DNA from: Spirosoma rhododendri
Lineage (GTDB): Bacteria > Bacteroidota > Bacteroidia > Cytophagales > Spirosomataceae
Length of the DNA stretch: 64,000 nucleotides
Direction of reading: 5' to 3'
Assembly (NCBI RefSeq): GCF_012849055.1
Contig: NZ_CP051677.1
Location: 2,308,501 to 2,372,500, forward strand
Both the position numbers and the translations under genes were made by a program. Numbering within the stretch: the first letter of the stretch is position 1; each line of letters begins with the position of its first letter. Of the stretch, positions 1-64,000 are shown piece after piece. A model generated the notes under the pieces. That model worked only from the letters and a program-made list of their open reading frames with translations. It was not told the origin of the DNA and did not search any database.

Positions 1-2
1 CG

Positions 3-35
3 AACAATAACAACAACGACCGGCGTCGGCGGTAA
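3..35 (+). CDS. 3' end of an upstream gene (partial, tentative)
   Basis: The first bases can be read as the last ten codons of a gene that begins outside the window. They give an Asn-rich then Arg-rich tail (NNNNNDRRRR) and a TAA stop. A charged low-complexity tail is plausible for the DUF4290 protein that often precedes murA in Bacteroidota, but ten codons cannot prove it. Another frame stays open to position 81, so the choice of frame is inference. Confidence 0.3.
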   Translation, partial: NNNNNDRRRR

Positions 36-149
36 TCACCTGCCGACCGCCAGGTTCGTGACTCCAATCGTCTTACCCTAGTAATCAAACACGTATCTTC
101 GTCGGGCAGGCACTGTACCCGGCTGATATTGAATTCAACCAACCCAGGC

Positions 150-1457
150 ATGGCATCTTTTCAAATTACGGGTGGCCGTAAACTCAAGGGCGAACTGATT
201 CCGCAGGGCGCGAAAAACGAAGCGCTCCAGATTCTCTGCGCCGTTCTGCTGACCAAAGAACCCGTTACGATCCACAACATTCCGAGCATCCGCGACGTCA
301 ATCAACTCATCGACCTGCTGGGCGATATGGGCGTTTGGGTAACCCGCGTCGGCGAAGGGTCGTACCGGTTTCAGGCGTCGGATGTTAATCTGGATTACCT
401 TGAAAGCGACACCTACAAGCGGAAAGCGGCTGCACTGCGTGGTTCGGTAATGCTGCTCGGCCCGATGCTGGCCCGCTTCAAAAAAGGACGTATTCCCCGG
501 CCCGGTGGCGACAAAATCGGCCGTCGTCGGCTGGATACCCACTTTCTGGGATTTGAAAAGCTAGGGGCTCAGTTCAACTACGACGCCAACGATGGCGGCT
601 ACTATCAGGTCGATGCCAGCAACCTGCGCGGTGCATACATGCTGCTCGACGAGGCTTCGGTAACCGGTACGGCCAACGTACTGATGGCGGCTGTCATGGC
701 CGAAGGCACAACCCAGATCTACAATGCTGCCTGCGAACCCTACCTGCAACAACTCAGTAAGATGCTCAACAGCATGGGGGCCAAAATCACGGGTGTTGGC
801 TCGAATCTGCTGACGATCGAAGGGGTTTCTGAGCTGAAGGGCACCGAACACACCATGCTGCCCGACATGATCGAGATCGGCTCGTTTATCGGTATGGCGG
901 CTATGACGCAGTCAGAGATTACGATCAAAAACTGCCAGATTCCGCAGTTGGGTATCATCCCGGATCAGTTCAAGCGGCTGGGTATTCAAATGGAGTTCCG
1001 GGGCGATGATATTTTCATTCCCGCGCAGGAGCGTTACCAGATTGAATCGTTTCTTGACGGTGGTATGATGACCGTTGCCGACGCTCCCTGGCCCGGTTTT
1101 ACCCCCGATCTGCTCAGCATCGTACTCGTAACGGCTGTGCAGGCGCAGGGTACGCTGCTCATTCACCAGAAAATGTTTGAAAGCCGCCTGTTCTTCGTCG
1201 ATAAGCTGATCGACATGGGCGCGCAGATCATCCTTTGCGACCCGCACCGCGCAACGGTGGTGGGGCTGAACCGGCAGATGCCGCTGAAAGGTATTCGCAT
1301 GTCGTCGCCGGATATCCGGGCGGGGGTAGCGTTACTGATCGCGGCCATGTCGGCAACCGGCACCAGTATCATCGACAATATCGAACAGATCGACCGGGGT
1401 TACCAGCACATCGATACCCGGCTCAACGCCATCGGCGCCGAGATTATCCGGCTGTAA
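150..1457 (+). CDS. murA: UDP-N-acetylglucosamine 1-carboxyvinyltransferase MurA
   Basis: Cytoplasmic enzyme that transfers enolpyruvate from PEP to UDP-GlcNAc, the first committed step of peptidoglycan synthesis. The protein is 435 residues, the normal length, and begins MASFQITGG. The QGAKNEALQ substrate-binding motif is near residue 20 and the DIRAG motif lies toward the C-terminus. The active-site loop reads RPGGDKIG, so Asp121 replaces the Cys that fosfomycin alkylates in E. coli MurA (Cys115). That Asp form is known to be catalytically active and fosfomycin-insensitive in Mycobacterium and Chlamydia. A TTG codon 21 bases upstream is in frame, but the ATG gives the family N-terminus. The gene stands alone and is followed by a hairpin terminator. 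Confidence 0.96.
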   Translation: MASFQITGGRKLKGELIPQGAKNEALQILCAVLLTKEPVTIHNIPSIRDVNQLIDLLGDMGVWVTRVGEGSYRFQASDVNLDYLESDTYKRKAAALRGSVMLLGPMLARFKKGRIPRPGGDKIGRRRLDTHFLGFEKLGAQFNYDANDGGYYQVDASNLRGAYMLLDEASVTGTANVLMAAVMAEGTTQIYNAACEPYLQQLSKMLNSMGAKITGVGSNLLTIEGVSELKGTEHTMLPDMIEIGSFIGMAAMTQSEITIKNCQIPQLGIIPDQFKRLGIQMEFRGDDIFIPAQERYQIESFLDGGMMTVADAPWPGFTPDLLSIVLVTAVQAQGTLLIHQKMFESRLFFVDKLIDMGAQIILCDPHRATVVGLNRQMPLKGIRMSSPDIRAGVALLIAAMSATGTSIIDNIEQIDRGYQHIDTRLNAIGAEIIRL

Positions 1458-1493
1458 GAGCGGTGCATATTTTTTGATTGACTATTGACAAGG

Positions 1494-1531
1494 GCCAGAA
1501 ATAGCTACTAACTGTTTCTGGCACATTTTTG
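1494..1531 (+). terminator. Rho-independent terminator after murA
   Basis: An 8-bp perfect stem (GCCAGAAA / TTTCTGGC) is followed within a few bases by a run of T. It lies about 35 bases past the murA stop. Confidence 0.6.
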
Positions 1532-1555
1532 TAAGAGCATACCAGCATACTACGC

Positions 1556-1861
1556 ATGAATCACAGGGGACGTTTTCAGGCGCAGGGACGAAAGCTGGAA
1601 GAGTCGGAAGCATGGGCGCAGCCAGCCCCTCTGTATTTGCAGCAAGGCAAGTCGTTGCTCAGTAACCTGAAGGAAAAAATTCCCCTGTTTGAGTTGAGGA
1701 AGCGTGCAGAGGCATTTCAGACCTGCGAACAGTTTATCGAGCGGGCTAGTCAGAACGGAGGAATCAACATCGTTGACAAGCCGTTGCGAAAATCGTTTCC
1801 GAGAAATGAAACGGAACGGGTAGATTTAGAGGTTTTGAAAGGGAACGCTTTTTTGCCGTGA
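1556..1861 (+). CDS. Hypothetical protein, 101 aa
   Basis: Not recognised. The product is a small, charged, probably cytoplasmic protein without signal peptide or membrane segment. It has Gln, Lys and Glu-rich helical stretches (for example around KSLLSNLKEKIPLFELRKR). Its stop lies one base before the ATG of the next gene, so the two are almost certainly co-transcribed and perhaps translationally coupled. The pair looks more AT-rich than murA and the genes that follow, which may indicate recent acquisition. No toxin-antitoxin or DNA-binding motif could be identified. Confidence 0.6.
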   Translation: MNHRGRFQAQGRKLEESEAWAQPAPLYLQQGKSLLSNLKEKIPLFELRKRAEAFQTCEQFIERASQNGGINIVDKPLRKSFPRNETERVDLEVLKGNAFLP

Positions 1862-1862
1862 T

Positions 1863-2417
1863 ATGAGGACGCTTAGCAAATACGAAAATTTTCTTGTCGA
1901 CGAGGAAGCGTATTTCGCTAACCGACAATTCTGGAACGATACAATTGATGAAGTAAGCCCGGAACCTCACGAGCAGTGGGTTACCACTCAATTTGCGAAC
2001 GGGGTTGATTTTCTTGACGGAAATCCGATTGCTTCGGCATTATACAAGCAATGGGGTAAAGCGATTCGGATTGTTCAGGTGGCCAATGATAACAGTGCTT
2101 TTCCGATTAGAATCTGGCTGGATTTTGTTGAGTATCAGGAAACAAAAATCCTTGAGTTGGTCGTACTGGTTCAGCCTCGCGACGAAGTGTACCAACGAGT
2201 GATTGAGGTCCTGACGTTCTTTCTTTTTCAAAGTGACTCAAAGAAAATCAGTAAATACGTTAGAGCTTTCAATGCGTTTAACCGGCGGGCAGCTAGCCTG
2301 AAACAATCAGTGGATGCAATGCGCTCCATAAGCCCGGTCGCCACAAACGACCTGATAAAAAGCACGATAGAGACAATCTACAATCAGGGGCTAAAGCGAA
2401 AAAAGCAGTCGACGTAA
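1863..2417 (+). CDS. Hypothetical protein, 184 aa
   Basis: Not recognised. It starts one base after the stop of the preceding gene and the two form a small operon. The predicted protein is soluble, with an acidic N-terminal half, a hydrophobic beta-rich centre (around KILELVVLVQP) and a basic C-terminal tail ending in KRKKQST. There is no signal peptide and no cysteine motif. The coding sequence is more AT-rich than its neighbours. It converges on the secreted-protein gene downstream with only seven bases between the stops. Confidence 0.65.
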   Translation: MRTLSKYENFLVDEEAYFANRQFWNDTIDEVSPEPHEQWVTTQFANGVDFLDGNPIASALYKQWGKAIRIVQVANDNSAFPIRIWLDFVEYQETKILELVVLVQPRDEVYQRVIEVLTFFLFQSDSKKISKYVRAFNAFNRRAASLKQSVDAMRSISPVATNDLIKSTIETIYNQGLKRKKQST

Positions 2418-2424
2418 TCCTGTA

Positions 2425-3030
2425 TCAGTGCGACGCCGTTGCTGACTGGGGCGGGTTAATCATGATGTGAGCGCGGTGAGTGCCGGGGTCCATGATCCAG
2501 GGCATACCGGGGGCTTCGGGTTTTAGCGGTAAGCCCGTACTTTCAGCTGTTGCATAGGGTATATACACGACATAGCGCAGGTACCCGTTTTTCACGTCGC
2601 CGGTTTCGGGTGTAAAATCTTCCGCTTTGGCCGTGTACGCATACAATGTTGATGGGTGCGACGGCATCATTAGCTTTCTGGCTTTGACTTCCTGCTCGCG
2701 GATGGTCAGGATTTCGGCGGGCTTCTTTCCTTCCTTTTTCAGCACCCGCCCGCGCTCCATAAATGGGTCGAGATCTTTGTGGTAACACGATACGCTGAGC
2801 CCTTTCTGTGCCGGATCGTCGGTCAGGCAGACCAGTTCGTTTGTGCCTTTGCGTAGTACAATAAATTCGTTGGCGGCTGAGTAACCGTACACCGTTGCCC
2901 CCGCCCGTTTGTCGTCAGGTGCCGCCAGAACAGCCGTTTTAATCTGCACATCCGGCGACGGAACAACGGGCGATTGGGCCAGTGCTTTGGTTAGCAAACC
3001 AGCGGCTACCACAAGAAATAGTGCGTTCAT
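2425..3030 (-). CDS. Secreted hypothetical protein
   Basis: A protein of 201 residues with a clear signal peptide (MNALFLVVAAGLLTKALAQS) and a predicted cleavage after ALA. The mature part contains a Trp-poor, Pro-rich domain with a His-containing stretch near the end (DPGTHRAHIMINPP) and an HPSTLYAYT segment. No known catalytic motif is visible. It is probably periplasmic or exported. It is transcribed divergently from the fasciclin gene across a 256-base gap in which I see no clear promoter motif. Confidence 0.75.
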   Translation of the reverse strand: MNALFLVVAAGLLTKALAQSPVVPSPDVQIKTAVLAAPDDKRAGATVYGYSAANEFIVLRKGTNELVCLTDDPAQKGLSVSCYHKDLDPFMERGRVLKKEGKKPAEILTIREQEVKARKLMMPSHPSTLYAYTAKAEDFTPETGDVKNGYLRYVVYIPYATAESTGLPLKPEAPGMPWIMDPGTHRAHIMINPPQSATASH

Positions 3031-3286
3031 AAATCGATGTCAGTTGGCCCGATAAAAAGCACCCGCTATGTCGATGATTACTCATCAACTGCTGACCTGT
3101 TACCACGCACTGACTGATAGTCGACGTATAAACTGGTGTCGTCGCTGGCAGGGTAACCGAGCGGTGCAGCCCCGGCCTGACGTCGCTGCTTGCCGAATTG
3201 GCCTGTACGCTCATTCCGGGCCGAACAAAAAGACCAACGACGGCCGAAACCGTTATAGGGTTGAACGGTTTAATCCAGATTGATTT

Positions 3287-4111
3287 ATGACAGCCCGAAA
3301 CATACTCTGGCAGGTGGCAATCGGTGCTGCGCTGACTAGTCCGGTCTACGCACAGACCACGCCCCGCTCGGCAACAGCCGCGCAGAGTGGCGCGTATCGG
3401 CAGAGTTCATCCGACAACGGAACCACAGTCAACAGCAGCAACACCACCAATTACAACAGCAACAACGTAACGAATGCCCCGACGGGTGTTGGCAGTAATC
3501 CGGCCGCGCCTGCTACCACATCGGGTTCTTCACGGAAGCGAAAACCAGTGAGTAAAGGGACAGGTACTGGGTCGGCAACGGGTTCGGCTATTCAAAAAGC
3601 CCGTACCGCGCCTTCTCCCGCTGTGACAGCTGGCAGTACCGAACGCAATACCAGTATCCACGATTTCATTGCGTCGTCGCCAAACTACACGACCCTGCAA
3701 AACGCCCTGCAAGCGGTCGGGCTGTTTGAGACGCTACGGGGTTCGAAGTCGTACACGCTGTTTGCCCCCACCAACGACGCGTTCAAGAAACTACCGGCGG
3801 CTGTGCAGACAGGGCTGCTGGAAGGCCGCAACCGGCAGGCGCTGACTCAGCTGCTCAATTACCATCTGGTCAAGGGGGCGCTCAGTGACGACGATCTGCG
3901 GAAGAAGCTAAAATCGGGTGGCACCGCTACGCTGAAAACAGTGGCTGGTGAGTCGCTAACGATTGCCTCGAATGCCGACGGGCAACTGACAATCACTGAC
4001 CAGGCGGGTAACAAGGCAAGTATTATTGAATCTGACCAGAAGCAAAACAACGGCTATGTACACGGCATCAACGCCGTGTTGATGACCACTGGCGGATCGG
4101 CTATCCGATAA
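3287..4111 (+). CDS. Fasciclin (FAS1) domain protein, secreted
   Basis: A protein of 274 residues. A signal peptide ends near VYAQ, followed by about 100 residues of low-complexity Ser, Thr, Asn and Gly sequence, then one FAS1 domain from about residue 122 to the end. FAS1 hallmarks are visible: the YTLFAPTNDAFKKL segment, the LLNYHLVKG segment and a terminal GYVHGINAVL. FAS1 domains mediate adhesion or extracellular contacts, so a cell-surface or matrix role is likely. The low-complexity part probably serves as a spacer. It ends two bases before the convergent type IX cargo gene. Confidence 0.88.
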   Translation: MTARNILWQVAIGAALTSPVYAQTTPRSATAAQSGAYRQSSSDNGTTVNSSNTTNYNSNNVTNAPTGVGSNPAAPATTSGSSRKRKPVSKGTGTGSATGSAIQKARTAPSPAVTAGSTERNTSIHDFIASSPNYTTLQNALQAVGLFETLRGSKSYTLFAPTNDAFKKLPAAVQTGLLEGRNRQALTQLLNYHLVKGALSDDDLRKKLKSGGTATLKTVAGESLTIASNADGQLTITDQAGNKASIIESDQKQNNGYVHGINAVLMTTGGSAIR

Positions 4112-4112
4112 G

Positions 4113-5156
4113 TTAGTGCTGCACTACGACGCGCTGCACCTGAACGCCCAACTGATCGGCGACGCGTAACAAGTACAAGCCGCTGGGCCAGGTGCGCACG
4201 TCGACTTGTGTCTGGCTCCCGTTGCTTTTTTGCTGGTATACAGATCTGCCCTGTGTGGTGCTGATATCGACCTGCGAGGCATCTTCCAGTCCGTCAATGC
4301 TGAGTACATCGTTGGCTGGCAATCCCGCCAATACGATCTCGCCGTTGGTTCGCAGGATGGCGCTGCGCAGGGGTGAAAAACTGAATTTGCCGTCGGAGTC
4401 GGTTTGCCGGAGCCGGTAGTAGTTGATGCCGAGCCGGGGTGATTCATCAACGGCACTGTATGTTTGCCGGGTGGTAGTCGTGCCGTGTCCGTCGAGCCGG
4501 GCGATGGACTCAAACGTGCGGGCATCGCTGCTGCGCTCCAGATCGAAACGGGCGTTGTTGCGCTCGCTGGCCGTCGACCAGTTGGCAAACACCTGTTTCT
4601 GGACTGTTTTCACCGAAAAATCAATCAGCGAAACGGGGAGTGTCGATCGCGTTACAGTATATGTGGCCTTGTAGTTGTTACCGCCATTGCTGTCAAAAGA
4701 AAATAGAAATGTGCCATCGATACGCCAATAGACTTCCAGCGTGTAGGTACCGGGACCAAGGCCATTAGCAATGTTGATCCCGGCATCCGTCCGGCTCCAT
4801 CGCTGACTCCCATCCTGACTGGTACTGACGAGCGGCAGATCAATCTGAATGAAATCGCCCGGGGTTATATTCTGCGGATACAGTCGGTAAAACATATGCG
4901 CTGATGTCGTGCTGTCGCCGTTATTCCTGAAAGTTCTGATCTCTCCGCCGTTCAGGTATATTGATGTGTTTGCCGTACCCAGGTCCGCTCCTTGAAAGGC
5001 TGGCGCACCATCCGGGTTAGCACCCCCTGCCCGGGAGGTATTCCCCGACGCGTCGACGTTGGTGACGGCGTAGGTTTGAAGCAGGCCCGCATCGGCCCAG
5101 ACGGGTGTATGGGCTACTATTGATAAGCAGCTAACAAGCAGTAGAAGAATTCGCAT
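4113..5156 (-). CDS. Secreted protein with type IX secretion sorting domain
   Basis: A protein of 347 residues with a signal peptide ending near VWA and a beta-sandwich-like body. The C-terminal region of about 75 residues matches the type A sorting domain of T9SS cargo: LPANDVLSIDGLE, then a DIST.GR strand, then WPSGLYLLRV near the end. Such domains direct passage across the outer membrane by the type IX system and are then cleaved or anchored. A preceding block (residues about 175-260, with ASERNNARFDLERSSD) resembles the Bacteroidota repeat that often comes just before such domains. The function of the N-terminal part is unknown. Confidence 0.85.
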   Translation of the reverse strand: MRILLLLVSCLSIVAHTPVWADAGLLQTYAVTNVDASGNTSRAGGANPDGAPAFQGADLGTANTSIYLNGGEIRTFRNNGDSTTSAHMFYRLYPQNITPGDFIQIDLPLVSTSQDGSQRWSRTDAGINIANGLGPGTYTLEVYWRIDGTFLFSFDSNGGNNYKATYTVTRSTLPVSLIDFSVKTVQKQVFANWSTASERNNARFDLERSSDARTFESIARLDGHGTTTTRQTYSAVDESPRLGINYYRLRQTDSDGKFSFSPLRSAILRTNGEIVLAGLPANDVLSIDGLEDASQVDISTTQGRSVYQQKSNGSQTQVDVRTWPSGLYLLRVADQLGVQVQRVVVQH

Positions 5157-5269
5157 CGTCGGATAGCATCTTGACTAAGAACTGCTTCCATGCAAAACGA
5201 ATACCTAACGACGCTTTTTGTTGTCGAAAATGTAAATATGTCTACTTATTGGTCCATATAAGCCAAGAA

Positions 5270-6283
5270 TCAGGCGGGTCTGCCGGTAGATGTCGCTTCG
5301 CGTACCGGCGCCTTCCCCAGCGAAAACGACGCAATCAGAAACCCGATACCACTAATAATCAGGTTGAGGAAAAACCCTACCGCATGTAAAAAAGTCGCCA
5401 GCACCGTCGCCTGCGTCATCGGCAATCCGTACAGCATCAGCACCCGCCCGACCAGCAGGTGATACGTACCGATACCGCCCTGTGTCGGAACCAGTACCCC
5501 ACCCAGCAGGGCTACGGTTTCAATGGTCAGTACCGATAGTAGGGGCAGGGCGCGGGTCGTTGGCAGGGCCATCATGAGCGAATAAGTCATCAGCCAGGCC
5601 ATTGCCTGATTCAGGATGGTCAGCAGAATGAACAGGCCCGGCTGTGGGAGTTTTCGCAGGGAAAGCAGCCCCGTCTGTAGACCCCGACTAAAGGTGATGA
5701 TACGCTGCGCGACAGGGTGTTGCCAGCGGGGATGAGTAAAATCAATCAGCCGGACCGACCAGAGCAGTAAACCAGCCAGTAGCAAACCACCCGCCAGCAG
5801 CCACCACCCGGTTGTGGTAGGCAGCCGAAGCGCGTACCCACCGAAGTAACGTTGCAGGCGCGCAAACTCCAACACGAACGTGAGCGAAACGACGCCCAAC
5901 AGGACGAAAAAATCGAGCACCCGTTCGGCCAGTACAGCGCCCACCGCCTGCGAAAACGATACGCCGTCGGTACGTTGCAGGGTGGCGCAGCGCGTCAGCT
6001 CGCCCGACCCCGGAATAATCATGCCCGCCATCGTCCCGGCCAGCAACGCTATTGTCACGCGAAACGTAGTGGGTTTGTAGCCCAGTGCCAGCAGGGGTTG
6101 CCGGGAGCGCATCCCCCGCAGCAGGAAGGTACAAGCCGTTAGCAAGCCGGTAAGCAGTATCCAGCGATAATCGGCCCGTTGAAACTGTTCACCGATGGCG
6201 CTGAACGACACATTACGCAGCGCATAAATCAGTAAAAGTATACCCAGCCCGAGGGGTAAAAAACGTTTCAGTAGATGCGTCAT
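5270..6283 (-). CDS. Lysylphosphatidylglycerol synthase TM-region / flippase-like membrane protein
   Basis: Integral membrane protein of 337 residues with about eight hydrophobic helices, starting MTHLLKRFLPLGLG. It matches the YbhN/UPF0104 family, the membrane part of MprF-type lysyl-PG synthases, seen for instance in the PGSGELTRC segment and the VPTQGGIGTYHLLVG segment near the end. Family members are thought to move lipids across the cytoplasmic membrane. The reading frame stays open 78 codons further upstream, but that part is Arg-rich and unlike the family, so the internal ATG is chosen. Its position beside a glycan cluster suggests a role in envelope lipids, which is inference. Confidence 0.82.
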   Translation of the reverse strand: MTHLLKRFLPLGLGILLLIYALRNVSFSAIGEQFQRADYRWILLTGLLTACTFLLRGMRSRQPLLALGYKPTTFRVTIALLAGTMAGMIIPGSGELTRCATLQRTDGVSFSQAVGAVLAERVLDFFVLLGVVSLTFVLEFARLQRYFGGYALRLPTTTGWWLLAGGLLLAGLLLWSVRLIDFTHPRWQHPVAQRIITFSRGLQTGLLSLRKLPQPGLFILLTILNQAMAWLMTYSLMMALPTTRALPLLSVLTIETVALLGGVLVPTQGGIGTYHLLVGRVLMLYGLPMTQATVLATFLHAVGFFLNLIISGIGFLIASFSLGKAPVREATSTGRPA

Positions 6284-6531
6284 GGTACGCGGTGAAGGCG
6301 GCAAATTACGCAGAAAAGCCCGTTGGCAGGTAACTGTCGACACCCGCGCCGAACGGGTATAGGGCAAAAATCCGGCCCGGTTTTTGTCTCCTGCCAGCCA
6401 GCGACTTGCTGCCCCGTTCGGCGTACTAACCGACCGGGTTTGCAGGAGACTACCGATCAACTTATTTTTGACAATACGTGCCGTCCGTAGCCCACTTGAT
6501 CGCCTGATAAGGGCCAACTCTCTCTCGTTCT

Positions 6532-8625
6532 ATGTCTAAATCAAACAAGAAGCGTATCGCCCCGCCGATAAGCAGGCCCGTAGCCGCGCCGGATGCGGGT
6601 AGAGCGACACCGTCAGCTGTGGCAACCAGCCCAGCCACGCCCGTGGCTCCTCCGTTCGTGCCCGATCAGCCGGAAACCGGCTTTCAACTGATCCGCTTCG
6701 ATCGCCGGACCAAGTGGTACATGGGTATCGTAACGGGCTTGTTTATTCTGCTCTCGCTGCTGAAAATTCATACGCTGTCGGTGGCTATGTGGAATCAGTT
6801 GATCCCCGACGGATCAGACCCCAAACGGGGCATTATGAGCGGCACACCACAAGCCATCCGGATGGACGAATACGCGGTCTGGGTGCCCAACACGTTATCA
6901 AATGCCAACCAGGGCTACCCGGTCGCGAATGAGTCGCTGGGGGGCGAGAAGATTGCGCTGCTGGGGGCACCAGCCTATCATCCGCTGATGATTTTCAAAC
7001 CGCTGCTGTGGGGCCACTTCTTTCTGGGGCCGGAGCAGGCCATTGCCTGGCAGTCAAACTTCAATTACTTCGCTGTGTTGCTGCTGCCGTTTCTGCTGTT
7101 CATGCTGCTGACGGGCAATAACTTCTTGTTGTCGGTATTCGGTAGCGTGTGGCTGTGGTTGTCGTCGGCGTCGCAGATGTGGAACGGCGGCTGTGATATG
7201 GCGGTGGGTTTGTTTTCGCTACTGTTCGTTAGCGGTATATACATCCTGTTTGGCAAGCACTCGCTGCTGGGAAAAATCGGGTGGGGGCTGCTCTTCGGCT
7301 GGACGCTCTTCAGCGCGCTGGTGCTGGTGTACCCACCGTTTCAGGTACCGCTGGGCTACACATTCCTGATCTTATTCATCGCCTACTGCCTGCGGCACAA
7401 AGATCAGTTTCGGTTCGACAGCGATCAGTGGACCGCGATCGGCATTGGGGCGGGGGCGCTGGTGCTGGTAGGCGTTGCGTTCTACACCTCGTACCGCGAT
7501 CTGAAACCAACAGTCGAAGCGATGGTCAACACGGTGTATCCGGGTCGGCGGTCGGAGTCGGGCGGCACGGGCTTCATCGCCAACTGGTTTTCGGAATATT
7601 ATTCGTGGCTGATTACGCCCCAGCGCTACCCCAAAAGCTGGCTGAACATCTGCGAACTCTCGCACTACCTGACCTTCACACCGGTCATTGCCGCCAGTCT
7701 GCTAATCTATTTCGTTGCCAAACGCCGGGTCGACTGGATGCTGGCTCTACTGGCGCTCTGGATTCTGGCGCAACTGGTCTGGATCGAATACGGCTGGCCG
7801 AAGTGGCTCGCTGAGGGAACGCTGATGAGCATGAGCCCCACCCGCCGGACACAGGTGCCGCTGGGGGTTTCGGGCGTTATCCTGACGATTCTGTACCTGG
7901 CGTACCTGACCCGGCATCAGCTCGTTACGGGCGCTGGCGCGAAAGCACTGGCGATTGCCGGGGCGCTGGGCTTCGTTGTCTATACGGCCTATGTCAACCT
8001 AAACGATACCGAAGGGCTGTTTCGCTCGTATCAGCTGTTTCTGCCGGTGCTGTTTTTTACGTTCCTCAACGTACTGCTGCTCATCAATGTGCAGGTAAAA
8101 TACAGGACTGCGCTGTTTGCCGGGGCGGTAGTGCTGTACCTGCTGCCGAACCTGAAATTCAACCCCGTTGCGGTGGGGCTGGCTCCGATCATGCAGCACA
8201 ACATTTACAAGACCGTGCAGGAGATCGACAAGAAAGATCCCGGTAAACGGTGGGTGGTGTTCGGCAGTCAGTATATCTCGTATCTGGTAACGGCGACGGG
8301 GGTAAAACTGCTGTCGGGGGTAAAAACGCTGCCCGCCCGTAACATCATGCACGTGCTCGACCCGGTTGCCAAACGTGACTCGGCCTACAACCGCTACGCC
8401 CATACCGTGTACCAGACTTACATCGACGGGCGCGACAGTGTGATTATCCAGCAAAGCTTCGAAGATGCCTACACCGTTGGGATGGACCCCTGCTCTCCAC
8501 GTTTCAAAGAACTAAAGGTGAAATACCTGATCTTCGATCGGGAGCCGCAGCCCGTAGAAGTGCGCTGCGCCAAACTCATCAGCAACATGGGCTCGGTGAA
8601 GATTTACGAGCGGACCGACGAATGA
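6532..8625 (+). CDS. Polytopic membrane protein, GT-C-like
   Basis: A protein of 697 residues: a Pro/Ala-rich cytoplasmic N-terminus, a first membrane helix near residues 64-78, many further helices, and a soluble C-terminal domain of about 130 residues. An acidic pair sits in the first predicted periplasmic loop (RMDEYAVW, residues 110-117), in the place where GT-C glycosyltransferases carry their catalytic acidic motif. This suggests a lipid-linked-sugar-dependent transferase or a related transporter. The gene overlaps the next glycosyltransferase by four bases (ATGA), so they are translationally coupled. Assignment to the GT-C fold is inference. Confidence 0.75.
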   Translation: MSKSNKKRIAPPISRPVAAPDAGRATPSAVATSPATPVAPPFVPDQPETGFQLIRFDRRTKWYMGIVTGLFILLSLLKIHTLSVAMWNQLIPDGSDPKRGIMSGTPQAIRMDEYAVWVPNTLSNANQGYPVANESLGGEKIALLGAPAYHPLMIFKPLLWGHFFLGPEQAIAWQSNFNYFAVLLLPFLLFMLLTGNNFLLSVFGSVWLWLSSASQMWNGGCDMAVGLFSLLFVSGIYILFGKHSLLGKIGWGLLFGWTLFSALVLVYPPFQVPLGYTFLILFIAYCLRHKDQFRFDSDQWTAIGIGAGALVLVGVAFYTSYRDLKPTVEAMVNTVYPGRRSESGGTGFIANWFSEYYSWLITPQRYPKSWLNICELSHYLTFTPVIAASLLIYFVAKRRVDWMLALLALWILAQLVWIEYGWPKWLAEGTLMSMSPTRRTQVPLGVSGVILTILYLAYLTRHQLVTGAGAKALAIAGALGFVVYTAYVNLNDTEGLFRSYQLFLPVLFFTFLNVLLLINVQVKYRTALFAGAVVLYLLPNLKFNPVAVGLAPIMQHNIYKTVQEIDKKDPGKRWVVFGSQYISYLVTATGVKLLSGVKTLPARNIMHVLDPVAKRDSAYNRYAHTVYQTYIDGRDSVIIQQSFEDAYTVGMDPCSPRFKELKVKYLIFDREPQPVEVRCAKLISNMGSVKIYERTDE

Positions 8626-9377
8626 GTACTGCCAACGCCCCGCGCATTCTGATCGTGATTCCCTGCTACAACGAGGAAGCCTCCATTGTGTCGGTCGTGA
8701 ACGAGGTCGAGCGGGCGCGGCAGACGTCGGGTTTGTGGCTCGACGCGCTGGTCGTCAACGATTGCTCGACGGACGGTACGCTGGCACAGTTGCAGACACT
8801 GTCTGGCTGTCAGTACCTGAACCTGCCGGTTAATCTGGGTATCGGCGGGGCCATGCAGGCGGGCTACCGCTACGCCTACCGGCACGGCTACGACATGGCC
8901 GTGCAAATGGATGGCGACGGGCAGCACCCGGCCGGTGAACTTCCCAAACTGCTGGCTCCGCTGCTGGCAAAAGAGGCCGACGTGGTGATCGGGTCGCGGT
9001 TTCTGGAACGAACGGGCTTTCAGTCGACAGCCGCCCGGCGCATCGGGATCAACTACTTTCGGCGGCTGAACCGCTGGCTGATCGGGCAAACGATTCACGA
9101 CAGCACGTCGGGGTTTCGGGCGTTTAACCGCCGGACGCTCGCCATCGTCGACCGGTACTATCCCGACGAATACCCCGAACCCGAAGCGATCGTACAATTT
9201 GGCTTGCATCATCTGCGTATCCGGGAAGTGCCTGTGCAGATGCGTGAGCGGCAGGGGGGTGTCTCGTCGATCAACACCGGGCGTGCCTTTTACTACATGC
9301 TCAAGGTGACGCTCGGTATTCTGTTTGTCTACATCCGGCTGCGGGGTCGCAAGGCCCTGACGCCCCTATCTGCCTGA
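8622..9377 (+). CDS. Family 2 glycosyltransferase, polyprenyl-phosphate sugar type
   Basis: A protein of 251 residues with a GT-A fold. The N-terminal IPCYNEEASI motif, the NDCSTDGT nucleotide-binding acidic motif, the QMDGDGQHP catalytic-metal motif and the STSGFRAFNR segment are all those of dolichyl-phosphate mannosyltransferase-like enzymes. It probably loads a sugar onto undecaprenyl phosphate on the cytoplasmic face, supplying the GT-C-like membrane protein encoded just upstream. A DUF2304 protein follows by one base, a common pairing for this enzyme type. Confidence 0.9.
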   Translation: MSTANAPRILIVIPCYNEEASIVSVVNEVERARQTSGLWLDALVVNDCSTDGTLAQLQTLSGCQYLNLPVNLGIGGAMQAGYRYAYRHGYDMAVQMDGDGQHPAGELPKLLAPLLAKEADVVIGSRFLERTGFQSTAARRIGINYFRRLNRWLIGQTIHDSTSGFRAFNRRTLAIVDRYYPDEYPEPEAIVQFGLHHLRIREVPVQMRERQGGVSSINTGRAFYYMLKVTLGILFVYIRLRGRKALTPLSA

Positions 9378-9378
9378 T

Positions 9379-9789
9379 ATGGAAACGATTCCGCTTACCA
9401 TACAGATCATCAGCATCACAGGCGCGCTGCTGTTTATGCTGACGATTTTCCGGCTGATTATCCGGGGCAAGCTGCGCGAGGAATACTCAATCATCTGGAT
9501 TCTAAGTACGGTAGTCCTGATCGTGTTTTCGGTCTGGCGGCAGGGGTTGGAACAGGTGTCGGCCCTCCTGGGCGTGTTTTACCCACCATCGCTGATTTTT
9601 CTGGGGGCTCTGTCGGCCATGCTGGTGTTCCTGGTTCACCTGTCGGTCGTCATATCGAAGCTACAGAATCAGATTAAAGACATGACCCACGAGATGGCCT
9701 ATATGCGGCAGGACCTCGAACGGCTGAAGGCACAGCAACCGCAACCGACGCCCGAACAGCCAACCGCGCCCGAATCTGTTTCGCCATGA
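9379..9789 (+). CDS. DUF2304 domain membrane protein
   Basis: Small protein of 136 residues with three hydrophobic helices in the first 90 residues, the second and third separated by a WRQGLEQVSALLG loop, followed by a coiled-coil segment and a Pro/Gln-rich tail. The size and helix pattern match DUF2304, which usually sits next to polyprenyl-phosphate glycosyltransferases and may act as their membrane partner. It lies one base behind the glycosyltransferase gene, and its end overlaps the next glycosyltransferase start by four bases. Confidence 0.82.
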   Translation: METIPLTIQIISITGALLFMLTIFRLIIRGKLREEYSIIWILSTVVLIVFSVWRQGLEQVSALLGVFYPPSLIFLGALSAMLVFLVHLSVVISKLQNQIKDMTHEMAYMRQDLERLKAQQPQPTPEQPTAPESVSP

Positions 9790-10553
9790 GATTACCGACG
9801 ATCACGGTTATCACGCCGTCGTACAATCAGGGGCAATTCATCGGGCAGACGGTTGAATCAGTGCTGTCGCAGAACTATCCGGGGCTGGAATACATCGTAA
9901 TGGACGGCGGTTCGACCGACGATACGCTGGCCGTATTGGAACCCTACATGTCGCGGCTGACGCTGATTTCAGAACCCGACCGGGGCCAAACCGATGCCAT
10001 CAACAAAGGCCTGCACCGGGCCACAGGCGACATCGTTTGCTGGCTCAACTCCGACGATTATTTTCTGCCGAACGCGCTGCTGACGGTAGGGCACTATTTT
10101 GCCGCGCATCCCGACATCAACTGGCTTACTGCCGATTGTCTGATCGTCGATGAGTCGGGGCAGTTGATCCAGCAGCCGATCCGACAGTACAAAAAGCTAT
10201 TACGGAACCTGTCGAACCACGCGTATCTAGGGCTGACGAATGCTGTGTGTCAGCCCGCGACGTTCTGGCGACGGTCTGTTCACGAGCGTGTGGGGTATCT
10301 GAACGAAAGCCTCCACTTCACAATGGACTACGATTTCTGGCTCCGACTGGCGCAGGAAAGCCCACCCGCCGTACTCCGCGAGCCAACATCGGCGTTTCGG
10401 ATTCACGGGCAGTCGAAGGGAGGGCAACAGTATGTCGAGCAGTTTCGCGAAGATGAGCAAACGATGCGGCAGTACGCCCGGTCGGGTACCATTCGCTGGC
10501 TGCACCAGCGGCACAATCAGTTAATCGTGAGCTTGTATAAATTGTTGAAATGA
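9786..10553 (+). CDS. Family 2 glycosyltransferase
   Basis: A protein of 255 residues beginning with TVITPSYNQGQFI, typical of WcaA-like family 2 enzymes. It has the MDGGSTDDT motif for nucleotide-sugar binding and a WLNSDDYFLP motif holding the DxD equivalent. An FTMDYDFWLRL acceptor-side motif lies in the second half. It probably adds one sugar to a surface glycan on the cytoplasmic face. It is the last gene of a four-gene operon of tightly spaced or overlapping genes. Confidence 0.9.
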   Translation: MRLPTITVITPSYNQGQFIGQTVESVLSQNYPGLEYIVMDGGSTDDTLAVLEPYMSRLTLISEPDRGQTDAINKGLHRATGDIVCWLNSDDYFLPNALLTVGHYFAAHPDINWLTADCLIVDESGQLIQQPIRQYKKLLRNLSNHAYLGLTNAVCQPATFWRRSVHERVGYLNESLHFTMDYDFWLRLAQESPPAVLREPTSAFRIHGQSKGGQQYVEQFREDEQTMRQYARSGTIRWLHQRHNQLIVSLYKLLK

Positions 10554-10567
10554 TCCCAGTCCCTCCT

Positions 10568-11470
10568 TCAGCGGGGCGGGGCGGGGTAAAGCCCTAACCG
10601 GCGGAACACCCTGACGCCAATTTTCAGGGCGCTCATATATAGCGAGTAAACCGGATAGGCGAGGACGTAGGTAATGGCTTTCCGGCGCGGGTCGACATCA
10701 TCGGGCATGAGCGGGATAAAACCGGTTGCGTAGAGGTCGCGGGCGTAGTGCTGGGGGCGGGGTGAGGTAGCGGGACCAAACCAGTAAGCGGGGCAGTAAA
10801 CCAGTTTGTCGGGCGACGGATTAAGCCACGCGCCCCACCAGCTAAAACTGCTGTTCGACAGAATATGATGGCGGCAGAGCGACATCAGAAATAGGTCCGC
10901 AATGTCGCTTTCGCCCTCAACAAACGTGAATTGGTCGCCCGTAAACTGGTGGCGGCACCAAGCGATGTCGTCCGAAAAAACCAGAAAACGGGTGTCGTTC
11001 GGGAATTTACGGATGGCTGTCTGGTAGTAAGCGAGGGGTTGGGGCGGAAACGCGGCCCGCTGCCGAACGTAGTCGCCCCGCCGGACATGCAGACTGACTG
11101 GCTGTTGCGCTAATAAAGCACCGTAGCGGGTTTGCAGATCGGCCGACAGCTCAGGGGCGGGGGTAAAGTAGTGGCGTACTTGATCGGCTGCATCAGCGAA
11201 AAAGCGTTCGCTCTGAAACGATCCGCGCAAATCCCAGTCGCCGGTAGGCAGGTCGACGGGTTGATAGGCAAACGAGGGCTGCTCGTAAGGGCGCGCGCCG
11301 GGAACCTGACCTGTTGGGAGCGGATTGGCAAAAAAACGGCTGTAAGACCAGGGGGGCAGCGTAAAAGGCTGACCGTTGCGGTGGGCAATACCGATGGTGG
11401 CGGCTACGCAGAACAGCTGATTGCCCAAACGGCCCCACGGTAACGTACCCAACTGGCTAAACGTAATCAT
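10568..11470 (-). CDS. Alpha-1,2-fucosyltransferase (GT11)
   Basis: A protein of 300 residues. GT11 marks are visible: GRLGNQLFCVAA near the N-terminus, the HVRRGDYV motif that binds GDP-fucose in the centre, and SNSSFSWWGAWL in the C-terminal half. It probably transfers fucose in alpha-1,2 linkage to a surface polysaccharide or LPS. A GTG three codons upstream is also possible, but the ATG gives the usual N-terminus. It is encoded against the flanking glycosyltransferases with short gaps on both sides. Confidence 0.9.
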   Translation of the reverse strand: MITFSQLGTLPWGRLGNQLFCVAATIGIAHRNGQPFTLPPWSYSRFFANPLPTGQVPGARPYEQPSFAYQPVDLPTGDWDLRGSFQSERFFADAADQVRHYFTPAPELSADLQTRYGALLAQQPVSLHVRRGDYVRQRAAFPPQPLAYYQTAIRKFPNDTRFLVFSDDIAWCRHQFTGDQFTFVEGESDIADLFLMSLCRHHILSNSSFSWWGAWLNPSPDKLVYCPAYWFGPATSPRPQHYARDLYATGFIPLMPDDVDPRRKAITYVLAYPVYSLYMSALKIGVRVFRRLGLYPAPPR

Positions 11471-11501
11471 TGTATACACTGACTCGGGTCAGTCCTGACT
11501 T

Positions 11502-12275
11502 ATGATTGACAAAATTACACGTTTACTGGCGCAAAAAGCGCGCGAAGCCGGGCGGGGTGTTCGGGGTACGTCGGCCTTTCTGCGCGACTGGCAGGAGATT
11601 AAAAAACTGGCCCCGCAGCAACCTGATTTTCCCGTCATCGACTATTATCCGGTCCTGACTGATCGTTACGTAGAAAGCGGCAATCTGACGCACCACTATT
11701 TCGATCAGGACCTGACGATGGCGCAGCGCATCTTTCAGAACAACCCCGCGCAGCACGTCGATATCGGGTCGCGCATCGACGGTTTTGTGGCCCACGTAGC
11801 CACGTTCCGACCGATCGAACTGTTCGATATCCGCCCGCTGAACCGGCCCATTTCAAACGTTACATTCCGGCAGGTCGACTTTATGCAGTTGCCCGACGAG
11901 CTGATCGAGTACACCGACTCAATTAGTTCGCTGCACGTAATCGAGCACTTCGGGCTGGGCCGCTACGGCGATCCGCTCGATGTGAACGGGCACCTGAAAG
12001 CGCTGGATAACATCTACCGAGTGCTGAAACCCGGCGGCCGTTTTTACTTCTCAACGCCCGTCAGTACGCAGCAAGGTATTGTTTTCAACGCGCACCGGGT
12101 GTTCCGCGTCGACTATCTGGTTAGTCTATTCGAGAAACAGTACGACATTGCCAATTTCTGGTTGATCGATGACAGCAACACGCTACGCGCCGGGCTGGAT
12201 TGCCACTCGGAAGCAGCCCGTCATAGCTTCGGCTGCTCATTCGGCTGCGGCATGTTTGAACTGGTAAAGCGGTAG
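11502..12275 (+). CDS. DUF268 / SAM-dependent methyltransferase
   Basis: A protein of 257 residues. The VDIGSRIDGFVAHV segment occupies the place of the SAM-binding glycine motif, and LHVIEHFGLGRYGDP and VLKPGGRFYFSTP match motifs of class I methyltransferases of the DUF268 type. Such proteins are common in surface-polysaccharide clusters, where they are thought to methylate a sugar or lipid-linked glycan. The stop codon is two bases before the next start, so the two genes form an operon. Confidence 0.8.
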   Translation: MIDKITRLLAQKAREAGRGVRGTSAFLRDWQEIKKLAPQQPDFPVIDYYPVLTDRYVESGNLTHHYFDQDLTMAQRIFQNNPAQHVDIGSRIDGFVAHVATFRPIELFDIRPLNRPISNVTFRQVDFMQLPDELIEYTDSISSLHVIEHFGLGRYGDPLDVNGHLKALDNIYRVLKPGGRFYFSTPVSTQQGIVFNAHRVFRVDYLVSLFEKQYDIANFWLIDDSNTLRAGLDCHSEAARHSFGCSFGCGMFELVKR

Positions 12276-12277
12276 GT

Positions 12278-13516
12278 ATGAATCTGAAAGAATCGATACG
12301 CCTGTTGAAAACGTCGCCCTGGCTGCGGCCGGTGCTGCTGGCTATCGATGCGGTGCTGTGGCTGGTCGACACAATAGCTATCCTAAGTACACGCCGGCAG
12401 AAGTCAGACGAGTCGGTACTGGCGATTCTGAAATTCGACGCGCTGGGCGATTACCTGATGCTGCGGGCCTACGTCCGCTACCTGCGTACGCATCCCGATT
12501 ACCAGTCGTACACGTTTTGCCTGGTGGGGAATACCGCATTCCGGCAGATGGCCGAATTTGCCGACGCTGATCTGTTCAATAGCTTTGTCTGGATCGACAT
12601 ATACCGGCTTTCAACTCAACCGCTGTACCGTTTTCAGACGGCCAGCGAGCTGCGAAAGCGTGACTTCGCTGTAACAATAAATCCTACCCGTAGCCGGGTG
12701 CTGGTGCTCGACGATTTCATGACACGCGTTTGCGGAGCCCCCGCCCGGATTGGCTGCGTTACCGATCTGACTAACACAACAGAAACCGAAGCCCGCTGGG
12801 GCGACACGTACTTTACCCGTCTGCTGCCGACCGACACGGCCGTCGTATTTGAAGCCGAGCGTAACCGGCAGCTATTCAGTCGACTGCTCGATACATCGCT
12901 GTCGCTACTTCCTATGCAGCTACCGGCGGTATCGGTCGGGCGATTGACTTTGCCAGACAGGTTCATGATTCTGTCGCCGGGGGCGGGGGCACCGGACAAA
13001 ATCTGGCCAATGGCGCGCTTCGCCGAGGTGCTGGCGTTTTTGCATGAGCTACGGCCGGAACTAACAATGCTGGTGACGGGAACTGCCAGCGAATCGTATT
13101 TGTACGAGCAACTGCAAGCCAGCCTGCCGCCCGATACACCGGTACAGTCGCTGGTGGGTAAGTTGTCGCAGGGTGAACTGATTGGCGCGGTACGCAAGGC
13201 CGAGCTGGTACTGGCCAATGATTCGGGCATTGTCCACATTGCGGCTGCGGTCGGTACACCCTGCCTGTCGCTGTCGGCGGGTAAGTCGATTGTGCGGTGG
13301 CACCCATACCCGGCGGCTATCGCCCCGCAGATACGGCATGTATACCCGGCTTTCTTCGACGACTGGATGCATCGTCTGCCTGAACTGGCTCCGGCTGTCG
13401 CAGCCGAAGCACCGGTGCCTGTCGATAGTCTGGATGTCGATCGGGTAAAGCAGGCGTTACGGCAGCTGCTGACTGACATCGATCAGCGTTTTACCAATCC
13501 CATCAGTGTGAAGTAA
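12278..13516 (+). CDS. Family 9 glycosyltransferase (heptosyltransferase-like)
   Basis: A protein of 412 residues with a GT-B fold. The N-terminal domain starts with ILKFDALGDYLM, the usual GT9 opening, and the C-terminal domain carries the nucleotide-sugar site LSPGAGAPDKIWP and NDSGIVHIAAAVGTP. GT9 members transfer heptose or related sugars to lipid A core. Here the donor cannot be read from sequence. The 3' end overlaps the convergent downstream gene by 34 bases. Confidence 0.88.
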   Translation: MNLKESIRLLKTSPWLRPVLLAIDAVLWLVDTIAILSTRRQKSDESVLAILKFDALGDYLMLRAYVRYLRTHPDYQSYTFCLVGNTAFRQMAEFADADLFNSFVWIDIYRLSTQPLYRFQTASELRKRDFAVTINPTRSRVLVLDDFMTRVCGAPARIGCVTDLTNTTETEARWGDTYFTRLLPTDTAVVFEAERNRQLFSRLLDTSLSLLPMQLPAVSVGRLTLPDRFMILSPGAGAPDKIWPMARFAEVLAFLHELRPELTMLVTGTASESYLYEQLQASLPPDTPVQSLVGKLSQGELIGAVRKAELVLANDSGIVHIAAAVGTPCLSLSAGKSIVRWHPYPAAIAPQIRHVYPAFFDDWMHRLPELAPAVAAEAPVPVDSLDVDRVKQALRQLLTDIDQRFTNPISVK

Positions 13517-14385
13517 CCCCACTCCAGCACGCGCATGTACCACGGTTGCCGGTGAATATGGGTCGCGTCGTACCAGTCGGCGTCCGTGTTGATCGCGACC
13601 GTTGGCGGGTGAACGAGCGGTTGTTCGAGCGGTTCCGTAAACAGATCGGCCAGCCAGCGCGGCTTGCGGACCGTGTGGGTTGCGCCCAGGCCAAACCCGA
13701 TGTTTGTGACCTGACTGATGCGCGGGACAATTGATAGCCCATTGTACCGCCGAATGGCCACCAGCCACTGCACATCCCAGGTGTCGAGCCGGCCGGTGAT
13801 TACTTCATTCAATATCCAACGCAATCGCTGATTGAAATAAGGCGCCGTCAGCGACACGTGCCGGGCGTTTTCAGCCGGATCGACAGTATAGCGTTGCCAC
13901 GCCCGGCGCCAGGTTGCCCAGCCCCAGATCGACGCGAAACCCGAAAAATAGTACGAAGCCCCCGCCGTCACATCCCGCCGTGCCTGAAACGTGATACCGC
14001 TGATATGCATGACCCGGTCGTCGTCGCGGTAGCGGTCGAGCAGATCGGTACAGAATGAAAAAAAAGTTGGCTCGGGCAGGCAGTCATCTTCCAGAATAAT
14101 ACCTGCATCGACCTGCGAAAAAAACCAGTCGATGGCTGACGACACGGCCCGCTTACATCCCAGGTTTTCTTCCCGAAACAGTGTTTTTACCTCACAGGGC
14201 CAGTCGACCTGCCGCGCAATCTGCCGCGTCTGTTCGCAGAGAGCCGCTTCGCCCGGTCGGGTAGGGCGCGGGCCATCGGCGGCAACGAACAAACGAGCGG
14301 GGCGGGCCTGCCGAATACGCTCAAACACCTGCTGCGTCGTATCGGGCCGATTGAAGATCAGAAAAAGAACGGGAGCGGTGGGCAT
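13483..14385 (-). CDS. Glycosyltransferase, family 2-like
   Basis: A protein of 300 residues with an N-terminal VLFLIFNRPDTTQQVF strand, a FVAADGPR motif, a REENLGCKRAV segment and an acidic IILEDDCLPE motif. This pattern matches the nucleotide-diphospho-sugar transferases related to GNT-I type enzymes. A role in surface-glycan assembly is inferred from the neighbours. It converges on and overlaps the GT9 gene and lies in the same direction as the methyltransferase upstream of it. Confidence 0.82.
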   Translation of the reverse strand: MPTAPVLFLIFNRPDTTQQVFERIRQARPARLFVAADGPRPTRPGEAALCEQTRQIARQVDWPCEVKTLFREENLGCKRAVSSAIDWFFSQVDAGIILEDDCLPEPTFFSFCTDLLDRYRDDDRVMHISGITFQARRDVTAGASYYFSGFASIWGWATWRRAWQRYTVDPAENARHVSLTAPYFNQRLRWILNEVITGRLDTWDVQWLVAIRRYNGLSIVPRISQVTNIGFGLGATHTVRKPRWLADLFTEPLEQPLVHPPTVAINTDADWYDATHIHRQPWYMRVLEWGYFTLMGLVKR

Positions 14386-14449
14386 TGACTGCGTGTTTAA
14401 AGTTTGTGGTTTAAAGTCTAAAGTTTCACGTCGACGATGACGTTGAACC

Positions 14450-15253
14450 TTAAACCGTTAGTCTGCCCGCCTGGGTGCGCTGTTCGAGCAGGGTCGCGTC
14501 TGATACGGTTTTGCTTTTCAGAAACAGCCTCAGCACTGACGCCAGCCCAAACCGACCGGCGGCTACCAGCAGCGGAAATACCAGCGGGGGCAGCGGTTTG
14601 CGGGTGTATAGGTGGTAATTGAGCAGGTTGTAGTAATGCAACCCTTCCTGCTTGCCCAGATACGCCAGCGTTTCGGGCCGGTACAGCGCCACGTGCTGCC
14701 CGTGGTGCGGAGCATAGTACCACCACTTATCGAGCGCAGGAGCCGGGTCGGGACAGGGCTGCGTCGTAAAAAAAACGTTGTCTGAATAAGCCAGAATTTT
14801 CCGCAGCTCGTCGGCGGGGTTGACGAAATGCTCGAAGCACTCAAACGCCGTTGCCAGCTCGTACCGGCCCGCAGCGTCGGTTGGCGTATCGGCCTCAAAC
14901 CCCTTTGCCAGCAAATTTGGCGCGTATGGATCGGTCGTGAAAAAATCAAAACCGGCATCGCGCATGTACCGGGTCAGTACGCCGTAACCACCCGCGTAAT
15001 CGACGAAGCGCCCGTGCCGATTGAATAGAAAAAACAGCAGCGCAATCGCCGAGTCACCCAGTACCTGTCCGCGTCGAAGCGTGCCCGTATCGGTCGTGGT
15101 AAAGGCGCTCTGGTACGCTTCATCGAGCCAGTACGGTGTTTCGGTCTGCACAAACCGGCAGGTAGGGCATTCGTAATAGCCCACCTCGTATTTGCTCAGG
15201 ATGGTGGCCCGAAACAGCGGCTTGGCTTCGCTGGCGCAGATTCGACAGATCAT
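14450..15253 (-). CDS. Class I methyltransferase with N-terminal zinc-binding motif
   Basis: A protein of 267 residues. It opens with a four-cysteine motif (CRICASEAKP, then YECPTCRFVQ) that likely binds zinc and is typical of sugar C-methyltransferase relatives. The SAM-binding region is VDYAGGYGVLTRYMRD, followed by the ATAFECFEHFVNP segment. A methyl-transfer role on a nucleotide sugar or glycan is likely. It is the first gene of the leftward pair and is preceded by a degenerate AT-rich repeat. Confidence 0.8.
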   Translation of the reverse strand: MICRICASEAKPLFRATILSKYEVGYYECPTCRFVQTETPYWLDEAYQSAFTTTDTGTLRRGQVLGDSAIALLFFLFNRHGRFVDYAGGYGVLTRYMRDAGFDFFTTDPYAPNLLAKGFEADTPTDAAGRYELATAFECFEHFVNPADELRKILAYSDNVFFTTQPCPDPAPALDKWWYYAPHHGQHVALYRPETLAYLGKQEGLHYYNLLNYHLYTRKPLPPLVFPLLVAAGRFGLASVLRLFLKSKTVSDATLLEQRTQAGRLTV

Positions 15254-15401
15254 TTTCAGGGTTTAAGGGTTAGGGTCTACCGTTTACTGTTGATTCATAG
15301 CTGGTTTTCACCTTGAACCTCAAACATCAAACCAGAAACGAGCGAAGCGAAAGTACGGCGTGTTTTTGGGGTTGACAACCCGGTGATGGCACCTTTTGCC
15401 G

Positions 15402-15409
15402 TACCTTTG
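15402..15409 (+). promoter_or_regulatory. TAnnTTTG promoter element for gcvP
   Basis: TACCTTTG fits the Bacteroidota -7 consensus and lies 36 bases before the gcvP start. No TTG is found at the usual distance upstream (the nearest is 27 bases away), so the match is partial. Confidence 0.5.
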
Positions 15410-15444
15410 AGTTTTGACAGATAGATAACCAAGGCCAGTCCGGC

Positions 15445-18324
15445 ATGAAACTAAATCTTCTTCCAACAGACGTATTTGAAGACCGACATCACGGTCAAAC
15501 CGACGCGGCTCAGGCCGATATGCTCCGTGCAGTAGGGGTAGCCACGCTCGACGAACTGATCGATCAGACAGTGCCGGCAGCGATTCGGCTGAACGCTCCG
15601 CTCGACCTGCCAGCTCCCAAAACGGAAGCGCAGTTTCTGGCTGATTTTCGTAAACTGGCATCCCAGAACAAGATTTTCAAATCATACATCGGAGCAGGGT
15701 ATTATGATACCCTGACGCCGAACGTCATTCTACGCAATATCCTGGAAAACCCAGCCTGGTACACCGCTTACACGCCGTATCAGGCTGAAATAGCACAGGG
15801 ACGGCTCGAAGCGCTGCTGAATTTCCAGACGGTTGTGTCGGATCTGACGGGTATGGACCTCGCCAATGCTTCCCTGCTCGATGAGGCAACGGCGGCTGCC
15901 GAAGCCATGAACCTGCTGTTTGCGACGCGCCCGACCAGCCGGAAAAACGCGACGACTTTTTTCGTGTCGGAGCGTTGCCACCCGCAAACGATCGATGTTA
16001 TCAAAACCCGCGCGACACCCATCGGCATAACCGTGCAGATTGGCGATCATCAGCGGGCCGACCTGACAAAGGGCGACATATTCGGGATGTTGCTGCAATA
16101 CCCCGCCACCGATGGTACCGTGTTCGACTACACCGACCTGATCGCGTCGGCGCACGAATTGGGTATCACGGTTGCCGTTGCTGCTGATCTGCTGTCGCTG
16201 ACGCTCCTAACCCCTCCGGGTGAAATGGGGGCCGACGTGGTCGTTGGTTCGGCGCAGCGCTTTGGCGTACCGATGGGCTTTGGCGGTCCACACGCGGCTT
16301 TCTTCGCCACCCGCGACGCGCTGAAGCGGCAGATTCCGGGTCGAATCATCGGCGTATCGCAGGATGCACAGGGCAAGCCCGCTCTGCGGATGGCGCTGCA
16401 AACCCGCGAACAGCACATCCGGCGCGAAAAGGCAACGTCGAATATTTGCACCGCGCAGGTGCTGCTGGCCGTAATGGCGGGTAGTTATGCGGTCTATCAC
16501 GGCCCGGCCCGGCTTCGCGCTATTGGCGAACACGTACACGGCCTGACCAAGTTGTTTGCTTCGGCCCTGCAACGTAGTGGGTTCAACCTGACGACGGAAA
16601 CGTATTTCGATACAGTCACGGTACGGGTAGACGACGTTGAATCGCTGCGTAAATCGGCGCGGGCGGCCCAGCTCAACCTGTGCTACAACATTGATGACGA
16701 GCACGTCAGCATTTCGTTTGATGAAGCCAAAACGCTGGCTGATGTAGCCGAATTGCTCAACGTGTTTGGCGTAAAAGCTGATCTCGATACGTTGGCGGCT
16801 GATCTGGAAATCAGCTGGCCGGAGCGGCTGGTCCGCACGTCGGAGTACCTGACGCACCCCGTCTTCAACACGCACCACACCGAGCACGAGATGCTGCGGT
16901 ATCTGAAATCACTCGAAGAGAAAGACTTGTCGCTGGTTCATTCGATGATTTCGCTGGGTAGCTGCACGATGAAACTCAACGCCACCGCCGAGATGATCCC
17001 GGTAACGTGGCCGGAATTCGGCAGGCTGCACCCCTTCGCCCCGAAAGACCAGACGGCGGGTTATCAGCAACTGTTTGCCGACCTGAACAAATGGCTTTGT
17101 GAAATCACCGGTTTTGCGGCTATGTCGTTGCAACCCAATTCTGGCGCGCAGGGCGAATATGCGGGGCTGATGGTGATTCGGGCGTATCACGAAAGCCGGG
17201 GCGACAATCACCGCACAGTGTCGTTGATTCCGCAGTCGGCGCACGGCACCAACCCTGCCAGTGCGGTGATGGCGGGTATGAAAGTTGTGATCGTGAAGTG
17301 CGATGAGCGCGGCAACATCGACGTGGCCGACCTGAAAGCGAAAGCCGAGCAGTACAGCAATGACCTGTCGTGCCTGATGGTGACCTACCCATCGACGCAC
17401 GGGGTGTTTGAAGAAAGTATCAAAGAAATCTGCGACATCATCCACCAGCACGGCGGGCAGGTGTATATGGACGGTGCCAACATGAACGCGCAGGTAGGCC
17501 TTACCTCGCCCGCTGCTATCGGTGCCGACGTTTGTCACCTGAATCTGCACAAGACGTTCTGTATTCCGCATGGCGGTGGTGGTCCGGGTATGGGACCGAT
17601 CGGTGTAGCTGAGCAACTTGTACCGTTCCTGCCGGGTCATGCGGTGGTGAAAACGGGTGGTAACGACGCTATCTCGGCCGTATCGGCAGCTCCTTACGGC
17701 TCGGCCAGCATCCTGACAATTTCGTACGCGTACATCGCTATGATGGGCGGTGAAGGATTGACCCGCGCTACGAAGCAGGCCATCCTGAACGCCAACTACA
17801 TCAAAGCCCGGCTCGAAGGGCACTACGATACACTGTACAGCGGTGCGAACGGTCGTGCAGCCCACGAAATGATTATCGAGTGTCGTCCGTTTAAAGCAGC
17901 GGCTGGCGTCGAAGTCGAAGATATCGCCAAGCGATTGATGGACTACGGTTTCCACGCGCCAACCGTATCGTTCCCCGTGGCCGGTACGTTGATGATCGAA
18001 CCAACTGAATCGGAATCGAAAGCTGAACTCGACCGGTTCTGCGACGCCATGATCGCTATTCGGGAAGAGATTCGCGAAATCGAAACGGGTGCCGCCGACA
18101 AAGCCGACAACGTGCTGAAACATGCGCCCCACACGGCGACCGTCGCACTGTCTGACAACTGGGAGCGGTCATACAGCCGCGAGAAAGCAGTTTATCCGCT
18201 GCCGTACGTCCGAGCCCGCAAGTTCTGGCCGAGCGTCAGCCGGATCGATTCGGCCTTCGGTGACCGGAACCTCGTCTGTGCCTGCGTTCCAACGGAAGCA
18301 TACACCGAAGAAGCAGCTGTCTGA
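15445..18324 (+). CDS. gcvP: Glycine dehydrogenase (decarboxylating), P-protein
   Basis: PLP enzyme of the glycine cleavage system. It decarboxylates glycine and passes the aminomethyl group to the lipoyl H-protein. At 959 residues it is the fused long form that joins the two P-protein halves. The PLP lysine is Lys703 in [18 protein letters not shown]. Other conserved blocks are [19 protein letters not shown] sequence in the N-terminal half and [13 protein letters not shown] in the C-terminal half. It is transcribed alone; gcvT and gcvH are not in this window. Two strong hairpins follow. Confidence 0.97.
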
Positions 18325-18347
18325 TAAAAGCCGGTGCATCTGTAATT

Positions 18348-18393
18348 ACAAGTGAAAAGGGAGAGCCTACATAGGCTTTCCCTTTTCACTTGT
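18348..18393 (+). terminator. Hairpin terminator after gcvP
   Basis: A 21-bp stem with one G-T pair and a 4-base loop lies directly after gcvP. The arms begin ACAAGTGAAAAGGG and end CCCTTTTCACTTGT. Confidence 0.8.
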
Positions 18394-18453
18394 ATAAGTA
18401 GTGTCGGGTCAAGTCGGGCTGGCCATCCAGACGCAACACCACGACAGATAAAA

Positions 18454-18492
18454 AGTAAAAGGGGGCGATCCAACAGGACCGCCCCTTTTACT
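18454..18492 (-). terminator. Hairpin terminator after atpC
   Basis: An inverted repeat (AGTAAAAGGGG / CCCCTTTTACT) with a T run on the minus strand lies 18 bases past the atpC stop. Together with the preceding hairpin it separates two convergent genes. Confidence 0.75.
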
Positions 18493-18509
18493 ATGCGTAA
18501 ATAGGCTGG

Positions 18510-18755
18510 TTAAGCAACGATTGCTTCGGCCAAAACCAGCACGTTGTTTTGCAGTACTTCAACGACGCCACCATCGACGTTGAACGTTTGCTGACCCGAC
18601 GCCGACTGAACGACGATGGGGCCACGGTCCAGCGTGCTGACAAGGGGAGCGTGATCGTTCAGTACCTGAAACTGACCTTCGCTGCCCGGAAACGTGATCG
18701 ACGTTGCTTCACCGGAAAAGACCTTACGGTCGGGGGTAATGATATCTAGCGTCAT
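18510..18755 (-). CDS. atpC: ATP synthase F1 epsilon subunit
   Basis: A protein of 81 residues that covers only the N-terminal beta-sandwich of epsilon (MTLDIITPDRKVFSG at the start, GQFQVLNDHAPLVS in the middle). The C-terminal two-helix domain of the 139-residue E. coli subunit, which can inhibit rotation, is absent; the coding frame ends naturally after LAEAIVA. It connects the gamma shaft to the c-ring. It lies 11 bases behind a secreted-protein gene and downstream of atpD. Confidence 0.93.
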   Translation of the reverse strand: MTLDIITPDRKVFSGEATSITFPGSEGQFQVLNDHAPLVSTLDRGPIVVQSASGQQTFNVDGGVVEVLQNNVLVLAEAIVA

Positions 18756-18766
18756 GGCTATATGGC

Positions 18767-19459
18767 TTACAAAGCCCCTTTTACAAAATTGAGAACGCTG
18801 CCGACCTGAGTTTTAACAACCGGTTCGGCTGCTTTGGCAGCTAAACCGCCCTGATCGAGTTTGCCGACGCTGCCCAGTGCCGTTGTAATCAGCGACTGCC
18901 CCGACGACTGAGCGCCACCGCCCAGCGCGGAAAGTCCACCGCTGATACCCGACAGGCCACTGGTGATCGAGCCAGCCTTGCCAAGCAGTGAACCTGCCGA
19001 CATGATGCCTTCCAGCTTACCAGCGTTCGACGCCATTTTGGCAAGGCCTATTGCAGACCGCAGCCCGCCCGCTCCAATACCACCACCAGCAATCAGTGGC
19101 AAAATCGCTTTGAGCTTACCGACCTGCGCCATGATTTTGTCTTTGAACGAGGTCTTGCTGGCACTGGCTTCCAGCCCGGCAATGCCTGACTGTAGCGCCT
19201 GCGTGGATGCTGCTTTGTTGCCGCTCTCCAGCGCCGTCACCGACTTATCGAGCTGGGCATCTGTGCTGTCCGTTGTCATACTCGTCGCCGACTGCGAAGT
19301 GGCTGTCGATACGCTGGCAGAGTCACGAACGGTACCCATCACCGTCGGTTTGGAGGTAGCTGGCACGCCCGGTGTAGACACACCCGGCACGATTTGCGCG
19401 TTTACGGACCCAAAACTGATACAGCCGATCAGCAGTCCGAATAATCCAATTGTCTTCAT
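18767..19459 (-). CDS. Secreted Ala/Ser/Gly-rich hypothetical protein
   Basis: A protein of 230 residues with a clear signal peptide (cleavage near VNAQ). The mature protein is rich in Ala, Ser, Gly and Thr. A glycine-rich stretch (GGGIGAGGLRSAIG, then SGLSGISGGLSALGGGAQ) could be membrane-active or disordered. No family is recognised. It lies between atpD and atpC in the same direction, only 11 bases ahead of atpC, and is separated from atpD by a strong dyad. It has no evident role in ATP synthesis. Confidence 0.75.
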   Translation of the reverse strand: MKTIGLFGLLIGCISFGSVNAQIVPGVSTPGVPATSKPTVMGTVRDSASVSTATSQSATSMTTDSTDAQLDKSVTALESGNKAASTQALQSGIAGLEASASKTSFKDKIMAQVGKLKAILPLIAGGGIGAGGLRSAIGLAKMASNAGKLEGIMSAGSLLGKAGSITSGLSGISGGLSALGGGAQSSGQSLITTALGSVGKLDQGGLAAKAAEPVVKTQVGSVLNFVKGAL

Positions 19460-19518
19460 ACACCTATTGGTTGATTAGTCACTGAATTAGACGAACATGA
19501 GTCGGGGAAGTATCAGGT

Positions 19519-19596
19519 GGGTTTAAGGTTTATCGTTTACTGTTCAATGTTGGCCTGACGGAAAACCTTAAACATCAAACGATAAACCTTAAACCC
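19519..19596. repeat. Long intergenic dyad between atpD and the secreted protein
   Basis: A perfect 20-bp inverted repeat with arms starting GGGTTTAAGG and ending CCTTAAACCC, separated by 38 bases. Similar AT-rich words occur near 14.4, 15.3 and 57.9 kb. It probably acts as a terminator after atpD. Confidence 0.8.
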
Positions 19597-19602
19597 GCAA
19601 AA

Positions 19603-21183
<1,581 letters not shown>

Positions 21184-21407
21184 TCATAAACGGCGGAAAG
21201 TAAAGGGTCCGTTTTTGCATTTTACCCGTATCGCGCAAGACGATCCGATTGGCAGTAAGGTTTTTACCAACTAGCCAGAACAAAAACCAATCGGCGCGCA
21301 TTTGTACAAAAGTTAGTTTGTCATTCCCGCAAAATGCGCCGGACCGACGAACCCGCGTCGCGCTCAGGGCAGGGCGCGCCGATCAGTACCAACGTTATCG
21401 TTTTTTC

Positions 21408-22979
21408 ATGCTACAGCAACGTTCAAGCGGATTACTCCTTCACATTACATCGCTGCCATCGGCACACGGCGTCGGCGATCTGGGACCTGAAGCCTATCGC
21501 TTCGCCGATTTTCTGGAAGCGTCGGGCCAGACCTACTGGCAGATTCTGCCGCTGACCCCGGTCGATCCGGGCGCTGGCTTTTCCCCTTACAGTAGCCCGT
21601 CCGCGTTTGCTGGTAACATACTCATGATTAGCCTGGAGAAACTGGCGGAGGAAGGGTTGCTGAGCGACGATGATCTGACAACGCTGAACGAGAAACCGCT
21701 GGAAGATGTAACCATAGCCGAGCCGGCCTCGGGCGATTCGGCCGTGCTGGCGGGGCCGCTGGTGCTGGCACCGTCGACGCTGCACGCGGCCTGGATCAAG
21801 AAACGGCCGTTGCTTGAGCAGGCAGCCGAAACGTTCCGGCGCGATGCATCGCTGGCCCGGCAGGCAGACTTCGTTCAATTTACGCAGCGGCAGGCCGACT
21901 GGCTTGATGACTATGCGCTGTTTACGGCCCTGCAGGAAGAAACCGGCGAACCATTCTGGCTGCGCTGGCCCGAAGAGCTGGTCCGGCGCGACCCGGCCAC
22001 TATTAGTCGGTACACCGAACTGCTGCGCGACAAGATTGAACTGGTGAAGATTCAGCAGTTCTTTTTCTTCGGTCAGTGGAATGAGCTGATCAACTACTGC
22101 TATTCCCGTAAGATTCACCTGATTGGCGACATCCCGATTTATGTGCAGTTCAACAGTGCCGACGTGTGGGCTAACCCGACGATGTTTAAACTGGACGAGA
22201 ATCTGCAACCGCTTTACGTAGCTGGTGCGCCCCCCGACTATTTCAGCGAGTACGGCCAGCGGTGGGGTAACCCGATCTACGACTGGGCCGAGCACGAACG
22301 GACAGGCTTTACGTGGTGGATGCGCCGGATGCGGCACCAGATGTCGCTCTACAGCCTGACCCGGCTCGACCATTTTCTGGGCTTTGCTGTGTACTGGGAA
22401 ATTCCGGCGAGCGAACCGACCGCGAAGGTTGGCGAATGGGTCAAAGCGCCGATCGAAGCGTTTATGCACGCCATGTACCGGCAATTTGTCAGCCTGCCCA
22501 TCATCGCCGAAGACCTCGGTGCGCGTACCGCCGACGTGCAGCCGCACCTGCGCCACTACGGAATTCCGGGTATGCGGGTGGTGCAGTTTGGCTTCGGGGA
22601 GGACCTGCCTACTTCATCGCATATCCCGCACAACCACGCCGAAAACTTCGTGGTCTACTCCGGCACACACGACAATAACACAACCTTGGGCTGGTTCCAC
22701 GAAAGCAGCGAAGCTGTCTGTCAGCGCATCAGCGACTATCTGGGCTTCGATGCTACGGCCGAAACAATCGTCGATCAGGTGTGCCGCCTGACGATGCAGT
22801 CAGTAGCGCGGCTGGCGATCATCCCCGTACAGGATCTGCTGAACCTCGACGAAACCAACCGCATGAACACTCCCGGTCTGGGTGGCCGTAGCTGGCAATG
22901 GCGCCTGCACCCCGACCAACTGACCGAAGAAGCATCGGCCTGGCTGCTGAAGATGACGAAGATGACGGGAAGAGGGTAG
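21408..22979 (+). CDS. malQ: 4-alpha-glucanotransferase (amylomaltase)
   Basis: GH77 enzyme of 523 residues that moves alpha-1,4-glucan segments in maltodextrin and glycogen metabolism. The protein starts MLQQRSSGLLLHITSLPS, the usual beginning of the family. Catalytic-region motifs are visible: IGDIPIYVQFNSADVW, then RLDHFLGFAVYWEIP with the nucleophile region, IAEDLGARTADV with the general acid region, and YSGTHDNNTTLGW. The frame is open 53 codons further upstream, but this part is not family-like. The gene diverges from atpD. Confidence 0.96.
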   Translation: MLQQRSSGLLLHITSLPSAHGVGDLGPEAYRFADFLEASGQTYWQILPLTPVDPGAGFSPYSSPSAFAGNILMISLEKLAEEGLLSDDDLTTLNEKPLEDVTIAEPASGDSAVLAGPLVLAPSTLHAAWIKKRPLLEQAAETFRRDASLARQADFVQFTQRQADWLDDYALFTALQEETGEPFWLRWPEELVRRDPATISRYTELLRDKIELVKIQQFFFFGQWNELINYCYSRKIHLIGDIPIYVQFNSADVWANPTMFKLDENLQPLYVAGAPPDYFSEYGQRWGNPIYDWAEHERTGFTWWMRRMRHQMSLYSLTRLDHFLGFAVYWEIPASEPTAKVGEWVKAPIEAFMHAMYRQFVSLPIIAEDLGARTADVQPHLRHYGIPGMRVVQFGFGEDLPTSSHIPHNHAENFVVYSGTHDNNTTLGWFHESSEAVCQRISDYLGFDATAETIVDQVCRLTMQSVARLAIIPVQDLLNLDETNRMNTPGLGGRSWQWRLHPDQLTEEASAWLLKMTKMTGRG

Positions 22980-22985
22980 AGGTTT

Positions 22986-23161
22986 CCCTCACCCCCTACC
23001 CCTCTCCCAAAACGGGAGAGGGGTGACTATCGGTAAATTCTTCCTTGACACTTCCGTTCTAGAACCGGAACTGTTGTTGGGCGTTGGCATCTCCCCTCTC
23101 CCGTTTTGGGCGGTCCGCCGTCGCGGGAGGGGCCGGGGACGGTCGGCCGCTGCCGTGAGGG
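22986..23161. repeat. MITE-like or REP-like intergenic palindromic element
   Basis: About 176 bases bounded by CCCTCAC and its complement GTGAGGG. Inside, CCCCTCTCCC AAAAC GGGAGAGGGG forms a perfect 10-bp hairpin. An inverted copy of the same words (CTCCCCTCTCCCGTTTTGGG) lies about 70 bases further on. The region has no coding function that I can see; a frame open through it comes from the next gene. It looks like a dispersed non-autonomous repeat. Confidence 0.6.
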
Positions 23162-23205
23162 CAATTACTCAGGCACTAAGCCGCCCGCGCCTACGTTCTG
23201 GCAAT

Positions 23206-26200
23206 ATGTCGTCGTTGTTTTTCTGGAAAACGTGGGATCGTTCGCACCGGTTGGGATACCTGATCGGGCTATTCTTTGTGGTCATTAGTCTGGTATTGCT
23301 GGCGATTGCGTGGCTAAACGGCATTAACACGGCTGTTCGCTGGGATGTGCTTAGCGAACTGACCGACGTTCCGGTTGCCGTGCACACGTTCACCGACGGG
23401 TTACTCAGCTACACGGCCGCGGGAAAAGCGTACACCGTGTCGGAGCAATTTCTGGCGTCGGCCATACAGGTGCATCCTGCGCTGGCAACGGCCTGTCTGA
23501 CGGGCGTTGCCAGCGCTTTTGTGCTAGTAATGAGTGCGCTGACTCGCTTTGGTCGGTTGCGCTATCTGATCGGGATGGGTATCCTGATTCTCGGCATGGC
23601 GTTCTTCCGTTGGGAAATGCTGGAAGTGCCGGGGCTTGAAGGAAATACGCTCTTCCTGATCCTGACGGTGCTATTCGGCGGGTTGAGTTACTACTTCCAC
23701 GCTTTCCGCTCCGACCTGCTCATTCATGTTCGCCTGCTGGCGTTTGGGCTGTTGACCGGCGCAACGGCTCTTGCTATCAGCTTGTCGTCGCCGGTTGCGT
23801 TGCCTGCTATGGCATTGCTCAGTTACGGTATGCCCGTACTGCTGGCGATGAGTGTCGGATTCATCTTTTTTATCAGTGCCGAGATCATCGCGGGGCTGGT
23901 CTGGCTAACCTCGACCAGCCGTGATCAAAACCGCCCATCAGCCGAAATCGCCGGGTTGGTCGTCGATCAGCCCACGGTGCCGGGAACGACGCTGGGTACC
24001 CGAAATTTTCTGGTCATTACGGGCTTGTACCTGATTAATCTGGTGCTGATCTGGTTGAAGAACACCAAGCTGGTCGAATGGGATGTGCTGGCGATCAGTC
24101 CGTTTCTGCTGTACATGATTTCAGCGGTAGTCGGTATCTGGGGATTCCGGCGATTGACCGAACAGCAGGACGTGGTGTCTTTCCGCGATGGGGCCGCATT
24201 TCTCTACGCTGGTTTGGCCCTGCTGACTACGCTCACGATCAGCTATGCGTTTGCCACCGCCAACGATCCGATCACTGAGATGTTCGAAGACGTGATCGTC
24301 TATACCCATCTGGGAATGGGCTTGGTGTTTGTCGTATACGTATACATCAATTTCTGGCCGATTTTCAAACAGCACCGGGCCGTTTACCGCATTCTGTACA
24401 AACCAAAACGGCTGGAGCTTAGCCTGTTTCGCGTAGTCGGATTTGTGCTGACCATCATTCTGCTTTCGACGGGGGGACTGATTACGCTGCGGCAGGCCAT
24501 TGCGGGTTATTACAACGGACTGGGTGATTATTACGTACTCAGTGGTCAGCGGCCGTCGGCGGAAGCGTTTTACCGGCTGGCGCTGGAACAGGAGTTTCAA
24601 AACCACAAATCGAATTATTCGCTGGCGTCGCTGGCGATGCAGCAGGATGATCAGGCAACGGCCTCGTTTTACTACCAGCGGGCGACCCTCAAGCAGCCGC
24701 ATCCGCAGGATTACGTTGGGCTAAGCCAGGCGTATTTGCAGACCAGCTTATTTTTTGAGGCCGTCAAAGCCTTGCAGCAGGGTATTCGCACTTTCCCCGA
24801 TAATGGCGAGCTGAAGAATAATCTGGGCTTTCTCTACGCCCGGACAAGTGTTGCCGACTCAGCTTACTTTTACCTCAAAGCCGCCAGCGAGCAGGCCAAA
24901 AACGCTGACGTGCCCGAATCGAATTTGCTGGGTTTTTACGCGCGCCATCCGCTCGTACTGTCGGCCGATTCGACGCTGGCGCAATCCGTAAAACCGTCGA
25001 ACTACGAATCGTACCAGGCTAATGCACTCGCTCTGCGTCTGGTGGCGCAAACAGATACGACGCAGCCCACGCGACCCGACTGGCTGGCTGAGGCCTCCGC
25101 CGGGCAGGGGTTGAGCATCGGGCGGTTTGCTAACGTGTACAACTATGCCCTTGCCAGTCATCAGCCCGATACGGTGCTGACGAATCGACTCCGTGTGCAG
25201 CTGACTAGCCCGCTGAACCAGGATTTTACCGACGAGTTATTATTGGCGCAGGCCGTGGCTGAGTACAACGCTTTTCACCCTGCCGACGCCTTTGCGATAC
25301 TCACCCAGCTGGCAGAGAATGACCCGATCAACGGGCCATCGTACCGGCAGACGGCAGGTGTCTTGATGCTTGAGCAGGGATTGTACCAGTCGGCGGCCGA
25401 TCAGTTTGGCGGCAACAAAGACACGACGTCGATCTATTACCGGGCCATTGCACTGACCAAGAAAGGCGATTTGCCGGTTGCGCAATCGCTTTGGGAAACG
25501 GCTGCTGCGACCGACTCGGCGGTGGCGGCTCTGAAACAGGTGTTGTACGACGAACGCAAGCCCATCACCGACATCGAAAAGGCAATGTACGTAGCCTACC
25601 GGCCCGACAATGCGGGTCGTGGGGCTTATTGGCAAACCATCACTGACCCTGATCTGAAAACGGTTGCGGGCGTGTATCTGGCCAATGACTATCTGGCCCA
25701 GTTGCAATGGCGCAACGCGCAGCTGATGCTGTCGGGGATGCCCACAAAAGGAGTAAGTCCGCTGGCGGTATCACTGCGTAATGTAGCGGCCATTCGGCTG
25801 TCGGCCTTTCGGCGCAGCGTTGGTTCTGCGGAGACAATGGCCGACTCGATTCTGCCCCAGCAACGCGCCGAAGCCGACTACTGGCTTGGGGAAACCTATC
25901 AGCGAACCCGCCAGCCTCAGAAAGCCGCGTACTGGTTCAGCCGGGCACTGTACCGCGCCCCGCTCAATGCCCATGTGGTATCAGCTGTTGCCGATCAGTT
26001 GCAGGCCCGGCAACAGACGCAGGCCGCCTACGACCTGGTGCTCTCGGCGCTGCCTTACAACGGCGATCAGCCCGATTTGCTGCGCCGGTACATTACGTTG
26101 TGCCTTGCCATCGGCCTGCCCGACTACGCCGATGAGGCACTGGCGAAACTACAGGCTGCCAGTTCTCCCGCCGACTATCAGGTGTTTTTGGTGGATTATC

Positions 26201-26250
26201 AGAAAAAAATGGCGTTGAACGAAAACCGCCGGCGGAAGTTCGCTGAATAG
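23206..26250 (+). CDS. Large membrane protein with C-terminal TPR repeats
   Basis: A protein of 1014 residues starting MSSLFFWKTWDRSHR. The first 440 residues or so contain about ten hydrophobic helices. The rest is soluble and rich in TPR-like repeats (for example AEAFYRLALEQEFQNHKSNY, and later QRTRQPQKAAYWFSRALYR). A sensory, assembly or scaffolding role in the envelope is possible, but no catalytic motif is seen. The frame is open 61 codons upstream into the palindromic element, which is why the later ATG is chosen. An ABC ATPase gene follows within 60 bases. Confidence 0.8.
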   Translation: MSSLFFWKTWDRSHRLGYLIGLFFVVISLVLLAIAWLNGINTAVRWDVLSELTDVPVAVHTFTDGLLSYTAAGKAYTVSEQFLASAIQVHPALATACLTGVASAFVLVMSALTRFGRLRYLIGMGILILGMAFFRWEMLEVPGLEGNTLFLILTVLFGGLSYYFHAFRSDLLIHVRLLAFGLLTGATALAISLSSPVALPAMALLSYGMPVLLAMSVGFIFFISAEIIAGLVWLTSTSRDQNRPSAEIAGLVVDQPTVPGTTLGTRNFLVITGLYLINLVLIWLKNTKLVEWDVLAISPFLLYMISAVVGIWGFRRLTEQQDVVSFRDGAAFLYAGLALLTTLTISYAFATANDPITEMFEDVIVYTHLGMGLVFVVYVYINFWPIFKQHRAVYRILYKPKRLELSLFRVVGFVLTIILLSTGGLITLRQAIAGYYNGLGDYYVLSGQRPSAEAFYRLALEQEFQNHKSNYSLASLAMQQDDQATASFYYQRATLKQPHPQDYVGLSQAYLQTSLFFEAVKALQQGIRTFPDNGELKNNLGFLYARTSVADSAYFYLKAASEQAKNADVPESNLLGFYARHPLVLSADSTLAQSVKPSNYESYQANALALRLVAQTDTTQPTRPDWLAEASAGQGLSIGRFANVYNYALASHQPDTVLTNRLRVQLTSPLNQDFTDELLLAQAVAEYNAFHPADAFAILTQLAENDPINGPSYRQTAGVLMLEQGLYQSAADQFGGNKDTTSIYYRAIALTKKGDLPVAQSLWETAAATDSAVAALKQVLYDERKPITDIEKAMYVAYRPDNAGRGAYWQTITDPDLKTVAGVYLANDYLAQLQWRNAQLMLSGMPTKGVSPLAVSLRNVAAIRLSAFRRSVGSAETMADSILPQQRAEADYWLGETYQRTRQPQKAAYWFSRALYRAPLNAHVVSAVADQLQARQQTQAAYDLVLSALPYNGDQPDLLRRYITLCLAIGLPDYADEALAKLQAASSPADYQVFLVDYQKKMALNENRRRKFAE

Positions 26251-26309
26251 GTTAGATTTGGCTGGTGTCGTGGCTGGTTTGCAGGCCGGGCCGGATAATG
26301 GGAACGGAG

Positions 26310-27038
26310 ATGAATATTATTGAAACCAGTCAGATTGCGAAGCGGTACGTTATGGGTACCGAGGTTGTCGAAGCCTTAAAGTCGATTACCATCCAGATCA
26401 AAAAGGGCGAATACGTTGCCTTCATGGGCCCGTCGGGGTCGGGTAAGTCGACGCTGATGAATATTGTCGGCTGTCTGGATACCCCCACGTCGGGCCATTA
26501 TATTCTCAACAACCAGGACGTCAGCCGGATGGGGGAGAACGATCTGGCTGAAGTACGCAATAAAGAGATTGGCTTCGTCTTTCAAACCTTCAACCTGCTG
26601 CCCCGGCAAACCTCGCTCGAAAACGTGGCCCTACCGTTGATTTACGCAGGCTACAATAAAGCCGACCGCACGGAGAAAGCCATGCTGGCCCTGAAAAACG
26701 TCGGGCTGGAAAACCGGGCGCACCACCGCCCCAACGAGCTGTCGGGTGGGCAGCGGCAGCGCGTGGCCGTAGCCCGCGCACTGGTCAACGACCCCAGTAT
26801 TTTACTGGCCGATGAACCGACCGGTAACCTCGACACCCGCACCTCATACGAGATCATGGACCTCTTCGATCAGATTCACAGCAAGGGTAATACCGTGATC
26901 ATGGTCACCCACGAAGAAGACATCGCCGAGTATGCGCACCGTATCATTCGGCTCCGTGACGGCCTGATCGAAACCGACCGTATAAACCCTAACGTTCGCA
27001 AGGTCAATCTACTCATGCAGCCGGCGACAAATAGCTGA
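26310..27038 (+). CDS. ABC transporter ATPase, LolD/MacB type
   Basis: A protein of 242 residues with Walker [10 protein letters not shown], signature [15 protein letters not shown], Walker [13 protein letters not shown] and the H-loop [13 protein letters not shown]. It matches the MacB/LolD/FtsE group, which works with MacB-type or LolCE-type permeases to move lipoproteins, peptides or drugs at the cell envelope. No permease gene is adjacent. An ATG 12 bases upstream and a GTG further up are also possible starts. Its 3' end is inside the segment duplicated near 30.3 kb. Confidence 0.93.
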
Positions 27039-27525
27039 TTCTGCGTAAGCGGTAATCAGGTAGATCGTTCTTTATCAGTGGATTAACCAGGTGTTTTGTT
27101 CATTCATACACAATAACACGTCGTTGATATACAACAAGTCGTATTCGGTACACGAGTGGCCAAGTGCCGACCCAACTGGGTAGTGGCCAATAGATGGGCG
27201 CAGTAGTCTAATAGCTGTGGTGTATTACTACACTTACGCCTATCCCAAAACCACAGTACCCTTGCATGAACCACACCACGCGAATCAACATTCTGTTGAT
27301 CGAAGATGAACCTATTCTGGCCATGGACCTGGCCGACCGGCTGGAAGGAGAAGGCTACCGTGTCATCGGTATTGCTTCCAACGGCCCTAAAGCGCTCGAA
27401 CTTTATCAGACAAACACCGTCGACGTAGTCCTGTGCGACATCGTCATCAAAGGAGAATGGGACGGCATCGAAACTGCCCGCTACCTGCTGGCCGAACGGC
27501 CTGTGCCGCTCATCTACCTGACGGC
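26965..27525 (+). repeat. Source copy of a segmental duplication
   Basis: This stretch, from the last codons of the ABC gene through the intergenic region into the first 85 or so codons of the LytTR regulator, reappears in decayed form at about 30341-30865. The shared words include TATAAACCC/CAACGTTCGCAAGGT, TTGATATACAACAAG and AGTAGTCTAATG. The intact genes here indicate that this is the source. Confidence 0.85.
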
Positions 27526-28024
27526 CATGACCGACCGCGATACGCTGGAACGGGCCAAACACACCTATCCCGCAGCCTACCTGAATAAACCCGTTCAGCT
27601 AGCCAGTCTGCGCACAGCCATTGAATTAGCCATCAACAACGCTGCCGCCCGTCCCGCTTTACCAACACTGGTCGAGCGGGATGGTATGGGGCGGGAAGCG
27701 CTGTTGCAGATAAACAACTGGCTGTATATCAGGGAGAAATATCATTTCGTTCGCGTCGATATGCACGATCTGCTATACCTGGAAGCCGACAACACGCACA
27801 CCAAACTGATTACGACGACCCGCAAGTACATTCTGCGGCTAACGTTGAGCAGCATTCTTGATCGCATCAGTCAGCCCTGGCTGGTCCGCATCCACCGGTC
27901 GTACGCCATCAACATCAATACGGTCGAGTCGTTCAACGATGCTGAGATCAGTGTCGGGTCGCAACTGTTGCCGCTGAGCCGCAGCTGTAAAGACGACTTC
28001 ATGCGTCACTTTCTGTACCGCTAG
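27266..28024 (+). CDS. LytTR-family response regulator
   Basis: A protein of 252 residues with an N-terminal receiver domain and a C-terminal LytTR DNA-binding domain. The receiver has the acidic pair (LIEDEP), phospho-acceptor Asp in VVLCDIVIKG, the Thr of IYLTA and the Lys of YLNKPV. The LytTR part (from about residue 155) has YLEADNTHTKL and LVRIHRSYAININ, typical motifs of the fold. No histidine kinase gene is adjacent. It precedes the curlin genes in the same direction, and phased repeats in the gap downstream make it the likely curli regulator. Confidence 0.93.
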   Translation: MNHTTRINILLIEDEPILAMDLADRLEGEGYRVIGIASNGPKALELYQTNTVDVVLCDIVIKGEWDGIETARYLLAERPVPLIYLTAMTDRDTLERAKHTYPAAYLNKPVQLASLRTAIELAINNAAARPALPTLVERDGMGREALLQINNWLYIREKYHFVRVDMHDLLYLEADNTHTKLITTTRKYILRLTLSSILDRISQPWLVRIHRSYAININTVESFNDAEISVGSQLLPLSRSCKDDFMRHFLYR

Positions 28025-28028
28025 TTCG

Positions 28029-28091
28029 TTCACTGCTGAATCGTTGCGATTCACCTACCAAACGACGTCATTCACTACCATTTCCGGGCAA
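28029..28091 (+). promoter_or_regulatory. Three 21-bp-phased TTCAC direct repeats, candidate LytTR sites
   Basis: TTCACT at 28029, TTCACC at 28050 and TTCACT at 28071 are spaced exactly 21 bases apart; copies 2 and 3 share the extended word ATTCAC(C)TACCA. LytTR regulators such as AgrA and ComE bind pairs of short direct repeats about two helical turns apart. The repeats end 18 bases before a TAnnTTTG element, which fits upstream activation. That the neighbouring LytTR protein binds here is inference. Confidence 0.55.
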
Positions 28092-28108
28092 CCATGATTG
28101 GTCCATCC

Positions 28109-28116
28109 TATATTTG
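28109..28116 (+). promoter_or_regulatory. TAnnTTTG promoter element for the curlin genes
   Basis: TATATTTG fits the Bacteroidota -7 consensus. No clear -33 TTG is present at the usual distance, as expected for a promoter needing an activator. A start of transcription near 28123 would give a leader of about 215 bases before the first curlin gene. Confidence 0.5.
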
Positions 28117-28138
28117 ATTCACTATCCTAACCTCTCCC

Positions 28139-28180
28139 ATGAACAGTATCTACACATTCTTCGCTCCGGCCGCCCAGTAA
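28139..28180 (+). other. Possible 13-codon leader ORF upstream of the curlin genes
   Basis: ATG to TAA, encoding MNSIYTFFAPAAQ, lies just after the predicted transcription start and about 160 bases before the first curlin gene. It could be a regulatory leader peptide or a chance ORF. The remaining bases to 28337 show no other feature I can name. Confidence 0.2.
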
Positions 28181-28337
28181 CCCCGCCGGACTCACTCCGC
28201 CACTTTATCGGTTCGTTTTTAGTCGCTCATCCGGCCAATGCTCTGGCTTGATGAGTTGGGACTTCACTACACCCAATTTGGGCGGACACAGTCTCTTTTT
28301 GTTTGAATTATACTACTGTCAATCAGCAAGTTGAATT

Positions 28338-28742
28338 ATGAAAAATCTCTTTTCTTCGCTGCTGGCCATGCTGACGGCGGCTAGTGCCTTCGGGCAAAAT
28401 AGCGTCAGTATTGTGCAAAACGGCGGTCCCGGCAACTCAGCATCCGTTATTCAGTCGGGTGAAGGCAACAGCGTCAGCATCAGCCAGCGTGGTGGCGCGG
28501 CTACCGATGGCAGTAAGCCCGGCAACCGGGTAAGTCTGCGGGTGCCTCGGGGCACCGAAACGACGATCAACCAGCAAAATGTCGGTTCCAATTCGGTCGA
28601 GATTTCGCAGGAGGGTCAGGCTACGGCGACCATCAATCAGTCGTCGGCGACGGGCGAAAACAGTATTCACACGCTCCCCGGTATGCCCGATAGTCGCTCG
28701 AAAGCCCGTCCATCAAAACGGCGGAATCGGCGGCAGCAGTAA
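28338..28742 (+). CDS. Small curlin-repeat protein with basic C-terminal tail
   Basis: A protein of 134 residues. A signal peptide (ending SAFGQ) is followed by curlin-type repeats in which Asn/Gln and short hydrophobic positions alternate (SVSIVQNGGPGNSASVIQ, then EGNSVSISQRG and TTINQQNVGSNSVEISQ). The last 15 or so residues are strongly basic (SRSKARPSKRRNRRQQ). This resembles the positively charged end of CsgB, which nucleates and anchors curli in E. coli. A minor or nucleating subunit is therefore likely. It precedes the next curlin gene by 30 bases. Confidence 0.85.
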   Translation: MKNLFSSLLAMLTAASAFGQNSVSIVQNGGPGNSASVIQSGEGNSVSISQRGGAATDGSKPGNRVSLRVPRGTETTINQQNVGSNSVEISQEGQATATINQSSATGENSIHTLPGMPDSRSKARPSKRRNRRQQ

Positions 28743-28772
28743 TGTTTTTTACCTTTCTTTTTAACTATCCCA

Positions 28773-30275
28773 ATGAAAAAAGTACTCCTTACCGGCACCG
28801 CGCTGCTGGCTTTTGCAGCCGCAGGCTTTGCCCAGACCAACACCGCCACCACCAATCAGAATGGCGACAAACAAACCGCTAGTCAGACGCAGACGGGCAA
28901 TTACCTAAAGTCGACGATCACCCAGGACAAGCAGGGTGGCACGAACGTCGGCAATTATGCGGGAACGCTTCAAACTAGCACGGGTGCGGCTGGCAATGAA
29001 GCGGTAATCAATCAGAACCTGAACTCAAAGTCGAACCGGGCGGCTGTAACGCAGTCGGGCGGTACGGGTAACAAGGGCACTATCACCCAGAGCAACAACA
29101 GCGGTGGTGGTGAATTGCAGGTGGGCAGCGGAACCACGCCGGCTGATGTGAAAGCAGCAGGTGGCAACTGGTCAGGTATTCTCCAGCAGGGCAGCAACAA
29201 CACCAACACGTACATCATTCAGGGGAATAACGCCAGCAAGAACTTCGGCGAGATTTACCAGTACGGCTCTGCCAACCGCCAGACATCGATTGACCAGTCT
29301 GACAACTCGAACGGCAACACGGCAAAGGTAAACCAGGGGACCAGCAATGCCCCTATCACGAATGGCAGGGTTCAGGTGTCGCAACAGGGCAACAGCCAGG
29401 ATAACGAAGCATACGTAACACAGTTGACAAGCAGCAATGACGCAACTGTCATTCAGAATGATAATAGCCGGGCTAACAAGGCAACTATAAATCAGACGGG
29501 TGGTATTGAATCGACGGCCAAGGTTGAGCAGCGGTATGGTTCGTCTGGTAACACGGCAACCGTTACACAGCAAGAGAGTAGTAATACGGGTACTGTCGAG
29601 CAGAATGAGAATAGTCATGGTAACACAGCTGATATCACGCAGAAAGGCTACGGAGGTGTGGCAACGATTAAGCAGAACACCAACTCCGCAGGCAATAAAG
29701 CATCGATCATGCAGGGTGGTGCCTTTAATCAGGGAGCCATCAATCAGACTAACGCATCTGGTAATAGAGCCGACATCAACCAGAAAGGGTATGAGAACGT
29801 GGCAGCCATCAATCAGACTAAGGCCGCTGGTAACGTAGCCGCCGTTAATCAGAACGGGAATTATAACACGGCAACCATTACTGAGAATTACGCAGATAAC
29901 GGCAAAGCAACCATCAACCAGAGTTTGGTACGGCCCGAAGGTGGTTCGAACACAGCCGAAATCCTGCAAGGCGACGGTTCCACGCACAGCTCCGGAAACA
30001 AGGCAACGATCAATCAGGACTTCAGCAAAAATACAGCGAAGTTGCAGCAGGTGGGAGTTGAGAACACGGCTGACCTGAGCCAAATGATGGGCGATTTCAA
30101 CGTGATTAAAGGTCTTGGCGATAGCCCGTATGCATTGCAGCAGGGAAACAACAATATGCTGAAGGTGACTCAAACTTCGGGTGACGGTACCAGCTCATAT
30201 GTACCCAACACTGCCAACGTAAGCCAGATCGGTAATGGCAACATGACAACGATCCGCCAGATGGGGGTCAATTAG
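28773..30275 (+). CDS. Curlin-repeat protein, 500 aa
   Basis: Secreted protein with signal peptide MKKVLLTGTALLAFAAAG (cleavage near FAQT) and a long array of curlin repeats of about 20-23 residues. The typical unit is seen in NTADITQKGYGGVATIKQ and NRADINQKGYENVAAINQ. Each repeat is expected to form one strand-loop-strand rung of an amyloid beta-solenoid. It is about three times longer than E. coli CsgA. It shares an operon with the small curlin gene upstream and is followed by a hairpin. Confidence 0.92.
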   Translation: MKKVLLTGTALLAFAAAGFAQTNTATTNQNGDKQTASQTQTGNYLKSTITQDKQGGTNVGNYAGTLQTSTGAAGNEAVINQNLNSKSNRAAVTQSGGTGNKGTITQSNNSGGGELQVGSGTTPADVKAAGGNWSGILQQGSNNTNTYIIQGNNASKNFGEIYQYGSANRQTSIDQSDNSNGNTAKVNQGTSNAPITNGRVQVSQQGNSQDNEAYVTQLTSSNDATVIQNDNSRANKATINQTGGIESTAKVEQRYGSSGNTATVTQQESSNTGTVEQNENSHGNTADITQKGYGGVATIKQNTNSAGNKASIMQGGAFNQGAINQTNASGNRADINQKGYENVAAINQTKAAGNVAAVNQNGNYNTATITENYADNGKATINQSLVRPEGGSNTAEILQGDGSTHSSGNKATINQDFSKNTAKLQQVGVENTADLSQMMGDFNVIKGLGDSPYALQQGNNNMLKVTQTSGDGTSSYVPNTANVSQIGNGNMTTIRQMGVN

Positions 30276-30289
30276 TCATTCCGAAGTCA

Positions 30290-30335
30290 TGAATCGGTTA
30301 TGATCGGTGTACTCCTGCCAATCATAACCGATTCA
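30290..30335 (+). terminator. Hairpin after the 500-aa curlin gene
   Basis: A perfect 15-bp stem (TGAATCGGTTATGAT / ATCATAACCGATTCA) begins 15 bases past the stop codon. There is no long T run. Confidence 0.6.
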
Positions 30336-30340
30336 GCAAA

Positions 30341-30865
30341 TGGTCGAAACAGATCGTATAAACCCCAACGTTCGCAAGGTAAATCTACTCGTGCGACCGG
30401 CAACAAGTAGCCGATTCTGCGTGAGCGGCAACAAGGTAGATTGTTCGTCAACAGTGGGTTAGCTAAGTGCTATAATCATTCACACCTGATAAAGCGCAGT
30501 TGATATACAACAAGCTGAGTTTGGTACACGAATGACCAGATGATACCCGAACGAGAAGTGGCGGATGGGTGTGCAGAGTAGTCTAATGGATGTAGTGCAT
30601 CAATACAATTCTTTCTATCCATAACCACAATAAGTACCATGAAAATGTCCGCTCGAATCAACGCTCTGTTGATCGAACATGAACCCGGTCTGGCCATGCA
30701 CCTGACCGACGGGCCGGGAGAAGGCTACCGCGTCGGTATTGCCAGCAAGGGCCCCAAGTCCCCCGAACTTTATCAGACAACCATCGTCGATGTCGCCATC
30801 AAAGGGGGAATAAAACAGCATCGAAACTGCTTGTTACCTGCTGGCCCATGCCGATCAGTCATCTG
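30341..30865 (+). repeat. Decayed copy of the ABC-tail/LytTR segment
   Basis: Related along its length to 26965-27525 with many substitutions and short deletions. It starts in the last codons of the ABC gene (TCGAAACAGATCGTATAAAC), includes the noncoding gap (TTGATATACAACAAGCTGAG) and continues into the regulator N-terminus. Its left edge lies just after the hairpin of the preceding curlin gene. Confidence 0.85.
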
Positions 30866-30872
30866 GCGGTAG
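30639..30872 (+). pseudogene. Truncated LytTR regulator pseudogene
   Basis: A 77-codon frame whose product (INALLIEHEPGLAMHLTDG at the start) aligns to the first 85 residues of the LytTR regulator at 27266. A deletion of about 15 bases has removed the stretch with the phospho-acceptor Asp (VDVAIKGG here, VDVVLCDIVIKG in the parent). The acidic pair is also altered (EHEP for EDEP). The rest of the receiver and the whole DNA-binding domain are missing. It is a remnant of a duplication and is probably not functional. Confidence 0.85.
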
Positions 30873-31298
30873 CACCGAAAACAACGCCTGTCTGAGACAG
30901 CGTAGCGGTGATACAGCTGCTTTTTGCTGGGGGCGTTTAGTTGAGCAGCCTGTGTTATCAGCTGTCGACTCAGGTACATAAGCAACTCACGTAAGCCACT
31001 TACAATTCATGTAAGCCGCGGGCTGTCAATTAGTCGACGCCCACAGGGAATAGTTATGTTCCCGAACGACGATTCGTGTGCCCGAACCGCCCAATATGGG
31101 CTAAGTCGGCCATTCCGAATTTACCCATCGTAGTTCACCGGACAACGCAGGGTAACGCACGTACAACAAGGTGATAACGCTCGCTGGCCAGGAGTCAATC
31201 GCCCAGAGAAAACGCTCTTACGACACAGAAAGGCGCATAAGACGCTAAAAGACCTTACGTTCCAATTCATCCTTTTTTAATTTTTACCATCCAAAACC
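30873..31298 (+). other. 426-base noncoding gap upstream of the third curlin gene
   Basis: No gene was found. It contains the direct repeats at 30976-31016. The last 40 bases are T-rich (CCTTTTTTAATTTTTACC) and probably belong to the leader of the next gene. Part may be eroded coding sequence left by the duplication, but no similarity was recognised by eye. Confidence 0.5.
30976..31016 (+). promoter_or_regulatory. Direct repeats upstream of the third curlin gene
   Basis: ACATAAGC (30976), ACGTAAGC (30989) and ATGTAAGC (31009). The last two, extended to TCACGTAAGCC and TCATGTAAGCC, are 20 bases apart, close to the spacing of LytTR sites. The resemblance to the TTCAC repeats near 28.05 kb is weak. 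Confidence 0.3.
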
Positions 31299-32054
31299 AT
31301 GAAAAAAGTAATTCTTTCTCTTTCTGCTGCATGTGCAATCACCACTGCTTTTGCTCAAAACCAAGCTACCCTCGATCAATCTGGAAATAGCCAACAGGCA
31401 ACAATAAAGCAAGCTGGCCAAAACCAAGCTTTAGTTACACAGAACAACGGGGCAGGAACGGCTGGTGGTAATATCCTAACGTCTAGCCAGACAGGGACCT
31501 TTAACTACCTGAAGTCTACGCAGTCTGGAACGACGAACACAGCCGATTTTAAGCAGTACATGCAGGGTAGTTCGTACGCCACCTCGACTCAAACGGGAAC
31601 CTCAAACAAGATCACATCGGAGCAGGCGAGCATCACCCGTACATCTGCCTCGGGGTATTTCACTCAAGACGGTACCAGCAACGAAGCAACACTCAGCCAG
31701 GTTGACAATGTTGATGGTCAGGGAGGCACACTAGCTACATTTAAGCAAACCGGTAATAGCAACGTAGCATCTATTAAGCAGGGTGATGCGAAAACTGGTG
31801 ACGCGAACACGGCTACCATTACCCAGAACGGTAACTCGAACAAAGCTAAGCTTGAGCAATTAGGCGTTCTGAACAATGCCGACTTTTCTCAAGTTGGCAA
31901 CAGCAACGTAATCAAAGGGTTGAGTGGTGATGTCGCCCTTCAGAACGGTACGTCTAACAACCTCACGATTAGCCAGACCAGTAATTTCAACACTGCTTCG
32001 GTTGGTCAGACTGGCATGGGAAACATGGGCAATATCCAGCAGGGTAACCAATAA
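31299..32054 (+). CDS. Curlin-repeat protein, 251 aa
   Basis: Secreted protein (signal peptide ending TTAFAQ) with curlin repeats through the whole mature part, ending in a final repeat and MGNIQQGNQ. Units such as NKAKLEQLGVLNNADFSQVG and NLTISQTSNFNTASVGQ are clear. The length is closest to a conventional major curlin such as CsgA among the larger paralogs. The start of the gene uses more AT-rich codons than its neighbours. It has its own strong terminator and a long upstream region, so it may be transcribed alone. Assignment as the major subunit is inference. Confidence 0.92.
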   Translation: MKKVILSLSAACAITTAFAQNQATLDQSGNSQQATIKQAGQNQALVTQNNGAGTAGGNILTSSQTGTFNYLKSTQSGTTNTADFKQYMQGSSYATSTQTGTSNKITSEQASITRTSASGYFTQDGTSNEATLSQVDNVDGQGGTLATFKQTGNSNVASIKQGDAKTGDANTATITQNGNSNKAKLEQLGVLNNADFSQVGNSNVIKGLSGDVALQNGTSNNLTISQTSNFNTASVGQTGMGNMGNIQQGNQ

Positions 32055-32092
32055 TTGGTTCGCTTGAGCGGCTCAAGCCTGCAATGGTACTA

Positions 32093-32127
32093 ACAAGCCG
32101 CCCTCCTGGCAGGGCGGCTTGTTTCTA
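32093..32127 (+). terminator. Rho-independent terminator after the 251-aa curlin gene
   Basis: A 12-bp GC-rich perfect stem (ACAAGCCGCCCT / AGGGCGGCTTGT) with a short loop is followed by a T-rich tail. Confidence 0.85.
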
Positions 32128-32222
32128 TTCTACTTAAAAGGTATTGTACTCAATTCTTGCCTTTTCATATACAGCCTGCCATTAATCGGACTATTACTGT
32201 TCACCCTTTTCAATTTGTCCAC

Positions 32223-34838
32223 ATGAAGAAAAGTATCCTCACCGGTGTAGCGCTTATGGTTTTTGCCGCAGCAAGCTACGCTCAATCAAATCAGGCTACG
32301 CTCAATCAGGTCGGTAATCAGCAGATAGGAAACGTCACGCAGGTCGGCAATTCGTTACAATCGAACATCCAGCAAACGAGCGCTTCCGGGATTACCAACA
32401 CTGGAAACTACGCTAACACTTCGCAGGCCCCTAACTACTTGCCGTCGTCGTCTAACCAGGCCACTATCAATCAGTTGGGCAACAAGTCTGGTTTCGCTAA
32501 CATAGGCCAGGAAGGTTCCGGCAATACGTCTACCATCAATCAGAATAACAATACAGGTGGCAATGGCATCCAGAGCACAGCGGCCAGCGCACCGGGTACC
32601 GTAGCCGACGCCAACAACGTTCCCAATCAGGCGGGTATCAATGCCGTAACGGGCAACGGAGGCAACTACGCCAATACGTACCAACGGGGGGATAATGAGA
32701 CTGTAACTGTTAACCAGAACAACAGTTCAGCGAGTAACTACACCGATGTCCGGCAAGATGGCGGGGGGGGACAAACGGTAACCGTGAACCAGAACAACAC
32801 CAGTTCTGGCAATAAGACAACCACTAATCAGTTTGGCTTTTCCAACAACCTGAACGTTAGTCAGTCCAACAATTCGTCGGGCAACACGGCGGCTGTTCGC
32901 CAGGGATTCTCGGCGGCTGTGAGTGGCCCAAACACAAACGGAGCGCTGGCTACTGTTGAGCAGAATGGTCTTGTTGGTGGGGCGGCCAGCAGCGGTAACC
33001 AGTCGACAATTAACCAGATCGCAACGGGTGGTGGCACAACGGCGCTCAGTCAGCAAAATGCAGGTGGATTGGGTGCGTCGCTGGGCAACACGGCGCAGAT
33101 CGATCAACGCAATGGTAGTCATCAGGCTACCGTTCAGCAGAATAACAAAAGCACAAACAACACGGGTACCGTGTCGCAGCAGGGTTCGGGCAACGGCGCT
33201 ACCGTTGTTCAGTCTGTGAACAGTGCTGGCAACCGGTCGGCTGTTGTACAAACCGGTACCAATGGTCAGGCCTTTACCAATCAGCTGGGTACATCGGCCA
33301 TTGTCAGCTCGGAAAACAGAATTTCGGTTGATCAGGCGGGTGATCGGCAAACAGCAACGATCAACCAGAATGCCGGCACTAACGGGCCAAGCAGTGGCAA
33401 CCGCAGTACCAGCACGCAGCGGGGAGCACTCAATACAACGACCGTTAACCAGAACGACTGGAGTATAGGAAACCAATCGACAGTAACGCAGTACGGGGCC
33501 GGTACTACTGCCAACACGGTTGTGGTCAACCAATCGGGTACGTCGGCACGGCCCACTGTGAACAACAAGGCAACTGTTTCGCAGGGAACAGCGGCATCTG
33601 CCTGGGATAACAACAGGTCAACGACGTCTCAACTGGGTACTTTCAACGAAGTCACTGTGGCCCAGATAGGTGGCAACAGTAATGCGGTTTCATCTGAACA
33701 GACAGGTAACCAGAACGTATCTACCCACAACCAGAATGGAGCGTCGAACTCGATTGTCGAGTTTACATATGGCAGCAACAACCGGCTTGACGTCATGCAA
33801 GCAGGAACGGCCAACGGAGCCCGGATTCAGATGCTGCCAAACGGTACGGTAGGTGGTAATGATAACAATAACAGCAAGATTGCTCAATCGGGTGCGGCCA
33901 ACTACGCGGAACTGAATCTGAGAGCAGCCAACTCGTCGCTGCCTGGCTCTCCCAACTTCCTGATCGACCAGACAGGTCGGAGCAATTTTGCCAAACTGGA
34001 GGTGCGTGGTAGTTCAGGCACCGGTTCAGGCAATCCCGGCCTGAATAACTCGGTTCAGATTGTTCAATCGGCATCATCGGCAGGCGGTACCCTGGGTCAA
34101 ACGGCCAACGGGTTAGTCTGGGGCGATCAGAACGCGGTAACCATCAATCAGTCGGGCGTTGACGACAACACCATCGGTGGTACAACAACCGGGCAGTATG
34201 GTTTCGAAGTTAAAGGCAACAACAACACGGTTGGCTTAACGCAAAATGGCAACAAAAACAGCATCAACATGGGTATCACCGGTGGTATTGCGGGTCATGG
34301 AAACAAGGTGGCCATTAACCAGACCAACAGCAATAACCAGGTAGGCACAGGGTTCGGTGGTGGCTCAACAGTTACGGATGCCTCTGCCCGAGGGTTGTAC
34401 ATTACCGGCAACGGCAACTCAGTTGACATCAGCCAGGATGGTGGCGACGAAGTAAAAGTACTCCAGAATGGTGATGACAAACTAGTGGTCAAACAGCAGA
34501 ATGGTATGTCGAACGTTGCTCAGTCGAACCGGGTGCTTATTGACCAGGGAGCGGGGAGTCAGGACGCTGCCATTACGCAGAACGGCGCAGGCAACTTTGT
34601 GTACGGCCTGGGCGGTGCGGGCACGTTTGCCGTACAGGGTGGTGGATCGCCCAACAAAGCGGTTGTGACCCAGAGTGCAGCGAACGGTTTTACGAACGAA
34701 CTGCGCCTTAGCCAGATCAGTACGGGTGCTATGAATATGGCAACGGTCACTCAAAATGCAACGGGAGCCAGTAATCTGGCCACAATCAATCAGAATGGGT
34801 CGGGCAATACGGCTACGATCAATCAAGCGGCTAACTAA
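32223..34838 (+). CDS. Giant curlin-repeat protein, 871 aa
   Basis: The signal peptide (MKKSILTGVALMVFAAASYA) is followed by over 800 residues of curlin-type repeats (for example NQSTINQIATGG, NTAQIDQRNGSHQATVQQ and, at the end, NLATINQNGSGNTATINQ). Between about residues 550 and 760 the repeats become less regular, with longer Gly/Asn-rich loops. The product is roughly six times longer than E. coli CsgA. A frame open 22 codons upstream is rejected because the later ATG starts a normal signal peptide. It has separate hairpins before and after it. Confidence 0.9.
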   Translation: MKKSILTGVALMVFAAASYAQSNQATLNQVGNQQIGNVTQVGNSLQSNIQQTSASGITNTGNYANTSQAPNYLPSSSNQATINQLGNKSGFANIGQEGSGNTSTINQNNNTGGNGIQSTAASAPGTVADANNVPNQAGINAVTGNGGNYANTYQRGDNETVTVNQNNSSASNYTDVRQDGGGGQTVTVNQNNTSSGNKTTTNQFGFSNNLNVSQSNNSSGNTAAVRQGFSAAVSGPNTNGALATVEQNGLVGGAASSGNQSTINQIATGGGTTALSQQNAGGLGASLGNTAQIDQRNGSHQATVQQNNKSTNNTGTVSQQGSGNGATVVQSVNSAGNRSAVVQTGTNGQAFTNQLGTSAIVSSENRISVDQAGDRQTATINQNAGTNGPSSGNRSTSTQRGALNTTTVNQNDWSIGNQSTVTQYGAGTTANTVVVNQSGTSARPTVNNKATVSQGTAASAWDNNRSTTSQLGTFNEVTVAQIGGNSNAVSSEQTGNQNVSTHNQNGASNSIVEFTYGSNNRLDVMQAGTANGARIQMLPNGTVGGNDNNNSKIAQSGAANYAELNLRAANSSLPGSPNFLIDQTGRSNFAKLEVRGSSGTGSGNPGLNNSVQIVQSASSAGGTLGQTANGLVWGDQNAVTINQSGVDDNTIGGTTTGQYGFEVKGNNNTVGLTQNGNKNSINMGITGGIAGHGNKVAINQTNSNNQVGTGFGGGSTVTDASARGLYITGNGNSVDISQDGGDEVKVLQNGDDKLVVKQQNGMSNVAQSNRVLIDQGAGSQDAAITQNGAGNFVYGLGGAGTFAVQGGGSPNKAVVTQSAANGFTNELRLSQISTGAMNMATVTQNATGASNLATINQNGSGNTATINQAAN

Positions 34839-34846
34839 ATGCTCGA

Positions 34847-34884
34847 CGGGAAGGCTGAATTCGTTTGTCCAGCCTTCCCGTTTA
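34847..34884 (+). terminator. Hairpin terminator after the giant curlin gene
   Basis: An 11-bp perfect stem (CGGGAAGGCTG / CAGCCTTCCCG) followed by TTTA, nine bases past the stop codon. Confidence 0.7.
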
Positions 34885-34912
34885 GAACAGATTACCCATA
34901 AACCTTATCATT

Positions 34913-35311
34913 ATGAAAAACATCATCCTTTTAGGGCTGGCGGCTTTGGGGGCCACATCGGCCACTGCACAAAATACAGCGGTTGTCACGCAGCAGGGTA
35001 ACACGCACGAATTATCGGTTGTGCAGCGTGGCTCGGGCAACACATCGGTGGTTAACCAGACAACTGCCGGGTCTTCAAATAGGGTAGCCATCACGCAGTC
35101 GGGCGCTAATAACGTCACCACTATTAATCAGGGTGGAGAGTCGACCCGCAGTGATACCAGCACGCAAAATACAGTCACGGCAACACAGGCTGGCGAGGGG
35201 GAAACCATCATAAACCAAACCAACGGAGGCAATACGATAAGTGTCTATCAGTCTGGTATGGCCCCCACCGACAAAAAGAAGAAAACCAGCCCAAAGCGGT
35301 CTACAAACTAG
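34913..35311 (+). CDS. Small curlin-repeat protein with Lys-rich tail
   Basis: A protein of 132 residues with a signal peptide (ending ATAQN), a few curlin repeats (NTSVVNQTTAGSSNRVAITQ) and a basic tail after GMAPTD (KKKKTSPKRSTN). Size, N-terminus and tail type match the 134-residue curlin at 28338, so the two are probably paralogs. By analogy with the charged end of CsgB, a nucleating or anchoring subunit is likely. About 170 bases without recognised signals separate it from the next gene. Confidence 0.83.
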   Translation: MKNIILLGLAALGATSATAQNTAVVTQQGNTHELSVVQRGSGNTSVVNQTTAGSSNRVAITQSGANNVTTINQGGESTRSDTSTQNTVTATQAGEGETIINQTNGGNTISVYQSGMAPTDKKKKTSPKRSTN

Positions 35312-35484
35312 TTACGGCGGAGCCGATTACCGACGCTGTCAGACCAGTAAGAGACGAATTCAGGCAATACAGTATCAGGCTATAACAACTCAGTACGGAT
35401 CAGGTAGTTGGCATATTTACGCCAATCGTACCGGCAGTCGATGCGCAATGCTTACTAGGTAGTAACCCAATGTCAGATTTACTC

Positions 35485-36090
35485 ATGAAACGTCTATTTA
35501 TCTTGCTGCTTGGTATGATTTGTGGAACGGCTAGTGCTCAGGTGAATTCAGTTCCAACAAACAGTCTGGATGCTTATTGGAACCTGACTTCGATACCAAA
35601 TCAGGCGCAGGTAAGTTTACAACCGGGTCTGACAAATCTGGCTGGCCTGAGCGGTTCCAGCAATGAGGTTACCGCACGGCAGGATGGCCTCAACAACACA
35701 GCGCAGCTATCCGTTATGGCAGGTTCCCAAAATCAACTGACGCTTACGCAGGCCAACAATGCCAACTACGCAGATGCCACATTGTCGGGCGTCAGCAACA
35801 CCATTGTTATCAATCAAACGGGGGGAAACAACAACCTCGCCTTCGGGCTAAACGGTACCAACAACCGGCTCGCGCTTACGCAGGACGGGGGCGATCGGCT
35901 CCAGATGGTAGGGCTTCAGCAGAACAACACCCGTCTCGAAGTGAATCAGGGGGCTGGTAATAACTCGCTGACTATAGATAATACGACGTTGTTCAAAGAC
36001 GTCAATGGCACCGGTATCCCTAACCTACGCATCGAACAAACGGGGGGCGCTACAGCTACCATCCAGAACGGGCGGATTTTTGGCAATTAA
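35485..36090 (+). CDS. Curlin-like minor subunit upstream of csgE
   Basis: A protein of 201 residues starting MKRLFILLLGMICG with a signal peptide ending ASAQ. Curlin-like repeats are present but irregular (NEVTARQDGLNNTAQLSV, then NTIVINQTGGNNNLAF and NRLALTQDGG). The mature N-terminus carries a non-repeat segment with Trp (NSLDAYWNLTSIPNQ). It stops four bases before csgE, so the two are co-translated. A role as a CsgB-like nucleator or minor subunit is inferred. An in-frame ATG 15 bases upstream is possible. Confidence 0.83.
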   Translation: MKRLFILLLGMICGTASAQVNSVPTNSLDAYWNLTSIPNQAQVSLQPGLTNLAGLSGSSNEVTARQDGLNNTAQLSVMAGSQNQLTLTQANNANYADATLSGVSNTIVINQTGGNNNLAFGLNGTNNRLALTQDGGDRLQMVGLQQNNTRLEVNQGAGNNSLTIDNTTLFKDVNGTGIPNLRIEQTGGATATIQNGRIFGN

Positions 36091-36094
36091 AGCG

Positions 36095-36619
36095 ATGACG
36101 ACCTTACGTAACCTACTGCTCATTTGTCTGGTGCTGCTCCAGCTGGTCTGCCGGGCACAGGACCCAGATCTGGACGGCAAACTCATTGAGGAGACAATGA
36201 GCGAAGCAGTTATAGCCGAAGAGGGAACCGAGACATTGCTGCTCGACAACACCCGGTCAAAAATCGGGCGTGATTTCTACGAAGCATTCTTCCGGTATTA
36301 CGCCGAGCTTCCCAAAGCAGCGTCGCCCGCCCTGATGCCCGCTGACAGTACGGTTAAAGTAACGCCCAACCTTGAACTGGATATCAACGCGTTTATCGTC
36401 ACCATTGAGGAACTGCCTGCTTTTGGCGTTGGCACGAGCATCATATCTATCTCCCTGAACGACCAGCTTATCTGGCAGAATTACATACAGGCCCGGCAGG
36501 ATGTCCTCGAAGCGTACGCCCTCAATGCGGCTGAGACAATCAACCAGTACGTTGTCAATTATCAGGAAGTGCAACGATCACTGGAAAGCGACGACCAAAA
36601 GGGAAGTGGCATGTTTTAA
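36095..36619 (+). CDS. csgE: Curli assembly factor CsgE
   Basis: A periplasmic protein of 174 residues with a signal peptide (ending CRAQ). In E. coli, CsgE caps the CsgG channel and delivers curlin subunits to it. The conserved part runs from about residue 45 (SKIGRDFYEAFFRYYAEL) and includes FIVTIEELPAFGVGTSI and LIWQNYIQARQDVLEAYA, matching CsgE. It is longer than the E. coli form (129 residues) because of an N-terminal extension. The frame is open 30 codons upstream inside the preceding gene, but the later ATG gives a signal peptide. Confidence 0.94.
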   Translation: MTTLRNLLLICLVLLQLVCRAQDPDLDGKLIEETMSEAVIAEEGTETLLLDNTRSKIGRDFYEAFFRYYAELPKAASPALMPADSTVKVTPNLELDINAFIVTIEELPAFGVGTSIISISLNDQLIWQNYIQARQDVLEAYALNAAETINQYVVNYQEVQRSLESDDQKGSGMF

Positions 36620-36651
36620 TTACAGGAACCCCTCTCGTACTAGAATCTATT

Positions 36652-37074
36652 ATGAAAAAACTTTTACTGGCAGCCTTCTTACTGATTGGTTTAGCCGCAC
36701 GTTCATCAGCGCAATCGTTCGTGTACCACCCCAACAACCCCAACTTCGGCGGTAACACGTTCAACTATTCCTGGATGCTAAGCCAGGCTCAGGCCCAGGA
36801 TCGTAACGTCGATCCTACAGCCAGACGGACAGCATTCGCCAGTAGTACGTCCAACAGTGCGCTCTCAACGTTTGCCCAGAATTTACAGAATCAGCTGCTA
36901 AGCCGAATCACCAATAATCTGTTGAGCAAGCAATTTGGGGAGTCGTCTTTGCAGCCGGGCACGTACAAGTTCGGCGATTTTCAGGTCGAAATATCGAATG
37001 GTACGGATGGTATCGTTCTGCGGATCGTGGATGGAAAAGGGGGCGAGACGTCAATTACGATTCCTTATTTCTGA
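36652..37074 (+). CDS. csgF: Curli assembly factor CsgF
   Basis: A protein of 140 residues, signal peptide ending SSAQ. The mature N-terminus YHPNNPNFGGNTFNYSW followed by LSQAQAQ is the signature segment of CsgF, which in E. coli inserts into the CsgG channel and couples secretion to nucleation at the cell surface. The C-terminal half (GDFQVEISNGTDGIVLRIVD) forms the expected beta domain. It lies 32 bases behind csgE and 79 before csgG. Confidence 0.95.
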   Translation: MKKLLLAAFLLIGLAARSSAQSFVYHPNNPNFGGNTFNYSWMLSQAQAQDRNVDPTARRTAFASSTSNSALSTFAQNLQNQLLSRITNNLLSKQFGESSLQPGTYKFGDFQVEISNGTDGIVLRIVDGKGGETSITIPYF

Positions 37075-37153
37075 TCGGGCGATATCCAATAAAAACCCCT
37101 TCGCCTTCAGTCGGTAGGCTCCACCCACTCGTACCTTCTCTTTTTCTATTTCC

Positions 37154-38569
37154 ATGAATCCACGCGCTTCAAAAGCGGTTCAGGTACTACTCCTGAGCAA
37201 CTTAGCCAGTCTTTTAGCCGGCTGTACCGCTTTTTTTTATCAACCAACAGAAGCCCGGCGCGCTCGTCTGGGCGAAGAAACACCCGTAACCAGTAGTCTA
37301 CGCCAACTGCCTGCTGCTAAAGAAAAGCTGGTAGCGGCCGTGTACAAATTCCGGGATTTGACAGGTCAGTACAAACAGACAGAAACCGGGACTGGCTTCT
37401 CAACCGCTGTTACGCAGGGAACCACGAACATCCTGCTCAAAGCACTCGAAGAGAGCGGCTGGTTTGTGGCCATTGAGCGGGAAAACGTCAGTAACCTGCT
37501 CAATGAGCGCAAGATTGTCCGCTCCAGCGTGGCGCAATTTAAAGATGGCGAAAACCTGCCCCCGCTTCTCTTCGCCGGGATTATTCTGGAGGGTGGTGTG
37601 GTTTCGTACGATGCCAACATCATCACGGGTGGCGGTGGTCTGCAATACTTTGGCGCGGGTGGATCAACTCAGTATCGTCAGGATCGGGTAACGGTTTATC
37701 TGCGTGCGGTATCCACAAAATCCGGAAAGATTCTCAAAACCATCTACACCTCGAAAACCATCCTGTCGCAGACGGTCAACGCCAGCCTGTTTCGCTATGT
37801 GACGTTCAAGCGATTGCTGGAAACCGAAACCGGCCTGACCACCACCGAACCGGGACAAATGGCCGTAACGGAAGCCATCGAGAAAGCCGTCGAGGGGCTG
37901 ATCATCGAGGGCGTGCGCGACGGGCTGTGGGCTGCCGAAGCCAAGCAGGCCGGGCCGATGAAGCGGGTTGTCGATGCGTACGAAGCCGAGAAGACCCGGA
38001 TGAGCGAAACCGACGTGTATGGCATCCGTCCCGAAATCGACGCGCCCCTCGTTACGCTACAGCCCTACGCCGGGGTCATGCGTTACTACGGTGACTACGC
38101 CCGGCACACGATGAAAGGCGTTTATGGCGCGTCGCTGGACGTGTTTTTTACTTCGAAATTCGGCCTACAGGCCAATGCTGCAACGGGTACGCTCGCCAGT
38201 GAAGGGGCCTTCTCGACCCGCATAACATCGCTGGAGGGCAACCTGATCTTCCGGCCGACACCATTTCAGCACTGGACCTCGCTGCTCTTCATTGGTGCGG
38301 GCATGGTGTCGCGGGCGGGCAGCGGACCTTTGAATCTACAGGGCGACCGCTACTTGCAGGTGCAGGGGGGCGCGGGTATTCAGTATTCGACAAACGGGCT
38401 GTTTGGCTTTCGCTCGACCATCTCCTATAACCAGCCGTTTACCGACGCGCTCGACGGTATTGTGGCCGGAGACCGCAACGACTATTATCTGCGCGGTACG
38501 CTGGGCCTGACGCTGAACATTGGCAGTATCTACCGACCTAAACGTACCCCCGTCAAAACTCGTAAATAA
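37154..38569 (+). CDS. csgG: Curli secretion channel CsgG with C-terminal barrel-like extension
   Basis: An outer-membrane lipoprotein of 471 residues with lipobox LAGC. Residues about 50-285 match CsgG, the nonameric secretion channel: VAAVYKFRDLTGQYK, SGWFVAIERENVSNLLNERK and TSKTILSQTVNASLFRYVTF are all recognisable. E. coli CsgG is 277 residues and ends here. The remaining 185 residues or so have alternating strand-like segments (QPYAGVMRYYGDYA, YLQVQGGAGIQYSTNG, YYLRGTLGLTLNIG) that look like an eight-stranded outer-membrane barrel. Whether this part is a barrel, and what it does, is inference. Confidence 0.93.
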   Translation: MNPRASKAVQVLLLSNLASLLAGCTAFFYQPTEARRARLGEETPVTSSLRQLPAAKEKLVAAVYKFRDLTGQYKQTETGTGFSTAVTQGTTNILLKALEESGWFVAIERENVSNLLNERKIVRSSVAQFKDGENLPPLLFAGIILEGGVVSYDANIITGGGGLQYFGAGGSTQYRQDRVTVYLRAVSTKSGKILKTIYTSKTILSQTVNASLFRYVTFKRLLETETGLTTTEPGQMAVTEAIEKAVEGLIIEGVRDGLWAAEAKQAGPMKRVVDAYEAEKTRMSETDVYGIRPEIDAPLVTLQPYAGVMRYYGDYARHTMKGVYGASLDVFFTSKFGLQANAATGTLASEGAFSTRITSLEGNLIFRPTPFQHWTSLLFIGAGMVSRAGSGPLNLQGDRYLQVQGGAGIQYSTNGLFGFRSTISYNQPFTDALDGIVAGDRNDYYLRGTLGLTLNIGSIYRPKRTPVKTRK

Positions 38570-38592
38570 CCACTCTTCATCACTCAATAGCC

Positions 38593-40128
38593 GTGATCCC
38601 CCGACCTCTTTTCCCCAAATCGTTTTTATTCCTGCTTACACTGCTGACTGGCTTAGTCGGCCTGTGGAGTTGCAACGAAGATATTTACGTTGACCCGGTA
38701 CAACTGACGACCATACGCGGTCGGGTCGTGTACAGCCTTGATCAGCAGCCCGCCCGCAATGCGACCGTCAAGCTGACGCCCGGCAGCCGGGTTGTCTCAA
38801 CCGACTCGTCGGGAACGTTCCGCTTCGATAGTGTCGTGGTGGGTAGTTACACCGTGCAGGCGTCAAAAACAGGTTACGGCACGCAGGTGGCAACGGTATC
38901 GGCAACGGTAGGTACGTCGCCCGTCGTGACTATTCAGCTTACTGATGATAAGTCGCAAAACCGCCCTCCGAGCACGCCCACGCTGGTATCGCCCGCCCTC
39001 AACAGCACGGCCCAATCGACCACGCTGACGCTGAAATGGTCGTCGACCGACCCCAACCGCGACACGCTGACCTACAACGTACTGCTGTACCGGGCCGGTG
39101 CCGCCACGCCCACCAGTTCGTATACCGGCCTGACGGCCGATTCGGTGGTTGTGTCAGGGCTGGAGTACAACACGACGTATCTGTGGCAAGTGATCGTGAG
39201 CGACAAGGTAAACACTGTGAACGGGCCGGTATGGTCGTTCCAGACGGGGTCGTACCCCGATTATACCTACGTCTTCGCCCGGCGCATGAACGGGCAGTTT
39301 CAGCTATTCGGTGCTACGGCGGCTGGTGCCGTAAGTCAGCTTACCCGTGACGGCAGTAACTGGCGACCCATCATAAGCCCCAACCGGCAGCGCATCGCCT
39401 TTATTTCCAACACCGATACCGAACTGCAACTGTACACGATGAACCTGGACGGCAGCAACCGGCAGCAGGTAACGTCGGTACCTATCGCGGGGCTGTCGGC
39501 GGCTGATCTGTCGTTCTGCTGGTCGCCCGACGGCACGCAGTTGCTGTACCCCAGCAACGACCGGCTCTATGCGGTCCGCACTGACGGAACGGGCCTGCGC
39601 GTGGTAGCGCGGGCCAGTAGTGGCCGTATCTGGGCCGGTTGCGACTGGACCCCGCAGGGCAACCGTATTGCCGCGCGCACGACCGGTACTGGTCTGTACG
39701 ACAACGAACTGAGCGTATTCAATACGGATGGCAGCGCAGCCCAGACCGTCTATACCCGACGGGCGGCCCGTGTGGGTAACCCAGTCTTTTCCATCAACGG
39801 GCAGCAACTGCTGTTCTCCGCCGACTCGACCGATTTCCAGAACGAGCAGGGTCGCCAGCTCGATGCCCGGCTCTACCGGCTCAACCTGACGACTGGCTCG
39901 CTAACTGACCTGTCGCGGATTCAGATAACTAACAATCAGACGGCGCAGACAAACAAGACCGCCGGGACAAACGATCTCGAACCACGTTTTTCGCCCACCG
40001 GTGCCAGCATCATCTTTACCAACACGGATAACACCGGCATCGGTCAGCGCAATGTCTACACTGTCGATGCCAATGGGCAGAACCGCAAACAGATTCTGTC
40101 GCAGGCCGAGATGCCGTATTGGCGATGA
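38593..40128 (+). CDS. Lipoprotein with CarboxypepD-reg-like, FN3 and beta-propeller (PD40) domains
   Basis: A protein of 511 residues starting at GTG with lipobox LWSC. From about residue 40 to 110 it has a carboxypeptidase regulatory-like domain (TIRGRVVYSLDQQPARNATV), then an FN3-like domain (about 125-220), then TolB/PD40-type propeller blades (INPxxQRIAFISNTDTELQL-like units and FSINGQQLLFSADS). It is probably anchored at the outer membrane and displays a propeller. It follows csgG by 23 bases and is likely in the same operon, so a link with curli assembly or adhesion is possible but unproven. Confidence 0.82.
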   Translation: MIPRPLFPKSFLFLLTLLTGLVGLWSCNEDIYVDPVQLTTIRGRVVYSLDQQPARNATVKLTPGSRVVSTDSSGTFRFDSVVVGSYTVQASKTGYGTQVATVSATVGTSPVVTIQLTDDKSQNRPPSTPTLVSPALNSTAQSTTLTLKWSSTDPNRDTLTYNVLLYRAGAATPTSSYTGLTADSVVVSGLEYNTTYLWQVIVSDKVNTVNGPVWSFQTGSYPDYTYVFARRMNGQFQLFGATAAGAVSQLTRDGSNWRPIISPNRQRIAFISNTDTELQLYTMNLDGSNRQQVTSVPIAGLSAADLSFCWSPDGTQLLYPSNDRLYAVRTDGTGLRVVARASSGRIWAGCDWTPQGNRIAARTTGTGLYDNELSVFNTDGSAAQTVYTRRAARVGNPVFSINGQQLLFSADSTDFQNEQGRQLDARLYRLNLTTGSLTDLSRIQITNNQTAQTNKTAGTNDLEPRFSPTGASIIFTNTDNTGIGQRNVYTVDANGQNRKQILSQAEMPYWR

Positions 40129-40131
40129 AGT

Positions 40132-40368
40132 TTACGACGTAGCTTGATCGCGGATGGTCAGCTTATCGACTTCCAGCTCGCCGATGTGTAACTTTTTGAT
40201 TAACGCCCGGCCAACAGCAAGCTGCCCGATGGCTAACGCGCCAATTGCCAGCGCACCCACGGCCATCGCACCGGCGGCAAATGCACCGATAGCCAGTCGC
40301 CCGGCCGCTGCCTGACTGATTTGTTTTTCTGCGGTTCGGGTCAAGAAGGAAGATTTGTGCTTTGACAT
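40132..40368 (-). CDS. Small protein with AIGALAVG-type repeats
   Basis: A protein of 78 residues with a basic, Ser-rich N-terminus, then tandem short repeats of about five residues (AIGAFAAGAMAVGALAIG) and a charged end (IKKLHIGELEVDKLTIRD). Such repeats suggest a small beta-helix or membrane-associated structure; similar small proteins occur in other bacteria, with no known role. The stop lies three bases from the stop of the convergent lipoprotein gene. Confidence 0.7.
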   Translation of the reverse strand: MSKHKSSFLTRTAEKQISQAAAGRLAIGAFAAGAMAVGALAIGALAIGQLAVGRALIKKLHIGELEVDKLTIRDQATS

Positions 40369-40427
40369 AGTCGTAGTTGATTAGTCAACAACCAGTAAAC
40401 GCACCAGTAAGCAAAGGGTTATCAACA

Positions 40428-40479
40428 CAGCGGCACGGAGCGTACAGAGAGTTTATACTCCGTATTCTCTGTGCCGCTG
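40428..40479. repeat. Imperfect dyad after the PIN toxin gene
   Basis: Arms CAGCGGCAC and GTGCCGCTG with an inner GGAG / CTCC pairing. The wording (AACACAGCGGCACGGAG) matches the left arm of the perfect dyad at 41222-41281. It is placed to terminate the leftward toxin gene. Confidence 0.65.
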
Positions 40480-40492
40480 CATTGAAAAATCC

Positions 40493-40903
40493 TTACAGTT
40501 TGTCCAGTAATGATTTGAACACGTCCAGATTGATAACTTCTAGCCTGGGGAAGTCTACGGTTGCTAGCACTTCATAGTGCTTGTCTTCCGTCACGATAAA
40601 ATCAACGTTCGCTGCGAAAGCGCAGTCAACGAATTTATCGTCGTCGGGGTCATTGGTAATCAGAGGCCAATGGAAAAAAACGTCGACCTGATGGATATGA
40701 TCCGATTGAGTCAATAACTGATAAACTGGCTCAGAAACCACCGGACTGAAATAGCGGTCGATCAACTCAACATATTCTGTCAGTATCTCATTGGAGATGT
40801 ATAGGTCAAAGCGCTTTTGGCGAATGGCTTGAAATAGCCAATGGTAGGGCGAACGCGTTGATATCGATACCAGTAGACAATTGGTGTCCAGAACGATCTT
40901 CAT
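40493..40903 (-). CDS. PIN-domain toxin
   Basis: A protein of 136 residues with the PIN ribonuclease fold. The acidic residues of the active site are seen in VLDTNCLLVS near the N-terminus, an ILTEY segment, DPDDDKFVDCAFAA in the centre and FIVTEDKHY toward the end. PIN toxins of the VapC-like type cleave RNA when freed from their antitoxin. The start overlaps the antitoxin gene by four bases (ATGA), so the pair is translationally coupled. Confidence 0.88.
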   Translation of the reverse strand: MKIVLDTNCLLVSISTRSPYHWLFQAIRQKRFDLYISNEILTEYVELIDRYFSPVVSEPVYQLLTQSDHIHQVDVFFHWPLITNDPDDDKFVDCAFAANVDFIVTEDKHYEVLATVDFPRLEVINLDVFKSLLDKL

Positions 40904-41124
40904 TCTGCCCTGCCTTTTCGAAAATCAGTCGTCAACCACTGTGTCATCAATTCATCGGAGTAGCCTCTTTCGTCCCAAACAGCATCGGCAGCCTGTGATG
41001 CTTTTTCGGCGAAGTAATCGACAATGCGCTGATTGATTGCCAGCAGGTCTTCGTCTGATACCTGACTGGCATATAACTTCAGCAGACTCATCTGCAAATT
41101 CGACAAAGGTGGATTTGTTGACAT
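40900..41124 (-). CDS. Putative antitoxin to the PIN toxin
   Basis: Small helical protein of 74 residues starting MSTNPPLSNLQMSLLKLYA with the motif SDEDLLAINQRIVDYFAEK, and a charged end (TTDFRKGRAE). The size, position and four-base overlap with the PIN gene identify it as the antitoxin. The helical pattern is like the short antitoxins that accompany PIN toxins in cyanobacteria and Bacteroidota. It probably represses its own promoter. The frame is open 34 codons upstream, but this part enters the palindrome side and is not used here. Confidence 0.78.
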   Translation of the reverse strand: MSTNPPLSNLQMSLLKLYASQVSDEDLLAINQRIVDYFAEKASQAADAVWDERGYSDELMTQWLTTDFRKGRAE

Positions 41125-41221
41125 AATCGTACCGCTTTTGTCTAAAGTTACGACAATTCTGTAATCTAAGATTCTTGTCATGTCTAGGGGAAAACATAGA
41201 CAGAGCAGACAAAAATGTCTC

Positions 41222-41281
41222 AACACAGAGGCACGGAGAACACGGAGCGTAAAACCTCCGTGTTCTCCGTGCCTCTGTGTT
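41222..41281. repeat. Perfect 26-bp dyad after pyruvate carboxylase
   Basis: Arms AACACAGAGGCACGGAGAAC... and its exact complement, with an 8-base loop CGTAAAAC. It lies 22 bases past the stop of the leftward pyruvate carboxylase gene and probably acts as its terminator. The wording is shared with the dyad at 40428-40479. Confidence 0.9.
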
Positions 41282-41303
41282 AAAAAACTTTTTAAAACTC
41301 GTT

Positions 41304-44300
41304 TTACGACAATTCTACGACCCAGTCGTCCTGCTCGACGACGGTGCCTTCTGAAAGCACGATCTTCGACACCTTACCTACTCTTGGTGCCGATACGATG
41401 CTCTCCATCTTCATGGCTTCGATGACGAACAGTGGCTGATTCTTCTTCACCTCATCGCCAACCTTGACCATGATGCGCGTCAGCCGACCCTGTAACGGCG
41501 CACCCACGTCAGCGGGCTTGCTCACCTTGGCGTTCTGCTGCTTCTCGACCTTCGACGCCCGATCGCGCACCTGTACCTGACGGCTTTGCCCGTTCAGTTC
41601 AAACGTGATCGTCCGCATACCGTACTCGTCGGGTTCGGATTTGAACAGCAGCCGTACCAGGATGTTTTTGCCTTCCTCGATCTCGATCAGAATCTCCTCG
41701 TTCTCTTTCAGCCCGTAGAAGAATGCGGGTGTCGGAATCACGCTGACATCGCCGTATTGGTCGTTGGCCTTGTAGTACTCATCGTACACCTTTGGGTACA
41801 TCTGGTACGACAGATAGTCCTCGAAACCAGCGTTGAGCGGGTATTTTTCTTCGAACTTTTTAAAGTCAGCGTCGAAGTCGATGGGTTTCAGGTGCTCGTT
41901 CGGGCGACCCGTAATCGGCTCTTCGCCTTTCAGCACGGCCGCTTGCACATCTTTGGGGAAGCCGCCCACCGGCTGACCTAGCTCACCTTTGAAGAAGCCC
42001 CGTACCGACTCTGGAAACGCCAGCGATTCACCCCGGCTGACGACATCGTCGGCGGTCAGGTTGTTGGCCGTCATGAAGATTGCCATGTCGCCGACGACCT
42101 TCGAGGAGGGTGTTACCTTCACGATGTTGCCGAACAGGTCGTTGGCCACGACGTAGTTTTTCTTCAGCGTCTCGAACTTGTCGCCCAGCCCCGTCGCGAT
42201 GGCCTGCGGCTTGAGGTTGGAGTACTGTCCGCCCGGAATCTCGTTTTCGTAGACCTCCGCGCTGCCCGCCTTCATGCCTGACTCAAACGGATAGTAGTAC
42301 TCCCGTACGTCTTCCCAATAGTTGGAATACGCGTTGAGCGAGCTAAGATTTACCGGTGATTCGCGCTCGTGGCCCTGCATCATCGCCACCACCGAGTTGA
42401 AGTTCGGCTGCGAGGTCAGGCCCGATAACGCACCCAGTGCGCAGTCGATGATGTCGACGTTGGCGTCGACGGCTTTCAGGTAAGTAGCTGCCTGAATACC
42501 AGCTGTGTCGTGGGTGTGCAGGTGAATCGGGATGTTGACGGCCTGCTTCAGTTCGCGCACCAGTACCTCCGCCGACAGTGGTTTTAGTAACCCGGCCATG
42601 TCTTTGATACACAGCAGGTGCGCGCCTTCGTCCTCAAGCTGACGGGCCATGTCGAGGTAATACTGAAGCGTATATTTCGTCTCGTCGGGCGAAAGCATAT
42701 CGCCGGTGTAGCAGATGGCTGCTTCGCAAAGCGCGTCTGTGCGTTCGCGGACGGCCTTCATGCTCACTTTCATCGCTTCGATCCAGTTGAGCGAGTCAAA
42801 AATGCGGAACACGTCGATGCCCGTTTCCCACGATTTCTCCACGAATTTCTCGATCAGGTTGTCAGGGTAAGCCGAGTAGCCGACAGCGTTGGAACCGCGA
42901 AACAGCATTTGCAGCAGCATGTTGGGCATGGCTTCGCGCAGAGCCGCCAGTCGTTTCCACGGGCTTTCGTAGAGAAACCGCATCGCTACGTCGAAAGTGG
43001 CCCCGCCCCAGACTTCCATAGAAAACAGTTCGGGGTTGGCTTTAGCAAAACCGTCGGCTACCTTCTGCAAATCCTGCGTCCTGACGCGCGTCGCCAGCAG
43101 CGATTGGTGGCCGTCGCGGAAGGTAGTGTCGGTGTAGAGAATGCCCTTATGGTCTTTTACCCAACCGGCAAATTTCTCGCGGCCCATATCTTTCAGGCGG
43201 TTGCGGTTACCGTCGGGGTAGGGGCTGTAGGGGTCCGAAAACGGCACGACGGGCGTACGAAACACCTTGCTGTCGTCTTTCTTCTTTACCTCCGGGTTGC
43301 CGTTGACAATAACGTCGGCGAGGTAGTTGAGCGCGCGCGACGAACGGTCCTGCGGCTTGCGGAAGTCGAACAGTTCGGGGTGCGTTTCGATAAACGATAC
43401 CCGCGCTTCGCCCCGCTGGAAAATGGGGTTGCTGATGACGTTCAGCAGGAAGCCGATATTCGTTTTTACCCCCCGGATACGGAATTCGAGCAGTGCCCGC
43501 GTCAGCCGTTGGGTAGCGCCTTTCAGCGTCCGTCCCCGCGCCGATACCTTCACGATCATCGAGTCGAAGTAGGGCGAGATCTTCATGCCCGCGTAGCTGC
43601 TGCCCTCGTCGAGCCGGATGCCGAAACCAGCCGCGTTGCGGTAGGCCGTAATCGTGCCGAAGTCGGGTTTGAAACCGTTGGCGGGGTCTTCCGTCGTGAT
43701 ACGGCACTGAATGGCAAAGCCGTTGAGCGGCACCTCGTCCTGATGCGTGATATAGATGCCGTTGTCGCTGAGCCGGTAGCCCATCGCAATCAGAATCTGC
43801 GTTCTAACGATGTCGATCCCTGTAATTTCTTCCGTGATCGTATGCTCGACCTGAATCCGTGGGTTGACCTCGATAAAGTAGATATTCTCGTTTTTGTCGA
43901 CCAGAAATTCGACTGTACCAGCGTTGGAATAGTTTACCGCCCGGCCCAGTTGCAGGGCGTAATCGTAGAGTTTCTGCTTGGTTTCCTGCCGCAGCCCAAA
44001 CGACGGGGCTACTTCGACAACCTTCTGAAACCGGCGCTGCACCGAACAGTCGCGTTCGTAGAGGTGAACGATATTGCCGTACTGATCGCCCAGCAATTGT
44101 ACTTCGATGTGCTTGGGGTCTTCGATGAATTTTTCGAGGAAGATCGTGTCGTCGCCGAAAGCGTTTCTCGCTTCGTTTTTCGCTTCAGCAAACGCTTTCT
44201 CGAAATCTTCGGCCTGCCGTACCACGCGCATGCCGCGCCCACCGCCCCCAGCCGCGGCTTTCACCATCACCGGAAAACCGATTCGTCCGGCTTCCTGCAA

Positions 44301-44753
44301 GGCAAACTCCGGTGTCATATCCGGCTCGCGCGAGTCGGGAATCAGCGGCACGTTTGCGGTTGTCGCCAGGTTTTTAGCGCGCACTTTATCGCCCAGCGCG
44401 TCCATCGCTTCGGGCGACGGACCAACGAAAATGATACCTTCCTCGCGGCACCGCCGGGCCAGCTTTACGTTTTCCGACAGAAAGCCGTAGCCGGGGTGAA
44501 TAGCGTCGATCTGATGGTGTTTGGCCAGCAGAATAATACCTTCTACGTCGAGGTAGGGTTTGAGTGGGTCTTCGTCGCGACCAATTTTGTAGGCTTCGTC
44601 GGCTTTGTAGCGATGGAGCGAATAGCGGTCTTCGTAGGTGTAAACGGCTACGGTGGTGATACCAAGCTCGGTAGCAGCCCGCATGATGCGGATGGCGATT
44701 TCACCCCGGTTGACAACGAGCAGGCGTTTGATCGGGCGGATGTAGTCCTTCAT
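41304..44753 (-). CDS. pyc: Pyruvate carboxylase
   Basis: Biotin enzyme of 1149 residues that carboxylates pyruvate to oxaloacetate to refill the TCA cycle. Domain order: biotin carboxylase (about 1-460, with the ATP-grasp glycine loop AAAGGGGRGMRVV and FLEKFIEDPKHIEVQ), carboxyltransferase (about 540-810, TTFRDGHQSLLATRVR and MEVWGGATFDVAMRF with the metal site) and the biotin carrier domain at the end, with biotinylated Lys1115 in IEAMKMES. All three are complete. The hairpin at 41222-41281 follows the gene. No partner gene is adjacent. Confidence 0.97.
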   Translation of the reverse strand: MKDYIRPIKRLLVVNRGEIAIRIMRAATELGITTVAVYTYEDRYSLHRYKADEAYKIGRDEDPLKPYLDVEGIILLAKHHQIDAIHPGYGFLSENVKLARRCREEGIIFVGPSPEAMDALGDKVRAKNLATTANVPLIPDSREPDMTPEFALQEAGRIGFPVMVKAAAGGGGRGMRVVRQAEDFEKAFAEAKNEARNAFGDDTIFLEKFIEDPKHIEVQLLGDQYGNIVHLYERDCSVQRRFQKVVEVAPSFGLRQETKQKLYDYALQLGRAVNYSNAGTVEFLVDKNENIYFIEVNPRIQVEHTITEEITGIDIVRTQILIAMGYRLSDNGIYITHQDEVPLNGFAIQCRITTEDPANGFKPDFGTITAYRNAAGFGIRLDEGSSYAGMKISPYFDSMIVKVSARGRTLKGATQRLTRALLEFRIRGVKTNIGFLLNVISNPIFQRGEARVSFIETHPELFDFRKPQDRSSRALNYLADVIVNGNPEVKKKDDSKVFRTPVVPFSDPYSPYPDGNRNRLKDMGREKFAGWVKDHKGILYTDTTFRDGHQSLLATRVRTQDLQKVADGFAKANPELFSMEVWGGATFDVAMRFLYESPWKRLAALREAMPNMLLQMLFRGSNAVGYSAYPDNLIEKFVEKSWETGIDVFRIFDSLNWIEAMKVSMKAVRERTDALCEAAICYTGDMLSPDETKYTLQYYLDMARQLEDEGAHLLCIKDMAGLLKPLSAEVLVRELKQAVNIPIHLHTHDTAGIQAATYLKAVDANVDIIDCALGALSGLTSQPNFNSVVAMMQGHERESPVNLSSLNAYSNYWEDVREYYYPFESGMKAGSAEVYENEIPGGQYSNLKPQAIATGLGDKFETLKKNYVVANDLFGNIVKVTPSSKVVGDMAIFMTANNLTADDVVSRGESLAFPESVRGFFKGELGQPVGGFPKDVQAAVLKGEEPITGRPNEHLKPIDFDADFKKFEEKYPLNAGFEDYLSYQMYPKVYDEYYKANDQYGDVSVIPTPAFFYGLKENEEILIEIEEGKNILVRLLFKSEPDEYGMRTITFELNGQSRQVQVRDRASKVEKQQNAKVSKPADVGAPLQGRLTRIMVKVGDEVKKNQPLFVIEAMKMESIVSAPRVGKVSKIVLSEGTVVEQDDWVVELS

Positions 44754-45016
44754 CGGTTAGTAAACAAAGTAGCGCAATGGAGATGCAGCCAGTTGAGGAG
44801 GCTTTCGTGCTCCGGCAGGTGATCGATAAACGATTGACATGGCAATTTTGCTGAAAAATTGTAAATCTGCCCGTTTCGCCCCACAATCATTGGTAAATAC
44901 AGCGCTTTTGAAAAATAATACAGTAGTCGCCGGCCTGAAAACAGCATGAGTATAAATACGCAGACGGTGGTAGCTGGTATCAGCGACAGGTCAGTTGGTA
45001 GCGGGGCTGGGTTCGA

Positions 45017-45047
45017 TTGGTTTTCAGGCCCCGAATTGCTAAACTTG
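45017..45047 (+). promoter_or_regulatory. Candidate promoter for thrB
   Basis: TTG (45017-45019), a 20-base spacer and TAAACTTG (45040-45047), one base off the TAnnTTTG consensus. It lies 39 bases before the GTG start chosen for thrB and inside the longer alternative frame. The rest of the 333 bases between pyc and this start shows nothing else clear. Confidence 0.5.
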
Positions 45048-45086
45048 CACCGCCCCGAACGCGGGGACTGCTTCTCTGAATTTACT

Positions 45087-46019
45087 GTGGAATCCATTCG
45101 CGTATTTGCCCCGGCTACCGTTGCCAACGTAGCCTGCGGGTTCGATATTTTTGGCTTTGCCGTCGCCAGCCCCGGCGATGAGGTAGTACTGACCCGTAGT
45201 GAAACGCCCGGTGTGCGCATTACCGACATCATCGGCGACGAAGGGCGGCTACCGCGCGAAGCCAGCCGTAACACGGCCGGTATTTCCATCCAGAAATATC
45301 TTCAGCATATCGGCCAGCCTGAGCTGGGATTCGAGATGGTGCTCAACAAGCAGATGCCGTTGGGCAGTGGGCTTGGTTCCAGCGCGGCCAGTGCGGTAGC
45401 GGGTGTGTTTGCCGCCAACGAATTGCTCGGTCGCCCGCTGACGCCCCTGCAACTGCTGCCGTTTGCGATGGAAGGAGAGCGCATCGCCTGCGGATCGGCC
45501 CATGCCGACAACGTAGGGCCGTCGCTGCTGGGTGGTTTCGTGGTTGTGCGTAGCTATAACCCGCTCGACGTGGTCAGAATTCAGACCCCGGCTTCGCTGT
45601 ACTGCACGCTCGTTCACCCCGACATTGAGGTGAATACCAAAGACGCCCGGTTTATCCTGAAAAATGAAGTCTCGCTGAAGAATACCATCATACAGATGGG
45701 CAACGTCGCCGGGCTGATTGCGGGTCTGATGACGCCCGATTACGACCTGATCAGCCGTTCATTGGTCGACGTTATTATCGAGCCCGTCCGGTCGATTCTG
45801 ATTCCTGAATTCAACGAGGTGAAGCAGGCTGCGCTGGATGCCGGTGCGCTGGGGTGCAGCATTTCCGGCTCCGGCCCATCGATGTTTGCCCTGAGCCGCG
45901 ACGCCGACGTCGCCGAGCGCATTGGCGCGGCTATGCAGCAGGCGTTTCTGGCCGTTGGTATTACCAGCGAAGCCTACGTATCCGAAATCAACCAACAGGG
46001 ACCAAAAGTACTGGCCTAA
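45087..46019 (+). CDS. thrB: Homoserine kinase
   Basis: GHMP-family kinase of 310 residues that phosphorylates L-homoserine in threonine synthesis. The N-terminus ESIRVFAPATVANVACGFD, the ATP-binding glycine loop PLGSGLGSSAASAVAG, and the C-terminal ALGCSISGSGPSMFAL motif are all typical. The start is GTG, which gives exactly the usual ThrB length. An ATG at 44946 would add 47 residues not found in the family, and a promoter-like element lies between the two. thrA and thrC are not nearby. Confidence 0.9.
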   Translation: MESIRVFAPATVANVACGFDIFGFAVASPGDEVVLTRSETPGVRITDIIGDEGRLPREASRNTAGISIQKYLQHIGQPELGFEMVLNKQMPLGSGLGSSAASAVAGVFAANELLGRPLTPLQLLPFAMEGERIACGSAHADNVGPSLLGGFVVVRSYNPLDVVRIQTPASLYCTLVHPDIEVNTKDARFILKNEVSLKNTIIQMGNVAGLIAGLMTPDYDLISRSLVDVIIEPVRSILIPEFNEVKQAALDAGALGCSISGSGPSMFALSRDADVAERIGAAMQQAFLAVGITSEAYVSEINQQGPKVLA

Positions 46020-46022
46020 TAG

Positions 46023-46065
46023 CTGTAAACTGATTTCTCTACGCTGGAGAGAAATCAGTTTACAG
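46023..46065. terminator. Bidirectional hairpin terminator after thrB
   Basis: A perfect 18-bp stem (CTGTAAACTGATTTCTCT and its complement) with a 7-base loop lies directly after thrB and before the convergent gene's stop. Confidence 0.8.
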
Positions 46066-46091
46066 GCGAGAATAGCGGGTTGAATGAGCTA

Positions 46092-46580
46092 CTAGAGCTG
46101 CTCCCAGTTGAGTTTCCAGCCGTCGAGCATATGTGGGATGCCGACGCCCGGCTGCCGGGGCTGTTCCGTTGCCACCATCGATAGCGGGGTTGTCTGCTGC
46201 GTTTTAGCGGAAGTCGTCCGGTCGGTACGCATGTACACCCGGCCCGCTGCACCCTGTACCGTCTCGACGTGAGCGTAGATCAGATCGCCCACGGCAAACG
46301 ACTGATCGCCAATTTTCATCGGCTCGACGACCTTAAATACGCAGGCTGCCCCAAGCCGCAGCAGACCCGTGTCCAAACAGCGTGTTTTCAGTATCTGTGC
46401 GCCAGCGGGAGCTTTGGCTACACTGCTATCCGCCGATGAAAGCGTTGCTATAGTTTTTTGGGTCGACATTGAAACGGCGGGTCTGTTCAATGCAATCGAT
46501 GCTTGCTCCTGCGCTATGGCAGGCAGTATACTACAAGAGACTATACAGGTGAAAGCAAGACCAGGTAGAGAGAGACGCAT
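46092..46580 (-). CDS. Secreted hypothetical protein
   Basis: A protein of 162 residues starting MRLSLPGLAFTCIVSC with a signal peptide ending near AIAQ. The mature part holds a Ser/Thr-rich linker and a domain with two cysteines (KTRCLDTGLLRLGAACVFK) and a beta-rich block (QSFAVGDLIYAHVETVQG). The pattern of a small secreted protein with a conditional barrel recalls TraM-like proteins, but this is weak and no conjugation genes are nearby. A GTG 15 codons upstream is also in frame. Confidence 0.7.
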   Translation of the reverse strand: MRLSLPGLAFTCIVSCSILPAIAQEQASIALNRPAVSMSTQKTIATLSSADSSVAKAPAGAQILKTRCLDTGLLRLGAACVFKVVEPMKIGDQSFAVGDLIYAHVETVQGAAGRVYMRTDRTTSAKTQQTTPLSMVATEQPRQPGVGIPHMLDGWKLNWEQL

Positions 46581-46827
46581 GGTAGAACAAGTGAACTGTG
46601 GAAAAATTCGTTTTGTATTCTTCACACTAAGTAAACGGAATAGTAATATATAGTGATTTTATCGGAACAATATCCCTGCCATGTTTTTTAATCGTAAAAT
46701 AAAATTCGTATGACAAATTAATCCTTTGTGATCTGGGTAAATTACAAGTTTACTGTTGCTAAACCGTCGCCTGTTAAGTGAATGGGGGCTAAGACGGTCA
46801 ACCGGTGGGGACAAATGAAAATCGACG

Positions 46828-46835
46828 TATTTTTG
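46828..46835 (+). promoter_or_regulatory. TAnnTTTG element before the GH20 gene
   Basis: TATTTTTG matches the -7 consensus 27 bases before the chosen GH20 start and would place it after the GTG/ATG codons further upstream. No -33 TTG is seen. Confidence 0.4.
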
Positions 46836-46861
46836 ACGGTACTATTTTCAATGTCTCCTTC

Positions 46862-49222
46862 ATGTTCGCCCGCCATTGGTTGCTGAGTGTGTTTTTCTTC
46901 CTGTTGGTTCAGACCAGCTTCAGCCAGACCACCAACCGTTATACCATCATTCCCCGCCCCGCCCGGCTTGACCCGCGCGCCGGGCAGTTTCTGATCAGCC
47001 GCACCACGACGCTGCTGATACCCCCCGGTCAGGCCGATCTGAAAGCCGTTGCTGATACGTTTGCCCGTCAGCTCAACCGGGCTACGGGCGTGGCCCTGAC
47101 CGTACGGGTCAGCAACCGTATGGCTGTGCCGGGCAACATCATTCAGTTTATACCCGCCCGCGATACGGCACTGGGTACGGAAGGCTACCGCATCGACATC
47201 ACCGATAATCTTGTGACGGTGGAAGCCGCCCGCGCCAACGGATTTTACTACGCCGTGCAGACGCTGCGCCAACTGTTGCCACCAACCGCACTAGCGCCGA
47301 CCCGGACGCTGCCAGATAGCGGTTTGACAACGCTGGCCGTTCCTGCCTGTCGGATCGAAGACCGGCCCCGTTACGTGTATCGCGGACTCCACCTCGACGT
47401 GAGCCGCCACTTCTTTCCAGTCTCGTTCATCAAGCAGTACATCGATCTGATGGCACTGCACAAGATCAACACGTTTCACTGGCACCTGACCGATGATCAG
47501 GGCTGGCGTATCGAGATCAAAAAATACCCGAAACTAACGCAGATCGGTGCTAACCGGCGCGAAACACTGGTGGGCCATTACGATGAGTTCGACCCGCAGG
47601 TGTTCGACGGTAAACCGTATGGCGGCTTCTACACACAGGACGAAGTACGTGAAGTTGTGCGCTATGCCACGTCGCGGTTCGTGACCGTCGTACCGGAGAT
47701 AGAGATGCCCGGCCACGCGCTGGCAGCTCTCTCGGCCTACCCGGAACTGGCCTGCGCGCCGGGCCCCTACAGTGCCGCAACGAAGTGGGGTGTATTCGAC
47801 GACGTTTTCTGCCCAACCGAGAAAACGTTTTCGTTTTTGCAGGATGTACTGACTGAAGTAATGGGCTTATTTCCCGGCAAATACATTCACATCGGCGGTG
47901 ACGAGTGTCCGAAAGTAGCCTGGAAAAACAGCGCGTTCTGTCAGCAACTGATGAAGCGCGAAGGCCTGAAAGATGAAAATGAACTGCAAAGCTATTTTAT
48001 CCGCCGTATCGACAAGTTTGTAACGGGTAAAGGTCGGCGGATTATCGGCTGGGATGAAATTCTGGAAGGTGGCCTGTCGCCCAACGCGACGGTGATGAGC
48101 TGGCGCGGTACGAAGGGCGGGCTGGAAGCGGCCCGGCAAAAGCACGACGTTGTGATGACGCCCGGCGGCTTCTGCTACTTCGACCATTACCAGGGCGACC
48201 CGGCGCAGGAGCCAACCGGTTTCGGCGGAAGCCTGCCCCTGTCGCAGGTGTATTCGTACAACCCTACCCCCGCCGAGCTTTCTCCCGCCGACGCGAAGCA
48301 TATTCTGGGTGTGCAGGGTAATATCTGGACGGAATACATTCCGGATGTCAACCAGCTGCAATACATGATCTGGCCCCGCGCGGCTGCGCTGGCAGAGGTA
48401 GCCTGGAGCCCGCTGGAAGGAAAGAATTATGACGAATTCAGCCGCCGGGTTCCCAGCCTGTTCGACCGTCTGGCCGTTATGAACGTCAACTACGCCCGGG
48501 CTGTGTATGATGCGGTGCCGGTTAGCCGGGCTGTTGCCGGTGGGCGCGTTGCCGTGTCAATCAGGCCCGGTAAGCGCATGGACAACGTAACGGACATCCG
48601 GTACACAATCGACGGCAGTATTCCTTCGGCTGAATCACCAGTGCTGGTCGACTCGGTATTGCTGGACAAAACAGCAACGGTACGCACAGCCGCTTTCGCT
48701 GGGCGTAAGCCGCTGAGTCAGCTGGCGAAGGTGCAAAAGGAGTTTATCGTGTCGAAAGCGACGGGCCGGACCTACACGCTGCAATACCCGGCAACGAGCG
48801 GTCGGCCCGACAAAAATGGTAGTTTGACCGATGGCAACACCGCTGGTATGGGGGGCTACGAGGTAGCCGGTGTGGTTTCGTTCGCCGGTGATTTTGGTAC
48901 GACCGTCGACCTGGGGCAGTCGCAGCCAGTGCAGGGTGTTCGGGTAGGCTTCCTGAAATATACCGCCAAGAATTTCTGTCTGCCGAAGCAAATAGAGGTG
49001 TCGGTGTCGGATGATGGGCAGACGTTCCGTCCGGCTGTTACGGTGAAAACAAACGCGCTGGAAAACGGCAAACGCGATATGGTTCGCCTGCCTATTGACT
49101 TTGCGCAGACATCAGCCCGCTACGTGCGGATCGTCGCCCGCTCAATCGGTACTGTTCCCGCCGGTATGCGCAACCCCGGCAAATCGGCTCAGCTTGGCGT
49201 TGACGAGGTTGAGGTTCGGTAG
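46862..49222 (+). CDS. Beta-N-acetylhexosaminidase (GH20)
   Basis: Secreted enzyme of 786 residues starting MFARHWLLSVFFF with a signal peptide ending FSQT. It has the family order: GH20b N-terminal domain (about 20-150), catalytic barrel (about 150-500) and C-terminal beta domains including an F5/8-type (discoidin-like) sugar-binding domain (about 640-786). The catalytic acidic pair is Asp347-Glu348 in HIGGDECPK. It removes terminal GlcNAc or GalNAc from chitin, glycans or peptidoglycan fragments, probably in the periplasm or at the surface. Confidence 0.94.
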   Translation: MFARHWLLSVFFFLLVQTSFSQTTNRYTIIPRPARLDPRAGQFLISRTTTLLIPPGQADLKAVADTFARQLNRATGVALTVRVSNRMAVPGNIIQFIPARDTALGTEGYRIDITDNLVTVEAARANGFYYAVQTLRQLLPPTALAPTRTLPDSGLTTLAVPACRIEDRPRYVYRGLHLDVSRHFFPVSFIKQYIDLMALHKINTFHWHLTDDQGWRIEIKKYPKLTQIGANRRETLVGHYDEFDPQVFDGKPYGGFYTQDEVREVVRYATSRFVTVVPEIEMPGHALAALSAYPELACAPGPYSAATKWGVFDDVFCPTEKTFSFLQDVLTEVMGLFPGKYIHIGGDECPKVAWKNSAFCQQLMKREGLKDENELQSYFIRRIDKFVTGKGRRIIGWDEILEGGLSPNATVMSWRGTKGGLEAARQKHDVVMTPGGFCYFDHYQGDPAQEPTGFGGSLPLSQVYSYNPTPAELSPADAKHILGVQGNIWTEYIPDVNQLQYMIWPRAAALAEVAWSPLEGKNYDEFSRRVPSLFDRLAVMNVNYARAVYDAVPVSRAVAGGRVAVSIRPGKRMDNVTDIRYTIDGSIPSAESPVLVDSVLLDKTATVRTAAFAGRKPLSQLAKVQKEFIVSKATGRTYTLQYPATSGRPDKNGSLTDGNTAGMGGYEVAGVVSFAGDFGTTVDLGQSQPVQGVRVGFLKYTAKNFCLPKQIEVSVSDDGQTFRPAVTVKTNALENGKRDMVRLPIDFAQTSARYVRIVARSIGTVPAGMRNPGKSAQLGVDEVEVR

Positions 49223-49225
49223 AAA

Positions 49226-49263
49226 ACAAATCGGCCCCGGATGTGAATCCGGGGCCGATTTGT
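49226..49263. terminator. Bidirectional terminator between GH20 and transketolase genes
   Basis: A perfect 16-bp GC-rich stem (ACAAATCGGCCCCGGA and its complement) with a 6-base loop and T or A runs on both sides separates two convergent genes. Confidence 0.9.
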
Positions 49264-49265
49264 CT

Positions 49266-51314
49266 TTAAGAAAGTACTTCTTTTTTCTCGATGCCTTCCG
49301 GGTTGCCTGCCAGCACCGATTTCGCCGTTTTAACGACGTTCTCGACGGTGAAGCCGAAGTAAGCCATCACGTCCTCGCCCGGCCCCGACAGGCCAAAGCG
49401 GTTCATGCTGATGGTCGTGCCTTCGTCGGTGACGTATTTGTGCCAGCCGATAGGCGACCCCGCTTCGACGGCCAGCCGTTTCCGGACGGTGGGCGGCAGC
49501 ACCTCGTGGTGGTAGGTCTGATCCTGCTTTTCAAACAATTCCCACGACGGCATACTCACTACCCGCGTCGGAACGCCCTGCTTTTCCAGTTCTTCCTGTG
49601 CCTTCATAATCAGCGAAACTTCCGAGCCTGTACCGATCAGAATCAGTTCGGGGGTGCCGCTGCTGGCTTCACTCAGAACATAAGCACCTTTTTCAACACC
49701 CTGCGCCGAACCGTATTTCGCCTGATCCAGTACAGGTAGTTTCTGCCGCGACAGAATAAGCACGACCGGCGACTTTGGCGTGGTCATGGCTACGCGCCAC
49801 GCCCAGACGGTTTCGTTGGCGTCGGCTGGGCGAATCACGACGATATTGGGAATCGTGCGCAGTGACACGATCTGCTCAATTGGTTCGTGCGTTGGACCGT
49901 CTTCGCCTACGGCTATGCTGTCATGGGTAAAGACAAACGTCACCCGCGATTCAGCCAGCGCCGTCAGGCGGATAGCCCCCCGCATGTAATCGGAGAAGTT
50001 AAGGAACGTGCCGCCGTATGGGTGTACCCCGCCGTGCTGCGACATACCATTCAGAGCCGCGCCCATGGCGTGTTCGCGTACGCCAAACCAGACGTTGGTG
50101 TTCTCGTAATGACCGGGCTGGAAACTGGCTTTGCCATTCTTGGGCATTTCGTTTGACGATGCCAAATCCGCCGATCCACCGAACAGATACGGTACCGTTT
50201 CCTTCAGCGCATCCAATGCTTTGCCCGATGCCTGCCGGGTAGCCATCGGCTTTTCGTCGGCCCCGAATTTGGGCAGGTTGGTATCCCAGCCGTCGGGTAG
50301 CTTACCGGCAAACGACAGCTCGAACAGGGTTGCCTTGTCAGCAAATTCACCCTTGTACGCGTCGAACCGTTTGTTCCAGTCAGCTTGCAGATCGGCTCCG
50401 CGCTTGCCGGGTTCGAGCAGGTGTTCCTTTACCTCATCGGGGACGAAGAACGTCTTGTCGGGGTCGAAACCGAAAAACTCTTTGGCTTTGCGCGTATTCT
50501 CTTCGCCCAGCGGGCTACCGTGTACCTTGCTCGTACCTTCCTGCGGACTACCGAAGCCAATAATGGTCCGCACCGAAATAATCGACGGCCGTTCGGTATC
50601 AGCCTGAGCGGCTTTGATCGCCTGTTCGATAGCGTCGAGGTCGTTGCCGTTTTCGACGTGCTGCGTGTGCCAGCCATAGGCGTCGAACCGCTTCATCCGG
50701 TCTTCGGTAAATGCCAGACTTGTCGGACCGTCGAGCGAGATATGGTTATCATCGTACAGCAGAATCAGCTTACCCAGTTGCAGGTGGCCTGCCAGCGAAG
50801 CGGCCTCGCTCGTCATTCCCTCCATCAGATCACCGTCGCTGACAAGCGAATACGTGAAGTGATCGACAATCTCGTGGCCCTCCTTGTTGTAATTGGCGGC
50901 CAGAAACCGCTCGGTCATCGCCATACCGACCGCGTTGGCGAAGCCCTGTCCCAGTGGTCCGGTCGTTACTTCAATACCCGGTGTCAGGTTCGATTCGGGG
51001 TGGCCCGGCGTTTTAGAGTGCAACTGCCGAAACGCTTTCAGATCGTCGAGCGACAGATCATAGCCGTACAGATGCAGCATACTGTAGAGCAGCGCTGAGC
51101 CGTGACCCGCCGACAAAATAAAACGGTCGCGGTCGGGCCAATGCGGGTCCTGCGGGTTGAAGCGCAAGAAGCGCGACCAGAGTACGTAGGCCATCGGCGC
51201 AGCACCGAGGGGCAGACCGGGGTGGCCCGAATTGGCTTTTTCAACGGCATCAACCGACAAGAGCCGGATAGTATTGACGCTAAGCTGGTCGATGGATGAT
51301 TGATCGGGAGTCAT
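49266..51314 (-). CDS. tkt: Transketolase
   Basis: Thiamine-diphosphate enzyme of 682 residues of the pentose phosphate pathway that moves two-carbon units between sugar phosphates. The start is [19 protein letters not shown]. The TPP/Mg motif is [18 protein letters not shown]. Other family blocks: [20 protein letters not shown] sequence near the N-terminus, [15 protein letters not shown], and [20 protein letters not shown] in the pyrimidine domain. The frame is open 56 codons further upstream, overlapping the neighbouring gene, but this part is not family-like. Confidence 0.97.
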
Positions 51315-51480
51315 AGTACGTTGCGAATCGTTCGGGTTAAAACAGCGGTACTGTTGTACAGCACTGTTGTAACGTAAACTGCCTGCGGCCTGTAATGTTG
51401 AATCAGATCGGGTAAAGCAACGGATGCCGTCCGATGATTCCTTATTTTTAACACCGGGGCTTTTCCACCCGACCCAGTCC

Positions 51481-52608
51481 ATGCTCTACTCTCTCCGTCA
51501 CTATCTGTTGGCTGGCCTGTTCTGCTGCTCCGTCGCGACGGGGCTGGCTCAATCGAAAGAGCGACCGCGCGACTACGGTATCCGGTTTGGGGTGCTGCCA
51601 ACCGGCCCGCTCAACGCCATTACCGACGTGCCGGGCGTACGGGTCGGGCAGGTGACGATTCGGGAAGGGGAGCGTGTTCGGACCGGTGTCACGGCCATTC
51701 TGCCGCACGCGGGGAATCTGTTTCAGCAGAAAAGCCCGGCGGCTATCTACATCGGCAACGGGTTTGGTAAACTGGCGGGATATAGTCAGGTTGAGGAACT
51801 GGGCACGCTCGAAACGCCAATTGTCCTGACCAATACGCTATCGGTACCCACGGCTGCCGACGCCCTGATCGACTACACCCTGAGCCAGCCCGGCAATGAG
51901 CAGGTTCGGTCGGTAAATCCGGTGGTAGGCGAAACCAATGACGGGTTTCTGAACGACATCCGGGGGCGGCACGTAACCCGGCAGCATGTGCTGACGGCCA
52001 TTCGGGATGCCAGAACGGGGGCCGTGGCCGAAGGTAACGTCGGGGCCGGTACGGGAACAGTTTGCTTTGGCTTCAAAGGCGGCATCGGAACTGCGTCGCG
52101 GAAGCTGCCTACTTCGTTGGGCAGTTATACGGTCGGTGCACTGGTACAAACTAACTTTGGCGGGGTCTTGCAAATTGCCGGTATGCCCGCAGGTGTTGAA
52201 TTGGGAAAGTATTCGTTTAAAGAAAATCTGGACGGGTCGTGTATGATGGTTGTGCTGACCGATGCGCCGTTGGACGCCCGAAACCTGAAACGGCTGGCGA
52301 AACGGGCATTTATGGGGCTGGCTAAAACGGGCGGTATTGCTTCCAACGGTAGTGGGGACTACGTGATTGCCGTGTCGACGGCTTATCAGATTCCGCACGA
52401 CAGCAAAACCCCGACAGACACACTGACGCTACTGCGCAACGACAACACATCGGCCCTGTTCATGGCGGCTATCGAAGCAACCGAAGAAGCCATTATCAAT
52501 TCGCTCTTTGCGGCTAAAACTATGACGGGCGATCAGGGACACCGAATCGAGGAGCTGCCCGTGCAGCGCGTCGTCGACTACCTGAAGAAAGCCGGGCAGG
52601 CCAGGTAG
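51481..52608 (+). CDS. P1-family aminopeptidase (DmpA/BapA type)
   Basis: A protein of 375 residues with a signal peptide ending GLAQ, so probably periplasmic. It is an Ntn-hydrolase of the P1 family; such enzymes cut themselves to expose a nucleophilic Ser. That Ser is likely Ser253 in [16 protein letters not shown], the segment matching DmpA. The N-terminal GVRVGQVTI and the [15 protein letters not shown] segment are also typical. It may release N-terminal D- or beta-amino acids from peptides. The start [12 protein letters not shown] is preferred over an ATG 57 bases upstream because it opens the signal peptide. Confidence 0.92.
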
Positions 52609-52741
52609 CGAAGCACTTATGACTGCCATCCGGCTTGTTATGTGCCCTCCGCTCAGCTACTGTGAACCAGCGGCCCATGCGCAGATCGTTTGCTTTTCCG
52701 GCGTTTGACATGCTTCTTGTAAGTTGATCAATCACAAGCTA

Positions 52742-54193
52742 ATGACTGAACCTGTCCTTCCTGACGAAAAAACTGAATTCAATCGCTCCCTGGGTCTGCT
52801 CGACTCTACGCTGATCGTATCCGGAACCATGATCGGCTCCGGCATCTTTATTGTCTCGGCCGACATGACCCGCAACCTCGGCTCGGCGGGCTGGCTGCTG
52901 GCCCTCTGGGTGCTGACGGGCGTGTTGACGGTGGCCGCTGCGCTGAGCTACGGCGAGCTGGCCGGGATGATGCCCAAAGCGGGCGGGCAGTACGTATACA
53001 TTCAGCGCGCTTACAACCGCCTGACCGGATTCGTGTATGGCTGGACCGTTTTCGCTGTCATTCAAACAGGTACCATCGCTGCCGTTGCCGTGGCCTTTAC
53101 CAAGTATTCGGCTGTATTTATGCCCGCGCTGGGTCCCGAAAATGTCTTGCTGGATCTCGGATTTGCCAAAGTAACGCTGGGCTCGCTCTACGCCATTGCC
53201 AGTCTGGTACTGCTGACCTGGCTGAACAGCCGGGGGGTACAAAGTGGCAAACTGATCCAGAACGTCTTCACATCGGCCAAACTGATCGCTCTGCTGGGGC
53301 TGATTGTGGTGGGTATCGCCGTTGGGTTGAATAGTGGCTTGTTGACGACCAATCTGCAAAATGCATGGAGCGCCAGCATGACGTCTGCCGATGGGGTTAC
53401 GCTGCCGCTGACTGGTCTGGCGCTGGTGCTGGCATTCGGCACCTCAATGGTAGGGTCGCTGTTCTCGGCCGATTCGTGGAACAACGTCACCTTTATCGCG
53501 GGCGAAATCAAAGACCCCCGGCGTAATATTCCGCTGGCTTTGTTTCTGGGCACCCTGATCGTGACGACGATTTACTTTCTGGCCAATGTATCGTACTTGT
53601 CGCTGTTGCCACTTAAGGGTTCGCCCACGGCTACCGACATCATAGGCCGGGGTATCCAATTTGCCGAAGCCGACCGCGTAGCTACGGCCGCCGTCTCGAC
53701 GCTGTTTGGAAACATCGCCGTTGCGTTCATGGCCGGGCTGATTATGGTGTCGACCTTCGGCTGTAACAACGGGCTGATTCTGGCTGGTGCGCGCCTGTAC
53801 TATGCTATGGCGAAAGACGGTCTGTTTCTGAAACAGGCTTCGCACCTGAACAAAAACGCGGTGCCGGGTCGGGCACTCTGGCTACAATGCATCTGGGCGT
53901 CGATTCTGTGTCTGTCGGGCAAATACGGTGATCTGCTCGACTATTGTACGTTTGCGTCGCTGCTGTTCTACATCGTTACCATCGGTGGCCTGTTTCGTCT
54001 CAGACGCAAAGAACCTGACACTCCCCGGCCGTATCGGGCGTTTGGTTTTCCGCTGGTTCCGGCTATCTACATGATCGCCGGTCTGACGATATGCGCGATT
54101 CTGCTTTACACAAAAACTTTCAACACTGGTATGGGCCTATTGATCGCCGGACTCGGTGTTCCGGTCTACTGGCTGACGACGCGGAAGAATTAA
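52742..54193 (+). CDS. APC-family amino acid permease
   Basis: Integral membrane transporter of 483 residues with about 12 helices. It starts MTEPVLPDEKTEF and shows the substrate-site motif GTMIGSGIFIVSADM in helix 1, which forms the unwound segment in LeuT-fold carriers. The GTSMVGSLFSADSWNNVTF region around helix 6 and the FGCNNGLILAGARLYYAMA segment are also family-like. Its neighbour is a secreted aminopeptidase, so uptake of released amino acids is a plausible joint role, by inference. A TTG 18 bases upstream is a weaker start. Confidence 0.93.
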   Translation: MTEPVLPDEKTEFNRSLGLLDSTLIVSGTMIGSGIFIVSADMTRNLGSAGWLLALWVLTGVLTVAAALSYGELAGMMPKAGGQYVYIQRAYNRLTGFVYGWTVFAVIQTGTIAAVAVAFTKYSAVFMPALGPENVLLDLGFAKVTLGSLYAIASLVLLTWLNSRGVQSGKLIQNVFTSAKLIALLGLIVVGIAVGLNSGLLTTNLQNAWSASMTSADGVTLPLTGLALVLAFGTSMVGSLFSADSWNNVTFIAGEIKDPRRNIPLALFLGTLIVTTIYFLANVSYLSLLPLKGSPTATDIIGRGIQFAEADRVATAAVSTLFGNIAVAFMAGLIMVSTFGCNNGLILAGARLYYAMAKDGLFLKQASHLNKNAVPGRALWLQCIWASILCLSGKYGDLLDYCTFASLLFYIVTIGGLFRLRRKEPDTPRPYRAFGFPLVPAIYMIAGLTICAILLYTKTFNTGMGLLIAGLGVPVYWLTTRKN

Positions 54194-54195
54194 GT

Positions 54196-54300
54196 TACAG
54201 CGTTGTAGTGTTATACAGTTGTAAAGTTGCTGGCGCGTCCGTTTGCCGCTGGATAGGCTGATGCGCCAGCAACTACACAACTTTGTAACTTTACAACTGT
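54196..54300. repeat. Long composite dyad after the permease gene
   Basis: Arms ACAGTTGTAAAGTTGCTGGC and its complement, interrupted near the centre of the right arm, with extra pairing from TTGTAGTG words. It probably includes the permease terminator. Confidence 0.65.
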
Positions 54301-54312
54301 CCAACTTTATTT

Positions 54313-55644
54313 ATGACCTTGATTAAGAGTACCAGCTATGGCCTTGTGCTGTTGTTGGCTGGTTTAGCGGCCTGTACGGGTCTTGGTCCCACAACGGGCC
54401 TGTTCAAGCCGTCGTCACCCCACGAACAGTACGGTCAGTCGCTGAAAGATGCCAGACTCGACAAAACGGCGCTGGGTGCCGACTGGGTTCGGGCGGGCGA
54501 ACGGGCCTTGGGCGATTCGCTGACCATCGCGGTGCCGTACCGGGAAAGCGGTTATTTTTCGGCCAACAAGCCATTAGCTGTCGGCTACAAAATGAAAGGG
54601 GAGCGGGGCGACCGCTTTCTGGTGAAAGTTGAAACGCAGGGGCAACAACCGGTGCAGGTGTTCGTCGACGTATTCGCGCTGGACGACAAAGGTAAGACCA
54701 GCCTGGTTGCCGCGTCGAAAGCCGACACAAACGTGCTGAACTGGGAACCCCGCAAAAACCAGAACTACCTGATCCGGGTACAGCCCGAACTGCTGCGGTC
54801 GGCGCGGTATATCATCTCCATAACCCGCGAACCCGCACTGAGTTTTCCGGTGCAGGGTAAAGACAGCCGACAGATCAGCAGCTACTTCGGCGTACCGCGC
54901 GATGGCGGTCGACGCAAACACGAAGGCGTCGATATTTTCGCGCCGAGAGGAACGCCAGCCGTCGCATCGGCCAATGGAATCGTGTCGGGTGTGGGCGTCA
55001 ACCGGCTGGGCGGTAACGTGGCTTTCGTCAATGATGCTGACCGTAAGCTACGCATCTACTATGCCCATCTCGACCGCTGGAACGTCAAGGATGGTCAGCG
55101 CGTGTCGGTGGGCGATACCATCGGGTTTGTTGGCAATACAGGTAATGCCCGTACGATTGCGCCACACCTGCATTACGGCATCTACGGTTTCGACAGTGGT
55201 GCTGTGAACCCGCTGCCTTACATTCGGTTGGGGCGGGGGCCGGCTAAGCAACCGATGCTGGCAGCCGGTCTGCTTGGCGATTCGATTCGGGTGATGGATG
55301 CAAAGACGAGCCTGCGCGAAGGGCCGTCGAGCGAAACGCGTAGTGTGCAGGAGTTACCAAAAGCGGCTGCGCTAACGATTGTGGGGGGAACCGAAACGTG
55401 GCTTCGGGTCGCAACACCCAACGGCCTGACGGGCTATGTCGCCAGCAAATCTGTTGAGCCAATCAGTCGGCCACTGCGCCAGTTCACCCTGACAACGGCA
55501 AGTTACCTGCTCGACAACGCCGACCCAATGGCCGCACCTATCAAACAGGTACAGGCGGGTAGTCAGCTATCGGTATTAGGTACGTTCGGGGGTTTTCAAC
55601 TTGTCAAGCAGACCAACGGAGAAATTGGCTGGGTGCGGCTGTAA
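54313..55644 (+). CDS. M23-family peptidase lipoprotein with SH3 domains
   Basis: A protein of 443 residues with lipobox LAAC. The LytM-type peptidase domain covers about residues 180-310: its zinc ligands are in HEGVDIFAPRG and HLHYGIYGFD. C-terminal SH3-like domains (about 330-443, with MDAKTSLREGPSSETRSVQ and QTNGEIGWVRL) would bind peptidoglycan. It is likely an outer-membrane-anchored cell-wall endopeptidase. An N-terminal segment of about 130 residues before the peptidase is a beta-rich domain without recognised function. Confidence 0.92.
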   Translation: MTLIKSTSYGLVLLLAGLAACTGLGPTTGLFKPSSPHEQYGQSLKDARLDKTALGADWVRAGERALGDSLTIAVPYRESGYFSANKPLAVGYKMKGERGDRFLVKVETQGQQPVQVFVDVFALDDKGKTSLVAASKADTNVLNWEPRKNQNYLIRVQPELLRSARYIISITREPALSFPVQGKDSRQISSYFGVPRDGGRRKHEGVDIFAPRGTPAVASANGIVSGVGVNRLGGNVAFVNDADRKLRIYYAHLDRWNVKDGQRVSVGDTIGFVGNTGNARTIAPHLHYGIYGFDSGAVNPLPYIRLGRGPAKQPMLAAGLLGDSIRVMDAKTSLREGPSSETRSVQELPKAAALTIVGGTETWLRVATPNGLTGYVASKSVEPISRPLRQFTLTTASYLLDNADPMAAPIKQVQAGSQLSVLGTFGGFQLVKQTNGEIGWVRL

Positions 55645-55698
55645 CGGGTGACGCGAAATTTACACAGCAGCTGTTACGACTGAGCGTGAGCGAACGAG

Positions 55699-55962
55699 CT
55701 ACCAGCCATTTGTTGTATTCTTCGCAGCCCAGCTAGGATCGGCTAATACGCGTACCTCCGTCGAGTCGCAATGCTCAAGCCGCTCTTTGAGGTTGATGAT
55801 CTGACTGCTCTGCTCGTCCAGACTATGACGAAGCTCGAGTGTCTGATCGGCCAGATGTTGATGCCGGTTATAAGCCACCCACAAGAGTCCGGCGATGCCT
55901 ACCAATAGCACAAAAACAATTGTAAGTAACGAATAGACAAGTTCGTGGCGGGCCGGTGGCAT
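55699..55962 (-). CDS. Small membrane protein with coiled coil
   Basis: A protein of 87 residues with one membrane helix near the start (LLTIVFVLLVGIAGLLWVAY) followed by a coiled-coil stretch (LADQTLELRHSLDEQSSQII) and a short polar tail. A small scaffold or division/envelope-related role is possible, but no family is recognised. A TTG seven codons upstream is in frame; the ATG start is preferred. Confidence 0.6.
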   Translation of the reverse strand: MPPARHELVYSLLTIVFVLLVGIAGLLWVAYNRHQHLADQTLELRHSLDEQSSQIINLKERLEHCDSTEVRVLADPSWAAKNTTNGW

Positions 55963-56007
55963 GGTAAGCGATGTATCTCGCAAATTAACGAAAACCGGCT
56001 CGCATAC

Positions 56008-56041
56008 AAAAGCCCCCTTCCAATACAGGAAGGGGGCTTTT
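56008..56041 (-). terminator. Rho-independent terminator after the DUF4136 gene
   Basis: A perfect 14-bp stem (AAAAGCCCCCTTCC / GGAAGGGGGCTTTT) with a 6-base loop. The T run on the minus strand fits the DUF4136 gene ending 20 bases away. Confidence 0.85.
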
Positions 56042-56061
56042 GAACTTTTTGTGAGCTGTGA

Positions 56062-56631
56062 TTACCGGGCCGCGCCGTAGTCCTGACCAGCACTTTCCGG
56101 GAAGTTTTTCATAATACTGGTCACAGTTTCGCGGAATGCCTGATCCCGATCCCGCTCCTTGTTGCGGGTGTTCAACTGACCCGTTGCCCAGCCCTGCCAG
56201 ACGATATCGTTGGTCCGGGCGTCAAGCACGTTGACAACAACACGGTTCTCCTCGTACTGACGCGAGTACACATTGTTACCCATACCACCGTACCACCAGG
56301 AATAAGGCGAATACATGTTGTTGGACTGAATCTGCTGCCGGTCGCGCGAGTCAGTGAAGAAACGTACGATCAGATCGGCCTCGCCCTGCTGAACCGGCTT
56401 GTAGCCGTGTGCTTGCAGCGACTGCTCCAGGGCGTCGGCGATCCGGCGCTGATTCAGGTTGCTGCCCACGATTGGATCGGCGTTACGCTGCCGGTCGGCT
56501 TCGATACGGAACGTGCTGAACTGACGCACGTTTACTTTAGGGTCATAGTCGTACTTAACCGTGATAGACGGGGCGCAGGACGCCAGCGTACCGACGATGA
56601 ACAGACTGCTGATTATGCGGTTAATTTTCAT
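56062..56631 (-). CDS. DUF4136 lipoprotein
   Basis: A protein of 189 residues with lipobox LASC, so lipidated and anchored in the envelope. The SITVKYDYDPKVNVRQFSTF segment, the RRIADALEQSLQAHGYKP helix, and the VNVLDARTNDIVWQGWATG segment match the DUF4136 family of periplasmic lipoproteins. Its function is unknown. Central residues (NNMYSPYSWWYGGMGNN) form an aromatic insert. Confidence 0.9.
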   Translation of the reverse strand: MKINRIISSLFIVGTLASCAPSITVKYDYDPKVNVRQFSTFRIEADRQRNADPIVGSNLNQRRIADALEQSLQAHGYKPVQQGEADLIVRFFTDSRDRQQIQSNNMYSPYSWWYGGMGNNVYSRQYEENRVVVNVLDARTNDIVWQGWATGQLNTRNKERDRDQAFRETVTSIMKNFPESAGQDYGAAR

Positions 56632-56877
56632 GGCTTGATTGCATTGTGGGGTTATCTCGACTATCTAACGTACGGCTGCCCGCTGTTTGTATAGCGTACC
56701 TTAATAACGGTCTGACCGTTGCATTCGTTCCTGTATTTTAATGGTCAATGTGTGCTTAACTGCTATTTAACAAACTGACAGACAGTACGTTAAAAAATGT
56801 TAAAACAGCAATAAGCCATGCGCTTCTCGACTGATAATCAGCAGCAAAGAAAGGGAGTATCCGGGTATTTCAAAAAC
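56632..56877. other. Noncoding gap between the DUF4136 gene and the atpG terminator
   Basis: No gene was found. The DUF4136 promoter is expected here but no clear TAnnTTTG element is seen on the minus strand. An AT-rich patch with repeated GTTAAA words (about 56755-56810) is the only visible feature. Confidence 0.5.
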
Positions 56878-56912
56878 AAAAAACCCGGCATCTGTGCGAT
56901 ACCGGGTTTCCG
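56878..56912 (-). terminator. Hairpin terminator after atpG
   Basis: Stem AAACCCGG / CCGGGTTT with a 13-base loop, followed on the minus strand by T residues, 29 bases past the atpG stop. Confidence 0.7.
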
Positions 56913-56940
56913 TACTTTCGTAAATAATCGTGGTAATCAA

Positions 56941-57825
56941 TCAACCATTGGCAAGTGCTTCGGCACCACCCACGATTTCAAGAATTTCAGTCGTGATGGC
57001 GGCCTGACGCGTACGGTTGTAAACCAGTCGAAGCTGTTTCAGGAGTTCGCCCGCATTTTCGGTCGCTTTATCCATCGCTGTCATCCGCGCACCGTGCTCT
57101 GATGCGTTCGAATCCAGTACAGCTTTGTACAATTGTATTTTCAGCGTTTTCGGAATCAGCTCTGTAACGATTTCTTCTTCCGACGGCTCAAAGATGTAAT
57201 TGACGGCTGCTGTTGCGCCTTTCGGTGCTTCGGCGGCTACGATAGGTAACATCTGCTCCGCCCGGACGATCTGCATGGCCGCATTGCGGAATTCGTTGTA
57301 AACGATCTCTACAACATCGTACTGACCCGAAACGAAGCTCTCCATAGCCGCTTCAGCAGCTAACCGCACGTTGCCGAAATTCAGCGCGCCAAACACATCC
57401 ATGTGGCTCGTGTCGACTTTGAAGCCGCGTCGCTGCATTGCTTCGCCACCTTTCTTGCCGATTGCCATGATGTGTACATTGCCCGAACGAGCCTGTGCAG
57501 CATACTTTTCGCTGATAAGCGTCAGGGCGCCTTTTACAACGTTCGTGTTAAACGCACCGCACAAACCCCGGTCAGACGTAATGACGATCAGCAGCACCCG
57601 GTCGATCGTCCGGATCTGATGGTATGGACTTTCCGAAGCCGTGTCTGCACCCGCCGACACCGTACTCAGCATCTGACTGAGTTTCTGGGCGTAGGGGCGC
57701 AACTGCGTAATGTTATCCTGAGCCCGGCGCAGTTTGGCAGCCGCCACCATTTTCATGGCTTTGGTGATCTGCTGTGTCGAGTTAATCGACGAGATCCGGG
57801 CGCGTACTTCTTTCAGTGAAGGCAT
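56941..57825 (-). CDS. atpG: ATP synthase F1 gamma subunit
   Basis: Central shaft of the F1 motor, 294 residues. The N-terminal helix RARISSINSTQQITKAMKMV and the C-terminal helix (ATENAGELLKQLRLVYNRTR, then ITTEILEIVGGA) that fill the alpha-beta core are both typical. The central Rossmann-like domain includes ITSDRGLCGAFN. It follows atpA by about 110 bases that contain a long dyad. The genes for the other F1 subunits and for F0 are not next to it. Confidence 0.96.
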   Translation of the reverse strand: MPSLKEVRARISSINSTQQITKAMKMVAAAKLRRAQDNITQLRPYAQKLSQMLSTVSAGADTASESPYHQIRTIDRVLLIVITSDRGLCGAFNTNVVKGALTLISEKYAAQARSGNVHIMAIGKKGGEAMQRRGFKVDTSHMDVFGALNFGNVRLAAEAAMESFVSGQYDVVEIVYNEFRNAAMQIVRAEQMLPIVAAEAPKGATAAVNYIFEPSEEEIVTELIPKTLKIQLYKAVLDSNASEHGARMTAMDKATENAGELLKQLRLVYNRTRQAAITTEILEIVGGAEALANG

Positions 57826-57830
57826 AGTCT

Positions 57831-57928
57831 GTTTACGGTTTTCAGTTTACGGTTTTCGGTTTACGATTGACTGGTGCTTTACCGACCTGCATCAGCCAAT
57901 CGTATCCTGAAAACCGTAAACCGTAAAC
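57831..57928. repeat. Long intergenic dyad between atpA and atpG
   Basis: The left part repeats GTTTACGGTTTTC twice and then TTTACGATTG; the right part is nearly the inverse (CAATCGTATCCTGAAAACCG, then TAAACCGTAAAC). The repeated GTTTACGG words resemble those of the dyad at 19519. It may be a terminator, a transcript-stability element, or a mobile-type repeat. Confidence 0.75.
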
Positions 57929-57934
57929 TACTTT

Positions 57935-59509
57935 TTAGTATTGAGCCGATAGGTCGGCGGCCACTTTCTTCAGGGTGGCAGTACCTTCGTCGGTCAGCTT
58001 ACCAGCACGCAGCTCGTCGAGCACTTTCGGGTACTGAGCGCTCAGCACCATCGAGTATTCGCTTTCAAACTCCTTTACCTTGTTAACGGGTACTTTATCC
58101 AGCAGACCGTTGGTCGACGCGTAGATAATGGCTACCTGCTGTTCAACGGCAACGGGCGAGTACTGTGGCTGCTTCAGCATCTCCTGGTTCCGGCGGCCCC
58201 GCTCGATGGTCAGCTTGGTCGATGCGTCAAGGTCCGAACCGAACTTGGCGAAGGCTTCCAGCTCGCGGAACTGAGCCTGATCCAGTTTCAGCGTACCGGC
58301 TACTTTCTTCATCGACTTGATCTGTGCGTTACCGCCCACCCGCGATACCGAGATACCTACGTTGATGGCCGGGCGGATACCCGCGTTGAACAGGTTCGAC
58401 TCAAGGAAGATCTGACCGTCGGTAATTGAGATTACGTTCGTCGGGATGTAGGCCGATACGTCGCCAGCCTGTGTTTCGATGATTGGCAGAGCTGTCAGCG
58501 AACCACCACCTTTTACTTTGCCTTTCAGGCTCGGCGGCAGGTCGTTCATGTTGGCTGCGATCTCGTCGTTGGCCGTCACTTTGGCGGCCCGCTCCAGCAA
58601 ACGGCTGTGCAGGTAGAATACGTCACCAGGATAAGCTTCGCGTCCTGGTGGGCGACGCAGCAGCAGCGACACCTCGCGGTAGGCAACTGCCTGCTTCGAC
58701 AGGTCGTCGTAAATAACCAGTGCGGGGCGACCCGTATCGCGGAAAAATTCACCGATGGCTGCACCCGTAAACGGCGCGAAGAACTGCATCGGCGATGGGT
58801 CAGATGCGTTGGCCGCTACGATGACAGTGTAGTCCATAGCACCGGCCTTGCGAAGGGTGGCTTCCACCTGCTTCACCGTCGACGCTTTCTGACCACAGGC
58901 AACGTAGATACAATAGACTGGCTGCCCTTTGTCGTAAAACTCTTTCTGGTTGATGATTGTGTCGATGGCCACAGCGGTCTTACCCGTCTGCCGGTCACCG
59001 ATAATCAGTTCGCGCTGACCCCGGCCAACTGGAATCATAGCGTCGATGGCTTTGATACCGGTTTGCAGCGGCTCTGTTACGGGTTGGCGGAAAATAACGC
59101 CCGGCGCCTTACGCTCCAGCGGCATTTGAAACAGCTCGCCCTGAATCGGACCCATTCCGTCGATCGGCAGACCCAGCGTGTTGACTACACGGCCCAGGAT
59201 ACCATCGCCAACGTTCACGTAAGCGATTTGATCGGTACGTTTTACAGTGTCACCTTCTTTGACGTCTGAATAATCACCGAGTAGTACGGCGCCAACGTTG
59301 TCTTCCTCCAGGTTGAGGGCCATAGCCTGCAACCCATTGTCGAACGAGAGCAATTCACCGGCCTGCACTTTCGAGAGGCCGTAGATACGCGCTACGCCGT
59401 CGCCGATTTGCAGCACCGTACCGACTTCCTCGAGTTCAGCCTCGGTTTGAGTACCGGCCAGTTGCTGGCGCAGGATAGCTGATATCTCGTCGGGTCTTAC
59501 GGATTCCAT
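57935..59509 (-). CDS. atpA: ATP synthase F1 alpha subunit
   Basis: Non-catalytic nucleotide-binding subunit of F1, 524 residues. It starts [19 protein letters not shown]. The P-loop [11 protein letters not shown], the [19 protein letters not shown] segment and the [19 protein letters not shown] segment are typical. It comes before atpG in the same direction; atpD and atpC lie about 38 kb away in this window. A TAnnTTTG element lies 39 bases upstream. Confidence 0.98.
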
Positions 59510-59547
59510 ATATATTATGAAGAGATTAAACGATTGATTTTAGGCCG

Positions 59548-59555
59548 CAAAGGTA
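59548..59555 (-). promoter_or_regulatory. TAnnTTTG promoter element for atpA
   Basis: On the minus strand the sequence is TACCTTTG, 39 bases before the atpA start. No TTG at the -33 distance was seen. Together with the divergent FKBP promoter, this is the only clear feature in the 354 bases between the two genes. Confidence 0.5.
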
Positions 59556-59746
59556 GGGTTAAAAACTTGATAAAACTACGACGATATCCTATAATCAGTA
59601 CTGATCGTTAGACTTTTCCGGGATAAAGCGGTTAAAAGTAACCGTGCTGATACAAAGCTTCGTTTACCAAATGGGATCAAATCACTTCACACGCCGGGCA
59701 ATACTTTGCTGAGTCAGGGGGTATGCTGTACTTAAAGTATGTTAAA

Positions 59747-59775
59747 TTGATTTAAAAACGGACTGAATATTTTTG
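59747..59775 (+). promoter_or_regulatory. Promoter of the FKBP gene (TTG-N18-TAnnTTTG)
   Basis: TTG (59747-59749), an 18-base spacer and TATTTTTG (59768-59775) fit the full Bacteroidota consensus. Transcription would start near 59782, about 80 bases before the gene. Confidence 0.65.
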
Positions 59776-59863
59776 CAAATAGCGGTCTGACCAAACTTTT
59801 CGTTTACCCCTGTACGTTTTGATTGTGTATCCATTACTTATAACACCTCGTTTTTCTGTTCGC

Positions 59864-60643
59864 ATGAAGTTCAACGCATGGTTGCTGGCTGGTATGACGT
59901 CGGCCATTGTTATCGCTGGCCCGGCCAACGCCCAGACAAAGAAACCCGCTCCGAAAAAAACGGCCACGGCCGCCAAACCAACATCAGCTGCAACGGCTTC
60001 TACGGCTGGTACAGTTTTGAAATCGTCGCAGGACTCAATCAGCTACAGCATCGGCCTGTTTATGGCCCAGAATCTGAAGCAACAGGGCATGAACGACCTG
60101 AACCAGGATATGCTGACGAAAGGATTGCAGGATGCAATGGCGGGCGGTCCGACCCGGCTGACGCAGGAGCACGCCGGCACGATCCTGAACACGTACGCCC
60201 AGAAGCAATACGCGGTCCGGAACGCTGAGTCGATGAAAGCGTCTTCCGAAAACAAAAAAATTGGCAATGCATTTCTGGCTGAGAACAAAGCCAAGGCGGG
60301 CGTTGTAACCACCGCCAGCGGTTTGCAATACACCGTCGAGAAAGAAGGAACCGGGGCTAAACCAACGGCTTCGGATCGGGTTAAAGTACATTACACGGGC
60401 AAGCTGCTGGACGGTACAGTTTTCGACAGTTCAGTAGAGCGTAAAACGCCCGCTGAGTTTGGGGTAGGCGAGGTTATCAAAGGCTGGACCGAAGCACTGC
60501 AACTGATGCCGGTAGGCTCAAAATGGAAATTATTTATCCCTGCCGAACTCGCTTATGGCGATCGGGGGCTGGTGCCGACATCAAACCCGGCTCAACGCTG
60601 GTGTTTGACGTCGAATTGCTCGATATTGTTAAACAATGAGTGA
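59864..60643 (+). CDS. FKBP-type peptidyl-prolyl isomerase, apparent frameshift near C-terminus
   Basis: A protein of 259 residues as read, with a signal peptide (ending ANAQ), a dimerisation region similar to FkpA/Mip N-termini ([19 protein letters not shown]) and an FKBP domain ([18 protein letters not shown], then [21 protein letters not shown]). After AYGDRG the read frame gives [11 protein letters not shown], unlike the family. One base more in the G run at 60564-60568 restores the family ending ([19 protein letters not shown], then KQ and a stop at 60639). So there is a one-base deletion or a sequencing error in a homopolymer. It works as a periplasmic folding helper if intact. Confidence 0.88.
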
Positions 60644-60647
60644 GTGG

Positions 60648-60710
60648 TGAATGAGCGAATGAGTGAATACGTCGCTGTAGCGCATTTTTATTCACTCATT
60701 CGCTCATTCA
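60648..60710. repeat. Perfect 22-bp dyad after the FKBP gene
   Basis: Arms TGAATGAGCGAATGAGTGAA... and its complement, separated by 19 bases. The arms themselves repeat GAATGAG words. It probably terminates the FKBP transcript. Confidence 0.8.
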
Positions 60711-60738
60711 TCATTCGCGATTAAACTGGGTAGTGTAG

Positions 60739-62814
60739 ATGAAGAAGTATCTGGTGACCCTGGTGCCCGTACTGATGCTGAGTTTCCAAATGGACTCGCC
60801 AGCAGACAAGGAAGTAGCGCGAAATAAGCCGGTGGTGTACGCCGAGGGCGATCTGAAGCCGACGATTTCGCAGGAAAAAGTAGAAACGCTGGTCGCGAAG
60901 CTGCTGACTACGTATCACTACCGCAAAGTGCGACTCGACGACTCGCTGTCGTCAGTGGTTTGGGATAACTACCTGAAAGAAATGGATGCCAGCAAAACGT
61001 ACCTGCTGGCGTCTGACGTAGCTTCGTTCGAGAAATACAAAGACCAGATCGACGATGCATTGGTCAACGGTGATCTGACGGCTGCTTACGACATGTACAA
61101 TGTGTTTCGCAAGCGATTCCAGGAGCGGAATGCATTTATCAAAGAGCAGATAAAGAAGCCGTTCACGTTTACGGCCGACGAAACGTTCAACACGGACCGT
61201 GAGAAGGCTGGCTGGCCGAAGACTATCGAAGAGCAAAACGATTTGTGGCGCAAGATTCTGAAAAATCAGGCGCTGGAATTGAAGCTCAACAACCGAAGCG
61301 ACAGCGCTATTGCGGCTCTGATGACGCAGCGGTACACCAATCTCGACAAGGCGATAAACCGGGTGAAGAGCGCCGACGTGTTTCAGATGTACATGAACTC
61401 GTTTGCCGAAGCACTTGATCCGCACACTAACTATCTGTCGCCGAACAACGCCGATCGTTTTAACCAGGAGATGAGCCAGTCGCTGGAAGGGATCGGGGCT
61501 ATGTTGCAGGAAGATGGCGATTACATCAAGATCACCAACGTACTGCCCGGAGGCCCGGCATTCAAGAGCAATCAGCTGAAAGCCAACGATAAAATCGCGG
61601 GAGTAGCCCAGGGCGATAATGGTCACATGGTCAATACCATGAACTGGCAGGTCGATGAGGTTGTCAAGCTTATCAAAGGGCCGAAGGGAACGGTAGTGCG
61701 CCTACAGGTTATTGCGCCAAACGCGATTGCGGGTGCGCCACCGAAGGAAATCCGTCTGGTTCGGGAGAAAATCAAGCTCGAAGAACAGCGGGCGAAGAAG
61801 GAAGTCATCGACGTGACCGACAACGGCAAGACGTTCAAGATCGGCGTCATCAACGTGCCGATGTTCTACCGCGATTTTGAGGGCGCCCGTAAGCGCGAGG
61901 AAGGCTTCAGCAGCACTACCAGCGACGTTAAGCGGTTTGTGGAAGAACTGAAGGCAGAAAAAGTACAGGGTATCGTTATCGATCTGCGCGACAACGGGGG
62001 CGGTTCGCTGACCGAAGCTATCGATCTGACGGGTATATTCATTCCCAAAGGGCCAGTCGTTCAGGTGAAAGAATCGACGGGCGAAACGGAAGTGTATTCT
62101 GATAAAGATGGCGGTTCTGTCGTCTACGATGGCCCGTTGGCGGTACTGGTAAACCGGTTTAGCGCGTCGGCGTCGGAAATTTTTGCCGCTGCCATTCAGG
62201 ACTATCACCGGGGTATCATCATCGGCGGACAAACGTACGGTAAGGGTACGGTACAGACCCTGATCGACCTGAATCAGTGGTTGCCGAAAGAACCGGAGAA
62301 GGTAGGACAGGTGAAAATGACGATTCAGAAATTCTATCGGATCAACGGTAGCAGCACACAGCACCGGGGCGTTACGCCTGATGTTGAACTGCCATCGGCG
62401 TTCTCGGCTGAAGAGTACGGCGAAAGCTCGCAGCCCAGCGCGCTGCCTTGGGATCATATCAACTCGACCCGTTACGATCAGTCGCAGGCGATCGATGACA
62501 AAATACTGTCTCGACTACGCTCACGCTTCGATCAGCGGTTGAAGTCAGATCCCGAACTAAAGCAGCTGGCGCAGGATCTTGCCGATTTCAAAAAGGCGAA
62601 GGAGAACACGGTTGTGTCGCTTCAGGAGTCGAAGCGTCGTAAAGAGCGCGACGAAGCTGAACGCAAGCGGGCGGCTGCTACGAAGGTATCTCAGATGTCG
62701 GCTCCGGTCGATGAAACGGGAACGCCGGGCAAGCCTGACGCAAAAAAGAAAAAGGACACGTATCTGAACGAAGCAGGTCTGGTACTGGCCGATTATATTC
62801 TGGCGTCGAAGTAA
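60739..62814 (+). CDS. Tail-specific (C-terminal processing) protease, S41/Prc
   Basis: A periplasmic serine protease of 691 residues of the long Prc/Tsp type. It has an N-terminal helical domain (from about 35 to 240), a PDZ domain (about 245-330, with ITNVLPGGPAFKSNQLKAND), the S41 catalytic domain with IVIDLRDNGGGSLTEAI, the Ser region RFSASASEIFAAA (475-480) and Lys502 in GKGTVQTL, then a basic C-terminal segment rich in Lys and Arg. It degrades or trims proteins with exposed hydrophobic C-termini. The mature N-terminus lacks a typical long signal peptide, but a hydrophobic start (MKKYLVTLVPVLMLS) fits export. Confidence 0.95.
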   Translation: MKKYLVTLVPVLMLSFQMDSPADKEVARNKPVVYAEGDLKPTISQEKVETLVAKLLTTYHYRKVRLDDSLSSVVWDNYLKEMDASKTYLLASDVASFEKYKDQIDDALVNGDLTAAYDMYNVFRKRFQERNAFIKEQIKKPFTFTADETFNTDREKAGWPKTIEEQNDLWRKILKNQALELKLNNRSDSAIAALMTQRYTNLDKAINRVKSADVFQMYMNSFAEALDPHTNYLSPNNADRFNQEMSQSLEGIGAMLQEDGDYIKITNVLPGGPAFKSNQLKANDKIAGVAQGDNGHMVNTMNWQVDEVVKLIKGPKGTVVRLQVIAPNAIAGAPPKEIRLVREKIKLEEQRAKKEVIDVTDNGKTFKIGVINVPMFYRDFEGARKREEGFSSTTSDVKRFVEELKAEKVQGIVIDLRDNGGGSLTEAIDLTGIFIPKGPVVQVKESTGETEVYSDKDGGSVVYDGPLAVLVNRFSASASEIFAAAIQDYHRGIIIGGQTYGKGTVQTLIDLNQWLPKEPEKVGQVKMTIQKFYRINGSSTQHRGVTPDVELPSAFSAEEYGESSQPSALPWDHINSTRYDQSQAIDDKILSRLRSRFDQRLKSDPELKQLAQDLADFKKAKENTVVSLQESKRRKERDEAERKRAAATKVSQMSAPVDETGTPGKPDAKKKKDTYLNEAGLVLADYILASK

Positions 62815-62833
62815 CCGACCCACTCAATTAAGC

Positions 62834-62863
62834 AAGCCCGGCCTCGCAGGTCGGGCTTTTTTT
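62834..62863 (+). terminator. Rho-independent terminator after the Prc gene
   Basis: Stem AAGCCCGGCCT / AGGTCGGGCTT with a 3-base loop followed by a run of T, 20 bases past the stop. Confidence 0.88.
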
Positions 62864-62869
62864 ACGATC

Positions 62870-63109
62870 ATGTGGTATTTTCTGGTCCGGCAGACGGATA
62901 TTTCCTACGAACAGTATCAGGCGCTACAACGCAAAGTTGCGCTGACCGAAGTTGAGTTGTTCAACGAACCATATCACAACTGGTACATTTTCAGTACCGA
63001 GAAAGCGGATTATATCCCGTTCATGAACGAACTGGACAAAGACGGCATCGCCTACGACTTATACAGCGACCGGCCCTCGCGCGACGACCTGCTGGCGAAG
63101 ATGCGCTGA
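62870..63109 (+). CDS. Small hypothetical protein, 79 aa
   Basis: A protein with aromatic-rich sequence (MWYFLVRQTDISYEQYQALQ at the start, then EPYHNWYIFSTEKADYIPF). No family is recognised. There is no signal peptide or membrane helix. It lies just past the Prc terminator and before dnaG, in the same direction. Its short gap to the preceding terminator suggests its own promoter or readthrough. Confidence 0.68.
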   Translation: MWYFLVRQTDISYEQYQALQRKVALTEVELFNEPYHNWYIFSTEKADYIPFMNELDKDGIAYDLYSDRPSRDDLLAKMR

Positions 63110-63155
63110 CGACGAATGTGGGCCGACATGCTTTCCTTTCCCCCGTGTTTCAACG

Positions 63156-63163
63156 TATCTTTG
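63156..63163 (+). promoter_or_regulatory. TAnnTTTG promoter element for dnaG
   Basis: TATCTTTG matches the -7 consensus 27 bases before the dnaG start. No -33 TTG is seen. Confidence 0.5.
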
Positions 63164-63189
63164 ACTAGCAGTCACAACTACGATTACCA

Positions 63190-64000
63190 ATGCGGATCCC
63201 CGAAGAAACTGTCGAACGAATTCGGCAGGCAAGCGATATTCTGGAAGTCATCAACGACTTTGTTTCGCTGAAAAAACGTGGGAGCAACTATATCGCGTGT
63301 TGCCCATTTCACAACGAGAAGACCCCTTCGTTCAACGTCAATCCGGTTCGGCAGATTTACAAATGCTTTGGCTGCGGCAAAGCAGGCGACGCTGTCCGGT
63401 TTGTGATGGACATCGAAAACATCGGTTACGGCGAAGCCCTGCGGTATCTGGCCAAGAAGTACGGCGTCGAGATTGAAGAGCAGGAGCAAACTCCTGAAGA
63501 GCTTTTACGGCAAAACGAACGCGAAAGTCTGCTGATAGCCCTGAACTTCGCCAAGACATACTTTCAGGAGCTGATGCAGAAGACCGACGAAGGAAAAAGC
63601 ATCGGTCTCAGCTATTTCCGCGAGCGGGGTTTTACCAACCCAACCATCGATGCTTTTGAGCTAGGCTACAGCTTGGATCAGTGGGATGGGCTTTTGCAGG
63701 AAGGAACCAAGCGCGGCTATAACCCGGATATGCTCGAAAAAGCCGGGCTGATTTTGCGGAAGGAGGCCGAGGGTGGGGGCAAGGCTAAAACGTTTGACCG
63801 GTTCCGGGGGCGGGTCATGTTCCCGATTCATAACGTGTCGGGGCGGGTCATCGCGTTTGGGGCGCGTATCCTCAAGACCGACAAGAACCAGCCCAAGTAT
63901 CTTAACTCGCCCGAAACGACTGTATACCACAAGAGTCAGGTACTCTACGGCATCTATCAGGCAAAGCAGGCCATCCGGCAGGAAGATGTTTGCTTTCTGA
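63190..64000 (+). CDS. dnaG: DNA primase DnaG (5' part, cut by the window end)
   Basis: The first 270 codons of primase, which makes RNA primers for replication. It starts MRIPEETVERIRQASDILEV. The CHC2-type zinc-binding domain is CCPFHNEKTPSF with CFGC about 20 residues on, and includes the histidine. The primase core then begins with YFRERGF and the FRGRVMFPIHNVSGRVIAFG segment. The toprim domain and the helicase-binding C-terminus lie beyond the window. A TAnnTTTG element precedes it. Confidence 0.95.
   Translation, partial: MRIPEETVERIRQASDILEVINDFVSLKKRGSNYIACCPFHNEKTPSFNVNPVRQIYKCFGCGKAGDAVRFVMDIENIGYGEALRYLAKKYGVEIEEQEQTPEELLRQNERESLLIALNFAKTYFQELMQKTDEGKSIGLSYFRERGFTNPTIDAFELGYSLDQWDGLLQEGTKRGYNPDMLEKAGLILRKEAEGGGKAKTFDRFRGRVMFPIHNVSGRVIAFGARILKTDKNQPKYLNSPETTVYHKSQVLYGIYQAKQAIRQEDVCFL

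Follow-up and report, generated by a model that had tools for sequence, protein, structure and literature searches.

Three TTCAC repeats stand ahead of the first two curlin genes in a curli locus of Spirosoma rhododendri, and we read them as a LytTR operator at the promoter of these two genes. On this reading, to which we assign a probability of roughly 0.83, the window (the whole stretch of 64,000 nucleotides that was analysed) holds an activator-dependent curli promoter with a triple LytTR operator that is bound by the neighbouring regulator, the kinase of that regulator having probably been split off. What we observe directly is the geometry of the sequence, the extent to which it is conserved, its presence beside LytTR genes and the lack of a TTG at -33; binding, phosphorylation, activation and the pairing with a kinase are what we infer. 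In the proposed mechanism, a TPR-HisKA_2 kinase, now encoded elsewhere, probably phosphorylates the REC-LytTR regulator, which would then bind three TTCAC-centred sites that are spaced by two helical turns and face the same side of the DNA. From there, some 50 to 92 bases upstream of the start, the regulator would bring RNA polymerase to a promoter of the TAnnTTTG kind lacking a -33 TTG, and this recruitment would switch curlin transcription on.

Matches above cut-off to PF07012, PF10627, PF10614 and PF03783 identify the window as a curli (type VIII secretion) locus. An ABC ATPase gene is followed by the gene for a REC-LytTR regulator (PF00072, 67.2 bits; PF04397, 57 bits; both above the curated Pfam cut-offs), by two curlin-repeat genes, by further curlin-type genes and then by csgE, csgF and csgG. 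The preliminary description had placed the LytTR gene immediately upstream of the curlin genes, and the Pfam domains and coordinates agree: a gap of 313 bases lies between the stop of the LytTR gene (28024) and the first curlin start (28338). The features are listed below, L, G and C numbers being our handles for loci, genomes and contigs.

26298..27038, + strand: ABC transporter ATPase gene (Pfam ABC_tran), a conserved upstream neighbour, also in L098 and L109
27266..28024, + strand: response regulator of 252 aa with REC and LytTR domains (PF00072 and PF04397 above cut-off), the proposed activator
28029..28033, + strand: core TTCAC of the putative distal operator repeat, at about -92
28050..28054, + strand: core TTCAC of the putative middle operator repeat, at about -71
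28071..28075, + strand: core TTCAC of the putative proximal operator repeat, at about -50
28109..28116, + strand: predicted -7 element TATATTTG (TAnnTTTG consensus); the first T of the proximal repeat lies 38 bases before it
28117..28337, + strand: presumed start region and untranslated leader of about 217 nt, placed from the -7 element
28338..28742, + strand: first curlin-repeat gene, 134 aa (Pfam Curlin_rpt), with 64-74% identical relatives in L089, L094 and L097
28773..30275, + strand: second curlin-repeat gene, 500 aa (Pfam Curlin_rpt)
30341..30846, + strand: decayed 74% copy of 26965-27493 (ABC tail, intergenic stretch and 5' part of the LytTR gene)
31299..32054, + strand: third curlin-repeat gene, 251 aa (Pfam Curlin_rpt)
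32223..34838, + strand: fourth curlin-type gene, 871 aa (by motif count, 17 QxGxxN-type motifs)
34913..35311, + strand: curlin-repeat gene, 132 aa (Pfam Curlin_rpt)
35470..36090, + strand: curlin-like gene, 206 aa (by motif count, 4 motifs)
36005..36619, + strand: csgE (Pfam CsgE; longest frame, the true start may be further in)
36652..37074, + strand: csgF (Pfam CsgF)
37154..38569, + strand: csgG (Pfam CsgG)

The three repeats lie where they had been reported, at 28029, 28050 and 28071 with a pitch of exactly 21. The 18-base gap given earlier between the last repeat and the promoter element had to be corrected, as the third repeat ends 33 bases before TATATTTG (28109-28116). Two extra copies of TTCAC in the gap, at 28118 and 28263, are both out of register. 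The TAnnTTTG sequence is that of the Flavobacterium -7 box, which spans -12 to -5 (excerpts of PMC9723704; the papers cited below are likewise drawn on in part). Placed on this Flavobacterium scale, transcription would begin near 28121 and the repeats near -50, -71 and -92. The layout predicted for an operator, direct repeats about two helical turns apart and upstream of the core promoter, is thus present in the window, and it is conserved. No Rfam match up to an E value of 1 was found in window positions 26900-31400.

Upstream of the LytTR gene itself, TACAC, TATAC and TACAC occur 21 bases apart at 27107, 27128 and 27149 (window 27107-27153). The spacing of the 27128/27149 pair is retained in the decayed copy (30504/30525) and in L098, and it is not found in L083 or L109; possibly these repeats are an autoregulatory site of the LytTR gene. 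No sign of autoregulation through TTYAC pairs was seen: in the window, G002 and G014, the 300 bases preceding the regulator gene contain none at 21 bases, this stretch being largely kinase gene in G002 and G014.

To compare curli loci, we relied on csgF, which gave 22 matches in 15 of the 36 genus genomes and 54 matches in 47 of the 222 family genomes, the genus included. All 54 csgF stretches, together with Fibrella aquatilis (L031), where a 75% identical LytTR orthologue has a curlin gene behind it and the stretch holds no csgF, make up the 55 curli loci. A LytTR gene directly adjoins the first curlin gene in seven of the 55. In four of these, which we call type A (the window, L089, L097 and L031), the LytTR and first curlin genes are co-directional; in the other three, type B (L093, L095 and L096), the LytTR gene is divergent and its product is about 35% identical to that of the window. 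In the LytTR tree, type A forms one clade (support 100/99) nested in a group to which several paralogues with the site also belong, and type B forms a separate clade (100/100); L029, the sequence of which is truncated, is absent from the trees, and the final tree is also without L035, L038, L041, L042 and L120. Since L093 and L095 are near-identical, the independent examples are fewer than the loci. The type B receivers begin VLLISHDT or VLLISPDT, and the two that were scanned score 41 and 38 bits with Pfam Response_reg vs 67 for the window; given this start and these lower scores, phosphorylation may be altered in type B regulators.

Several further loci carry traces of the arrangement. G025 (L098) and L083, the second curli locus of the window's genome, have only decayed 5' LytTR remnants, similar to the decayed copy at window 30341-30846, and are missing the first two curlin genes. 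In G013 (L109; no csgF was found in this genome) the LytTR frame at the syntenic position stops prematurely, and curlin genes are missing from there up to a gene that we take to be PIN-like and that in the window lies beyond the curli operon; it is as if one deletion (L109, 7033-9138) had removed both the curli operon and the DNA-binding domain. These cases look like single deletions and not like independent losses. In L120 a LytTR gene lies about 3.5 kb from the curlin genes, and the operator was not seen there.

Where the LytTR-curlin order is kept, so are the repeats, the point on which the preliminary description had staked its proposal: the three other type A loci show the same 21-base pitch and the same 38-base distance to the -7 element, with two sites in L097 and three each in L089 and L031. 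In L031 a terminator-like hairpin (recognised by eye) and about 100 extra bases separate regulator and promoter, and the operator-promoter block is intact. The type B loci, with their distant LytTR lineage, keep the same geometry beside their curlins; their -7 element, CACCTTTG, differs by one base, and their sites resemble TTCAC less closely. Across 15 promoters the consensus of the proximal site is roughly cCGTTGTTCACtGC.

To put numbers on this geometry, we scored 140 curlin upstream regions of 600 bases each, anchoring the proximal repeat 38 bases before the -7 element and stepping by 21. As the motif count misses small curlin genes, we entered the curlin starts manually for the seven LytTR loci and for L094. 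Three sites were present in six regions and two in L097; these coincide precisely with the seven that adjoin a LytTR gene, and the other 133 curlin upstream regions of 600 bases all have fewer than two sites. Among 620 combinations of offset and spacing, (38,21) gives six three-site regions, (31,21) gives two, five combinations give one and 613 give none; by the less sharp criterion of two sites out of three, (38,21) gives seven vs a mean of 1.2 (maximum 6). Since we had derived this geometry from the window and the relatives looked at first, and counted it afterwards, the counts are partly post hoc and have descriptive, not predictive, value.

The entire stretches of the 55 family curli loci were also scanned in both orientations, 1.75 million bases in all when each strand is counted. 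The strict cut yields nine matches, all before curlin genes, vs a mean of 0.1 (maximum 1) at 15 other spacings: the window, L089, L093, L095, L097, L031, L124, L127 and L129. The looser cut gives 12 matches, ten of them before curlins, vs a mean of 0.7 (maximum 3), and adds L096, before its curlin gene, as well as L100 and L123; these last two are not before curlin genes, and we take them to be chance matches and not operators. Six of the seven LytTR-adjacent loci are therefore recovered at the strict cut and the seventh, L096, at the looser one. G016 (L094) has a related first curlin gene (70%), no LytTR gene in the stretch and no anchored operator; without the anchor, the kilobase upstream contains two triples, each having two weak sites, which we estimate to be about the chance level.

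The design of the promoter bears on whether the regulator would activate or repress. A TTG 17-23 bases upstream of TAnnTTTG is found in none of the four type A promoters, whereas TTG-N19-TAnnTTTG is found in six of the seven LytTR-less genus loci that have TAnnTTTG (whole intergenic regions of 14 of the 16 LytTR-less loci, L084 and L086 not being included). This contrast is a weak result, with a p of 0.015 if the loci were independent, which, being related, they are not; in the 600-base first-curlin regions the -33 TTG count (0/7 vs 5/46) is not informative, L132 and L141 being dropped from it for want of a recognised curlin start. The missing TTG is consistent with an activator taking the place of the -33 contact. 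Furthermore, most LytTR regulators bind upstream of -35 and activate (excerpts of PMC11347149). The strongest competitor of our reading, which we nevertheless consider improbable, is that binding of the regulator to the repeats shuts the curlin promoter down, in the manner of CoxC, a repressor that likewise uses three repeats at two-turn spacing (same excerpts). The CoxC operator overlaps the -35 box, however, while the proximal repeat of the window ends 33 bases before the -7 element, and the lack of a -33 TTG in four type A promoters is what one expects of activator-dependent promoters; the position of the operator and the missing TTG together make us favour activation over repression.

The same layout recurs at LytTR genes that have nothing to do with curlins, which ties the site to the regulator. 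Behind the regulator gene at 27 non-curlin LytTR loci of the genus, pairs of TTYAC peak at 21 bases (eight pairs in six loci; shuffle mean 0.05, none of 300 shuffles as high), and there is no other peak. Among 36 non-curlin LytTR loci, the best geometries of those scanned are (38,21), with six loci, and (37,21), with five, the next reaching four; one of these cases is from Hymenobacter cavernae (L040).

The layout also reaches curlin genes that have no LytTR neighbour. Genus g33 (apparently Siphonobacter), which belongs to the same family, has three csgF loci, L124, L127 and L129; their first curlin gene is 40-46% identical to that of the window, and their operator lies about 480 bases upstream of it with no LytTR gene adjoining. 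The 600-base limit of the upstream regions had missed these three operators, and the longer stretches contradict the view that the operator is confined to LytTR-adjacent loci. Each g33 genome has one clearly closest LytTR homologue (54-56%; next matches at most 40%), and the same layout lies about 700 bases upstream of its gene. Adjacency is thus not required: the operator appears to be wider than the LytTR-curlin arrangement, and the regulator could act from elsewhere in the genome. The letters after the g33 -7 box are conserved (AGATCGCCGCC in L124 and L127, AGATCGCCGCA in L129), and the long stretch between operator and curlin gene is possibly a leader or a small RNA.

These loci bear on a second alternative, slightly less probable than repression, in which another regulator, for example a LuxR/CsgD-type protein or a LytTR paralogue, targets the repeats and the adjacent LytTR gene is a bystander. 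The window's genome does encode other LytTR proteins, a LuxR-type response regulator lies near the L095 curli locus, and the three g33 loci have the operator in the absence of a LytTR neighbour. A csgD homologue has been reported for Spirosoma (excerpts of PMC3521004), so a CsgD-like protein may act in the window's genus as well. No csgD (LuxR-type) was seen among the ten window proteins scanned with Pfam. Yet the operator is present in all seven curli loci with a LytTR neighbour, other LytTR genes beside unrelated genes have the same site, the closest LytTR homologue of g33 is itself near such a site, and G016, which retains LytTR paralogues elsewhere, has no anchored operator. On comparative grounds the case for an operator is strong, and the LytTR protein encoded next to the window repeats appears by far the likeliest to bind them.

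The exact triple, TTCAC at a pitch of 21 bases, is unique in the window and also in the 6.05-Mb genome from which the window comes, and it appears in none of 100 dinucleotide shuffles of the window. Of the 36 genus genomes, 12 contain it, with 18 matches in total, several being plain tandem repeats, vs no match for the reversed-pattern control. That the repeats are due to chance, or are functionless remnants of shared descent, is hardly credible: short as the motif is, and though some genus matches are plain tandem repeats, the shuffles and the reversed pattern yielded nothing, and the geometry is kept despite diverged flanks in two genera and beside LytTR lineages only about 35% identical.

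Exact triples were also found at four other loci of the genus with no LytTR gene recognised nearby (L104, L105, L106 and L108). In L105 (G007:C4) and L106 (G017:C10) the 21-base triple precedes similar, apparently secreted protein genes, the products of which have A/P/T-rich N-terminal parts, and no LytTR gene was recognised among the listed frames. In L107 (G029) and L027 (G005) the operator layout lies between a LytTR gene and a following operon; the first product of this operon is presumably of the ThiJ/PfpI type. Six loci (L008, L009, L011, L012, L013 and L014) have a candidate small RNA about 150-300 bases past the LytTR stop, with a LytTR-type promoter ahead of it in all but L008. It comprises a conserved CTTCCTC (TTTCCTC in L012), a hairpin, in which three of ten pairs are changed on both sides yet kept among five sequences, and then a terminator-like hairpin with a T-run; the five of the six loci that were scanned have no Rfam match at the gathering cut-off.

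Beyond the family, 58 csgF loci from elsewhere in the order were compared, and none has a LytTR gene 1 kb or less from a curlin gene; curlins were recognised in 51 of these, and the sole LytTR frame there is about 7 kb away. Two weak sites were found in 2 of 70 curlin upstream regions, and the whole-stretch scan gave no strict and one loose match (control mean 0.9). With 0/58 such loci and no strict operator match, we discarded the idea of order-wide LytTR control of curli; the putative LytTR-curli arrangement is known here only from this family, the Spirosomataceae.

The regulator had been called an orphan. For its neighbourhood this stands, since no kinase gene is seen beside it; for the system it probably does not. 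In L031, L089 and L097 a TPR-HisKA_2 kinase gene lies directly upstream of the regulator gene, a place that in the window is occupied by the ABC gene. The window's genome encodes a full-length 62% relative of this kinase at G000:C1:4698024-4700030, and the 5-kb stretch around it contains no LytTR frame. The next kinase match in this genome reaches 50% over part of the length, and the next LytTR match 42%, leaving aside a decayed copy on contig C2. Because the kinase adjoins the regulator in three relatives and stands alone in the window's genome, the simplest reading is that the supposed orphan and the TPR-HisKA_2 kinase are probably a split pair.

Taking the loci together, we find it fairly likely that the HisKA_2-LytTR system is a dedicated curli switch in Spirosoma/Fibrella and g33 that fills the enteric role of CsgD. 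The means would be an invariant module, three sites 21 bases apart with the nearest lying 38 bases ahead of a -7 element that lacks a -33 TTG; it would serve two anciently diverged LytTR-curli units, and other members of the regulator family would use it for small RNAs and unrelated operons. The 2012 curli survey did not settle how curli are controlled in the absence of the enteric CsgD arrangement; it reports the Bacteroidetes, Spirosoma excepted, to be without csgD and proposes alternative regulatory pathways (PMC3521004, in part). Our finding puts forward a named regulator and a candidate kinase, places the operator at exact coordinates and specifies how the promoter is built, and the layout provides a rule for locating further targets of the LytTR family. 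In the openly accessible literature, judged largely by titles and the openings of abstracts, we found no report of LytTR control of curli; in the part of PMC3161979 drawn on here, LytTR and curli are mentioned separately.

The curli of Enterobacteriales share the curlin genes and csgE, csgF and csgG with the window, but are controlled by CsgD, a different activator encoded in csgDEFG; judging from the sequences compared, these environmental bacteria probably turn on their biofilm fibres by another kind of switch than E. coli does. Among LytTR systems, AgrA of Staphylococcus aureus is likewise a LytTR response regulator acting on direct repeats upstream of promoters, with two repeats per promoter, a suboptimal -35/-10 spacing and other targets (excerpts of PMC4227749), whereas the window promoter has no -33 TTG. 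The LRS of S. mutans (HdrR, BrsR) and the LRS-like operons of Bacteroides have direct repeats 11-13 bases apart just upstream of the promoter and work by activation; their operators are pairs of repeats and autoregulatory (excerpts of PMC6193735), while that of the window is a triple before curlins. In LRS of the S. mutans type a membrane inhibitor gene lies by the regulator gene, whereas the window regulator has a REC domain and an ABC ATPase gene and curlin genes for neighbours. Closest in layout are RcoM1, with three direct repeats beginning TT and 12-13 bases apart (TTCNNGCA), and CoxC, with three direct repeats beginning TT at an 18-21-base pitch, each at its target promoter, CoxC acting as a repressor (excerpts of PMC11347149). 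These two, at cox promoters, have other sensor domains and other targets, in contrast to the REC-LytTR regulator, TTCAC core, Bacteroidota TAnnTTTG promoter and curlin genes of the window. LytTR operators, including those with three repeats two turns apart (RcoM1 and CoxC, PMC11347149, in part), are thus already known; what is new is the use of such an operator at curli, in the promoter layout given here, in two LytTR lineages and two genera.
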